64,000 nucleotides of DNA from Tachypleus tridentatus (lineage: Eukaryota; Arthropoda; Merostomata; Xiphosura; Limulidae): the NCBI RefSeq assembly GCF_004210375.1, contig NC_134825.1, positions 72,655,558 through 72,719,557 of the forward strand. The letters are read 5' to 3'. Numbering within the stretch: position 1 is the stretch's first letter; each line of letters begins with the position of its first letter. The translations under genes and the position numbers were made by a program. Positions 1 through 64,000 of the stretch are shown piece by piece. Under the pieces are notes generated by a model. That model saw only the letters and a program-made list of their open reading frames with translations. It was not told the DNA's origin and did no database searches.

Positions 1-51
1 CAAATATTCATAACATTACAAAAGTAACGATTTCCCTTTAATTTCACGTCC

Positions 52-301
52 GGCATGGCCAGGTGGTTAAGGCGCTCAACTCGTGATCTGAATGAGGGTC
101 GCAGGTTCGAATACCCTTCACATCAAATATGCTCTCCCTTTCAGCCGTGGGGAGCATTATAATGTGACGATCAACCCCACTATCCGTTGGTAAAAGAGTA
201 GCCCAACCAGTGGGTTGTGATGACTAGCTGCCTTCCCTCTAGTCTTACGCTGCTAAATTAGGGACGGCTAGCTTTGCGCAAGATTCAAAAACAAACAAAT
301 A
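52..301 (+). mobile_element. SINE-1 copy
   Basis: tRNA-like head (GGCATGGCCAGGTGG A box, GGTTCGAATAC B box) and the common body ending CAAAAACAAACAAA. A 3-base insertion sits in the anticodon arm. Confidence 0.9.
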
Positions 302-784
302 ACTGCTTAATTTTTTACAGTTTATCACACGAAAAATCTTTAACAAATTAAAAAGAACCTATCAAAAAAAAGTCACAAATTGTCTCAAACTATCCACTAG
401 TTCTTATCACTTCTTTCGTTGACAAACAAAGTTTTAAATTCAAATATCAAATTCAAAAATTAATCAAAGTGTACTACCCATAATATAAGCTCCGTTTAGT
501 ACTTACTCCAACATTAAGAATTAAAATATCCTTAAAACCAGGGATGCCTTACCCATTCGTGTGTGCTCGGGGTTCGTGTATAAATACACTTGTGGTAGCT
601 GTAAAGCTACACAATACTGGTAAAACTAAACTTCACCTACAAACAGGTGCACATGAGCACATAGACATTTCAGTTAAACGTGAATATAAGCTAACTATTC
701 CACCCGAATCTTGTATCCAAGTGTACAGTAACAATAACATCCATATTCTAGAAAACTTTAAAATTCTCAACTTAAGAACCACAA
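302..784. other. AT-rich DNA without recognised feature
   Basis: The 82-codon frame at 544-792 runs into the satellite and has no family resemblance. Nothing else is seen. Confidence 0.5.
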
Positions 785-2811
785 TACTGTGAAAAATATC
801 GATCAATTAGCACTTCTGTATATTATCAACCATACTCTGAATACACCGAACGTTTAGTCCTCTTATATTGTTCAAACTTTACTATGAAGAGACTGAGCAC
901 TTAGCAGTGTAATACTTTGTAAACACTACTATGAATATACAGTGAACATTTACACCTGTTGTACTTATTAAATGGTACGATGAATATACTGGACACTTAG
1001 CACTGCTATACATAATAAACACTGCTATCAAAATACTGAACATTTAACAGTCTTATTTATTACAAAAATACTATGAACATTCCAAAGATTTAGCACTGTT
1101 ATATTTTATATAGAGAAATATGAAAACAGTGCACTTTTACCTCTGCTATATTTCATAAACAGCACAACGAATATTCTGAATATTTAGCACTTTTATATTT
1201 GATAAATAGTAATACAAGTGTACTGAACACTTAGCACTGATATATAACAGAAATGGTACTATATTATAAATATACTGAAAATTTAACTTTATGTTTCACA
1301 AACGTTGATATGTTTTATGATATATTGAACATTTAGTAACACTATATATTTTTAAACAGTACTATGAATATACTAAACATTTAACACTGCTATATGCTAT
1401 GAACAATACTAGTAGTATACTCAACAATGAGCTCTATTATGTATTATAAACAGTACTAGGGATATACTGCTCATATAAATGTGTTACGTATTGTAAACAG
1501 TACCATGAATATATTTCACTTTTTGCATTGCTATATTACATGAAGCGCACTATGAATATGTAGTGAACGTTTGGAACTGTTATACTTATTAAATGGTACG
1601 ATGAATATACTGGGTAATTAGCACTGCTGTATATTATAAACACTGATATCAAAATACTGAATTTTGCGATTTTAGCGATTTTATGTATTGTAAACAGTAT
1701 TATGAAAAGTCTGAGCACCTAGCACTGCTATATTTAACAAACTACTTTAAATACGTTCTGAACATTTACCAGTCCCATGCTTTATAAACAGTACTATGAA
1801 TAAACTAAATATTTAGAACTTACATATTTTATGAACAATACTATCATTCTACTCACCATTTGGCACTATTATGTACTAAAGACAGCACTACGAACATACT
1901 GAACATTTAGCAAATCTGTCTTTGATAAATGGTATTATGAATATTTCGAGCATTTAGAAGTGCTATAAAATATAAACAGTACATGAAGATTATGAATGCT
2001 TAGCACTACTAGTTTTAAATAGATCTTTGAATATATTGCACATGTGATACTGTTATATTTTTAAAATTGTGCTTTGAGTACACTGAACAATTATCCATGC
2101 TATATTCTTTAAACACAAGTTTGAATACACTTATATTTCAGAAACAGTTATATGTAAATACTAGAAATTTATCACTGCTACATAAACAGTACTATCAATA
2201 CACTGAACAGTTATCATTGTTATATAGTATTAACAATACTATCAACATTGCAAAATTTAGCATTGTTATATTTTATAAACAATACTATGTACACACTAAA
2301 CACTAAGCACTGCTATGTAATATAAACATTACTATGAATATACTGAAGAATTAGCACTGTTATATTTTATAAACAGTGCTATGAATATATTGCATATTTA
2401 CCATAACTATATTATTTGAATATAAGTTTAAATACTCTGCATAACTGACAATGTTTTATTTTAAATCAGTAATATGTAAATAAAAATTAAACATTGCTAT
2501 TAAGTACTAGGAATATGCTGAATATCTACCATTGTTGTATATTTTAAACAGTACTACGAATTTTTGGAACATGTAGCACTGTAGAACTTGTATTTTGTTC
2601 ATGTATTTTGAATATTTAGCACTCTTATATTTTATAACATTCCCCAATGAAACAGCAAGAGGTCTTCGGATTTGCCCTGATAAAATGAGAGGTTCGATTC
2701 TCTTCGATGAACACAGCATATAGCCCGATAATACTGCTTTGTTTTATAATATATTCCACTTTGAGCAGTGTTATATTTTTTAAATGGTACAACAGATAGT
2801 CTGAACATTTA

Positions 2812-3081
2812 GGCCCGGCATGGCCAAGCGCGTAAGGCGTGCGACTCGTAATCCGAGGGTCGCGGGTTCGCGCCCGCGTCGCGCCAAACATGCTCACCCC
2901 TCCCAGCCGTGGGGGCGTTATAATGTGACGGTCAATCCCCTTATTCGTTGGTAAAAGATTGACCTAACAGTTGGCGGTGGGTGGTGATGCCTAGCTGCCT
3001 TCCCTCTAGTCTTACCCTGCAAAATTAGGCACAGATAGCCCTCGAGTAGCTTTGTGCGAAATTCAAAAACAAACAAACAAA
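2812..3081 (+). mobile_element. SINE-1b copy with target-site duplication
   Basis: Head variant GGCCAAGCGCGTAAGGCGTG and a CGCG-rich B-box region. CTGAACATTTA flanks it at 2801-2811 and 3082-3092, a target duplication within the satellite (the word is also a satellite word). Confidence 0.93.
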
Positions 3082-3493
3082 CTGAACATTTATCGCTGCT
3101 ATAGTCTATGAACAGTATTCTGAACATCTTGCATTGTTAAATTATAATAACATCACTTTGATCATACCACCGAACATTTAGCACTGCTATATATTATAAA
3201 AACTACTATGAACATATTCAACATTTTGTACTTGTTTCGTGAACAGTTCTTAGAATACACTGAACATGTAGAACTATTATATTCTATATATAATACTATG
3301 AATGTATTAAACATTATTTTTATAAACTTCACGATCTGTATATAGAGCAGCTAGCATTACTATATTTTATAAAATGTACTAATAATACAGTGAATAATTA
3401 ACACCATTATATATTATAAACAGTGCTATGACTATACTGTCATTTAACACCGTCATCTATTATAAACAGTACTATAAATGTCCCGAACATTTA

Positions 3494-3626
3494 GCTGTTG
3501 TTATTGTTGTTTTGATTTAAGCACAAAACTACACAATGGGTTATCTGTGCTCTGCTCACCACGGGTACCGAAACCCGGTTTTTAGCGCTTAAGTCCGCAG
3601 TCATACCGCTGAGCCACTGACGGCGA
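3494..3626 (-). mobile_element. SINE-2 copy
   Basis: Reverse complement of a Val-TAC-like tRNA head (CAGTGGCTCAGCGGTATG) with B box GGTTTCGGTACC and the GTGTAG-TTTTGTGCTTAA tail. Confidence 0.88.
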
Positions 3627-3687
3627 ACATTTAGCACTGATATACTATTAATATATAGTGAACACTTACCACTGTTATATTTTATAA

Positions 3688-3928
3688 CGGTCCACTGGTA
3701 ATCTGAGTGTCACAGGTTCGAATCCCCGCCGTATCAAGCATGCTCGCCCTTTCAGCCGTGGGAGCGTTATAATATGATGGTCAATCCCACTATTTGGTGG
3801 TAAGAGAGTTGGTGGTGGGTGTTGATGACTAGCTGCCTTTCCTCTAGTCTTACACTGCTAAATTAGGGACGGATAGCACAGATAGCCCTCGTGCAGCTTT
3901 TCGCGAAATTAAAAAACAAACAAACAAT
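3688..3928 (+). mobile_element. SINE-1 copy, head truncated
   Basis: Begins inside the anticodon arm (GGTAATCTGAGTGTC), then B box GGTTCGAATCC, body and A-rich tail. Confidence 0.9.
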
Positions 3929-4587
3929 ATCTTATAAATAGTACTGTGAATATATTAAGCATTTAGCACTGCTATATGTTGTGAACACTGCTATAAATAT
4001 ACTGAACATTTAACACTGTTATCTTTCATGTACAGTATTTTAATATACTGAACATTTAGCAGTGTTGTGTATTATAAACACTACTATGAATATACCGTAA
4101 ATTTAGCACTATTGTATATTATAGAAAGAGCTATGAATATACTAAACTTTTAGCTTTGCTATATTTCAAAAACGATACTATGAACATACTGATCACATAG
4201 CATTGTTATTTTTTTTACAAACACTGCTCTGTCATATAACATACTGAACATTCAATATTACTACACTGTTCAAACAGTACAGTAAATACGTTGAACATTT
4301 GTTACTACTACATTGTAGAAACCATACAATGAATATGCTAAACATTTAGAATTACTCTATTGTATAAACATTAATATGATTAGAAAAAGGTTTCATAACC
4401 AACCCGTTGTAAAATTTGTACTGTAAATATATAGAACTTTCAGTTTTACTACTTTCTAAAAATAAATTTTGAAACCTTTAATCATCTTTAATTTTTAATA
4501 ATAATACGATGTACAATACAAATATTGTTTTCTTTTTCATACTCGTATAATCTACAAAAGAATCAGTAATATATAATATAATTTTTC

Positions 4588-4875
4588 CTCTTTTTGTTGT
4601 TTCTTTGTTTTTTTAATTTCGCGCAAAGCTACATGAGGGCTATCTGCGCTAGCCGTTTCTAATTTAGCAGTGTAAGACTAGAGAGAAGGCAGCTAGTCAT
4701 CACCACCCACTGCAAACTCTTGAGCTAGTCTTTTACCAATGAATAGTGGGATTGACTGTAACATCATAACACCCCCACAGCTGAAAGGGCGAGCATGTTT
4801 GATGTGACAGATTTTCGAACCCGCGACCCTCAGATTACGAGTCGAACGCTTTAACCCCTTTGACCATGCCGGGCC
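4588..4875 (-). mobile_element. SINE-1 copy
   Basis: Full-length reverse copy from the TTTTTAATTTCGCGC tail to GCCGGGCC. Confidence 0.92.
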
Positions 4876-5553
4876 TTTCCTCTTTTGGAACATCAGTTAC
4901 ATTTTTTAAGCAAATTACTTTACTCTTGGTAATGTTTCAGTTGGATAAATATGATTTTTTTAAAGAAAACACTGCTTCTTGGTTTACAAACTTTGTATGA
5001 AAACATTGGAGCACTAAACTGAGCATTTTGCTAAAGTTACTACATACAGAATATAAATGTATATGTAATATGGCTTTAATCCAAGATTATTGTGGTTGTT
5101 AAGTTATAACCTACATAAATATTTTTTGGCATTTTGCCTAAATGTTCTCTTAAGATTCTAAGATTAAACTAATTTCGAAATAGTATATATTGCAGTGTTA
5201 GCTTCTTTAGTCGTTAAGATAAAGGTTAATATTAATTCTGCCAACGTGTATATGAAAGGTGTATTGGCAATACGACAACTTTTCAAAACATAGCCTTGAC
5301 TGTTGTATTAATTTAAATTTTAGCTTTCATTTGATGATCATCAAATAAATTGGGAATTTTACTAAAGTTAACAGGAACTTGAAGAAATATCTTAGTGCTT
5401 GGTGTTTTTTTTTTTTAATCGTAACGTCTTTAACATATTTAATGCTCACATAAATAGATGCCACATTCAAAAACATGTCAAGAAAGGTCTGTAACCTTGT
5501 GACCCTGACTCTTTGACCTCTTAGAAACTTACTCTCTTCTATCATGATGTAGT
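4876..5553. other. AT-rich DNA without recognised feature
   Basis: No exon, repeat or RNA gene recognised. The minus frame at 5327-5545 includes a poly-T run and has no family match. Confidence 0.5.
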
Positions 5554-5670
5554 TACCCAGTGACAGAGCGGTATATCTGCAAATTTATAGTGTTAGAAAC
5601 TGGGTTTCGATACCCGTGGTGGGCAGGATATAAATAATCCTTTGTGCTTAATAACAAACAACACCAACAA
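5554..5670 (+). mobile_element. SINE-2 copy
   Basis: CCCAGTGACAGAGCGGTAT head, GGGTTTCGATACCCGTGG B box, degraded tail ending AACAACACCAACAAC. Confidence 0.85.
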
Positions 5671-5798
5671 CTTATGATATAAATTTTAAAAATAAATGTA
5701 TATGCTAATTTGAATGGCCTAATTGTATTTATTTTTCGAATTATATCGTAGAATAAAAATAATAAATAATAATAATAACTTAGATGGTGATAGCATTC

Positions 5799-6070
5799 GG
5801 GCCCGGCATGGCCAGGTGGTTAAGGCACTCGACTCGCACTCAGAGGGGCGCGGGTTTGAATCCCCGTCACACCAAACATGCTCGTCCTTTAAGTCGTGGA
5901 GACATTATAATGTGGCGGTCAATTCCACTATTCGTTGGTAAAAGAGTAGCCCAAGAGTTGGCGGTGGTTGGTGATGTCTAGCTGCCTTCCCTTTAGTCTT
6001 ACACTGCAAAATTCGGGACAGCTAGTGCAGATATTCCTCGTGTAGCTTTGCGCGAAATTAAAAAACCAAA
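5799..6070 (+). mobile_element. SINE-1 copy
   Basis: Complete, from GGGCCCGGCATGGCC to the GCGCGAAATTAAAAAACC tail. Anticodon loop changed to CTCGCAC. Confidence 0.92.
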
Positions 6071-6529
6071 CAGACTGCATTTGCAGAAATAACGAACGTA
6101 TTTTAATTAGGCATTTTACTTTAGTCTTTAATGATGCCATAATTTTATTGCTGAGATCTATAAGATAAAAAAACTCAGCCTAAACGTTTGGCTCGTAGAA
6201 ACATGAACGAGTGTACTTGGTGTATTACTTGAAGCGTTTGTGTCACTTTGCAAACACAAAAATCTAAAGTAAATGTATGAACGTGTTTGAAACTCCTTTG
6301 TGTTTTTCGTGTGTGGATCTTATTATATAATTTATATTGATTGTTAGGCCTACAGAAAAAACACTGGATATTGGCCAACTTTAAGACGTTAAGGTGAACA
6401 GGACCCGGTTAGCTTCACTGACTAATTATTAGTTCTATACTGAAGCAATGAAAACTGGGTCCTAATGAGAACTCACATTGAAAGAGAAAAAATAATTAGA
6501 CATACGCCTTCTTATCAATAACTATAAGT

Positions 6530-7345
6530 TTAAGTAGTTGAACGAGGTTACAAGTAGGTAATTATGTGTGTATTAGTTATCATATAATTTAATATTGCTG
6601 GACAGGCTGTAATTAGTAAGTTACCATGTAAATCTATTATTTGAACAAGGTTATAGTTTACAAATCACCATGTTACTCAATCTAGTTGGACCAGATTATC
6701 ATTAGTTCTTTTCATGTAGTTGAGCTAATTGGACCAGACTATGGTTAGTAAGTTACCAAGATGACATAGTTTTATAAAATTATCGTTATTACGTTATCAC
6801 GTAAGTTTATATAATAATAATTCGGTAAACAACTTATAAGTTGTGTTTTCTAACTTATTATTGTGTTAACATGATGTTAAACTGACTCACGTAGCTTTGC
6901 ACAGATGAACGAAGTATAGTTACTAAATTACAACGAAAATTGATTCAGTCAGATATAATGTTAGTTAGTACGTTTATTTATTTGTTTGAAGTCAAGCAGA
7001 AAGCTACACAATGGGTTATCTGTGCTACACCTACCAGGGGTATCGAAACCCGGTTTCTAGCGTTAGAAGTCTACAAACTTTGTTTAGAACTGAATACAGA
7101 TCAGTGCTATTATAATTATAAACAGTATTATTCATAATACTAGTAGCACTGGAAGAAAGTTAGTAAGTGTCATATAAACGGGTGTAAGCCAACAAAGTTA
7201 TAGATAGCAAATTATAAATTTGCAGGGAATTATAGTTAGTAAGTTATTACATAAACTGATATAATTTGATGAAGTTACAGTTGGTACGTTATGATATCAA
7301 TTGATATAATTTCACGAAGTTATAGCACGTAAATTATCAGATAAG
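6530..7345. repeat. Second decayed tandem array, ~45-55-bp unit
   Basis: A motif like TTATAGTTAGTAAGTTATCA recurs near 6607, 6650, 6740, 6914, 7195, 7228, 7274 and 7316 with diverged spacers (TTGATATAATTT...). A SINE-2 at 6975 splits it. Confidence 0.65.
6975..7080 (-). mobile_element. SINE-2 copy
   Basis: Reverse copy with CTACACAATGGGTTATCTGT tail and GGTATCGAAACCCGG B box. Confidence 0.85.
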
Positions 7346-7389
7346 TTGACGTGTTCGGGTGAATATACATAGTATATTTATTTTTCTTT

Positions 7390-7665
7390 GAAACTTTTTT
7401 TTTTCATTTCGCGCAAAGCTACTCGAAGGATATCTACGCTAGCCGTCCCTAATTTAGCAGTGTAAGACTAGAGGGAAAGCAGCCAGTCATCACCACCCAC
7501 CGCCAACTCTTGGGCTACTCTTTTACCAACGAATAGTGGGATTGACCGTCACATTATAACTCTCCCACAGTTGATAGGGCGAACATATTTAGTGCGACGG
7601 GGATTCGAACCTGCAACCATAAGATTACGACTCAAACGTTTTAACCCACCTGGCTATGCCGGGCC
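7390..7665 (-). mobile_element. SINE-1 copy
   Basis: Full-length reverse copy ending at GCCGGGCC. Confidence 0.92.
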
Positions 7666-7749
7666 GCTCATTGAAACTTTGAGTATATATCTTCTTTTGG
7701 GATACGAATGACACGAGAATTCAATGTTCACATTTTACACTATTTTCAT

Positions 7750-7981
7750 TGCTCGACATGACCAAGTGGTTAGGGCTCTTGACTCGTAATCTAAGAGCCG
7801 CGGATTCTAATCCCTATCACACTAAGTATGCTCGCCCTTTCATCCGTGTGGGCGTTATAATGCTTCAGTCAATCTCACAATTCGATGGTAAAAGGGTAGC
7901 CCAGTACTTGGGGTTGGGGGTGATAACTAGCTGTCTTCTCTCTAGTCTTACATTACCAGCGCAAATAACAAATAAACAAAA
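7750..7981 (+). mobile_element. SINE-1 copy with 3' deletion
   Basis: tRNA-like head and body present, but the CTAAATTAGGGACGG to AGCTTTGC stretch is missing before CGCAAATAACAAATAAAC. Confidence 0.88.
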
Positions 7982-8306
7982 CACTCTTTTAAAGGAATAA
8001 ATAGAATATTTGTAATATATTACTCTTAGGAGTAAGACTTTCTTGTTGTTGTTGACGGTCTTTATTCTGACCCAGCTGTTATCCATTGTACAAAACTTTT
8101 GCTATTTGTAATACACGAAATTTTAGTTTGTTTTGAAATCTGACGGCATAAGATAGAGTGCAGAACCGAATTCTACTATACTAGTTCATCCAGATTTGGC
8201 TCATAATAATCTACGTTTGAAGCAGAAATAACCCTAATGTAATTCTTTCGCAGTAGTATTTGGTTTTAAAAAATGTAAGAAAGAGCACAGATGTAACACC
8301 AGACTA

Positions 8307-8310
<4 letters not shown>

Positions 8311-8347
<37 letters not shown>
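8311..8347. repeat. AT dinucleotide microsatellite
   Basis: About 18 AT units. The open frames through it on both strands are not genes. Confidence 0.95.
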
Positions 8348-8348
<1 letters not shown>

Positions 8349-9989
8349 CATTGTACTACTTTGTAGTTTTCTGATTCTCTTTATGATGCGTTTTATAACA
8401 AGTGAGATTCCAATAATTACTTTTTCGGTTAAAGTGGAGGGAAAAATTTCCCCGCTCTTTTTACTTTTCGTGATAGCCACTGATTTAGCTGTCGCTGCTC
8501 TAGAATGAATCATATAGAACACTGACTGTTAGTTCTATTACATTACATCATTTAAAAGCAAAAAAGATGTTAAAATATCTCAAAAAAAGAATTATCTTTA
8601 ATCCATTCTGAATTCATTGTTCTTTCTTATTTCTACTTATGTTATATATGTACAAGCACACATCCATACATCCATTCATTCACTCATGTATATAACAATG
8701 CGTCATTTATTTATGCATAAAGGTGAGAGTGATATTCAACTGACCTTCAGTCCATGTAGTTCGCTAAGAATCTCAAATCCTTCTGGTCACGTACGTTGTT
8801 CCTTATCTATCCCCTGCTCACGTCCGACAGGAGGAGCTTACTGTGATCCGTTTCTTTGTCACGTGCCAACAACCACCCTCAAGAATGTCGCCATGAAAAG
8901 AAACTCCGAGTGGCTGAAAATAAAGGCTTGAATCAGCAGTTTAATGAAGACCGACACAAACATTCTATAAGTTAGACGAACTTCAATCTGAATTTAAAAC
9001 TTCCGACTAGATCGTGAAAGGGAATGGCGTTGCTGACTGCCCTTAAATCCAAAGTTGACCTTTGTCACTATAGCTACATATCAATAGTGTCGCCAGTCCT
9101 CCCTCGGTCTGCATCAGATGTTTTTAAAATGGTAAATCTAACTCACACCATTCATTGCAACAAGCTTAGGGCGATTTTCTTTTAATGATTATGCTGTAAA
9201 CCTAGTTTATTTTTTGTAGCTGGTCCCCTAAATAATATTTACTGAATGATCTTTTAAAACATGTATGAAATGAACCAACTTTCTTTTCTTGGTGAACCGT
9301 TATATGTGTTTTCACCAGGTTTCTTTGAACTGAGGATCAAAGAATGGCTCAAACTATATATAATAACCAAGGGAAAACTATGTTTCACTTAATATACGTT
9401 GAACAGTAAGTACTGTGTTTAATGTTTACAAAACTCGTTTATAGTAATTAATTTTAAAACATTAACTTGTTATATTATAAAAGATGAAAACATTTTTCAT
9501 TGGTGATTCATTCATTTTTTCTGAAATTTTACTTTTTATTGTTTATATACAACTTCCACATGATAAACAGAAAACTGGTAAAATTTAATAGATGTATTTT
9601 AAATGCGAGGAGATAACATTTTTATATGTAATCAACTTCACAATTAGTTCCTTTAACACAAATGAAGTGCCAAAACTTTCTTGATAACGGATTTTAATGT
9701 CTGGTGTTTAACCCTGTTGGACGGCATCCCAATGGATAATAACGTTAGTTAACGCGACTGATTTGTTTTATAATAAACACTGAATAAAACTAAATTTTTA
9801 CAGATTGTATGGATGTTTAAGTATCCATTTCAGATTTTCTTTACCATTCAAGTATAAGAGCAGGAGCTTGACTGAAAACGATGAACTCCAACGTAATCTA
9901 ACATTAGATATAAGAAAATAACCAAAACGGATTTAATTATTAAATCAAATTTATTAGCTATTCAGACTCAACAAAAAAAAATTGAGCTA
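8348..9989. other. Intergenic DNA, slightly GC-richer at 8.7-9.1 kb
   Basis: No exon with convincing splice sites and no SINE. The 104-codon frame at 8617-8931 has no recognised motif. A short word near 9027 resembles one near 24075. Confidence 0.4.
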
Positions 9990-10067
9990 ATCTTAAAATC
10001 AGAGGACTTTGAAATGTAATTAGTTGATATCTTAAAATCAGAGGACATTGAAATGTATTTAGTCGAT
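9990..10067 (+). repeat. Two tandem 39-bp units
   Basis: ATCTTAAAATCAGAGGAC-type units at 9990-10028 and 10029-10067 differ at three bases. Directly precedes the 55-bp array. Confidence 0.9.
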
Positions 10068-10081
10068 AAATAAAAGAACTT

Positions 10082-11093
10082 ACGTTATCAATCTGACATC
10101 TTTAAGGATTTCAGTAGCCGTGTCTTAAACTGGGTGACGTTATCAATTTTACATCTTTAAGGATTTCAGTGGCCGTGTCTTAAACTGGGTGACGTTATCA
10201 ATTTGACATCTTTAAGGATTTCAGTAGCCGTGTCTTAAACTGGGTGACGTTATCAATTTGACATCTTTAAGGATTTCAGTAGCCGTGTCTTAAACTGGGT
10301 GACGTTATCAATTTGACATCTTTAAGGATTTCAATAGCCGTGTCTTAAACTGGGTTACGTTATCAATTTGACATCTTTAAGGATTTCAGTAGCCGTGTCT
10401 TAAACTGGGTTACGTTATCAATTTGACATCTTTAAGGATTTCAGTGGCCGTGTCTTAAACTGGGTGACGTTATCAATTTGACATCTTTAAGGATTTCAGT
10501 GGTTGTGCCTTAAACTGGGTGACGTTATCAATGTGACATCTTTAAGGATTTCAGTGGCCGTGTCTTAAACTGGGTGACGTTATCAATTTGACATCTTTAA
10601 GGATTTCAGTAGCCGTGTCTTAAACTGGGTGACGTTATTAATTTGACATCTTTAAGGATTTCAGTAGCCGTGTCTTAAACTGGGTGACGTTATCAATTTG
10701 ACATCTTTAAGGATTTCAGTGGCCGTGTCTTAAACTGGGTGACGTTATCAATTTGACATCTTTAAGGATTTCAGTAGCCGTGTCTTAAACTGGGTGACGT
10801 TATCAATTTGACATCTTTAAGGATTTCAGTAGCCGTGTCTTAAACTGGGTGACGTTATCAATTTGACATCTTTAAGGATTTCAATAGCCGTGTCTTAAAC
10901 TGGGTTACGTTATCAATTTGACATCTTTAAGGATTTCAGTGGCCGTGTCTTAAATTGGGTTACGTTATCAACGTGGCATCTTTAAGGATTTCAGTGGCCG
11001 TGTCTTAAACTGGGTTACGTTATCAATGTGACATCTTTAAGGATTTTAGTAGCCGTGTCTTAAACTGGGTTACGTTATCAATTTGACATCTTT
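10082..11093 (+). repeat. 55-bp minisatellite, about 18.4 units
   Basis: Units near ACGTTATCAATTTGACATCT, TTAAGGATTTCAGTAGCC, GTGTCTTAAACTGGGTG repeat every 55 bp, over 90 % alike. Variant sites (GTAGCC/GTGGCC/ATAGCC and GGGTG/GGGTT) show a higher-order pattern. Confidence 0.97.
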
Positions 11094-11896
11094 GAACAAT
11101 CAATGAACAACACCTACAGAGGACTTTCAGTGTTGTTTGCAATGTTGAAAGCTGCATTAAATAACATCTTTATTAGTGCTAATTTTTAGGTTTTTAAAAC
11201 ATACATGCATGTAAACACATGGCATCCTGACCATTCAGAGGGCTATGTGTGGCTTGGTGGTTAACATACCCTGTCTAAGAATTTGAGGATTTGTGGGTCA
11301 TGACCCGTTGATGCAATTAAGCACTCCACACCTTTAGACTGAGTGTAACCATCCAAACTCGTTATGTGATTAAAAAAGAGAAGGCTTAGCATTGGGAACA
11401 ATCACTCTTTCTCTTGTCATATCATAGCGCTCAAACATTATGGACGATTATAGGTAGCTATGCAGAACATTACGAAACGAAGTAACAGACTATTGAATCA
11501 TGGTTTGTTATTTCGTTGTCCCTCTGCTTACAAGCCATAGATGTTTTGAATTTTATAATATTCTTATGTAAACTTTTAGAAGCTTTGAAGTATGTAGCAT
11601 TTAAGTAATATTTCATGGTTATGTATCTCAGACTTAGAGGATAATCAAATTATTTAAGAGCTGGTAAATTAATAATTAATTATACTGTGCAATTATCATT
11701 GAAGGTGTATACCTAAAATATAAAACTGATATTTCTATTCATTAATATGTTGAGAAACAAAGCTAGTGTTTTTACAACAGAATAAACTGAATGATATCAT
11801 GAAGGTAATAAGGGGTGATTTAGTTACGACTTTCTTTGTTTTTGTGTAGAAGATAAACCGTATTATCATTTGTGTGTCTTTACTTCGAAAAAAATT
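11094..11896. other. Intergenic DNA with a possible tRNA-like remnant
   Basis: At 11250-11320 GTGGCTTGGTGGTTAACA and GGGTCATGACCC resemble worn A and B boxes of another SINE. No gene seen. Confidence 0.3.
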
Positions 11897-12162
11897 GAAC
11901 CCGGCATGGCCAGGTGGGTTAAGATGTGCGACTCGTAATCTGAGGGTCGCGGGTTCGCATCCCCGTCGCACCAAATATGCTCGCCTTTTCAGTCGCGGGG
12001 CGTTATAATGTGACGATCAATCAATCAATGGTAAAAGAGTAAACCAAGAGTTGGCGGTGGGTGGTGATGACTAGCTGCCTTCCCTCTAGTCTTACACTGC
12101 TAAATTAGGGACGGCTAGCGCAGATAGCCCTCGCGTAGCTTTGCGCGAAATTCAAAAACAGA
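11897..12162 (+). mobile_element. SINE-1 copy, intermediate head type
   Basis: GGCATGGCCAGGTGGGTTAA with GTGCGACTCGTAATC and GGGTTCGCATCCCCGTCG, combining 1a and 1b marks. Confidence 0.92.
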
Positions 12163-12191
12163 CCGTCACATTATAACGCCCCCACGCTTAA
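12163..12191 (-). mobile_element. SINE-1 body fragment in reverse
   Basis: GACCGTCACATTATAACGCC is the reverse of the SINE-1 body, abutting the preceding forward copy. Confidence 0.7.
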
Positions 12192-12314
12192 ACATTCGCT
12201 TAAATCACGTGCGGCTTAATGACCACTATATCGTGGTTTACGGATCGAAAGGTTTGAGCAACGATATACCGTGGGTATATGATATATATCATCGACATTT
12301 TATAACATTCTTTA

Positions 12315-12432
12315 GTTACTGGCGATCATGTAAGCGACGGGTGCTGGTTGCTCAAAATCAAGGCTCGATTCCCAGTGGTGGAGAAAGTGAAGATAGCCTA
12401 TTGTGTAATTTTGCGCTGAAAATAAACCTTAA
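12315..12432 (+). mobile_element. Worn SINE related to SINE-2/3
   Basis: GGCTCGATTCCCAGTGGTGG B-box region followed by AGATAGCCTATTGTGTAATT and TTGCGC, the tail shared with the other SINE families. Confidence 0.65.
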
Positions 12433-14147
12433 AAAAATCAAAATTCATACTTTTTAGTTAAATTAAAATTATTAGCAGTAAATTTCAGTAATTTATTTTT
12501 AGTTGAGGAATCATTTCATAATTAAACAAGGATTATTGACAATAAAATATAATATTTCAAAAATAACAGAACCATTACGAAGAAGTTTTGAAATGTTACT
12601 TTAATTATTTTCAATCGACGTAAAGAAGAGAGCATCACATAGACGAATTTTTATCAAGCTTCAAATCAACAACCCATTAACGTTTGTTACACGTATTATT
12701 CTAATTTAAGAGTTCCTAGTGATTTCTGTTAATTTACAGTTTAAAAAAAATCGTAGTTACGAGTCACGTTCCAGTCCACTCGTGAATTATACTACGAAAC
12801 TTCACATTACTTTCTCAGCTTACTCATACATTTTCTTGGAAAGAAATCAATGCACAAAACCAAATACACAAACTTACAATTCTCGGAAAATGGAGATCAT
12901 GTTCCCACAATTCTTTATTAGGCAAAAATCAGGTTATGGGTTATTGGCTTGTTTCAAATATCCGTCTGTTTTCACATTCGAAAATTTTATAACCTAGAGA
13001 GTGTATATACATATAATATCAAGCGTAAAATTTATAAAGACTCACTAGAATACTACTTGCAGACAGCTTCTGGATTTTTACGTTAGAGATATGCGCTTTT
13101 CACTCTACTGAATAGCTATCTTTCAAGTAGAATGGTTTCGACGTATTACATCGTATGATATGGGCAGGTAAATCTGTTAACAACATAAGTAGCTTCTTTG
13201 AAATGAAAAATTTTTGTTCTTGAAACATTTTTCCAAATTTTGAAACACAAATTGATAAATTAGAAACAATTCTATTTAACTGTACATTTTTAATCATACA
13301 TTCTTGGAGAAACTTATTAAGAAAAGTAATAAAATTTGTTTTAAACCACCAATTGTTTATGTTATGTTTAAATAGAGTTCTAATGTTAAGTATTATACAC
13401 AAATTATATTCCAAGAATGTATTAATAATTACACTGAATTATCATTATTATTTTACTTTTCCGACGAGGCACAAAATATATTTAAACACTTGGCTTCTAA
13501 GTTATTGTTAGTTTTATAGTTACAAGAGCGTTTGAAATATTTCAATAACAAACACTTGAACAGTCGACTTGCAAAGAAACACAAAAGTTTCAATTATATC
13601 TTACTCTTTTATAACTAGAAGTTCTATTTTGATTGATAAACCCAAATTTTATGGTTAATATGAACATTTTGATCGTTTTATTCTATCTTCCTTCAATTTT
13701 ATTTGAAGTTTGATTATGAGCCATCCTTAATATTTGTTCAGTCAGTTTGACTTGAATCTTGATTATGGGTTATCTTTAATTCTATTGTAGTTGTAGTTTG
13801 ACTAAGTGATATATTATTTACTTAAAATGATGGGCTCAAGGCTGAGCTACCGATGAGAAATGTATTTTTACAGGTTTCTGCATCCTTCTGAGATCAGTTC
13901 AGTGCTTTTTTTAAAAATCAGATTTACGAATCTTTCTGAGATCAGTTTCACCCATTATTTTTATATCACTACATGTTACTACATAAGTCAGTGACAAGTA
14001 CTGTAGTGGGGTTGAAATGTTCTCAGGTGTTACGTCACTTCAACAGGTTTGTGTCCGTGGCTATAATTAAATATTCATAAGTGTTTGTAGCAGGGTATTT
14101 CCACAACTGCAGCTGTTAGAATTAGATTTATTTATTCATCAAGAAAA
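12433..14147. other. AT-rich intergenic DNA
   Basis: No SINE or exon recognised. The frames at 12719-12997 (+) and 13100-13414 (-) are AT-rich, lack family motifs and are probably chance. Confidence 0.45.
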
Positions 14148-14400
14148 TGCGGACTGGCATGGCCAGGTGGGTTAAGGTGTTCGACTCGTAATCTGAGGGT
14201 CGAGGGTTCGAATTCCTGTCACACCTTTCAGCGTTACAATGTTACGGCCAATCCCACTATTCCTTGGTAAAAGAGTAGCCCAAACGTTGGCAGTGGATAG
14301 TGATGACTAGTTGCCTTCCCTCTAGTCTTACACTGCTAAATTAGGGATGACTAGCGCAGATAGTCCTCGAGTAGCTTTGCGCGAAATTCCAAAAAAAAAC
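14148..14400 (+). mobile_element. SINE-1 copy with small internal deletion
   Basis: Complete head; the ACACCAAACATGCTCGCCC segment is shortened to ACACC before TTTCAGCG. Confidence 0.9.
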
Positions 14401-14904
14401 AACAAAAACCAAACAAGAATGTGCCTTGTTATTGTACGAACGTCGTTTCTTGATTTTGTGTGAGGAAATACGGTTAATACTCAGCTTTTAAGAGTATCAA
14501 ACACTTTCAAGGTTCTTGGACTTACGCTTTCACAGGAGTCTAAAATCCATTCCATTAGAAATACATTGTTTATTTATTGTGTCTGTCAGTGTGAATGTCA
14601 AGTATATAAATGCCAGTCAAGTGAAAGTAGACAAATTATATCCTCCATTTTCTAATTAATTTACCAAAAAATAAAATTGTGAGAAGACATGTTAGGGTTT
14701 TTCTGTTACTACTAGCAACCTTATCTAAAGTTATTTCTGTCGTTTTATGTATAATTTTGTAGTACATGGTTTTTCTGTGCCAAGCTAATTATTTTGTTAA
14801 CTAGTAAACCTCCAGAATAAGTCTTAATCGTTATGAATGTTAATTCAAATTTGGCGAGATGTTTGTTTGAACCATTTTCGAAGGTAAAGTTTCCACCTAC
14901 AAAG

Positions 14905-15150
14905 TTTGCTTTGTATTTCACATCAAGCTACACGAAAACTATCTTAGCTTAATTTTTGTAATGATAGGCTAGAGCGAAGACAGCTAGTCAACACCACCCA
15001 CCGCCAACTGCTGTTGTACTCTTTAACAATAAATAACAGGATTGACCTTTACATTATAATGCTTCCAGGATTGGAAGGGTGAGCATGGTAGAAGCTATAA
15101 TCGAGCCTATAACCTTCAAATTGCAAGTAGACTGACTTATCAACTAACTA
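14905..15150 (-). mobile_element. Old SINE-1 copy
   Basis: CACCACCCACCGCCAACT, ACATTATAATGC and GAGCATG words in order, head heavily mutated. Confidence 0.75.
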
Positions 15151-16726
15151 AAGAAAAAACCCTGTAAAACTCAGTTTCTTAGTCCGTTACATTTTGGATA
15201 AGGAGGGTTAGAAGATTCGGAAGATAACCTGAAAGTACTAGAATAAATGTTGAGGTAAAACAGTTTAAGAAACGTTACAATAAAAATATTTAAAGTATGT
15301 TTTAAGTGTTAAAAACTCACTAATCATGTGATCATCCTGTTTACAGATAAACTATTTCATGGACAGATAAACCTAAGATATGCACTTAATCTCATAAATT
15401 TTGACATTTACTTGGCTTATTAATAGTCGTCTTTATTTGTCTTCATTTACTCAAAGAACGGTTTATTTTTTGAAAATTATAACAAGTTTGAATTCAGCAA
15501 ACGTTTAAAGCTAGAGAAAAGAATGGCTGATGAGAAAAATTACATAAAATAATTTTGAATTTTAGTTGAAACTAGGACTTTCAATCTAACATCACAATGG
15601 TGGTTATTATTGTCTACATTTATAAAAATTAACTTAGTCTATGAAGAATTTGTAGAAATAAACCTGCATGTTACTCAACCTGTACCTCAAGCTGATTGCA
15701 TGAATTGCTCAGGTGTGCTAATATTTTCTTTCGCTGCTTCTATACCACCCCTGCTGATTTTTACAAAGTTTTCGTAAGTCAAGGAGCTTAATTAACTTCA
15801 AAAAAATATTCCTTAATTTGACAGAAAACAAAGGTACAGCACCATCAATTGCTCTGCCTGAGGTCCACCATGACAGTTTTCAGACAGTGAGAATCACATT
15901 CAAAAATAGGGGGACATGTATTTTTACCATGTCCTAGTAAGGAATAATCGCCTAAGTAGCAATCACAACGTGACAGACATGTTAAGATTGTGCAAAACTT
16001 ACACTTCCACGACAAGCTGGTATTGTAATATAACACCATGCAATCCTTTGCGGTATTCCGGATTGTGTGAGCACGAACTAATTTTCCACATCAAGATTCA
16101 CGACACGTAATGGTTTATTTCTACTTGTTTAACCACTGTAATGGTCAGTTGGAAGGAAACCCCGCGACTCCATGGTTTCTAACAATACATAATTCTCATT
16201 CCTCGATCTACAGCCTTCGCTCTAGAACTGTCAGGTTGCACTGATATACACATATCTCCTTTCATTCCTTGGTTCACCGAAAATGGTTAATGATCAAACA
16301 TTTTTGTGATTTACTTGGTAAATAAGAAATGGAATTCGGGAAATTCAGAAAAGAGCGAGCTAGAAAAGATTAATGATTGCTGATATTAAAGGTTCATATA
16401 TTTGGGTTTACTGTACTTAGGTATAGAAATATACAGCTTATTTCAATTTAAAAAATGAGCACTTATAGAAAAAATAATTATTTTGAGGCCTTTTTTTTTG
16501 CCTTTCACACATTTGATGAGCCTTTTCTCTACTGACAAACTCTGTTAAAATACTTTAAAATAAGTATCATCCTGCCTCTAAGAAGTATCGTTTTGTGCCG
16601 AAACAAGAACGTTTGACAGAGAGACGTTTAGAAACACTCTTTTTGATTCCACTTTTGTATTAGTTCTCTACTTATGCATATTTCACTTTTAACCCCATTC
16701 GTCCATCTCACCTATTTCTATCACCT
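15151..16726. other. Intergenic DNA with a Cys-rich minus frame
   Basis: Apart from the cysteine-rich frame at 15845-16039 nothing is recognised. Confidence 0.4.
15845..16039 (-). CDS. Cysteine-rich open frame, uncertain
   Basis: 64 codons with nine Cys, including CKFC, CDC and CPPIFECDSHC. The spacing vaguely recalls extracellular disulfide-rich modules (antistasin-like or VWC-like), but no full domain pattern, signal peptide or clear exon is visible. It could be a decayed exon or chance. I assign no function. Confidence 0.15.
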   Translation of the reverse strand: MVLYYNTSLSWKCKFCTILTCLSRCDCYLGDYSLLGHGKNTCPPIFECDSHCLKTVMVDLRQSN

Positions 16727-16953
16727 AGTCATGATCTAAACCATTTCACTCAGTCATGATCTAAGCTCTTCCACCAAGTTATGAACTAAACCCTTTCACT
16801 CAGTCCTGATCTAAGCTCTTAAGTTATGAACTAAACCCTTTCACTCAGTCCTGATCTAAGCTCTTCCACCAAGTTATGATCTAAGATCATGACTCAGTTC
16901 TGATCTAAGCTCTTCCACCTAGTTATGATCTAAACCCCTTTATCTAGTCCTGA
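16727..16953 (+). repeat. Tandem repeat of ~22/44-bp units
   Basis: TGATCTAAGCTCTTCCACC and TGAACTAAACCCTTTCACTC alternate about five times with indels. Confidence 0.85.
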
Positions 16954-17827
16954 TCCATATCTTTGGCATATAAAATATTTCTTCATTTATTCCTTTTCCT
17001 TACTTTATTTTCACTAATACAGAATTGAATGGAAATGATAATAGCATCCAATGGAAGCGGCCTAATCACTATTGTATTTACATTATGACAATTACGAGAT
17101 AATCGCCATTCTGTAATAAATCTTATTGTTATTATTCTTGTAAAGACAATAAGTTATCAAAGTATACAATTACCATACTCTTACAACCTTTTGTCTTCAA
17201 ACGTCCGTTATTTAACATTTATTTTCCATGTTGTTTAACAATTAACGTGAAATAGAGCTTATACGTAAAATGATACAGATCACTCGTGTGTGTGTGTATT
17301 TTTATATATATTATATATACTCTAAAATATGAGTACATACATGTATAATGTGTTGACACCGAGGATCACATTGCATGGTAAGATTCTGTAACAAACTCAC
17401 TCTGAAGTAGTTTGAAATGTAGTAGCTTACTGCTCAGAGTATATTAACTTTTATAGTAAGTAACCGTCAATTACATACAATGTTGTTTTGGGCGGTTTTT
17501 CACTTCAAGGTGAGAGTTGACCTGGATTGCTCATGTGCAAGTGTGACCTTTTCTTCTCACTCCATAACGTAATATGCACACTATAACTTGTGTAAAAATC
17601 CAGTCATGCTTATGGAAAAGTTATGATAAAAAATACTACATTCAGTAGACTTGGAAAAAAAAAAGTACTTTCTTTCGGAGAAACCAGGTCCATGGACCAT
17701 CGATACTGTGCAACACAGTCGGAACGTAACAAGCAAACAATCTAACCTTAAAGTAAACTGTACATAAAACATGTTTTACCCTAAGACTAAGTAACCTTAG
17801 TTATGAAGTTAGCATAACTACAAATAG
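16954..17827. other. Intergenic DNA with a TG/TA microsatellite
   Basis: A (TG)n stretch lies at 17287-17298 and a TA-rich run at 17304-17320. No gene recognised. Confidence 0.45.
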
Positions 17828-18098
17828 GTTTGGTTTGAATTTCGCGCAAAGCTACACGAGAGCTATCTGCGCTAGCCGTCCATAATTTAGCAGTTTAAGA
17901 CTAGAAGGAAGGCAGCTATTCATCACCACCCACCGCCAATTCTTGGGCTACTCTTTTACCAGAGAATAGTGGGATTAACTGTCACTTTATAACGCCACCT
18001 GCGGTTGAAAGGGCGAGCATATTTGGTGTGACGGAGATTCGAACCCGCAACCTTCGGATTACGAGTCGAGTGCCTTAACTACCTGGCCATGCGGGGCC
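17828..18098 (-). mobile_element. SINE-1 copy
   Basis: Full-length reverse copy, tail TTTGAATTTCGCGC to head CCATGCGGGGCC. Confidence 0.93.
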
Positions 18099-18139
18099 GA
18101 CTTGTATGAAATCAAAAAAATGTTATTTTTTTATAACTA

Positions 18140-18840
18140 AGTACAATCTACTATTTAAAGTGTTTCTAAATAAGTTAGTGTCATTACTATTTAAATTGTT
18201 CCTAAATAAGTTAGTGCCATTACTATTTAAATTGTACCTAAATAAGTTAGTGCCATTACTATTTAAATTGTACCTAAATAAGTTATTGCCATTACTATTT
18301 AAATTGTACCTAAATAAGTTAGTGCCATTACTATTTAAATTGTACCTAAATAAGTTAGTGCCATTACTATTTAAATTGTACCTAAATAAGTTAGTGCCAT
18401 TACTATTTAAAGTGTTCCTAAATAAGTAAGTGTCATTACTATTTAAAGTGTGTACCTAAATAAGTTAGTGCCATTACTATTTAAAGTGTTCCTAAATAAG
18501 TAAGTGTCATTACTATTTAAATTGTAAATAAATAAGTTAGTGCCATTACTATTTAAAGTGTTCCTATTACTATTTAAAGTTTTCTAAATAAGTAAGCGTC
18601 ATTACTATTTAAAGTGTTCCTAAATAAGTAAGTGCCATTACTATTTAAAGTGTTCCTAAATAAGTAAGTGTCATTACTATTTAAATTGTACCTAAATAAG
18701 TTAGTGCCATTACTATTTAAAGTGTTCCTAAATAAGTAAGTGCCATTACTATTTAAAGTGTTCCTAAATAAGTAAGTGTCATTACTATTTAAAGTGTTTC
18801 TAAATAAGTACGTGTCATTACTATTTAAATTGATCCTAAA
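18140..18840 (+). repeat. 36-bp minisatellite, about 19 units
   Basis: Unit CTAAATAAGTTAGTGCCA, TTACTATTTAAATTGTAC. The period is a multiple of three, so the early units give an open frame of LFKLYLNKLVPL repeats (18106-18429) with no other coding sign. Confidence 0.95.
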
Positions 18841-19305
18841 AATGTAAAAGATATTAATATTTCAAATGTTCCTAATAAATTGCCTGAATACTTTATATTG
18901 CTGTATCAGGTACAAGAAAATGAAAAGGGAAGAGAGAGACAGCTGGTGACAAATGAGTTATAAATTTCTAACGTTGAACTTTGTTTCACCTCCTTAGAGC
19001 GTAAAGCGCAAAATGAGAAAAAACCTTTTAAAGAATCAATTTACTTTTTTAGCCTAATTTTCTTTGTCACCAGACCGTGCGAGTACTTTATCTTTGTAGT
19101 ATTACAAAAAGAGGAGAGCACCTATTATCGGTAAAAGTACTGAAGTTTCTCTAAAATTTTGAATTATTTTATGAAAATTGTAACAAATCTGTAACAGGTC
19201 AGGATTATTTTTCATAAGCCCTGTTATAAAGCTATTTTAGGTTTAGTGTAATTTACGGCCTCTTCTCTGAATGAAACAGCTTAAGGCAGTTGTAAAAAGA
19301 TGTGC
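18841..19305. other. AT-rich DNA without recognised feature
   Basis: No exon, SINE or repeat recognised. Confidence 0.5.
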
Positions 19306-19424
19306 GTGTGTGTTTTTTTATAGCAAAGCCACATTGGGCTATCTACTGAGCCCACCGAGGGGTATCGAACCCCTGATTTTAGCGTTGCATATCCGTAGAC
19401 TTACCGCTGTACTAGCGGGGGAGC
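19306..19424 (-). mobile_element. SINE-3 copy
   Basis: Reverse copy: TATAGCAAAGCCACATTGGG tail and GGGGTATCGAACCCCTG B box, head CTAGCGGGGG. Confidence 0.85.
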
Positions 19425-21277
19425 TGTGAAAAGATGAAACAAAATACTCGAATATTGAAATATTTTTATTAAATTAGAAAAAAAAAGGACGGCTATTACT
19501 CAGATTCAGTGGATAAATCAATAGATGGCGTAACAACCTAACGACATTATTAAATTTATCAGTAGGTTCTTCTGCAATAGGGCTTGAGAATATTTATTTA
19601 TGTATTTTTAGCCTTTCCATTGGTTTATTTTATGATCTTTGGCAATAATCTTCGAACATTAGTTGATATAAAGTGAATAAAACTTTCCCTTTACATTACT
19701 CATACACATGGTACCAAAGGAAGCCTTGCACAGCGCAAGCATGGCGGTCAGTTACATCGACGAGTGACCAATAACCATATTTTTGTAGCCATTCACGCGA
19801 TGCCTGTCAGGAATGACGGGCATTAATTATGTTCTATCGCGAGCACATGCTACATATTGTCCAAAGAATCACTCGTGGTAAAAGCCATAACCGCAGCAAT
19901 TACGTACAGGGAGGGAAACTTCAGGATAACATTACACTGGGATAACCCAACACTAGACTGGCTAACTGTCTCGTGTTTTACTGTAAAACGTTCGTCAGAA
20001 GTTAAACTGTTTTACACTCAACCTCTAACAAAACAGTTTATTTTCATCGTAAAAAGTCGTGCATACACTAAAACCGAGGAATATGATAAAATGAGATTAA
20101 TCATGAGATTTTAGAGAAACCGAGAAAACTTTATAGGAATAATAAATAAGATTGAATACGACCAAAATCTGTAATCATGCTGAAACAATTTGTATATTAT
20201 CTCGTATTTTCCATCTTCATAAATATTTCAAGCAGGGTTTTAATTTTGTATCTAAACGTATTATACAAGTAATATCCATAGTGCAGTATTGTAATGATTT
20301 ATCAGAAAGAGAACTCATGTGAAAAAATTAAAAAAAATCATGTTTGTCTAAACGGACGACAACGTTATATTTGTTGGTGTGTTTTTTTTATTTGTCACTT
20401 GCGCTGGTTTATTTAAAGCAAAAAACATCTGTTACTGGCTGAATGCTACTTTTTATATTTTCGTATTTTGTTACATACTCTGAAGATGAAAAGCTCATGA
20501 AATCCAGTGACTTTAAAAAGAAGCAAAGTTAAGCCTGATCGTCTTTGAAATTCACATAACTTTAATCCGATCTATTTAACCACATTAACAACAACAAAAA
20601 AGACATGAGAAAAGTCTAGACTTTTTAAAAGACGCTAGACATTGTTCTGAACTACAAAATTCACAATCCATAATAAAATCGCTCGTAACTTCTATTCTGT
20701 GTTGTTCAGCGCAGCTCGGGTAACACCATAGTATTCACCCTGATAAGTACCTATTATGTTTCTTAAAGCATACTATAGGTGGCGTTTCACCCAACAATAT
20801 AATAATCCTCAAACTATGAAGGCTTTGTAACGTTCATTATAAACGATGGTGAAGGCCTAGGGGATTGAATTATTTTACTGATATCGGGTTTTTAGTTTTA
20901 AAGGTCAAAATGTCTAATAGTCACTTTAGTTACATTAATCCTCTGGTTTGTGTTAGAGTCACGATACATGAGCAAAAGCATTTTGTGTGTTACTCAAGGA
21001 CATGGGTTTAGTTACAGATAGTTGTCCCTCATCGGTTTCAGCGCAATAAAATTGCTAATAAATTAGAATCTCTCACAGTAAAGTTTAGTTTAATAAGAAG
21101 GCAAACGGTTTTGAAATAGCGATTTTGTTAGATCGTAATACAAATGTAATGGTCAGTTTATTCATAATTCACACTCATGTTTTTAATGAAGCTAAAGCTA
21201 TCTCTCAGTTTCTTTATCGGTGATCAGAAAAATAAAACATTTGAAGTTATTTGCCGTTAACCCTCCTACATCAAGAT
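19425..21277. other. Intergenic DNA
   Basis: A GC-richer patch at 19730-19990 holds an 85-codon frame (19857-20114) with a TTG start and no recognised domain. A CTCF-like word lies at 19521. Otherwise nothing recognised. Confidence 0.4.
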
Positions 21278-21356
21278 ATACCGTGGCTTAGCGGTATGTT
21301 TGAGGGCTGAAAACCGGGTTAAATAGACCAGTTAGCTTTGCCCTTAACAACAAACG
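21278..21356 (+). mobile_element. Worn SINE-2 fragment
   Basis: CGTGGCTTAGCGGTATG head and AAAACCGGGTT, then a shortened tail TAGCTTTGCCCTTAACAAC. Confidence 0.65.
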
Positions 21357-21569
21357 TGTGTGTTCAGTGTATGCCTAATTGGATTATTTTAAGCAACATA
21401 TATGCGATGTGTGGTAAACTTAGATTAATGATTAATTTTCAATTACTTTTTGTGATGCTGGATCACAATTACCCATATTCGTAAGATACTTGATATAATG
21501 TATAAAAATACAATATTCGTGTTGGTAATCAAAACTCATTGTTAATCTACCTTTCTGCTTTTATTTTAA

Positions 21570-22220
21570 TAAGAGACACTTGGTTGATAACAGATGGATT
21601 TTCGTCTTGTGCTCGTAAAGTTTGTTTGTTTTGTTTTTGGTTTTTTTTAAATTTCGCACAAAGCTACTAAAGGGCTATTTGTGCTAGCCTTCCCTAATTT
21701 AGCAGTGTAAAACTAGAGGGAATACAGCTAGTCATCACCACCCACCGCCAACTCTTGGGCTACTCTTTACCAACGAATAGTGGGATTGACCGTCACATTA
21801 TAAAGCTCCCACGGCTGGGAGGGCGAACATGTTTGGTACGAGCGGGATTCGAACCCGCGACCCTCCGATTACGAGTCGAACGCCTTAACACACTTGGCCA
21901 TGCCGGGCCCTGCTCATAAAGACAAGCAGGGTTTGGTTGATAATGAAAAGGAATTCTCACCGGCTGTTTATTATAGAGAATCAACACTGAGATAATCGCT
22001 TAGATATTTTCATGTTGTGTAATAACAGATAGACAACACATGTTAATGTGTTAACATTATAGATTAACATTAGGCTTATCTCAGAAAGATTTATATGTTG
22101 TGCATATTACAGAGAGTTAACACTGCATTGATCACAAAGAGATTTTCATTCTGTTATGTAAACAGGAGATATTGAGTTGATAACAAATGCATTTCCGTCC
22201 TGTATTTGTTAAACATAAGA
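21570..22220. repeat. Third decayed tandem array, ~55-60-bp unit
   Basis: Words like TTGATAACAGATGGATTTTC and GTTATGTAAACAGGAG recur around a SINE-1 insertion (21621-21910), with GTTAACACTG-type joints. Confidence 0.6.
21621..21910 (-). mobile_element. SINE-1 copy with target-site duplication
   Basis: Full-length reverse copy. TGCTCGTAAAG (21610-21620) and TGCTCATAAAG (21911-21921) flank it. Confidence 0.93.
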
Positions 22221-22389
22221 GAAGTTGGAATATAAGATATTTGTAGTTTATTTGAAGCTTTACGAAGCTTGATGTACCCTCTAATTCACGCACAGCTCAG
22301 CAAGATACCTTCTATAATTCACGCATAGTTCAGCAATAGTTAGCAGCACCCAATACTAACTAGTAGACCATTGTAATCGAATAGTCAGA

Positions 22390-22627
22390 TTAAACTATAT
22401 TCGAATCCCCGTCACCCCAAACACGCTCGCCCTTACAGCCATTGAGGCGTTATAATGTGACGGTCAATCCCACTATTCGTTGGTAAAAGAGTAGCTCAAA
22501 AGTTGGCGGTGAGTGGTGATGACTAGCTGCCTTCCATCTAGTCTTAAACTGCTAAATTAGGGACAGCTAGCGTAGATAGCTTTCGAGTAGCTTTGCGCGA
22601 AATTCAAAAATAAACAAACAAACAACA
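22390..22627 (+). mobile_element. SINE-1 copy, head truncated
   Basis: Starts at the B box (TTCGAATCCCCG) and runs to AAATAAACAAACAAAC. Confidence 0.9.
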
Positions 22628-22647
22628 AACGAAACGTCAACTATAGG

Positions 22648-22838
22648 GCTCTCTTTCAGCTGTGGGGGCGTTATAAAGTGACGGTCAATCCCACTATTTG
22701 TTGGTGAAACAGTAGCCCAAAGGTTAGCGATGGGTAATGATGACTAACTGCCTTCCTTCTCGTCTTACAATGCTAAATTAAGGATGGCTAGCACAGATAG
22801 CCCTCGTATAGCTTTGCGCGAAATTCAAAACAAACTAA
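22648..22838 (+). mobile_element. SINE-1 body fragment
   Basis: Starts at CTTTCAGCTGTGGGGG with no tRNA-like part; tail complete. Lies 20 bp after the previous copy in the same orientation. Confidence 0.9.
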
Positions 22839-23267
22839 ACCAAACCACTCAACTCAATACCGTCGTATGTTCAGTCCAACTAGGCCACGCTACGTCCGTT
22901 TAGAGAATGGAATGAAATCATATTTACCGATTACTACACATACTGTGCAACAATAGTTTTAACAGCTTCAATCAACAATTATTGCTCCTATATACATTTA
23001 ACTGAAGTTCCAACCATTCTATATGCTAAGAAGTTATGAGTTAAAGTAAAGAACAATATGCTGTAACATGTCAACCATAATATGTATGTTCAGATATCAA
23101 TACTAACAATATCTAAAATATTTTTATCATATTCAAGCAATTTCTTTTGAAATGTATATACATAGCCTGTTCCACTTAATCTTACCAATCGAATACAGTT
23201 TAAAAGAATTTTCATAATCTGCTTCTATTTAAATTCCTATAATAACTTAATAATAACATAGAGAAAT
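22839..23267. other. AT-rich DNA without recognised feature
   Basis: Nothing recognised. Confidence 0.5.
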
Positions 23268-23527
23268 GTTTGTTTTTGAAATTCGCGTAAAGCTACTCAA
23301 GGGCTACCTACGCTCGCCGACCCTAATTTAGCAGTGTAAGACTAGAGGGAAGGCAACTAGTCATCACTATTCACCGCTAACTTTTAGGCTACTCATTTAC
23401 CAACAAATAGTGGAACTGACCGTCACATTATGTTGCCCCAACAGATGAAAGGGCGAGCATGTTTGGTGCAACGGCGATTCAAATCCGTGACTCTCAGATT
23501 ACGAGTCGAGCGCCTTAACCACCTCGG
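23268..23527 (-). mobile_element. SINE-1 copy
   Basis: Reverse copy; last bases of the head (GGCATGCC side) are lost after CCACCTCGG. Confidence 0.9.
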
Positions 23528-24168
23528 AATATTGATAATGATTGAAATATAACTCATTTTAAACGCAAAGCAACAAGCTTAGTTCAATTGCACAGGAAAC
23601 TTAATTTTCATTCAGGAAGTTCTACTAAATAAACATAAAAAATTCAAGGACTAATGAAATAGCAACATTATCATCAAATGTGCTAAGTAAGCCACTATCC
23701 TCATAGTAATGCTAAACAACATGAAAAATTCAAGGCAAAATTCTTTGCCAAGTTTCCACGTGTATAAAGCGTTGAATAGTAATGTGTGTAACATTGAATC
23801 TTCCTTTTTATCCAGTCAAACTCACTTTTGTATTGGCTATACGATATGATTTTTGGCACGTGCCTTCTGTATAACTTACGCTTTAGTGATTCAGTATTTT
23901 TTCAGATATTTCACACTCAAGGTTAAATTTGAATCATTTGTTTATAAATGAATTTAAACGCAAAGTTCAATTACATTAAACTAAAATACAATGTCTTAAT
24001 TAATCACAGATGTCTGTAGAAAAAATCAACAGATAGATTTGCTGAATTTTAAATATGAATCTATTGAAGAAGGATGGCGTTGCCGACTGCTTCTATCAAT
24101 TTAAAATACATTCGTAAGCAATGGTATAGAAATAAAATTCCGCAAACTTCGAAAACACTGGACTCTGG
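23528..24168. other. AT-rich DNA without recognised feature
   Basis: Only GGATGGCGTTGCCGACTGC near 24072 stands out, resembling a word near 9027. Confidence 0.45.
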
Positions 24169-24410
24169 CATGGCATGGTGAATAAGGCACTCGACTCGTA
24201 GTCCGAGAGTCGGGGGTTTGAATCCCCGTCACACCAAACATGCTCGCAATTTTCGCCGTGGGGCATTAAAATGTGAAGGTCAATCCCAATATTCGTTGGT
24301 AAAAGAGTAGCCCAAGAGTTGGCGATGAGTGGTGATGATTAGCTTCCTTCAATCTAGTCTTCAACTGCTAAATTAGGAACAGCTAGCGCAGTTAGCCCTC
24401 GTGTAACTTT
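24169..24410 (+). mobile_element. SINE-1 copy, tail shortened
   Basis: CTGGCATGGCATGGTGAATA head to GCCCTCGTGTAACTTTA. Confidence 0.9.
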
Positions 24411-24607
24411 AAAATCACTTTATAATGTTAGATCACATAAATGTAAGTTTTATGTAAATAAATTTTGAGCTGACAATGAAGAACTCACACTAACTGCAAA
24501 ATAGGCCTAAGAAAAAACCACTGGCGAGCATACTAAAGTATCACAATTAATATTGAATACTTTTTCAAAACTGTTTGTTCACATTTTAATCTTGATGCCA
24601 AACAATA

Positions 24608-24737
24608 AGTCCCCAGCTGGTACAGCGGTAAGTCTACGGAGTTACAATGCTAAAATCAGGGGCTCGATTCCCCTCGGTGGACTCAGCAGATAGCCCATTG
24701 TGGCTTTGCTATAATAAAAAAAAAACACACACACAGA
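24608..24737 (+). mobile_element. SINE-3 copy
   Basis: CCCCAGCTGGTACAGCGGTA head, GGGCTCGATTCCCC B box, tail CAGATAGCCCATTGTGGC then TTTGCTATAATAAAAA. Confidence 0.9.
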
Positions 24738-24763
24738 AATCTAAATAGATATTTTGCCCCCCC

Positions 24764-24900
24764 CCAATGGCTCAGCGGTATGTCTGAGAACTTACAACGC
24801 TAAAAGCCGGGTTTCGATACCCGTGGTGGGCAGAACACAGATAGCCCATTGTGTAGCTTTGTGCTTAATTCAAAACAACAACAGCAACAAAGCCAAACAA
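24764..24900 (+). mobile_element. SINE-2 copy
   Basis: Near-complete: AATGGCTCAGCGGTATGTC, GGGTTTCGATACCCGTGG, tail CAGATAGCCCATTGTGTAGC and TTTGTGCTTAATTC. Follows a run of nine C. Confidence 0.92.
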
Positions 24901-25017
24901 TAAAACAAAAAATAACACACAATGAAACTGACAGAGAAGGAACATATTTATAGTCCGATATAATGATATCTATAGAGATAGAATATTTGTTAAAATGTTG
25001 TGATTGGTTCTTTGTTA

Positions 25018-25075
25018 ACTTGAAATGAAGCACAAAGCTACTCAATGGACTATCTGTACTTCGCCTACAATTTGA
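25018..25075 (-). mobile_element. SINE-2 tail fragment
   Basis: GAAGCACAAAGCTACTCAAT and the reversed AGATAG box only. Confidence 0.7.
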
Positions 25076-25439
25076 CTGCAATCAGTTGCTACTCATTTTG
25101 CCGGTTTTACAGCTGTTACTCCCGATGGTTTCGATAAATTCAGTTTATAAATATTGCTTTTCCTAGATTATTATGAACCTTGTTCGATATTATTGAAAAA
25201 CTTTACTCGGAATGTTTCGTAACGTGATTGTAGACCGTTACGCTTTTCTCTACAACTCTCTGGACGAATAGATAGTTCCGGTAGTTAGAACTTTGAGTAA
25301 TATGGCGCTATTATTTCGTGGGCTCTTGCTGTTTTGTGATCTTCAACTGAACATAGCTAGAAAAGGGTGATTTTTAAAAGACGGAAAAAAATGAAGAAAG
25401 AAAATATCAAGCTAGGACGTAAACGAAATATTTATTAAC

Positions 25440-25782
25440 GTTATAAATCTTCACGGTGAAATGAAGTACATGGAAGTGGAGTGAAATCAACGGTGCCGTC
25501 ATGTATAACGCTATACGAGGCTCATGTTACGTAGCTAGAGTACAGTTAACGTATCCGGACCGAGCCCCTAACCCTTTTGTTGTACGGAAGTATCAGCCAT
25601 ATTGGTAATAGTAAAGCAATAGCAATCCCGGCCATTAGGAGCTGCGAAATTGTAGTGGTTTATAGATGCTAAGAGTAGAACTTCCATTTTCTCTGTCGTT
25701 TTATATATATATCCACTGGGCAGTTAACCCTTAATGTTCTGTACATTAAGTACAGTACCTATCTTATTCTTCCCCATGTTTA
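25440..25782 (+). other. CpG-richer DNA before the possible gene
   Basis: This stretch is richer in C and G (including many CpGs) than its surroundings and lies directly upstream of the possible gene. It could hold a promoter or 5' UTR. No TATA box is convincing. Confidence 0.25.
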
Positions 25783-26522
25783 ATGTTGAAATTTCAAAAC
25801 GCGTTAACGCCAACCTACAATTACGAATCGAAATGGCACCGCTACATTAAGTGTCCTTTGACCCAAGTTATGTTATTGAAAAGACAAGAGCTGCAACAAG
25901 GAGCGAACATTCCAAAAAGTGTAAGAATGTTGCAGGTGAAACGATTCGTTGACAAATGTTTTTACTATGGACATCCTACTGCTGAAGTTGGTAAGTAGCG
26001 TACCATCTCAGATTATATTATAGAACATTGAAAGTCACAGAACCTGGCAAAAATTCAAAATGCGTTCAAAATGTAAGACTTAGTCAAACTATCTACGAAA
26101 ATGACAATTGGTCTATTTACCCACTTCATACAGGTTGGTTTAGTTTAAGTTTTACGTATGTGTGCAAAAGCCTAATTAATTTTGTTCAACTCTACGTACA
26201 GTTTTTGTGATTAAAACTTCTAGAAGTTCGATTTGATCAAGCTTTATTTAGTTATTAATTCCACTGAACTTATAACGTCTATGTGCAAGATTTTAAGCAA
26301 TATTGTTGAAATAACATGATAACAAAGTTTTTATTTTCTCGAATGACACACACTTTCTGGAAGCGAACTCTTAAGCATCTTTAAAGAAAATACTATGTCA
26401 ACTTCGTGTTATTTTGTTCAGACGTTAGAAGTTCAACATTTTTGTTTTCAGACAAGAAGAATTTTAGGTTTGACATAAACTATCAATCTTACCTACAGTT
26501 TCTGCGTTGGACTATGTATTGA
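25783..26522 (+). CDS. Possible two-exon gene, function unknown
   Basis: An exon-like stretch at 25783-25990 encodes 69 aa (starting MLKFQNALTPTYNYESKWHR) and ends at a strong donor GTAAGT. Its phase (1) fits an acceptor TTTTTGTTTTCAG at 26439-26451, after which 26452-26522 reads DKKNFRFDINYQSYLQFLRW and then TMY before TGA. The joined product would be 92 aa, basic and rich in Lys, Tyr and Phe, without an obvious signal peptide or membrane segment. The frame is open upstream to 25750, with a possible acceptor at 25754-25755, so the ATG is not certain. I do not recognise the family. It may be a lineage-specific gene, part of a larger one, or a chance frame. Confidence 0.32.
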
Positions 26523-27302
26523 AAAGACGAAGATTCAAACCGTTGAATATGCTCTACAATTTCAGCACTTTGGGTGTCATGGCGATGCCAGTCAAATTCG
26601 CTGTTCGAATTCTGTTAAACAAGCGATAGCCGTGTAGGTGGTCGATGCTTCTGACTGGTCATTCTCCCTCTGGTCAGTACATCTAAATTTAGGAGGACTA
26701 TTTAAGCTCTGACCAAGTATTTTGCCCATACGTCGCATGAGGTACCAATCAAGTTGAAAATACCAGTTTCTTTCACAGTACTTTCACAGTTCCGTTACTT
26801 TCGGTTCTATATTATAATGTGAAAATATTACCATAATGTATTATCAAATGTCCATCAGATGAATGCTCTTACTTCTTTATGTAATAGATTGTTTTGTTTC
26901 TCTTCTTGATCTAATAGCTTTGGTAATAAAAAATGAGGCAAAAACTGCCTAGCATTGCTAGTTAGTATATTCTATTTGTTAATATTTCAAACATTTAGAT
27001 TTTCATCATCTCCAAAAACTGAAGAAAAAAAGATTTAGTCCACACGTTATGTAAACAGATGTCGTTACTTCACTTTCTATAAGGATATTGTCAATTTTAT
27101 GTATTACTCTATAGATTCTAAATTTAATCTAATTTCTATCTAAAAATCAACCATCCTCATTGCACTTTCAAAAATTCACTGATTTAACTGGTTAAAGCTA
27201 ATCAAGATGCCACGAATAAAAAGGTTTGAAAAGATTAAAAGAATGATTATTAGATTTAGCATTATCAATAGGAGTGTCCGAGACAATTTAACCAAAGATG
27301 AG
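26523..27302. other. Intergenic DNA
   Basis: At 26600-26720 the words GTAGGTGGTCGATGCTTC and CTAAATTTAGGAGGAC hint at a worn SINE. Nothing else seen. Confidence 0.35.
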
Positions 27303-27581
27303 GACCCGGCATGGCCAGGTGGGTTAAGGCGTTCGACTCGTAATCTGAGGGTCTCGGGTTCGAATCCCCGTCACACCAAACATGCTTGCCCTTTCAGCTG
27401 TGGGGGCGTTATAATGTTACTATCAATCCCACTATTCGTTGGTAAAAGACTAGCCCAAGAGTTGGTGGTGGATGGTGATGACAAACCTCCTTTCCTCTGG
27501 TCTTACACTGCTAAATTAGGGACGTCTAGCGCAGATAGCCCTCGAGTAGCTTTGCGCAAAATTCAAAACAAACAAACAAGT
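27303..27581 (+). mobile_element. SINE-1a copy with imperfect target-site duplication
   Basis: Full-length. CAAAGATGAG (27293-27302) and CAAAGACGAG (27582-27591) flank it. The 152-codon frame at 27207-27665 is SINE sequence. Confidence 0.93.
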
Positions 27582-27774
27582 CAAAGACGAGCCACATTCC
27601 CCATTGAAATGGAGTCTCAACAAAGAAGCATCTTCTTTCATCCACAAAACGTATTGTGTCAGTAGTTTTAGCGACATCTATATATATATTTTTACAACTT
27701 CTTTATTACGATTTGTTATGATCCCTTAATAACGTAATATAAGAAATTCTGACAACTATTGTTTCTTCAAGGTA

Positions 27775-27993
27775 GGCTCGGCACAGCCAGGTGGTTAGAG
27801 TGTTCGACTCGTAATTTGAAGGGTCACGTGTACGAATCCCCCTGACGGTCAATCCCACTATTCGTTGGTAAAAGAGTAGCCCAAAAGTTGCCGGTGTGTG
27901 GTGATAACTAGCTGCCATTCCTCTAGTTTTACATTGCTAAATTTGGGAACGACTAGTACAGATAGCCCTCGTGTAAAAAAATTAAAAAACAAA
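27775..27993 (+). mobile_element. SINE-1 copy with internal deletion
   Basis: The head joins directly from ATCCCCCTGACGGTCAATCC, lacking the CACACCAAACATG to ATAATGT part. Confidence 0.88.
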
Positions 27994-28974
27994 CAGGCAA
28001 ATTCTGCAACATTAATTTCTATCTTTTTGTTTATAACAATATAACATTAAGGGATATTTGAATAAATCATTTTCCTTAATTTGGTTTTCGGGAAATTTTA
28101 AGTTATTTTAGCATTTCTTACTGTCGTTTAGCAAATTAGTTTAGAGATTAGTATTTTAGAATCTCAAAGTACAAACAAGTCGTCAGAGTAGCTTTGCAGG
28201 AAAATTACTCATGTTTGCTTTTAAAATTATATACAATAATAGCTAAATAGATGTTGTTTATCTACTAGTGAAAATAGTGACAGCCTTGTTATTCACTTTG
28301 AATTCGTATTCATATTTTTTTTATTAAAAATGACCGCAGTCTAAGGTCAAACACAACTTTTTATAAAACTTGTTTCAGTTTTTGTTGTCTTGAATATTAA
28401 ACCTTGGAACATATTACACGTGCACTTTAGTTGAATAATGCGTAGTCTATGTCTTAAAAATAATTATATCTCAGACAGCAAGGTTGAGAAACAATGCTAT
28501 CCATGTCATAACAGATATAATTAAAGTCGCCGATTTTACACTTGCTCTTAACGTCTCTTGTGTAATATCTACTAGCGCGTGAAATCATTATACTGCTTGT
28601 GATTTTGTCTCACAAGACCTTGACAGTGAACTTTAATAAATAAGCCCCGCCGTTCCCGAACTCCACTCTTCATCTCCAGGTGGGTATAAGATAGCTAGAA
28701 CACAGTTCATGGAAAGACATAACACCGACTACAATTTCATATGTTTAATATTTGTTTACTTTGTATACATTTATCAATACTATCTAATTTTTTAATTATT
28801 TCAAAAGAACAAAAATGGCGCGAAATACGCAATAAGTATAGAATCCTAACCTGTTAATGGTATTCTATAAATGTTCGTTGATTCGTTAAACTATCTACGT
28901 TTATCTAAGATATGCCTTAACAAAAGAGACGTTGACCTTCATTGTGATGTTGACTTTGTTTGTGTGGTTTTGTT
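27994..28974. other. AT-rich intergenic DNA
   Basis: No gene or repeat recognised. Confidence 0.45.
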
Positions 28975-29222
28975 TTTAATTTTTGTTTTTCGCGCAAAGC
29001 TACACAAGGGCTATTTCCGTTAGCCGTCCCTAATTTAGCAGGGTAAGACTAAAAGGAAGACAGCTAGTCATCACCACCCACCACCAACTCTTGCGCTACT
29101 CTTTTGCCAACATTATAACGCACCTACGGCTGAAAGAGCGAACATGTTTGGTGTAACGGGGATTCGAACCCCCGCCCCTTGGACTACGAGTCGATCGCCC
29201 TAACCACCTGTCCATGCCGAGC
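28975..29222 (-). mobile_element. SINE-1 copy
   Basis: Reverse copy with a ~27-bp deletion after TCTTTTGCCAAC. Confidence 0.9.
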
Positions 29223-29764
29223 CTGCTGTTGATTTCAAATTATTTAAAGCAAACTTCTCTTTATAGTGAAATAAAATAATTTCTAATCCTTATTGTCATA
29301 AACAACGAGATAAATCTCGTCAAGTTAACATTCTTATGCCCAGATATCAAAATTGGTTGTCGCTAAATTAAGCCGTATTTATTACTGTCCTAAAAAAAAT
29401 TCAACTTTGAATATTTTTTTGTATTTAAAACAATTCATTCAATCTTCGTTATGACTTTGCTTTGATCTTTAAAATACACCAGCTAAACAGTAGCTGGTTT
29501 GTATAACACCAGACTTTTAACTGTAGATTAACCAACGTTAATTTCATGATTCTACGTACTGTTCACCGTATAATGACACTGAAACTTATGATGTGTGTAA
29601 GGAGAGATTTAATAATGACGAAAAAAAAGTCTCAATAAAAGTTAGATTGTTAAGAAATATTATACAAGTTTCAACAGATTTCTGGTTTATCCGAACCCGT
29701 ACCCTTGGATAATAACAGCTAAAATTTAAAATAGTGAATGTCTCACTAAATGACGGGTATGATC
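29223..29764. other. AT-rich DNA without recognised feature
   Basis: Nothing recognised. Confidence 0.5.
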
Positions 29765-30015
29765 AGAATAGTAACCTGGGGGTCGCGGGTTGGAATTCCC
29801 TTCAACCAAAACATGCTCGCTCTTTCAGCCGTGAGAGCGTTATGATGTTACAGTCAATCCTACTATTCGTTGGTGAAAGAGTAGCCGAAGAGTCGGTATG
29901 GGTGGTGATGACTAGCTGCCTTTCTTCTAGTCTTACACTGCGAAATTATGGACGGCTAGCGCAAATAGCCCTCGTGTAAATTTGCGCGAAATTCAAAAAC
30001 AAAAACAAAACAAAA
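29765..30015 (+). mobile_element. SINE-1 copy, head truncated
   Basis: Begins within the anticodon arm (AGTAACCTGGGGGTCGCG), complete tail. Confidence 0.88.
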
Positions 30016-31286
30016 TCAGAAGAGTGACGTAGTCAGGGATATGCTTCCATTCTCATATGGTGTTGCCAAAATGGAGTTCATGTAAACTTTACAACGACTG
30101 AGAAGATGCATCTATTAAGAACCCTATTGAAGAGTTAATATAATGCTTAACAAATTTTGAAATAACGCAACATAAGAGTTAATAGAGAGTACGATTTTAG
30201 AAATTGTGGTTAGCTATAAATGGAACATTAATTTTACTGAGTTGATTGTTTTCTATTGTCCCCGTAAACATTCTTTATTTTATGTTATTGTAAGATGGTA
30301 ACTACACTTTTTCATGGTTAATACTCTTATTTTTGTTTGGCGCATTTGCTCGTTCTGATGTATAAAACAAATACCTTTATATATCTATATGATTGAAGAA
30401 TAGATGTGCAGGAGCCACAGTCTCGTTGACTGATGTTTTACAGCTGTATGATGCATGAATTACTGCATAGCTATTAAATCAACTTCATGTTAATTATGTA
30501 ATTTTTCGTAATGAACAACTGACATGCTACGAACCACATGTTTTCCAATGAGGTTGTTACACTGATGATTAGTGAATATTTGATAAAAGAATATTTTAAC
30601 TAATGCATCATGACAATAGACTAATGCCATAACACCTGCATAACGAAGACTTTTGTCAGTCCATCAAGATACATACGAGGCTTACACATTCTGTAATTTA
30701 CAATTAACTGATATCAACGACATAGGGCAATTGGCTTTACAAAAGTTCTCTTTTAATGTCCCTCTTTAATACCGCCCTCTCTCGGTGATGTATGAAACTT
30801 TAATTACTGGGGTAGTTAACATTAACCCTCATGTTTATTAATGATTGGACCTTCGTTAAATTGTCTGTTTCAACTCAGTGCACGCCTACGTGCGTGTTTC
30901 AATTCTTTTTTTTTTATGGTGTATTACTCTGCATAAATGTCTCATAGTACAAATTAAAAATATCAATCGATAAATAAAATCATCCATTGTTCCATGTCCG
31001 TAATGTCATCATGGTTCTTTACTGACGTGAAACTGAAGTTGATAAAGAGTGATGTTTCGCTTTGCCACGTGCATCCCGCGTGCGCTGCGAGTAAACCACA
31101 TATGTACACTTGAAACTAATGACGTATAACGAAGTATTATCATATGTGAATAGAAGCCCTTTGAAATAACATTATGATTTAAATAATGCTTCTGTGAAAA
31201 CTCACACAATAACCTATACACAATAGTGTATTTTTCTTTGTAACTCTTTAAACTCATATATTTAACAGAAGTAAAGATATGTTTTA
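30016..31286. other. Intergenic DNA
   Basis: No SINE, exon or array recognised. The minus frame at 31009-31257 has no known motif. Confidence 0.45.
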
Positions 31287-31563
31287 TGGCCCGGCATGGC
31301 CAAGCGCGTTAAGGCGTGCGACTCGTAATCTGAGGGTCGCGGGTTTGCATCCCCGTCGCGCCAAACATGTTCGCCCTTTCAGCCGTGGGGGCGTTATAAT
31401 GTGACGGTCAATCCCACTCTTCGTTGGTAAAAGAGTAGCCGAAGAGTTGGCGGTGGGTGGTGATGACTAGCTGCCTTCCCTCTAGTCTTACACTGCTAAA
31501 TTAGGGACGGCTAGCACAGATAGCCCTCGAGTAGCTTTGTGCGAAATTCAAAAACAAACAAAT
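31287..31563 (+). mobile_element. SINE-1b copy with perfect 13-bp target duplication
   Basis: Full-length, close to consensus. AAGATATGTTTTA flanks it at 31274-31286 and 31564-31576. Confidence 0.96.
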
Positions 31564-31741
31564 AAGATATGTTTTAAGTTCCTCAAAATATGTTTACAAC
31601 TGTTTGATAATATTGCATAATACTGTAAACATTTAATGACTTTTTTTTAATACTAAAATGTTCATAAAATTATAAAAGCCATATGAAGCAACTGGTAATT
31701 TATTATGAATAATGATAAATTCCTTGAACTAGTATTAGATA

Positions 31742-31970
31742 TCTCATATGACTACGGTGCTTGATTCGCAATCTGCTGGTTGCGATTTTGAGTTTCTGCC
31801 CCACTTTTCAACATAGGGACATTATAATGTAAGGATCAATCCCACTATTCGTTGGTAAAAGAGTAGCCCAAGACTTGGTGGTAGCTGTCTCTCCTCTAGC
31901 CTTCCACTGCTGAATTAGGGAAGACTAGCACAGGTAACTTTCATGTAGCTTTGAGTAAAATTCAAACCAA
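31742..31970 (+). mobile_element. Old SINE-1 copy
   Basis: Head barely recognisable; ATCCCACTATTCGTTGGTAA is intact; GGTGGGTGGTGATGACTA deleted. Confidence 0.85.
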
Positions 31971-32318
31971 ACTAGCAATAAACAAGAGGGAATCCTCAAT
32001 AGTCACGGCACTTGAAATTAGTTTAGGCAGAATTAGAGTAAATTAATCTATGAAACTTATTTTTTCCCATTTATTTGATATACCTTTGTGAGCCAGGATA
32101 CCTGATTCAATCTTATTACTTATCATTATCTCTAACAGCCTAATCTCAAATTGAAATTATTTTAGATATGATTACAGTAAATTAAACTATGAGACATTGA
32201 TCATGGTTAAATATATCAATCGCAATGGTTTGACCTCCTGAGTCCAAAACTGTAATTAGATTTGAAATTGGTCAAGAAATGACATATTATGAGACAAACA
32301 TTTGTATCTGAAAAACTT

Positions 32319-32587
32319 GGCCTGGCATGGCCAAGCGCGTAAGGCGTGCGACTCGTAATCCGAGGGTCGCGGGTTCGCGCCCGCGTCGCGCTAAACATGC
32401 TCGCCCTCCCAGCCGTGGGGGTGTATAATGTGACGGTCAATCCCACTATTCGTTGGTAAAAGAGTAGCCCAAGAGTTGGCGGTGGGTGGTGATGACTAGC
32501 TGCCTTCCCTCTAGTCTTACACTACTAAATTAGGGACGGCTAGCACAGATAGCCCTCGAGTAGCTTTGTGCGAAATTCCAAAACAAA
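32319..32587 (+). mobile_element. SINE-1b copy with perfect 13-bp target duplication
   Basis: Full-length. ATCTGAAAAACTT flanks it at 32306-32318 and 32588-32600. Confidence 0.96.
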
Positions 32588-32600
32588 ATCTGAAAAACTT

Positions 32601-33174
32601 AGCGCCATTCTACGAAATGCTGTTCTGCGAATTAAAAGAACTGTTAGCAACGTAAAGATGAACTACGTTGAGATTATAAAGTTATTAAACCATCTAGAGA
32701 AATGTACTGAAAACGGCACAGATCGAGACTATAAATTGTGTAATTAACTCTGAAACAAAAGTATTGTGAAAAAGACCTTTACTGTAGTAATGGTTTGTTA
32801 ACGCCATCTAGTAACAATAGTTGAACATAAATCGTAATTCAAAACAAGCTCGATATTAAATAATTACTTTTTAATTATCATAACCGTCGATAAAGACTTT
32901 CAGCTTTATTTTAGATTATATTATTAAAGTATTAATTACCTATTCAAACCTTTTTTGTATTGTTTTGATACATTGTAATACAAGTCTAGTATTAAAATAA
33001 TCTATTAGAACCATGGACTTGCATCTTTGCTTTTTTGTTTCAGGTATTTATGGCATCAATGACATAATTACTTACTTTAGGAGTTAATTGTTTTTTTTTT
33101 TGAAATTTTGTATTAGGGAATATATTAATGATAATTAAAAATTATCTCTACGCGTAATGAATTCCTCACTGAAT
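32601..33174. other. Intergenic DNA with a CTCF-like word
   Basis: CGCCATCTAGTAA at 32802-32814 is discussed under findings. No gene recognised. Confidence 0.45.
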
Positions 33175-33275
33175 AAGTGTTAAGTTTATGAGCTTAGAGC
33201 ATTAAAATCCAGGGTTCGATTACCGCAGTAAACAGAATGCAGATAGCCCATTGCGTAGCTTTGCATTAAATAAGA
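33175..33275 (+). mobile_element. SINE-2 fragment
   Basis: AGGGTTCGATTACC B box and CAGATAGCCCATTGCGTAGC tail. Confidence 0.75.
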
Positions 33276-33314
33276 AAATGTAAGATAACATGTACGGCTA
33301 TTACACCTATGCTG

Positions 33315-33425
33315 TCTTCCAGTGTGGCAGGAGTAAATGTAAGAAATTACAACGCTAAACTCCGTGGTTTGATTATCCGCGGTGAATGCAACATATACTC
33401 AGTGTGGCTTTGCTCAAAAAAATTC
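33315..33425 (+). mobile_element. SINE-3 fragment
   Basis: CAGTGTGGCAGGAGTAA head, TTACAACGCTAAA, GGTTTGATTATCC B box, tail GTGTGGCTTTGCTC. Confidence 0.75.
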
Positions 33426-33919
33426 CTATGCTACGGCCCCCTTCTGAACATGTAAAATTTAGCTATTAATCCAGCATACTTAATATTTCTAGAACCTTTT
33501 CTTTTCTTTTTTTTTTTTTGACAAATTACACTGAGTAGACTCCTATTAACGTAACTTGACATGGGAACTTAACACTCCCACTATAAATAAAATGGTTTCA
33601 TTCAGGTGAATTAAAAGGGTCTTTAAGTAACAAAAGACATCAATTATGAGCCATTACACTTGTAAGATCGCAAATTTCATCAAACACTGATAGTTGGGGA
33701 TTATATATATTATTTAGGTTTTGAATTTGAGCATGATCAGTCAGTAAAATATATAAAAAATAAATATATGACAGTATATACAAACATATAACAAATAGAG
33801 CAAAATTGTAAAGTCTTCTTTATTTAAACTTGTAAATTATGAGATAGATGTGTATTTTCTAAAATCATTTTCTTTCTTAATATGTGAGTGCGTTACTTTT
33901 ACTTCAAATTCCTACTAAC
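33426..33919. other. AT-rich DNA with poly-T run
   Basis: A long pyrimidine run at 33497-33521; nothing else. Confidence 0.5.
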
Positions 33920-34200
33920 GGCCCGGCATGGCCAGGTGGGTTAAGGTATTCGACTCGTAATCTGAGAGTCGCGGGTTCCAATCTACGTCACACCAAACAT
34001 GCTTGCCCTTTCAGCCGTGGGGGTGTTATAACGTTACGGTCAATCCCATTATTGGTTCGTAAAAGAGTAGCCCAAGAGTTGGCGGTGGGTAGTGATGACT
34101 AGCTGCCTTCCCTCTAATCTTACACTGCAAAATTAGGGACGGCTAGCGCAGATAGCCCTCATGTAGCTTTGCGCGAAAGTCCAAACAAAAACAAACAATA
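33920..34200 (+). mobile_element. SINE-1a copy
   Basis: Full-length, GGCCCGGCATGGCCAGGTGG to CAAACAAAAACAAACAAT. Confidence 0.94.
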
Positions 34201-35142
34201 AAAGCTAATTTAGTATTAAATGATCTTCCAAAACGATGTTATATACGTGTAAATAAAAGTATTAACTTATGTATGGTGAACCTGGCAGAATCAAGAAATA
34301 CTTGTATATAAGAAAGTATCTCTTTAATTCTTTAAGGTAACAAATATATCTTTGTTGCTTAATTCGCATAAATATTTCAGTTCTGTAGTTGAATGTTCTT
34401 ACTTCCAGGTAACAGTTTAAATAAATAACGGAATTATTTTTGTTTGTTCTTCAATCGAACAATATTTCTTGTAGGTAATGTACCTGTATATAACATTTTC
34501 CTAATATATTCCATCAAAATAATCTTTTTGTAAAATATGGAGTTATTTAATTAGGAAATACTTTACACTGCGTTTTCATTGCGCGTGAAACAGAGGTTTA
34601 AACATCCAACATAATTATTAGGTATTGTTTTACGTTCTTGTATAGTACATGGGTATATCTATCTGTATGCTGAACGTGTACTTTTATTCCTGGTTGTTAC
34701 GTGTAAGGTTGGCTGGCTAGCTACACAAGCTTTATGCATTAAACGGAATTATAAACAAAAACAGGATTTCACAATCAATTTTATATGAATAATAAAGTAC
34801 ATTCTGACAGTCTAACTAAATCTGTTTATTTTTTGTAGTTGTTTTATTTTCTTCCAAGAGAATTAGAGGTTATAGGCTACTGAAAAAAAATTTTAACCAT
34901 TAGTTGTTTTACTCTACTAATACCTTGTTTCCACAGATATATATATATATATACCATATACGTCATTAATAATTGTAAGGTAATAATAAATTTTTCACCT
35001 GCACCTCCTAGGATTTACTATTTGTGTTTGATCAATGATGAGTATTTTTCGTTAACAATTCATGAAGAGAGGTAGTGAACAGAAACTGAAACTTCAAGGG
35101 AATACTTAAATATGACAATAGCACGTGATTATATATATATTA
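34201..35142. other. AT-rich intergenic DNA
   Basis: TA-rich runs near 34937-34955 and 35131-35140. No gene recognised. Confidence 0.45.
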
Positions 35143-35240
35143 GAGACGGCTGATATGGGCATTGAAACTTTTTATTTGAAAACAGCACAGAACAAGTAAC
35201 AAAGTTCGACCTTCATAAGTCATATTCAGGCTAAGAATGA
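35143..35240 (+). repeat. Copy of the 59.9-kb hairpin repeat family
   Basis: GAGACGGCTGATATGGGCAT followed by TGAAACTTTTTAT resembles the arm of the inverted repeat at 59914. It then continues ACAGAACAAGT and TTCGACCTTC. Confidence 0.5.
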
Positions 35241-35369
35241 GGTTGGAATAAATCTTATTCTTATTTTCATACTTTCACAGTAACAAATTGAGGGTTTGGC
35301 TATAATGTGTGTTTTTAATATGTATATAATTTTGTAAGGTACATTTACGATATTTAGTTTCTTAGTCTT

Positions 35370-35384
35370 CGCTAGATGGCAGCA
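35370..35384 (+). promoter_or_regulatory. CTCF-like site
   Basis: CGCTAGATGGCAGCA fits the CACTAGRKGGCAGC-type core used by bilaterian CTCF. Confidence 0.35.
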
Positions 35385-35454
35385 GGTTCAGTGCGTTATT
35401 TATTTTGCAAAGAAATGGAAGTAAATAAATACAAGAAAATTAAAACATTAAAAT

Positions 35455-35714
35455 AAAACTTATTTGTTTTTTGAATTTCACACAAAGCTACTCGAGGGCT
35501 ATCTGTGCTAGCCATCCATAATTTAGTAGTGTAGGGAAGGCAGCTAGTCATCACCACCCACCGCCAGCTCTTGGATTACTCTTTTACCAACGAATAGTGG
35601 GATTAACCATCCCCCACGGCTGAAAGGACGAGCATATTTGGCGCGACGGAGATGCGAACCTGCGACTCTCAGATTAGGAGTCACACGCCTTAACACGCTT
35701 AGCCAAGCCGGGCC
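35455..35714 (-). mobile_element. SINE-1b copy
   Basis: Reverse copy with GCGCGACGGAGATGCGAACC and CACGCTTAGCCAAGCCGGGC head. Two small body deletions. Confidence 0.92.
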
Positions 35715-36929
35715 AACTTCTCTTGAAACTAACAACCTCTGCATGAGATTTATAAGCTATACTATTACGATGACGTCGTGTTAGAATTCAGAATTCTACA
35801 TTAAATATTTATACAAGTTTTCGTGAAAACATTAAAATAAGTTTTAAATATACTATTCTGGTCTGAAGATGGAAAAGTACATTTTCTGTTTTGTGAGATA
35901 TCAACTAACTTTAAATAACTATAAATGGCTTTACGATGTACTGATGGATAACTTTTAAACAAATAGTCTCAAATATTACTAAAATGAATCGTTTTAATGA
36001 TACGGCATTTTAGAGCATAATAATGACTTTTAAATGGACTATCTAGACTCCAATTAAAATATCAAAATTTGATGGTCAAAACGTTCTTACTTTACAATTT
36101 TATTAATTTACTATTGTTTGCGGGAAAAGTACTTAATGTATTTAATTTTAAATTTCTTTGGAGCAAAGTCATAGATAATGACTTCGATAAGCAATAAACT
36201 ACAAATGTAATTACTTTTTTAATGTAATTAAAACACCAGTTTTAGGCCAAGTAATAGAATGTTGATAAATTTGAATTGTCTTTCCAAATAGTTGAGGACT
36301 TGAGATATTTAACAAAACATTTACCTACTTTCTTAAATGCATTGCAATAAATTGTAGCTTCAAAGGTATCTCGGCAACATTTTCAAATAAACTCTACATA
36401 TATATATATGAACATGGTGTTAAAATTTATTGTGAAACCACAAAATTTTCTAAATTATTTTTTTATTTTGTGGCAATTTCTAATGTAAAAAATACTATTG
36501 TTCCTCAATATAAGGATAGATGTGAAATTGGGCTTAAGAATTTCTTACATATAGTAGATAGGTGAATAGTACGAAACAGCTTGCAGCTAGCATGATTAAT
36601 AAAGTAACAGAAAGGATTTGGAGTATATAAACACATATTATTTTAAAAAATACCTAAGTGGCAGAGGCGTCTTTAACATTTGAAACTACTAAGTGTAATT
36701 TTCTTAGAAGGTCCATCCGTAGTGATCAGCTATGGGTGTAAAAATTAAGTTTTTTGTATTACTTTGGAAGCTCGCAGTATGAGGCGTCCGTCAGTATGTC
36801 GCCGCGATTCTACCGACGTTAAATACGGTACTGCTAAGTTGAGAAAGCAGTAAAAAAGAACTGAAAATTTAACCATCAGTTTTAAAAGTGTTTTCCTGTT
36901 TTAGCAGTTTTGATAAATTTGGCTCTTTT
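35715..36929. other. AT-rich intergenic DNA
   Basis: No exon or repeat recognised. Confidence 0.45.
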
Positions 36930-36930
36930 T

Positions 36931-37330
36931 GACTCCCAGTGGCACAATGGTATGTTTGCAGACTTGGTTTGGTTTGAATTTCGCGCGAAGCTACACGAGA
37001 GCTATCTGCGCTAGTGGTCCATAATTTAGCAATGTAAGGCTAGAGGGAAGGCAGCTAGTTATCACCACCCACCGCCAACTCTTGGGCTACTCTTTTATCA
37101 ACGAATAGTGGGAGTGATCGTTAATTATAACGCCCCCACAGCTGAAAGGACGAGCATGTTTGGTGTGACGGGGATTCGAATCCGTAACCCTCAGATTATG
37201 AGTCGAGTGCCTTAATCACCTGGCCAAGTCAGACATCTGCAGACTTATACTGCTAGAAACTGGATTTCGAACTTGTGGTGGGCAGACCACAAATCTTTGT
37301 GTAGCTTTGTGTTTAATAACAAACAACGTC
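36931..37330 (+). mobile_element. SINE-2 copy split by a SINE-1
   Basis: The head at 36931-36965 (CCCAGTGGCACAATGGTATG) continues at 37238 with CTGCAGACTTATACTGC, GGATTTCGAACTTGTGG and the GTGTAGCTTTGTG tail. Confidence 0.92.
36966..37237 (-). mobile_element. SINE-1 copy nested in SINE-2
   Basis: Full-length reverse copy. TGCAGACTT flanks it at 36957-36965 and 37238-37246. Confidence 0.95.
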
Positions 37331-37367
37331 TTGGCCATTTTCTCCCCCTTAAAATCTAGGTATAAGT

Positions 37368-37486
37368 GCCCCCAGTGGCACAGCGATATGTCTATGGACT
37401 TAAATTGTTATAAACCGGTTGGTTGGTAGAACACAGATAGCCCATTATGTAGCTTTGTACTTAATTCCAAACAAACAAAAACAAAC
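37368..37486 (+). mobile_element. SINE-2 copy
   Basis: CCCCAGTGGCACAGCGATAT head, tail CAGATAGCCCATTATGTAGC and ACAAACAAAAACAAAC. Confidence 0.88.
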
Positions 37487-39797
37487 TGGGTATAACCTAT
37501 TCTTTCCAGAAGCCTAACAGGGTTTATTGTTGTTCATAGTCAACAACAACAAAAATATTAGAGTTTTTCACTCCAGATGATACTGACCAATCACGTGCCC
37601 AGGGGCTGATCGCTTTATCTGCTCAGTATTAATATTTCTTTATATATATGTTGTTTGCACTGCAACTTCAGTGAAATAATTTAATTTTTTTACTAGTTTA
37701 TAACAGTAGCTTTGAAAAGTGTAGTATACATATACACATATACTAAGAACTTCTTATGATGCCAATTATATTAAGAATTAGATAAAATGATGAAAGCAAT
37801 TTGATAATAAATATCATATCGATTAAAAGTAGTTTTTATTGCTTTTTACTATATAATACTTGAACTAAGATAGCATACAAACCATCCTTTATAAAGTATG
37901 TGTACGTGTACACATTTAAAATATGAGAGCAAATATAGCCACAGTGTTTGGTGTCGTTTAGATACTCGTTTATGAAGAAAGCACGGGTTGTTCTGTATTC
38001 AAACTTATGTAAATATATTTTCTTAGTAAATTAAACATTTGTGTATATTTATTTAATCTTATTGGATTCAATTTTTACAGATGGCGTTCTTAATACATGT
38101 GAATTGTTATACTTACTCTAAATGTATTTTATGAGTACGACTAGTACAGAGTGTTAGGTAAGTTGTGATTTATGTATATTTTATAAGCAAATTCCAGTGG
38201 GCCTTTATTAGCAGTTTAACACTTATCAACATACTTAGTTTTGTATATTATACTGTCGAACTTGCAATTTCAAATTTAGAAAGGTATAACTTGTAAAGTT
38301 GTATTATAGGTTGTGTTCAGTGTGACGATGAAGTCATATTTGCATGTTTAAAGATTTTTATAATTATTAGGTATTCTCCCATTTCTCACATTTTTGTAAT
38401 ACTGTGTTTACTACTTTTTAAAATACATAACTATATTATTTTATATATTTTGATAGTTATTTTTATATTAAGGTGTAAAGACATAATTATGTACTCCCGA
38501 ACTTACCTTAATTTATATTACAGTTAAAATGTTTTTGAATCTTCAGGTTATAAACTTTAAAATTGTGCTATTTGTTTTTTATGTAAATTGGAATAATTTG
38601 ATTAAAAATGTGTTTTACATCAGATTAAAAGTAGTATTATAATGAATAATAAAACATTATCTCGAGATTTATATTTGTTTCCTATATCCTCCTACTTTGT
38701 GCATGTTACAAACTTGGTTATAAGCATACATACTCAAAGCTGTTGATAATGTTTACTATCGTTTAGGAATTCAAGAGATTATGTGAAATAATGTTGAACA
38801 TTTTAAAGAAAACTATGCATAAAGTGAGAAATTGTGCCCTGTTTAACACAGTAGGGGTCTTGGTTACATAGTGCAGTTTATTTGTTAATAGTTAGAATTT
38901 CAGTACTGAAAGGTACATTCTAAAATTGTAGTAATTTTTATTCCTAAATATATCTTATTTCAATTGGCTTGTAGAACATTAACTTCAATATCAAACCAAG
39001 ACAGAAAGATAAGAATATTAAGTATTTGTTAAATGTTTCATAATTTTCAAAATTCTGGCTTCAGTAGGCTAGAGGTATAAAACAAATGTACTGGTAATTA
39101 AAATGGAAATACGATATAATCTGTCATACGTAATAAGTAAATAATTTGAAAATAAAAAGTAGAACAAGCAAAAATGGAAAGTATGTAGCACAAATAGTTA
39201 AAATAGATTTCAGTGAAGTGAAGATGGTGATTTAATTCTTAAAGTTAAAACTTATTAAATTGTAATTGTTTGTTTTCCTTTCATAACACACATTTATTTT
39301 TCAATAAAGTTTAAAGCAAACAATGCTACTACAGTGTGCAAAACCATAAATTTTGTAATTTATTTTGTATTAACTGAGTTTATACTATCATATCCATATT
39401 ATTACTGAATTTATTTTTCTGTGTTTGCTGCTCAATTAGGCTAAATGGAGGAACTATGGTTGGTTACAACTGTAATCCTAGGCTAATTCTCTATTTTATT
39501 AAAATAGATCTGTTGCTTTTTTTTTTAAATATGACAAATTTTCATAATTACACTTCAGAAGGTTTGAAATGATGATTAACTAGTTTTTGTATTTTATTTC
39601 TTCACTGATTTTTTTATTATCATCTACTGCCTTTAATTGAATGTATAAAAACTTGAAAAACTACAGTCATCAGGTTTAAACCAATTGCATGAATTATTTG
39701 TACTACATTACATTGAGAACTTGCATACAGACTGGACTCTTTTGTCCAGAAGTTATATTTACTGTAAAGTACCTGAAGTTCTTTTCTTTTATTTCAG
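37487..39797. other. AT-rich DNA upstream of mRpL33, no SINEs
   Basis: Probably holds the mRpL33 promoter and any 5' exon. ATGGCGTTC at 38082, after TTTTTACAG, is a weak candidate. Nothing firm. Confidence 0.35.
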
Positions 39798-39844
39798 TCA
39801 GAAGTAAGACATATACATTTTTTCATGGGTAAAGCAAAATCAAA
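39798..39844 (+). CDS. mRpL33: mRpL33 first recognised exon (coding from 39825)
   Basis: A pyrimidine-rich acceptor ending in TTTCAG (39792-39797) opens the exon. The ATG at 39825 gives MGKAKS plus two bases of the next Lys codon. The donor is GTAAGT at 39845. Codons 39798-39824 are open in the same frame (SEVRHIHFF), so translation may start in an unseen upstream exon. Confidence 0.85.
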
Positions 39845-42800
39845 GTAAGTTTCTTTTTATTTGTAGAATTTTATTCTATAGCATTTAATGTTAACTTCAG
39901 ATTTAAATCAATGTCATAAAAAATTTAATTTTTTTATTTCAAGAAAAGGATCTAATCTTTTAATTCAAAAGAACTACTTAAATTATAAAATTTTCACTTG
40001 TGAAAGACATTTCAATGATGTAGCAGAAAATGGCTAATGGAAACAAAGGTAGTTGAATTGTTTTAGTGGCAAAATTCAGTCAAAGAAAACTTAAACTTTC
40101 ATAATCTTATCAGTATCAAAATAACATGTATCATCCCTGTAAGTTTAGAGATGAAGTATTTGTTGTTGTTTTTTTATCAGACTTTTTTACTCTATAAAAA
40201 TGTCAAAAATAAATTATGCTGAGCTTCATTGCCCTTGTTTCTCTAAGCAATTGTGAAGAAGACTTTATTTTCATTATTCAAAACATAGTTTTTCACTGAT
40301 TTTAATAAGTCTAGACTTTTTTGTGTCAGTTTGCTGATTTAAGAGAAGTTGTTTGTACAACAAAAATTTATTTTCAGTCAGTTGTTTTATATGGACATGT
40401 TCTTGATGTTTCACATATACATGTCTACAAAACTACCAGAAAATGTCATCTAAATTGAATAGATTCACTAAGTTATTTTTACATGACTAGTTTTTTTCAG
40501 TGTATATACATATGCAGATGTACACAAGTTATTCATACGTTAAAAATAAATGATTAACCTGTTCTGTTTTTTATACACACACACACAAAGGTGGACCCAA
40601 AGTAAACCTGCAGTGAAGCACTTACAACCTTTATCATAAAGATTTATTTCAGTCCACCACTATATCAATACATGTGTGTGATGTGTATCCTTTTCTGCAC
40701 AGGTTTAGAGCTAGTCTGAAATGCTGAGATGATCTGTTAGCAAGGGACATCTAATTCGTGTAACCTTTTTTATATATGGTTTGTGTTAATATCCCTCATG
40801 CGAAAGATTGTGTGAAGAGCAACAGAATAAGAACCTTTATCAACTACTTTACTGTAACTTACCCAGTCTTTATTAAATATTTATTTTTTCATATTCTTCT
40901 TAAACCTAGCAAAAAGCAGTGCATTTAAATCACTTGAAAGTTGATTATCAACTTCAAGAAAGGTTTTAAAAGTAGCCATTATGTTTTGACCTGTAAGTGC
41001 ATATTTATATAAAAGATTAATACACAACAGTCAAGTAAAAACAAACTCAAAAGGAAGGACTGCATTAAAAACAGCAAATCCTTATCTCTGACTAATGATA
41101 TTTTCTAATAAATAAAACCTAAATAAATATTACAACACTGCAGAGATAAAAAGGACTAGCATGGTACAGGCTGTAATATGGGATATAAAATGTATCCTAG
41201 GTTTTGGAAGTGACTACTGAAGTTGGCCCCACATTGCAGTGGGGTTATATCATCTATCAGTTTTAACTTCTGTTCACCAGTTTTATATAAAATTCATAAA
41301 AGTAAATAATTATAATAAAATAATAAAAACAAATAGAAATTTAAAGAGCAAGACATGGGTGCTCAAGCCCACAACATCCCACACTGCCTGCAGACACTTC
41401 TGGAAGGTGACTGCTCTTCAAAGTAAAGAAGGAAAAAAAAAAAAAGATGAAATACAGTACTACTAATGCTACTTAGGGTTAAGTAATATAAACTTACCTC
41501 CTGAAGTTGGCATTCCAGCTGCCATTATAGTGGTAAAAGAAATAATTAGTAGCACAGCAGACAAATTTTACTAGCATAGAGAATCCCAACCAGTTATCTA
41601 AACTAACTAGTATAACTACCAATTAAGTCTGCTGTAATTACCAATTTTCAGACCAAATAAGCCTTTATATGCAATAACATGTTAATTTGCATAAAAGTAG
41701 TGCCAATATGTTTAAATGGCCTTATTAATAACTAAAATAGTTATCAGAAACTTTCAGTAAAACTTCCTTATATTTATTTAAAACATTTTTATATTTATCA
41801 CAGGATATTTTAATTTTACTTAGTTTATTTATTGAATCCATTAAATATTAATTTTTGCATTAAATTTTCATGAATACTTTCATTAAATTTTTAATGTGTG
41901 GGGTAACTATTATGATTATTGATCCAATATATTTAATGATTTGTTAAAACATCAGAACACTGCTAAACTCACATTTTGTTTAGTGTATATTTCTAAAATC
42001 CTGAACAAATAGTACCTAATAAATTATTTAATATTTCCTTATACAACAAATTAAATTCTGTACCAAAATAAACTTTTTATATCAATTATATAGAAATGTG
42101 AATTAAAATTAAGATGGTAAACATTTTTTAAAAATATTTTTAACATTTACTGAGCACCCATAATTTTAGTGTTAATAAAAATCCATTCACATTAAAGATT
42201 TTTTGTGAAAAATGCTTTGATATAATATGGTGAACATTTATATGCTAATAAACCAAAACATTTTCTTTGTTTTAAATTAACTTCACTACAATATTAAAAT
42301 CCTAAGAATATGACTATTAAATCACTTCTGTACAATTACCTATTTATGGACTATTTGGGCTTTTGTTCTTATAGTTTTACATATAGTTATGTGAAATGCT
42401 TAACTCCTTTCATCAGAGTTGTTGTTTTTGCAATATAATGTTTGGTTATTTTTCCTGGTAGGTTCATTATGGTTTTGATGAGAAGCATAGTGAGTGGTCA
42501 CCACATTGTTACCACTAGGCCCAGACTGGCTGACAAGTTAGAGTTTATTAAATATGATCCTTATAGTAAGTGTTGCAAGTTTTACTAAGGTTCAACATCA
42601 AATTTGTGTTTACTCAATGAAAACATGAATACTTATAATGTATATATGTATGTGTGTGTAGAATATAAATGTAATTACATGTATACATATTTTTTCTCAC
42701 AAATAATCTTTTAGAAACATGCAAGACATGGATACATTTCTAATAATTAAAATAAAAACTTAGTCACAAATAAAATTTATCACTGAGAGTAAATATATTA

Positions 42801-43937
42801 ATTTATGCATTTTAAAGTTTCATCATGTTATTTTTGTGGAATTGTTCAAATGCAACTGTTTTATTTTGTTGTTGGCATATATGAATGTAACATTAAATAC
42901 TATTACTTAATAATTATTAAACTCATTTTAGAGTATAGTTAAGTATTCATGTTGTCCACTTTACAGTGTGATGTATACTGAGTTTAAATATAAATCTTGA
43001 GTAAATGTATTCAAACTTAAAATATATAAATATAACACTAGACTACTACTGTGAATAGTAGTGCTTTATGCTAGTAGAGAATTGTAATTATGGTAAAAAA
43101 CTAATCAGTATTTAAGTGTTTTAATTCAGATTGTTTCATTAGGTTGAAATACCAAGAGACTAAGATATTCATTAATTCAGCATGTGATATGCAAGTACAT
43201 AATTTTCTGGTTGTGAGGAAGAATCTGTAGGGAAAATTGAAACTGCTATTACACTTTAATGTTGCTTTAGTCCACAAAGCAAATACAATAATGCTCTTAA
43301 CAGTTTTCTAAAGACTGCATGATAATAGATTTCTCTTGTGCTTTTAATACAAGAAACTTGGACAGATTATAAGCTATGTATAAAGAGAATTTTACTCAAT
43401 AAAAATCATTAAATCATATTTAATTTTTGAAATTTTTAAGTTTAATTTTCAAATTTAGTTACATTATAAACACTAGCAGAGATACATCATGTATTTCTTT
43501 AGTTTTATGTAGATTGGAGTTGGTGTGCTATTATGTAATTTGCCAGGAGTGAGGCACTAGCAGGGTGAAAAATAGAAATAGGTGTTAAACTTATAAGAAT
43601 GAGAAAATCATTAAAAGATACTGTTTTAGAATCCCTCTTGTTCATAACCAAGAAACTATGAAAACCACAAAACAATTTATAGTCTATATTTATCTTCACT
43701 TATCATTGCTTTACATTTTTTTGGTTATTTTAAACCTGTAATGATTGAGTCTAATGGTTAAAGAAAATTTTGTGTGAATTAATTTATCATATGTTAATAT
43801 AACTGTTGAAGTTATATTGAAACAATACTACCTCATGTGATCATTTTAAAATGTTCATCTCTCTGCTTTCTTTTTCTTAATGTGTAGTTCAGAAAAAATC
43901 CTTATACAGAGAGGTGAAGAAGATTAGAAGTATGTGA
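39825..43937 (+). CDS. mRpL33: Mitochondrial ribosomal protein L33 (bL33m), three coding exons
   Basis: Structural protein of the large subunit of the mitochondrial ribosome, in the bacterial L33 family. Joining 39825-39844, 42462-42565 and 43888-43937 gives 57 aa, the normal size for the family. Every junction has GT/AG and the phases agree (20+104+50 nt = 58 codons with stop). Visible family features are the basic KAKSK start (residues 3-7), an IMVLMRSIVSG strand (9-19), RLADKLEFIKYDPYIQ (28-43) and the basic end KKIRSM. From memory these align with insect mRpL33 almost residue for residue. The frame is open from the acceptor at 39796-39797 through the chosen ATG, so an upstream exon could add N-terminal residues. 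The open frame in exon 2 is frame 1; frame 0 has stops and looks misleadingly like a Tudor motif. AATAAA signals follow at 44258 and 44276. No SINE lies inside the gene. Confidence 0.93.
39845..42461 (+). other. mRpL33 intron 1
   Basis: GT at 39845 and AG at 42460. AT-rich with a CA microsatellite at 40575-40587. The plus frame at 41239-41466 is not an exon I recognise. Confidence 0.8.
42462..42565 (+). CDS. mRpL33: mRpL33 exon 2
   Basis: The acceptor TTTTTCCTGGTAG ends at 42461 and the donor GTAAGT begins at 42566. The exon encodes residues 8-41 (FIMVL...IKYDPY) after completing the Lys codon split across intron 1. It holds the conserved RLADKLE and YDPY motifs of animal mitochondrial L33. 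Confidence 0.93.
42566..43887 (+). other. mRpL33 intron 2
   Basis: GTAAGT at 42566, AG at 43886-43887. No repeats recognised. Confidence 0.85.
43888..43937 (+). CDS. mRpL33: mRpL33 exon 3 with stop
   Basis: The acceptor TTAATGTGTAG ends at 43887. The exon encodes IQKKSLYREVKKIRSM and a TGA at 43935-43937. The KKIRS end is the typical C-terminus of the family. Confidence 0.92.
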
Positions 43938-44257
43938 AAATGGTTCCACAACGTGACGAAGAGAAAGCATAGAAACAATACTTGTATAATTTGGTGTATT
44001 AAATGTAGCTTGTTATGACAGTATATTTGAAAACTTGAGTAAGTGGTTGAGTATTTTGTTTTCAAATACAAAACACTTTGAAATTCAGAATAGGATCCAT
44101 CTCTTGCTTCTAATGAATTTGTAAATAGACAATTCTTTCATGGAAACATTAGTTTTAGAGAAGTATTGATTATCTGTTTCACTTTCTTATCACCACACTA
44201 TTTTAACATTGAAAATATTGATTCTTAATGCTTTTTCTGTATAATTTTTTATGCTTA

Positions 44258-44281
44258 AATAAAATTGTTTCTGTAAATAAA
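44258..44281 (+). terminator. Two AATAAA polyadenylation signals for mRpL33
   Basis: AATAAA occurs at 44258-44263 and 44276-44281, about 320 bp after the mRpL33 stop, in AT-rich sequence. Their position suits a short 3' UTR. Use of either one is inferred. Confidence 0.55.
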
Positions 44282-45789
44282 ATGCCAAGCAAATAACTTA
44301 TGCCAGTTTTGTATTCTGTGTAGAGCATTCAAAACTTGTAATTACATTTTTTCTTAAATTATTACATTTATCTATTGAACAAAATCAAGATCCTTTAGTA
44401 ATTACATAAATGTATCATTGATATTTAAAATTTTTAGAAATAAATGCAGTTTGTGGTTAATCCTTTCTCTTCAACTAACTGTTCCAGGGGAGATTTTCCT
44501 TTAAGATTTTACTCTTCAGAATAGTAAGATTTATTGAATACAGACTTGACAAGTATTAAGACAAATTCTATCATAAATTTTTATCTATTGGTTATGAACG
44601 CTTTTAAGAACGTAAGAGAAGTAGAGAAATTTATAACAATATGTCAACCACAGTATACTTGCCATACCTTGTGCCCATAAGGTATTTCATACAATATCAG
44701 ATCTCATCAAGTGGCCTAGGATAACAGGCCCTTAGTAACAGCCAAGATGCCATATTTGTGTTATCAAATAATTTGAATAAAAACTAATGGTGAGAAAAAA
44801 TTAAGTTAAAGTGTAATTATCAATTTTTTTATGAGTCATCTCTGGATCAGAATTAAAATAAGGATTAATAACAATATTAATTATTTATTTCAAGAAATTA
44901 TTATTATTATTACATCAAGAATTATTTTTCGGGCATCGTTTTTCTTCAGCTATATGCATTATTTCTTGTTATAAAGTTCTGTCAGCGTATTCACATGCAC
45001 AAGTTTAACCTGATGATAATTGTATATTTTAATAACAATCTGCTTTAAATGTTATGTCATACTAGTAGAGAATACTGCCGCTTATAAAAAGATTTTCAAA
45101 AAATGTCAATGATAACTTTTCGTTAATTGATCTTTCTAGTTTCATTATCCCCCTTAAGCCTCATTATACTAGTATATTTTTGATAGAAGAAATATATTGT
45201 AACGAATGCTCGGTTCTGTTACGTGTGCATTTGTCCATGTATAACTTCCATGCATAGATGTTGAGAAAATTGAAAATAGTGATGGTAGTAAAAATACACT
45301 TATATGCTGTTAAATGTAGTTACCAAGAAGGTGGCCCAAAAGTAGAAATATAGTTAATAATTGATACTTCATTTCACGGCACTTTACACATGGTACGGAA
45401 TTATGGGAAAGTTAATCCTGCTGGTGTTTAAATTTAAACTTGCTTATTTTAACACAAGTTGGTCTAAGATAGCCTGATTCTGTAAGATCTAATTTGGCAT
45501 GATCTCGCAAAACTGCATCCGATTATCTGGATCATTCTCCAATAAACAATGAGTTAACCAACCTAGGACGATAAGTTTTTGAGCTTAATTTTCAATTATT
45601 GTAATATATTTCGTCTAATACTGGAAAAGCTTGACCTTTTGATTGTTAGTTTCTGTTTACGTAACAATTTAGATAAGGATGGACTTTTGATCCGACAGTT
45701 GATCAAAATTTGATCATTCGTGTTTTATCGCCGTAAAAACATAAATGCGTGGAAGCGTTAAAAGACAGAGGGTAAAATCTCATATTTAG
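44282..45789. other. AT-rich DNA after mRpL33
   Basis: ATT repeats at 44898-44913. No gene recognised. Confidence 0.45.
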
Positions 45790-45898
45790 TCGCAATTGAC
45801 CGGCAATTAGCGATGATTGGTTTTCACTAGTTGCTCTCTATTATTTAGTTCAAGGGACGTCTAAAGCAGATAGTCTTTATGTAGTTTTGCGCAAATAT
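45790..45898 (+). mobile_element. Old SINE-1 tail fragment
   Basis: GACGTCTAAAGCAGATAGTC and TTTATGTAGTTTTGCGCAAA match the SINE-1 3' end. Confidence 0.6.
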
Positions 45899-46207
45899 CC
45901 TACGCGGAAAATTTGACCATATCATAATTTGTGCTGAGTAGTTTACCATTTGATATTCAAATTAACATATCATTGCTTCAGCAATGAATTTTAAAATGCC
46001 ATTCTGTTTCTTCAATAGATCGACGATATTCAGTTATTAGTGCCAAATTGTGCATTGTTGTAACTACACCAGAATTGTTAAAATGTGTTTACTAAGAAAG
46101 ACTTGTAAAACATTAAGTGACTTTTTTGAAAATATCTCAATTGTGAAAAATATGTTTTAAACGTCAATAATTTGAAGCATAATATTTTTACTATTCCTAT
46201 AGTAATA

Positions 46208-46234
46208 TACTCTTCAAAACAAGAAACGCAAAAG
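46208..46234 (+). repeat. Left terminal inverted repeat of the Tc1 element
   Basis: Pairs with 47652-47681 apart from a two-base insertion, and is flanked by TA. Confidence 0.85.
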
Positions 46235-46514
46235 GGATATTTTTGTTATTTTAAAGAGAATATATGTAATAACGTTACAAGCTCAGAGTATGTGATATTA
46301 CACGTGTTAAGACACTGATTGTCAGACCAAAATGACAATAAAAGTTGTGCACTTTGAAAACGGAGGAAAACATCAGATATTTCGCCAAAACGCATGCGTG
46401 TCCAATAAATTTGTTTGAGAGATCTGCAAGTTCAACATGTGCAACATCCCTATAAAAGTGATGGGTTCTCGGTTTCCATAGCTCAATGTTAAACCACCGA
46501 CACGCAATACAGTT

Positions 46515-47508
46515 ACGCCAAGACTGCCTGAAGCACAACGCAAAAACGCCATTGGTCGCTTGGAAGCAGGCGAATCTCGATCAGATGTTGCCAGAGCTGT
46601 GAATGTCCACCCAAGCACCATCACAAGGCTATGGAATCGTCACCAACAACATGGATCAACTCGTGACTGTCCACGATCTGGCAGACCTCGTGTGACCACG
46701 CCCGCACAAGATCGCAACATCCGGTTACGTCACCTTCGGGATATTACCACCACTGCGACGTCTACTGCCTCAACCATACCAGGGCTGCGTAGGATTTCCG
46801 ATCAGACCGTACGCAACCGTCTACGAGATGCAGGAATCCGACCTCGATGTCCAGTCAGAGGCGTCATCCTCACCCAGCAACATCGTCAAGCACGGATGCA
46901 GTGGACTCGAGCACATTGGGTATGGCTTCATCGACGATGGAGGCATGTTTGGTTTAGCGATGAATCACGTTTTATGCTTCGTAGGCAGGATGGAAGGACC
47001 CGTGTTTACCGTCGCCGAGGTGAACGTTTTGCGGCAAACTGTGTGCAGGATGTTGACAGATTTAGTGGTGGCAGCGTCATGATGTGGGCTGCCATCGCCT
47101 ACAATGCCAGAACAGACCTTTTGCACATTCGAGGGAATCTTACGGCTCAACGATACGTCGACGAGATTCTTAGGCCCATGTGCAACCCATCATGGTAAAC
47201 GTCAACGACGTTTTTCAACATGACAACGCCCGTCCTCACAAAGCCCAACTCACCACTGCCTTCTTGAGACACCACAACATCAACGTTCTTCCCTGGCCAT
47301 CCAGATCACCAGATTTAAACCCCATCGAACATCTTTGGGACGAGTTGGACCGACGTTTGCGACGGCGACAACCTCAATCGCAGACTCTACCTCAGCTTTG
47401 CAGGCTGAGTGGACAGCCATTCCACAGGATGTGATTCGTCATCTCATCGCTTCCATGGGCAGGAGATGCCAAGCAGTTATTGATGCTCACGGGGGGCATA
47501 CTCGTTAG
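46515..47508 (+). pseudogene. Broken Tc1-family transposase
   Basis: DNA transposase of the Tc1/mariner superfamily, which cuts and pastes the element at TA sites. In order it shows an N-terminal helix-turn-helix (SRSDVARAVNVHPSTITRLW), a GRPR motif, the first catalytic Asp in WFSDESRF, the second in FQHDNARPH, and the Glu in DLNPIEHLWDEL. There are 34 residues between the last two, giving DD34E. It is not functional as read. The first codon of the natural frame appears to be ACG (46515), where ATG is expected. One-base deletions near 47176-47180 and near 47395-47400 break the frame. The final part, IPQDVIRHLIASMGRR, resumes in a third frame and ends at TAG 47506-47508. Only about three lesions suggests fairly recent loss. 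Confidence 0.88.
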
Positions 47509-47651
47509 TGACGTTGAGTGACGTTAAACTTCACCTAGTGGGCGTGGACTTCGCCTTTGCAGACTTTGAATGTTCAACAGTGAATGTGCAAAGTTTCACA
47601 CGTCATACAGAACTACCCGGAATAAACTTGTTAACAATTTGTCTCATATTT

Positions 47652-47681
47652 TGCCTTTTGCGTTTCTTTTTGAAGAGTATA
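47652..47681 (-). repeat. Right terminal inverted repeat of the Tc1 element
   Basis: Reverse complement of the left terminus. TA follows at the boundary. Confidence 0.85.
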
Positions 47682-47837
47682 TTTTATAATGTAAAATTTC
47701 GATATCTTAGTGTTTTGGAGAATGACAATATAGTATTTAGTTTAGGAATGAAATATTTAATTTATAAATTAATTTATTATTTTTTAGAAGTGTGCTTTCG
47801 TTTCAAGTTAAGTTTTCTTTATTTTGAAGAGATGTTA

Positions 47838-47970
47838 CAGCAATATAATCTATCTGTAGCTCAGTGGTAATTTTGGGAGATTATGAATAAATAATTACGT
47901 CTCGATACTTGTGGTGACCAAAGAACAAATAGCTCATTTTGTAGCCTTGTGCTCAACAGTTAACAGTATT
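47838..47970 (+). mobile_element. SINE-2 copy
   Basis: CTGTAGCTCAGTGGTAAT head, GTCTCGATACTTGTGG, tail AATAGCTCATTTTGTAGCC. Confidence 0.75.
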
Positions 47971-48065
47971 ATAAAGCTGGTACATTTGGGTTCATAACTT
48001 TCGTCCAATGATAAATATAATAATATATTTTTCGCCGAATTTCTAAGCTTCAAATTATGATAATC

Positions 48066-48112
48066 TCGCGGAAGCACAATGTGGTTTTGCTGTAAGAAAA
48101 ATACACACACTC
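48066..48112 (+). mobile_element. SINE-3 tail fragment
   Basis: AATGTGGTTTTGCTGTAAGA followed by AAAATACACACAC. Confidence 0.55.
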
Positions 48113-48600
48113 TCCTTTATTTCTATAAAATTTGTAAAATATCAAATGATTTTTCACGCTTTCTCAAGTTTAGAAAAATATATACTTATAATATTACATT
48201 TTGGCATTAAGATAGTTATAAGACAATTCCTATTATTATTATTAAATATTTACAGGTAAGAACTGGAAAACTTTTCCCTCATTATTTTGAGTAATAAGGC
48301 TCAACCATTTATTCATGATAATTCTGATGCAACTCTATTTTATGTTTAATGCTAACTCTTAATTTTTAAGTTACAAAAAATCACATTTGGTCACGCAGTA
48401 TTCATTATTTTAGTATAATGTTGAGAAATGAAAATTCAGGATATTGTAAAGATGGAAAATGTGATATTCAGAATGATTAACATATACCTCCCTGACCACA
48501 TGCGTAACACAGATTTTCATCTTTAACAATGATTTTAAACGTTTCCTGTAAATACACTATTTGGAAATATGTAATAAATGATTCGTTAAATAACATGCAT
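48113..48600. other. AT-rich DNA upstream of the CCDC32-like gene
   Basis: Probable promoter side of the gene; no TATA box or repeat stands out. Confidence 0.35.
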
Positions 48601-48644
48601 TAAAATAGAGTTTAGTATTCTGTAAGTTTGTGGCTTTCCGCTAG

Positions 48645-48749
48645 ATGGGGAAAGCGTTATGGCTGATCCATGGTTGGAAAAGGAAGATAGTCGTAATGAC
48701 GAGAAATCTGAATCTATTTCTTCATTTGATGACGATTTTACGGCAGTAA
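48645..48749 (+). promoter_or_regulatory. Upstream ORF overlapping the CCDC32-like start
   Basis: The ATG at 48645 opens a 34-codon frame that overlaps the main start out of frame and stops at TAA 48747-48749. If it is in the mRNA it could lower initiation at 48659. The transcription start is unknown. Confidence 0.35.
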
Positions 48750-48788
48750 GTCGCCTCCCGGGTTCCGATAATTATATCAGATCATTAG
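48659..48788 (+). CDS. CCDC32: CCDC32-like exon 1 (start codon)
   Basis: The ATG at 48659 opens MADPWLEKED, 43 codons plus one base, ending at donor GTAAGA (48789). An out-of-frame ATG lies 14 bp upstream at 48645. This ATG was chosen because only its frame stays open to a good donor and joins in phase with the conserved second exon. Confidence 0.82.
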
Positions 48789-51700
48789 GTAAGAGTCAAG
48801 AGTATAGCTATGTGCTACAATTGTAGTACAAACTAAAGCTACAAAGTATAAGTTATAACTTATAAATATAACTGACAATTATTATAATTATAATACTTTG
48901 CAAAGCCAAAGAATTAAATAGGCCTATTATTATGCTATTATAACTAAAAGTGAAACTTGTCTAAATGTTAAATTTCATTTTCGGTAACAACATTGAAACA
49001 GTAATAGTAGAACTTGTGCAAGTTTGCAACGAAATGAAAAGTTCAGTACTAAAAATTACTGAGGGAACCATGGCAGAAATAGAACTACACCCCGAGGATT
49101 ATTTGCAAGTTATTCAACTTCCTAGAACATGAGCAGTTACACAATAAATGTCAGAGGATCATTCTCCGAGTCATTTGCTTCAGAGGCTGGCATCCCCTAA
49201 GGAAAGTTAGTTAGCCCTATTCATTACGTATGTGAACAATATGCCCTTAAACAAATAACTTTGATGTCGCAATCTGGAAAAGTTCCGCCCCGACCCATAG
49301 CAGCAACAAATCTACAAATTTATTACTAGGAATATCATTTAAGAATTAACGTTCCAAAAATTCAGTTAACATTCACAAGACAAATGAAACATAAAGACCC
49401 ACCAAAATAATAAATGAATGGCACACTTCTCCAGACCACAACCTTGGAAAAATTTCTAGGTTTAACCTTCAACACAAAGCTAACATGGGTGAAACATAGA
49501 AGTTTTACATTAACAAAAATTTGGAAGCTTACAAATTATGCAAGAAGTCTAACCAGCAAAAAATCAAGGAACTTTACCAGCCAATGTAATAAAAATATAC
49601 AAAACATACAACTGATCCTCGAATATGCATGCCCAGCATAGATAAACATTGTACCCAAACACATAAATAAATTACAATCAATACAAAACTCAACTAATAA
49701 CTACAGCATACAAAATTCCTCTCAGTACATTGTCAACCTTTTTTCTGGTTACAAACTATATTAACTGTGTGTGACCCACAATGGAATCTATAACTAATGT
49801 GCAACTTTCCTTAATTATGTAATGTTCATAATGATCACAAAGGAAATTACTGGACTACAGATTTAAAACCACTTGTCCAGAGTCAATGTGTTTATACTCA
49901 AAACATTGGTGACAAAATAAATTGTTGTATCCTTGTTTCAATTTATGTTAACACTTCAAAACATTTTTATCTTAAAGATTTAATAATGATAATTTGGTAT
50001 TAAGATCTTTTACATGATAATTAATCTTTTTTTGTTTTTCTGTATGTATTGGGATTTTTAACAGTTAACTATAAGCAGCATTTTACTCTTATATTTAGTG
50101 TTTGAGGTGTGTTTCTGCCTTTTTTGTGTCTGGCAAGAAAACTCACATAAGTGATATAAATAAGAAATATTATAAAATAGCTATACTGTTTATGTTTAAT
50201 AAAAGAGAAAAATTTACTTAAGAGAGGGTGATATACTATATAAAATTACACTCACTTGTAAAACACAATTAAAAACATTTTAATTATTTTGTCTTTCTTG
50301 CTTTTATAAAACTGTGGTCCCAAAGTATTGTTACTCCTGTACAAACCAGCACATTATCTAGCTAAAACCACATTCTGCAATAAGTTTATCTTAAATAGTA
50401 ATTTAAAACTTGTGATGTTAACCCTTTTGCAACAGGCTTGGTATAATATACACAAGTTTGTCTATGCATTGGCACATGTTATGTATTTGCACTATAACTT
50501 TTGATACAGCATGTGTATCATCAAAATATTTAGTGGACTTTAAATATAGACTACAGTTTTTTGTACATGAAAGTAATATTTTGTTGCAAAATATTTTCAT
50601 AAAGATTTGTTTGTGAAAGTGTTAAGTATGTTTCGTTACTAGTCTAAGTGTAAAGTGATTTCATGTTGTGATGAAAATAAATGTTTTTATCCCAAAAATC
50701 TCAAATATAATTTGTATAATCTCTAAACCCTCCTAGATACATTTCAAATGTTTCTTTTCAGTAAGACTATTTTATTTTCTGTACCCTGACTGTGTGGGAT
50801 TTGTCAACTGATCAACATCGTACCATTATAAAAACAATTGGGAAATAACACTATGTTACACAAATTTTTGTTTCTGGATAGTATGTGTTATTTTGCTTTT
50901 GTACTTGGATAATGAAATTTAGAAATTAATCTATTTTCTATGTAAGAGTGGGCAAATTTGCACATTTTCATTTGCATAAGGTCTGAATAAAACAACATAT
51001 GAATCAATGTATCAATGAATCAAAATACATGTATTTATACTAAAGTTATACAAAAATGAACAAAAATGTTTAGAAATGAGTAGTTTTTCGAGATGGCTGC
51101 TTTTTCTCTGGCAGAGTGGGTACAGGAAGCTTAGGGCAGTCTGGCACTGGGGTGATGTGTGATGGAAGGTCCAGATACATGATAGCAGATGCATTCTTGC
51201 CAGTGTGATGTTTGGAAGGGTCTACCATGCAGAAGTAGCAATTGCTTGAGTGATCAGTAGGTTCATGCCAAATTCTTGGAATAGCGAATTTAATGGCTCT
51301 CTTTTCCCCTCTGTACCATCCTGCAAAAGAGCAAAATAAAATTGTTATTATGAAGAATAAATTTATTTCATCCACAACTAATGTGTAAGAGGTTCATGCA
51401 AAATATTTTGTGATTTTTTTTTCTGTACTATTGGGAGTAAAAAGAAATGAAATAATTTAAAAGATATTTAAATTTTAAAAGGTCTAAAATTTGTATAATA
51501 CAAAGTCTTACTATTCAAGCAAGCAAAAATTGTCCGCCTTACCTTCTAGAGTTTTTTTGCAGTGCTCGCAGGTAAAATGAGGTGTCCAGGGTTTGTCTTG
51601 ATCTGCAACAGGCATGCCAAAATATGTCTAGTAGGCTCCACACATTTAAGCAGTTGCTGTTACAGAGTACTTTCTTTTGCTCTTGTCTTGATAAATTGGC

Positions 51701-54700
51701 CACATACATAACAGAATACATCTGGAGAATGCTTGCAGCTTCTTGATGACATCTCTGATAAAGTCAGATAGGTCTGTGTGTCCACTTAGGCAGCTAGAAC
51801 TAAACTGAAGTGGTGAGTGGTGATCCCATGTATAAACTTATAACTATGAAAAGTTCTAGAAAATTCTGAAAGGTTCTTGAAAATTCTCGTAAGTTCTACA
51901 ACATTCTAGAAAGTTTTTGAAAATTCTTGCAAGTTCAAGAAAATTCTTTATCAGCAGGCAAAATTGAAAATTTCATTACCCAGGTCATAAAAGCAAAGTT
52001 TGAAGAGAAAAATAGGTCTTTTCCTTTACTTTAGGCATAAGCAATTGGGAAATAACACTTTCTGCCCAGGAACAAGAAAAAGTAAAAATTTTGTAAATTG
52101 GCCACATACATACAGAATACATCTGGAGAATGCTTGCAGCTTCTTGATGACATCTCTGATAAAGTCAGATAGGTCTGTGTGTCCACTTAGGCAGCTAGAA
52201 CTAAACTGAAGTGGTGAGTGGTGATCCCATGTATAAACTTATAACTATGAAAAGTTCTAGAAAATTCTGAAAGGTTTTGAAAATTCTCGTAAGTTCTACA
52301 ACATTCTAGAAAGTTTTTGAAAATTCTTGCAAGTTCAAGAAAATTCTTTATCAGCAGGCAAAATTGAAAATTTCATTACCCAGGTCATAAAAGCAAAGTT
52401 TGAAGAGAAAAATAGGTCTTTTCCTTTTACTTTAGGCATAAGCAATTGGGAAATAACACTTTCTGCCCAGGAACAAGAAAAAGTAAAAATTTTGTAAATT
52501 GGCCACATACATACAGAATACATCTGGAGAATGCTTGCAGCTTCTTGATGACATCTCTGATAAAGTCAGATAGGTCTGTGTGTCCACTTAGGCAGCTAGA
52601 ACTAAACTGAAGTGGTGAGTGGTGATCCCATGTATAAACTTATAACTATGAAAAGTTCTAGAAAATTCTGAAAGGTTCTTGAAAATTCTCGTAAGTTCTA
52701 CAACATTCTAGAAAGTTTTTGAAAATTCTTGCAAGTTCAAGAAAATTCTTTATCAGCAGGCAAAATTGAAAATTTCATTACCCAGGTCATAAAAGCAAAG
52801 TTTGAAGAGAAAAATAGGTCTTTTCCTTTTACTTTAGGCATAAGCAATTGGGAAATAACACTTTCTGCCCAGGAACAAGAAAAAGTAAAAATTTTGTAAC
52901 ATAGTGTAATTATACAGTTACAACAGAAAGTGTTCGTATCCCTGCGTCATGAGGAGTTTTTCCTCATAACTTAAAAAGTATCATGATTAAGATTATGAAA
53001 GTTTAGTATATTATAAATATTATACTAACACACATTTACATAAATTTTTATGTAAATTAAACAACAAATAAACTTACATTTTAGTGTTATAATATGCAGT
53101 CATTCCAGCATGACAGAAAGCATAATTTACAGTTACGACAGAAAGTGTTTAGTATATGTAGCTTAAGTCTCATTACATTATATATATTTTTATTATATTG
53201 ACCTTCCAGTCTTGCCTAACTAACAGTATATAATGCATTGAAATTTTGCACATACACTCATTGTATCTGACAGTATAAAACTCACCTCTTGTCTTCCCTC
53301 TCTTGCCTGTGTTTTAGTGGATTAATATTTTGTAATATTCAATCACATTTCAATTATTGTTCATTATATATGTATATATATTATTACTATCTAGATATTA
53401 GCTACAAAATTTATTTTTCTTAAAATGTAGAACAGTAAATAATGAAGTAAAGCAAACAGTTGTCCCTTCTAGCTGTGACCTTTTAATTCGATTGCTGCTG
53501 GACATAAGTTGCTAATCCTTTTAAAATTTTGCAATTGTGGATTTTAGGATTTATATATACATTTTAATAATCAAAAAATCATAAATAACTGTAATAATGC
53601 CATAGAATTCCACTATAATTTTATTAAGCTTAGAAACTAAGATGTATTTAGGTTTAAAATAATATGAAACTTCAGGCAGACTAAAGACACAACTTACCTT
53701 CTTGAAATCTTGGTTGGAAAGAACGTGCTAGCCTTTTTACAGGTTAAAATAGCTAAGAAGACCACTAGGGGACATACTAAGTTATCAATTGGTTATTTGC
53801 ATATCATATATTGAAGTGTATGTAATGGACCATTTCCAAAAATGGAAAGAGGTGAACTGAGCCACTGTCTTTGATTCAGTACATAAGCCATATCTAAAAT
53901 AAAAAGATTTGAGGTTCTTATTTTATATTCTAGCATGTCAACATTAGTACTTTCAGTTCTTAATTTGTACAAAACTATAGACGTAGTATTTTAAAATCAC
54001 AGACATTTAATTTTGAACAGTGCTGCATCCAACATACCACATGACTCACTAAAATCTATATTTAGGTGTTTTATTTTAATATTTACATTTAAATTAAGAA
54101 ATTAACTCCTATGTAATATTGAAGTTTGAATTATAATCTGCACTTTGATTCCAAACTTATTGACATAAATTCATAAAATAGTAGTGCAATAAAATTTCAA
54201 ATGCAAGCCAACAAACGTGATGACATGGCCTTTGACCAGTGTCCTGACGTGAAAGAGTTAAAAGGAAAATAGACAAGCTTTAATCACTTACATGACTGAA
54301 TCAACAATCTCTTCCATCTTGGTGGCTAATGATGAATGATGTTTTTGCTTTTATTTAAAATATGGTTGTACTAAATGTCTTTTTTCATGTAAGCTTCCAT
54401 TTACAATGTCATAGAATCAAGACTGGATAAGCTAAAATGTAAAAACAGGGATTTAAGTTCCAAGGATATCATTACATCACTTCAAGCAGTTCATCATGGC
54501 CATGTGGAAAGAAGAGATCTTACTGATCTGCCAGTCACATGCTCACACTACTCTGATTATGAAAGTGTTGATATTAATGAAGAAATAAGTTCTTCATATA
54601 TTGAAGTAAGACTTTGTTTGATAATAATTTATTAACTATCCTAAACTCAAGATTCACAAGCATTGATTTTTGTTTCTTCCTTTCAAGGTGAGAAAAATGT

Positions 54701-56116
54701 AAAGTGGTAAGAGTTAATATTTGTTATGAAGAACTTAGATCATAAATCTCACTGCTTGTTACATTCATCTATTATTTTTCAAGGTTTTTGTATTTGATTA
54801 AAAGTTTTGTTTTGTTTTGAGTACATTAGAATTTCAGATCAGTGTAGACAATTACAGATACATGGTGATATGAAAAGTTATGTATAACCACTTCATAAAG
54901 TCATTCAATGAAATTAAAAGAACATAAAGATAAATTATTGATAAAATGTTTTTAATTATCATTTAAGGTAAGTCAAATAAAGAATAAAAAAATATGTGAA
55001 GTGGTAAGATTTAATGTGTGATATAATTCTGATCTTTCATATACAGACTAACAATATTCTGTATCTTATACTTTGCAGTGTTTGTATGATTAGGAAAAGC
55101 TCAACATTAGCAGTTATTTATATTTCAACACTTGACAGTGTTTTGTTATGGTAAGGATTACAATCTAAGATTTGTGCATTGTAAGAATTATTCCAGGAAA
55201 GAAGAATAACCTTAAATAACATGAGATAAACTTATCTGGAACACAAAATCCTTCAAGCTCATGAACTGTATAACTTATAGGTGTAAAACTAAAGCTAAAA
55301 ATTATCTTCAAGGAGGTTTATGTAGCTTCTTAAAATGTTTTTAACTTTTATTCTGTAGCAGTTTTTTTTATTCCATATTTTAATAAAACCACAATGAATG
55401 TTAATACAAAATGAGTTGAACAGTAAATCAGATTTTTCAAGTTTTTTCTTTCACTCTGTACATTTGTGACTCTGTAATAACTTGAAATAATTTGAATTTG
55501 ATTTTATTTTCAATGAAATTACTTGCAAGCAATTAAATATATCCCTTTATTCTGTGTTTGTGCTTCCTATAGAAATGATGAGAATAAAAGAAAATTAGAA
55601 TCATAGGTAATAGAATGAAAGAAACAAATAATAAATCAAAGCTTATATTCCATTTTATGCAGATGATAGTTTGAAAAACTGCATATGAAGGTATACATAC
55701 CACTACTGCATAGTTATGGATGTTATTAAAAAAAACAACAAATTTGTAAATCATGTTATATTAGCCATGCTTATGTACACTTTATTTATGATGACTGAGA
55801 AATGACCAGTCCTATTATGTTATTTAATTATAGTGATCTTATATTTAGCAATCAATTCTTTATACTCAACTGGATTTCCTTTTACTACTTAGAAATTTTA
55901 TTGGAATAACTTGTGCCACTTTTTGCTTGAAGCATACACCGTATATGTCACTCTATTGTTTTGGTACAGAAAAGAATGTTCCCAGCCAAGCAAGCCCTCA
56001 CCAAGGAAGAAATTCAGGCATTATTGGAAGCAGATATTTTAGCAAAAACCACAGCTGCAATGACAGCTGAAGAATCTCATGTTAAAGACAGCAGTTCACC
56101 TGAAGCTTTGAGATAA
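48659..56116 (+). CDS. CCDC32: CCDC32-like protein, three coding exons
   Basis: Likely ortholog of vertebrate CCDC32 (C15orf57), a small cytosolic protein that binds AP2 during adaptor assembly for clathrin-mediated endocytosis. Exons 48659-48788, 54415-54605 and 55970-56116 join in phase to give 155 aa. The N-terminus is acidic with a Trp (residues 3-7, DPWLE) and a Phe/Asp-rich stretch (residues 21-27). The best match to my memory of human CCDC32 is residues 36-61: SDNYIRSLESRL, then DKLKCKN, then SSKD, the same order and spacing as SEVYLASLEKKL...SKD. A second block, PAKQALTKEEIQALLEAD (residues 112-129), matches the region with TEEVQYL. The middle is divergent and no other domain is seen. 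Intron 1 (5.6 kb) is full of mobile elements; intron 2 is 1.36 kb. An alternative acceptor could add 7 residues. Confidence 0.82.
49060..49760 (+). pseudogene. 5'-truncated LINE reverse transcriptase fragment
   Basis: Remnant of a non-LTR retrotransposon in intron 1 of the CCDC32-like gene. Pieces in different frames read NFLE (49113 on), then SYTINVRGSFSESFASEAGIP (the stretch before the RT 'PQGS' motif, with Gln replaced by a stop), then LGLTFNTKLTWVKH (49450-49495) and ILEYACPA (49614-49640). That order matches the palm-to-thumb region of Jockey-like reverse transcriptases. The YADD catalytic box is not readable. Several frameshifts and stops show it is dead. Confidence 0.75.
49761..51069. 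other. Part of CCDC32-like intron 1
   Basis: AT-rich; no exon on either strand recognised. It may hold the 3' end of the antisense transposon-type gene. Confidence 0.4.
51070..51752 (-). pseudogene. Internally deleted transposon-type gene, two exons
   Basis: Antisense gene remnant in intron 1 of the CCDC32-like gene. Exon 1 (51752-51543) reads MSSRSCKHSPDVFCYVCGQF, then with one frameshift and two in-frame stops continues FGMPVADQDKPW and FTCEHCKKTLE. The donor GTAAGG and the acceptor TTTTGCAG (phase 1) join it to exon 2 (51320-51070): GWYRGEKRAIKFAIPRIW, CYFCMVDPSKHHTGKN, ending SRKTTHF. From memory this is the N-terminal, Cys-rich (CxxC, zinc-binding-like) part of a ~700-aa protein common as a multicopy hypothetical gene in invertebrates and fish. 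The long middle seems absent and the usual last residues (RKTTHF) follow directly. Function of the family is unknown to me; a mobile element is inferred from copy number and decay. Confidence 0.6.
51852..51946. promoter_or_regulatory. Heat-shock-element-like pentamer array, copy 1
   Basis: Nineteen consecutive 5-bp steps alternate nnTTC and nnGAA. Fourteen of 19 triplets are exact (nine TTC, five GAA); the rest are AAA, GTA, CAA, TTT and GCA. This is the geometry of heat shock factor sites (inverted nGAAn units), far longer than the usual 3-6. It may equally be a decayed 10-bp minisatellite. Confidence 0.5.
52253..52346. promoter_or_regulatory. Heat-shock-element-like pentamer array, copy 2
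   Basis: Same array as at 51852, with one base lost in the fifth pentamer (GGTTTTGA), which shifts the 5-bp register once. Confidence 0.5.
52654..52748. promoter_or_regulatory. Heat-shock-element-like pentamer array, copy 3
   Basis: Same array as copy 1 with unbroken 5-bp register over 95 bp. Confidence 0.5.
52914..53150 (+). mobile_element. Short element with direct repeat ACAGTTACRACAGAAAGTGTT
   Basis: The same ~21-base word occurs at 52914 and 53129 in the same orientation, 215 bp apart, with AT-rich DNA between. It may be a small non-autonomous DNA element or one and a part of a tandem pair. No coding frame is seen. Confidence 0.45.
53151..54414. other. Rest of CCDC32-like intron 1
   Basis: A CTCF-like word CCACTAGGGGACA lies at 53762-53774. 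No other feature. Confidence 0.45.
53762..53774 (+). promoter_or_regulatory. CTCF-like site in CCDC32-like intron 1
   Basis: CCACTAGGGGACA differs by little from the animal CTCF core CCACTAGGGGGCA. Occupancy unknown. Confidence 0.35.
54415..54605 (+). CDS. CCDC32: CCDC32-like exon 2
   Basis: The acceptor at 54413-54414 makes the junction ...SL-ESRLDKLK, the version that matches CCDC32 relatives. Another AG at 54392-54393, after a better pyrimidine tract, would add 21 in-frame bases (ASIYNVI) at the junction. The donor GTAAGA follows at 54606. Confidence 0.82.
54606..55969 (+). other. CCDC32-like intron 2
   Basis: GTAAGA to TACAG. No SINE or other repeat recognised. Confidence 0.8.
55970..56116 (+). 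CDS. CCDC32: CCDC32-like exon 3 with stop
   Basis: The acceptor TTTTGGTACAG ends at 55969. The exon encodes KRMFPAKQALTKEEIQALLE and a Ser/Ala/Glu-rich tail ending at TAA 56114-56116. The phase-0 junction agrees with exon 2. Confidence 0.82.
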   Translation, partial: KRMFPAKQALTKEEIQALLEADILAKTTAAMTAEESHVKDSSSPEALR

Positions 56117-56355
56117 TGGAACTTAAGTATCTTGTATAAATATAAATTTACTTGATGGTGGTATTTATGTATTTACATTAAAAGCTAGAATTATAAACTA
56201 TAAAACAATGAGTAAATTACTTGTAGATCATGTGGAATTACTTTTTTGTTTCTAATTGTAACTCTATAGATAATCTGAGATAACCATTCTGTGTTGTCTG
56301 TATTAATTAGAAAATTGTAAAATATTTAACAACAACTGTGGTCTTCAGGGAAAAT

Positions 56356-56361
56356 AATAAA
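56356..56361 (+). terminator. AATAAA after the CCDC32-like stop
   Basis: AATAAA 240 bp after the stop. A second one lies at 57265-57270, beyond the 124-bp array, so short and long 3' UTRs are both possible. Confidence 0.5.
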
Positions 56362-56460
56362 ATGGAAGTACGTGTGAAACATTCCTTCAGAGTATTTTAA
56401 AAATTGCTTTAAAAGAGACTGATGTCTTTTTTGCATGAGGTTTGTTGTACTTGTTTGTAT

Positions 56461-57080
56461 ACTCTTTAAGCATTATCTATTAACTGTAGTTTTCATTCAG
56501 TATTTCTGTTCTTAGTTTTCATGACTTTTGATTGCTATCCTCAACATACAAGAACTGTGTTGGCTGTATGTTGTCTATATTCATACTATTTAAGCATTAT
56601 CTATTAACTGTAGTTTTCATTCAGTATTTCTGTTCTTAGTTTTCATGACTTTTGGTTGCTATCCTCAACATACAAGAACTGTGTTGGCTGTATGTTGTCT
56701 ATATTCATACTATTTAAGCATTATCTATTAACTGTAGTTTTCATTCAGTATTTCTGTTCTTAGTTTTCATGACTTTTGGTTGCTATCCTCAACATACAAG
56801 AACTGTGTTGGCTGTATGTTGTCTATATTCATACTCTTTAAGCATTATCTATTAACTGTAGTTTTCATTCAGTATTTCTGTTCTTAGTTTTCATGACTTT
56901 TGGTTGCTATCCTCAATATACAAGAACTGTGTTGGCTGTATGTTGTCTATATTCATACTCTTTAAGCATTATCTATTAACTGTAGTTTTCATTCAGTATT
57001 TCTGTTCTTAGTTTTCATGACTTTTGGTTGCTGTCCTCAACATACAAGAACTGTGTTGGCTGTATGTTGTCTATATTCAT
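56461..57080 (+). repeat. Tandem array, five 124-bp units
   Basis: The word ACTcTTTAAGCATT recurs at 56461, 56585, 56709, 56833 and 56957, and the fifth unit ends at 57080. The units differ by only a few substitutions, so expansion is recent. It lies 345 bp downstream of the CCDC32-like stop and may be part of its 3' UTR. Confidence 0.93.
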
Positions 57081-57264
57081 ACGAATTATTTTTTTAAACT
57101 CTAGTTTTTACAGTAAAGCATCTGTGTAATCTTTGCCAGTGTGTCTGGATTAACAATTTCTTAAAATGGAAATAAGTTTATCTTTTCATATTACACCATA
57201 ATTGTTATTACACAGATGTGATCAGTGTAAGTCTGTTGTACATTTTTGAATAACTCATTCGATG

Positions 57265-57270
57265 AATAAA
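57265..57270 (+). terminator. Distal AATAAA after the 124-bp array
   Basis: AATAAA downstream of the five tandem 124-bp units. Use of this site would place the array inside the CCDC32-like 3' UTR. Confidence 0.4.
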
Positions 57271-57459
57271 AAGCAAGCACTCTGAACTGAACGTGTGTTA
57301 GTTTTGTGGCACTCGTGTTTTATTAGTGGCTGATTTATTTGTATATCAGCATTGTGGTAGTGGTTGTGTACTAATACCGAGAACAGATTGCATTAAAAAT
57401 AGAAAAGAAAGATCTTTAGAATAGTTTATAACCCACTACACAATTAATTGGTCTCTCTT

Positions 57460-57565
57460 ACATAGTTCAATAGTCAGCTTGAGGACTTAAAGCTGAATTC
57501 GTGGTTTAATACCTGCAGTTGGCACAGCTAAGGTACCCCATTGTGCAACTTTTTGATTAACAAAA
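57460..57565 (+). mobile_element. Old SINE-2 copy
   Basis: AGTCAGCTTGAGGACTTAAA, GTGGTTTAATACCTGC and CCCATTGTGCAACTTTTTG in order. Confidence 0.65.
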
Positions 57566-58530
57566 ACTAATATTACTATGTAACAAAACAGTAATAAAAA
57601 CTGGTTCAAATTTTAAAAGAGAGTTTGGAGACATTTAATCCTTCCTAGAAACTGAATTTAATTTACATTAACTTAGAAAATATTACACATATAATTTTGT
57701 TTTTCCTTAGTAATATATAAAGTTAGAAAACATCCTCACTGTTAATTGCAAAGCATAATTTTACAATAGGTTTGAAAATTATTTTTGCAAGCATAGAAAT
57801 TGTACGTGTACTAAATATTATCAAAGGTTTAAGTTTACGAAAATAAATAACAATTCTGGTGCAAGTCTTACGGCTGATACCATAACGCTTTGACGTTTAA
57901 CTCTCTGCTCCAGGAGAACACATGCAATAAGCTGCAAAGCTGTACTTTCCTTGATGCGCGAAAAACTGATCTAGACACATCTTGACTAGCTAATTTTTAT
58001 TGGCTTATTCTGATATTAATTAATTTCATAATAGCACATCATTTGTGAAAGACATTATGTTAGGTACTGATGAAGAGAACACTTCAAGCTTACGGTGTAT
58101 TATTCAAACTCGTTTTGTTTTCCATGTGGTAACATGAACTTTTTCCACCTTAAGGATTCGTATGAAGCTCCATTCCATCACATTAAGTAGCTTTGAATAA
58201 CTTCCAGTTGGTCACTATGTACATTTGTGAAGTTTATAAGTTTCATGTGAAAGCGATTATTAATTATTTGTTGGATTGTAAAACATGTTTTTTCTCGTTT
58301 CATAGTTTTCACTATAGATGGCGATAGTGTGACGAATTATTAAATGAAAGGAACTGCTCCTTAAATATAGTTATTGAATGATATAACAGATGGACAACGA
58401 AGGACCTTGTGGCCCTTCCAACAACTTTTAATGCGAGCAAATATTTGAACCCAAATTATTTTAAAGAAAATATTATTATCCTCTTAAGTTGTAAAGTAAC
58501 AGCCTCCACTTTTGCTGACTGCAAAATTCT
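57566..58530. other. Intergenic DNA
   Basis: Contains ATAGATGGCGATA (58314-58326) inside a short CACTAT/ATAGTG palindrome. No gene recognised. Confidence 0.45.
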
Positions 58531-58795
58531 CGGCATGGCCAGGTGGTTAGTGCGCTCGACTCTTAATCTGAAGGTCGCGGGTTCGATTCCCCGTCACACC
58601 AGACATGCTCACCCTTTCATCCATGGGGGCGTTATAATGATACGGTCTATTCAACTATTCGTTGATGAAAGAGTAATCCAAGAGTTGGCGGTGGGTGGTG
58701 ATGACTAGTCTTTCGTCCAGTTTTACACTGCTAAATTAGGGACTGCTAAGGCAGATAGCCCTCGTGTAGCTTTGCGCGAAATTAAAAACAAACAC
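58531..58795 (+). mobile_element. SINE-1a copy
   Basis: CGGCATGGCCAGGTGGTTAG to GCGCGAAATTAAAAACAA; AGCTGCC lost from the body. Confidence 0.92.
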
Positions 58796-58824
58796 ATCAG
58801 GTAATTCTACAATTATCGCCTTCA

Positions 58825-58918
58825 TCTGCTCAGCAGTGAGTCACAGGGCCTTAAACGATAAAAATTAGGTTCCGATACCGTGGTTGGCACAGGTTTGTGC
58901 TTAAGAGAAAACAAACCA
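58825..58918 (+). mobile_element. Shortened SINE-2 copy
   Basis: GTCACAGGGCCTTAAACG, GGTTCCGATACCGTGG and GTTTGTGCTTAAG; the AGATAGCCC box is deleted. Confidence 0.7.
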
Positions 58919-59580
58919 AACTTACCCATTATCTTCATCTCATTTCTAACGTTTTTATATTTTGTGTGCACCAAGTTTACTGCATACAGTAAACATGTGA
59001 GTCACAAAAATAAAATGAAGATAAAATATTTCTATTAATCTCAATATTTACTTTTGTATTTCACAAGAAAATCGTGATTTTAGTAAACAGTTGGTCAGTC
59101 CGTCTCACACAGTGGTTTAACAGACAAAAACATAAAATTATTTGACATGATGAAATGTGTCGTATACTGAACGGTATAGAAACGGCGTGTGGTCTGTGTT
59201 ACATTCTCTCTTTTAAACCAGACTTTAACAAAGCAATAAAGGAGAAGCGACATTGATTCTACGAACATTAGAATTAGCTATTAGAAAAAGACTCGAGGAT
59301 TGATTCCTCACCATTTAATATTACGTATTATATGTGTTGAAATGTAGGTGCAACTCGATCTACAACGTTAAGTACTTTTCGTTCTAACATTTCATCATCC
59401 AGTTAACTCCACTTGCTTTGATGTTAGCGCGGAAATGGTTTTGAGGTATTCTAAAATCCACGTGCATGTGGTAGGAGTACATCCTTTTACTTGAATATGA
59501 TTGCCAATGCATTTGAAGCGGCATGTTTGAGGGAGACGAGCTACCAAAGAAACATACACAAATCAATTCAATTACTCTTT
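58919..59580. other. Intergenic DNA
   Basis: The minus frame at 59384-59677 and its overlap on + have no recognised family. Confidence 0.4.
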
Positions 59581-59625
59581 CAGAGGCGTGGCCAAGGGGG
59601 GCCCCGTTCCCCGAAATATCTTGGC
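59581..59625 (+). mobile_element. Possible hAT-type terminus
   Basis: CAGAGGCGTGGCCAAGG resembles the CAGRGGCGTAGC ends of hAT-type elements. No partner end is seen. Confidence 0.3.
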
Positions 59626-59913
59626 ATATTGATCGCATATTATTTCTCATCTTTTCTATGTGATAAACTCGTGTCATTTAATAGAAAACTAAAATGTATA
59701 TAAACACCATTACATACGTTTTGTTTTAATGACCGTTCTATTAAACATTTAGGCCAATTTCAGCTTCTTAATTTATTGTTCTCACTTAACATTTTCCATA
59801 CCTGCTCTAAAATATTTAAGTTATTATGCATTAGATTAAGTCAGTGTATCCACGACCTCTTAGATATATTCTATAATGGTCTCAGAAAAGTCGCTCTGTT
59901 GACGTCTTACATG

Positions 59914-60009
59914 TGTATCTCAGAACGGCTGGTATGGGTATTAACACTTTCACTGTTCTCTCCTTCTCAGTAAAAGTGTTAATACCCATACCAGCCGTTC
60001 TGAGATACA
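59914..60009. repeat. Perfect 37-bp inverted repeat, 22-nt loop
   Basis: Arms 59914-59950 and 59973-60009 are exact reverse complements (core CGGCTGGTATGGGTATTAAC). It would fold into a long hairpin in RNA or cruciform DNA. Related to the repeat at 35143. Confidence 0.97.
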
Positions 60010-60751
60010 TTTTTAATTCAGGTGGGTTTCTCGTCATCAAGGATGTCTTACTTAAGTTTCTAAACCTTTTAACAAAAAATTGTGATGAATCAAGTTTAAT
60101 ATTCAAAGTCAACATAAAACATTTAAGTTCATGTCTTTGTATATCTTAAGAAAAAAAGAATACGGTTCAGTGATAATTTACATTAAAATGTTTTTACTCT
60201 GAGTAAAAGGTAAACTACATTTTAGTTCCTACACTACTTCCATTTCTGACTGTGCAGTTACTCACGGATAATTAGAAGTTTCTTTGTTTTATTCTTTTAA
60301 CGTTATTCGTTTTAAGTATGTGATTTAATTTCTAAAGAAGAAGAGAGACGTATGCCGGTACAGTACGGGCTTTAGTTGTGAGTTCAACTGATTATGTAGG
60401 CAGAACTTGAAGATAAATAAGGGTTTAGATCTGGGCCATTACCCTGTTTGGTTATACTTAACTTGCCGCCTCAGACCTACATCGTTGTTTGCCCCTAGGC
60501 TCGAAAATGCGTCCGATGACTTACACTAATACCCTTGCTTAAATCTTGTAATATATGGCTGGGGTGTGATGGTTGTTTCCCATTTATAGTTGCAAATGAA
60601 GATGTAGAGTGGCTGTAGGACGTATGAAAGTGTTGAGAATCGTGGAACATCGTCTCGCTGTGGTCATTTTTTCAGTTGTACAAGGATAAAGTATATCTTA
60701 CTCACGTTATAAAGTATGTTATCTCAAATTCCACTGTATCAGTCTCACAAA
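60010..60751. other. Intergenic DNA
   Basis: Nothing recognised. Confidence 0.45.
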
Positions 60752-60830
60752 CGTTGTAGGTGAATGCTGTCTTCCCTCTAGTCTTACCAGTCTAAAATTA
60801 GGAACGACTATGAGTAGATAGCTGTTAGTT
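60752..60830 (+). mobile_element. SINE-1 tail fragment
   Basis: GCTGTCTTCCCTCTAGTCTT, then CTAAAATTAGGAACGACTA and AGATAGC. Confidence 0.75.
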
Positions 60831-60902
60831 ACAAACTGCTTTAAGATTGCCAGTAACACTGTCGTGTATATACATTTTATAACATGTCGGTTATGCAGAA
60901 CG

Positions 60903-60934
<32 letters not shown>
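60903..60934. repeat. TA microsatellite
   Basis: TATATACATATATATA-type run. The frame through it is spurious. Confidence 0.9.
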
Positions 60935-62402
60935 AACCTGTTTTCTTTCTTTGTCGATTATGCAAATTGTACTATTTAATACCTGATGATATGCGTAACC
61001 AAGCATAATTCAAATAGTACACATCTTAATTTGTAATTTTCGTAACATTTACACTAAAATAGTTCTTGGTTAACTTAATTATTCAGATCAGAAAACTTAC
61101 GATACAAGCAGACTTTGTTTTAAAACAGGATTCGTATACAATAAGTTTAATAATTTTACACGTTTTCGTAGCACATACGGGTATTTGATATTTTTAATAG
61201 AACTGATTGCTGTGGCCATAATATTAAACGCGTCACCCAGCATAGATATTGTAAAAGTAAGGGTTTCTGGTGAATGAGAAGATAAATCATTATATACATC
61301 AACTGATATATAATGGCTATATAACACGTGAAGAAGCTAATACAAGACGCCAATAAGAATTACTTACCAATGATATTATGGTACTACTGCTGTCACGCTA
61401 TTGTATCTCGATAGTTAACGAGAGATACAGTGAATAAACCAAAATATCATCCAGCGAAAGACATACTAGACCATCTTCCTTCATCCTTATCTTCCATGCA
61501 CTGACAAACTGTGAAACTACACCGGCCTTTAGCGACGATGATACGAAAGCAAGATCACTGTTCAGTACCAGATCTACCTCCTCCTGATGGGAAGAACGTG
61601 ATGTTCTGAACACTGGCATTGGTTTCCATTCCTGAAGCTCGTGACAAAGTTACTTGTCGTTCATATCACCGCTGTATCTGCCAAAAGTCTAATCTGTTGT
61701 ACACTACACTCTGTGAATGGGGTAAATATCGTGATAAAATATGAATGTGTAAATATAAAACAAAATTACAAATAATAATCTATATTGTAAAAAGACAAAG
61801 CGAAGAGTAGAAGTGTTACATTATTATTTATATGCTGTTATGAAAAGTTGCACGTTGTTGTTTTTTTGTGTGTGACAAATAAATGTATTGTGTAGTTGCT
61901 TGGGTTATTTATTGTTGTTAAGAGGTTAAAATGTTACAACTATATCACAAGCAGAAAATTAAACTAGTAAAAACGAACAGAAATTATATAAACAGATCGG
62001 GAGAACATACGTATTACATATGGAGAGATATAATGTCTAGAAAATAATTCATAAGAATGAGACAATAGAATTTATAATATGTATATATACATGTTAATAA
62101 TTGGGGTTGTTGTTGTAAAATTATAGATGTGGTAAAATACAATACAGAAAGTTGTTTGATGACTCATTATCTTCCTTGTTAAATAAATCTTTCGCAATCA
62201 ATAACAGCAGCATAAATATATTAGTTAAAGATAAACAGCATTTCAATGGATAAAAACACTGTCGAAAATTTTGTTTTGGTGGCTATTTTGATTTCTGCCT
62301 TTTTCATGATTGAAACTGCAACATAATGTTTAGTAACAAGTATATGTGTAATCTGGCTGTTACCAAATGCTACTAAAAATGTCTTATGATTTATTATTTT
62401 AT
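60935..62402. other. Intergenic DNA
   Basis: No gene supported. A GC-richer patch at 61400-61640 has open minus frames of uncertain meaning. Confidence 0.4.
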
Positions 62403-62664
62403 TTGTTTTTGAATTTCGCGCAAAGCTACACGAGGGCTATTTGCGCTAACCTTCCCTAATTTGGCAGTGTAAGACTAGAGGAAAGGCAGCTAGTCATCAC
62501 CACCCAACGCCAACTCTTAGGCCACTCTTTTTACCAACGAACAATGGAGATTGACCGTAACATTATAAAGCCCCCGCGGCTGAAAGGGCAAATATGTTTG
62601 GTGCGACGGGGAATCAAACTCGCGACCCTCAGATTGCGAGTCGAACGCCTTAACCCACCTGGCC
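62403..62664 (-). mobile_element. SINE-1a copy with perfect 13-bp target duplication
   Basis: Full-length reverse copy. TTTATTATTTTAT flanks it at 62390-62402 and 62665-62677. Confidence 0.95.
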
Positions 62665-62677
62665 TTTATTATTTTAT

Positions 62678-64000
62678 ATGTTTTCTACAGATGTGCCTAG
62701 TCTATAACTGCTATCAAATACACTTGGAAAACTTTTAGTGCAGCCAAATACGCTTATGAAGGTCTGTTATGAAAGCCATTATGTTCCGAAAATAAACCAC
62801 ATTTGTTGGTTCGTTATATAGAAGTGTCATTCACATACTCAGTATACTTCCCGGGTTTTATTGACGTACAAAGAAACTAAACACAACGTGTTTCTGAAGT
62901 TGAAATGTATACGAATCCTCACTTTGTTGCAGATGGATTTGGATGTATAAGAGGTAGTGTTTAAAGACTGGTTTTTCTGTGTAACCAATTGCAATATTTT
63001 GGTAGATGTGCATCATCTAGTTATATTTACTAAAGACGAACAATGTGATGATACAGATTAAAGATTATTCAGTTTTCTTATTTTTTTATATAATATATAT
63101 TCATTGGGTTAGCATTTAGGGAAATAAACCTCATTCAGGGAATACGGAGAAACTATTACCGTTTGTTGTTGTTTATATGTGTATATATTGCATCAATATG
63201 TTTGCCTAGAGCAAATTTCTTATTGCTTTTGATTTTGTTCAGTGGAGAAATATAATTTAAAGATAGGATAAATATTATGTGTACAATAATAAAAAAGGAA
63301 ATACAAACACTATACAAAAATAAAACTTTATTGGTTAAGTACATAAGGTCGAAATATTGTGTAGTTTATAGTTAAGTTGTAACATAATTCTTGGCTTTCT
63401 TGTTCAACAAAGAAAAATATATTCGCGTTATAGCAATTCCAGATGTCAAGTAAACTTGTCACGAGAAATACAGTTTAAATTATACATCCAATAACATCAT
63501 TTTAATTTCGATCGTTTCTTTCCTTTAAATTAAACTGCATTTTCTGTGTTAATTTTCTCTGCATGCTGTATAGTAAGAATAATAAATGAAAAAATATATA
63601 CAGATTAATGAGTATTGTATAATAAAATTCGACATTATGCTAAGAGAAGTTTACTCAGGAATGAACATTTGATTACTCAGGAATGAACATTTGAAGGAAG
63701 TTGGCAGAACGATTGATTCAGAAAAAAAAAGTTTGGTAAAACACGACTTTGTTTCTAATTAAACGCCCCATTGTTAACCTTCCACACGTGTTACCATCAC
63801 AATATGTGGGAAAATAGACTGTACTCTTTACTACCCTTGTAATGTTTTTATCCACCCCATGCACCAACCTTTCCTGGAGGCTTAAAACTGAAGGTTTTTT
63901 TTTCTAATTTTCAACTGAAATATATAAATATATATAGAGAGAGAGAAAGCGAGAGAGACCTGAAGTGGCTATTCTTGTTGCATCGTTTATGTTTTTTTAG
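62678..64000. other. AT-rich DNA at the window end
   Basis: A GGAATGAACATTTGA word is duplicated at 63658-63672 and 63679-63693, and a GA run lies at 63938-63957. No gene recognised. Confidence 0.45.

Follow-up and report, generated by a model that had tools for sequence, protein, structure and literature searches.

To our knowledge, the activation of transposons by stress is an old idea for which there are few animal cases with a visible promoter logic. Arthropod promoters of the hsp70 type combine heat shock elements (HSEs) with a TATA box near -30 and a TCAGTT-type initiator. Among mobile elements, the closest known case to the one described here is that of the HSE-carrying Helitrons (rolling-circle elements) of Caenorhabditis. 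These Helitrons hold many genomic HSEs and recruit HSF-1, and genes near them are induced, according to Garrigues et al. 2019 (PMC6927752), who also suggest that mobilisation under stress may have been aided by HSEs located in the promoter of the transposase. Helitrons upstream of fbxa-215 feature in later work (PMC12062965), and in plants the LTR retrotransposon ONSEN is described as heat-activated (PMC3907296, PMC12859917). Below we describe two unrelated transposon families of a horseshoe crab that, judging from their DNA, are likely to carry transposase promoters driven by heat shock factor (HSF); in each, a long HSE array would be the regulatory portion of the promoter that belongs to the transposon itself.

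The starting point was the window, that is, the whole 64-kb stretch of DNA analysed, in which the presence of TTCnnGAAnn arrays was confirmed as real and far outside chance expectation. Three arrays lie on the minus strand: array 1 at 51854..51946, the middle array (array 2) at about 52255..52347, and array 3 at 52656..52748. The earlier note had reported 19 alternating TTC and GAA triplets, 14 of them exact, in all three copies; this is true for arrays 1 and 3 but not for the middle one, because a one-base deletion there breaks the register, which is gone over part of the length (11 of 19 triplets exact in the best frame). The HSE geometry as such was borne out, both by these two arrays and by the family majority array, which has 15 of 19 triplets exact and is thus interrupted as well. 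Outside the arrays, the best 19-triplet score in the window was 5 of 19, and in 64-kb sequences simulated 20 times with a first-order Markov model the best score was 4 (13 times) or 5 (7 times). Markov sequences matched to the array in composition (5,000, each scored at six offsets) did not exceed 6. Runs of at least three exact pentamers occurred eight times in the window, all eight inside the arrays; with roughly one imperfect triplet in four, no unbroken exact run exceeded three pentamers. The three arrays belong to a tandem triplicate (51692..52899; period 401, 3.0 copies, 99% matches), each unit of which contains an array, a TATA, an initiator and a start codon, with a minus-strand ATG downstream of each array (51752-51750, 52153-52151 and 52554-52552). 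The triplication was absent from 20 aligned copies of the element, each showing a single array, so that the three-array arrangement in the note is not a structure of the family.

The arrays lie within an internally deleted, non-autonomous DNA transposon (50849..52906, gene on the minus strand) with the termini CACTATG...CATAGTG, for which an inverted terminal match was present in other copies. It is flanked by TAA target site duplications (TSDs) at 50846..50848 (left, less certain) and 52907..52909 (right). The left flank CAATTGGGAAATAA (window 50835-50848) duplicates a stretch from the right subterminal region of the element itself, and the left border may therefore be a secondary rearrangement, which makes the TSD in the window less certain. 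An exact TTA or TAA duplication was found in the window and in four of nine other copies (L013, L015, L022, L027); it was mismatched in two (L017, L028), and in three the right end was worn or missing (L016, L021, L023). These nine copies were about 1.25-2.4 kb long, with the right end taken 291 bp from the array start. The transposon origin proposed earlier for the arrays is supported, and the window family shows, in its CACTATG termini and TTA/TAA duplications, the terminal inverted repeats and fixed-length TSD of TIR DNA transposons. Exon 1 of its gene (51543..51752, minus strand) opens with the ATG and closes at a GTAAG donor-like site, with a frame that is broken in the window copy and open in copy L018; a remnant of exon 2 follows a TTTGCAG acceptor-like site (51070..51320, minus strand), and the remainder of the gene is missing. 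Longer copies, for example L010 and L017, retain more of the transposase-like gene, broken in places. In Pfam searches, two long pieces of the L010 gene matched no family and two short pieces of L018 gave sub-threshold matches only, sensitivity being limited by the broken state of the pieces; a PDB sequence search of the element's gene pieces gave no relative, two matches at E 0.4 being taken as chance. PIF/Harbinger elements have a TWA target duplication and a DDE_Tnp_4-type transposase, and CACTA/EnSpm elements have CACTA termini, a 3-bp TSD and a Transposase_21-type protein. The TTA/TAA duplication of the window family fits TWA, but a DDE_Tnp_4-type transposase was not found by Pfam in the broken gene pieces; with regard to CACTA/EnSpm, CACTATG termini and a 3-bp TSD were observed, and the same broken pieces had no Pfam match. 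With its internal deletion and locally triplicated promoter unit, the window copy is a relic and could at most be a cis element. For the CCDC32-like host gene that had been placed around it, a profile search gave no match in the host genome, and none in control genomes either, so that this negative carries no weight.

Several other features of the window were recorded. A Tc1/mariner-type transposase remnant occupies 46482-47508, with HTH_Tnp_Tc3_2 above the cut-off in 46482-47198 and no match to it in the next frame (47224-47508). Minisatellites are located at 10082-11093 (55 bp x 18.4, 96% matches), 18149-18875 (36-bp arrays) and 56459-57082 (124 bp x 5, 98% matches). A tRNA-like sequence at 21834-21904 scored 44.3 bits, above the Rfam gathering score, was not called by ARAGORN, and is perhaps a tRNA-derived SINE.

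The earlier note had placed the arrays upstream of the element's start codon, and the minus-strand order of array, TATA, TCAGTT and ATG agrees with this. Array 1 is followed by a TATA region (51829..51846), in which a TATA begins 36 bp and again 28 bp before the initiator A, and by an initiator-like TCAGTT (51803..51808) whose A, at 51806, lies 54 nt before the ATG and is the predicted start. Read in the direction of the gene, the family's usual layout is terminus, three-pentamer HSE, about 31 bp, long array, 13 bp, TATATATA, TCAGTT, 54 nt and ATG; the upstream three-pentamer HSE has been lost in the window copy. Initial searches gave 1,541 candidates for the array (40 scored) and 4,920 for exon 2 (150 scored), unconfirmed as copies. 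As a guard against circular sampling, the promoter sample was picked by match to the exon-2 protein and not by the array, and comprised 25 loci (list ranks 2-12 and 14 of the other 138 places, near the top and bottom ranks). All or part of the array was retained in 22 of the 25 loci, and 23 aligned to the promoter region. The remaining two, L059 and L061, had no promoter match within their 651-bp slices, in which an array at another distance could be missed; L051 had lost the array almost wholly, and L050 kept its far part and lost the TATA side. The start codon could be placed in 20 of the 23 aligned copies (not in L050, L057 and L070), and in 17 of these the initiator A was exactly 54 nt before the ATG. 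TCAGTT was exact in 12 of the 20, with one mismatch in seven and two in one. A TATA was present 28-34 bp upstream of the initiator in 16 of the 20 copies (script range 18-45 bp), including L064 and L066, in which the TATA counted is a different one and the usual box has been shifted to 23-25 bp by a 7-bp deletion; at this distance it was absent from four (L047, L049, L055, L067). The sequence therefore has the layout of an RNA polymerase II core promoter, in which the TATA precedes the initiator, at a predicted start site, by about 30 bp. The separate three-pentamer HSE, approximately 31 bp upstream of the array, was exact in 14 of the 23 copies, with spacers that differ from those of the array and a position out of the array register (the three-pentamer value of L052 belongs to its array and was excluded from this count).

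Genome-wide, seven exact pentamers occurred at 183 places on both strands versus 0 for the reversed pattern, and five exact pentamers gave 1,897 matches, overlaps counted, versus 12 for the control. The first 100 of the 183 seven-pentamer places corresponded to 86 distinct sites, of which 54 share the 33-mer TTCTAGAATATTCTAGAAGCTTCAAGAATATTC within 4 mismatches and are of a piggyBac type. Over 12 spacer bases, the other 32 show 0-2 differences to window-family arrays and 5-7 to the piggyBac array; a shuffled-spacer control had a mode of 4 differences, with 37 of 640 also reaching 1-2. All 86 sites examined, which represent the first 100 of the 183 places, can by these sequence comparisons be assigned to two families, and studies of HSF binding in this horseshoe crab must therefore handle them. 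Seven-pentamer sites do not represent the typical copy, given exact runs of three pentamers in the window and a longest exact run of 4-5 in nine other copies.

The second family was recognised in a piggyBac copy (L072/L073; G000:C1:155712750-155714200) with an HSE array before a TATA and start codon. In this one site, the promoter reads on the minus strand as array, 14 bp, TATATATATA and an ATG opening a long frame, and a 300-aa stretch of the L072 frame matches PF13843 (DDE_Tnp_1_7) with E=1e-51, its score of 176.7 bits lying far above the cut-off (22.4). The N-terminus alone had no Pfam match. Searched with a query beginning seven codons before the ATG, it was found in at least 150 places, at 89-100% identity and with open frames of up to 595 aa, from which the family is probably young. 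An N-terminal match began 32-39 bp downstream in 38 of the 54 piggyBac-type sites (exactly 33 bp in 34) and was absent in 16. Conversely, of 88 N-terminal places compared on contigs C1-C8, 38 had a perfect seven-pentamer site no more than 300 bp away, and for the other 50 there was none at that distance among the matches listed. No piggyBac element or arthropod transposon with an HSE array was found in the literature at the level of titles and abstract openings, which is not proof of absence. The array-to-TATA gap is 14 bp in the single piggyBac copy read versus 13 bp in the usual layout of the window family. That a second, unrelated family has the same order of parts strengthens the heat-promoter idea, and two unrelated families with gaps of 13 and 14 bp make both an accident and a transposase-binding role unlikely.

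The accident in question would be a 10-bp minisatellite inside a transposon, with a chance likeness to HSEs and no role. Its expected signature is found in part in the way that the copies decay. Contrary to the free loss of array or register that the earlier note would have counted against its reading, 22 of the 25 sampled loci keep all or part of the array and 13 of 23 array indels are whole 10-bp steps (10, 20 or 30 bp), the other 10 not being such steps and some of them being alignment artefacts. Such steps keep the register, yet repeat slippage alone would do likewise, so the length changes fit a minisatellite as well. Three copies (L058, L060, L066) have an array longer by 30 bp, and the array thus also grows. 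Nor are the cores under extra constraint within copies, as a minisatellite would have it: on columns with ten or more letters, per-copy divergence was 66/1096 (6.0%) for HSE cores, 46/685 (6.7%) for spacers and 6.4-7.4% for flanks. Core-versus-spacer conservation as proof of selection was accordingly tested with a negative outcome. As cores, spacers and flanks diverge alike, the copies decay neutrally, without sign of continued selection; equal divergence is expected where dead copies decay neutrally, and it neither supports nor excludes function in active source elements. A low array divergence in a first 20-copy alignment, from which the near-identical rows L018, L019 and L024 had been dropped, was set aside because its copies were picked by array similarity and the alignment was biased; 17 further loci (L029-L045) were also array-chosen and were used only in comparison pools. 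What a minisatellite leaves unexplained is the location of the array immediately ahead of TATA and initiator in the majority of the 20 copies, the separate upstream HSE with different spacers, the recurrence of the part order in the unrelated piggyBac family and the genome-wide absence of the reversed seven-pentamer pattern, and we regard this explanation as unlikely.

Two further roles for the array were weighed. Subterminal repeats may bind an element's own transposase rather than HSF, and the array does lie within about 300 bp of one terminus, but in nine copies exact pentamers never came three or more in a row at the opposite end of the element, and the motif geometry recurs in an unrelated transposon whose transposase is a different one; this role appears very improbable. 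Alternatively, a palindromic array might serve another factor, such as a STAT-like one, or a structural role such as nucleosome exclusion, given that TTC/GAA half-sites are common to several factors. STAT sites are TTCNNNGAA, whereas the array has a gap of 2 bases and repeats every 5 bp, which is the geometry of HSF trimers, and we consider another factor or a structural role quite improbable.

We thus return to an HSF-driven promoter, for which the support at the level of sequence consists of the register, the place of the array relative to TATA, initiator and ATG, its persistence across copies, the same order of parts in piggyBac and an HSF domain in the host. A profile search of the genome gave one match to the HSF DNA-binding domain over the whole profile (E=6e-22) and four further partial matches, of which three contain stops. 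When the cell is stressed by heat or at the level of its proteins, HSF trimers would bind the TTC/GAA array on the minus strand, transcription by RNA polymerase II would begin at the initiator TCAGTT, some 30 bp beyond the TATA box, and mRNA of the element's transposase-like gene would be made. We infer HSF binding, heat induction and a rise in transposition upon induction, and heat may in this way switch on two unrelated transposon families. No heat-stress RNA study of horseshoe crabs was among the literature matches listed. A broader scenario is put forward tentatively, as one that we think has somewhat less than an even chance: the two families would have independently placed the host heat-shock switch before their transposase, heat would mobilise both together, and their copies would have seeded perhaps over a thousand strong HSF sites, outnumbering those of the host's own genes and perhaps drawing neighbouring genes into the heat response.

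Compared with known systems, the horseshoe crab families resemble the Caenorhabditis Helitrons in being DNA transposons that carry HSEs. They differ in belonging to an arthropod and to two other families of DNA transposons, and in having arrays of some 19 pentamers ahead of TATA, initiator and ATG; HSF-1 occupancy and induction have been measured for the Helitrons, whereas for the horseshoe crab families they are predicted from sequence. ONSEN differs from both families in being a plant LTR retrotransposon rather than a DNA transposon. The piggyBac superfamily, which has TTAA as its target site, shares the DDE_Tnp_1_7 domain with the second family, but the latter is distinguished by an HSE array before the TATA. 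With arthropod hsp70-type promoters, the window family has HSEs, TATA and a TCAGTT-type initiator in common, while its promoter is on a mobile element and contains more pentamers than the 3-6 quoted in the earlier note. A promoter logic that is readable in two unrelated transposons of one arthropod offers a built-in comparison.
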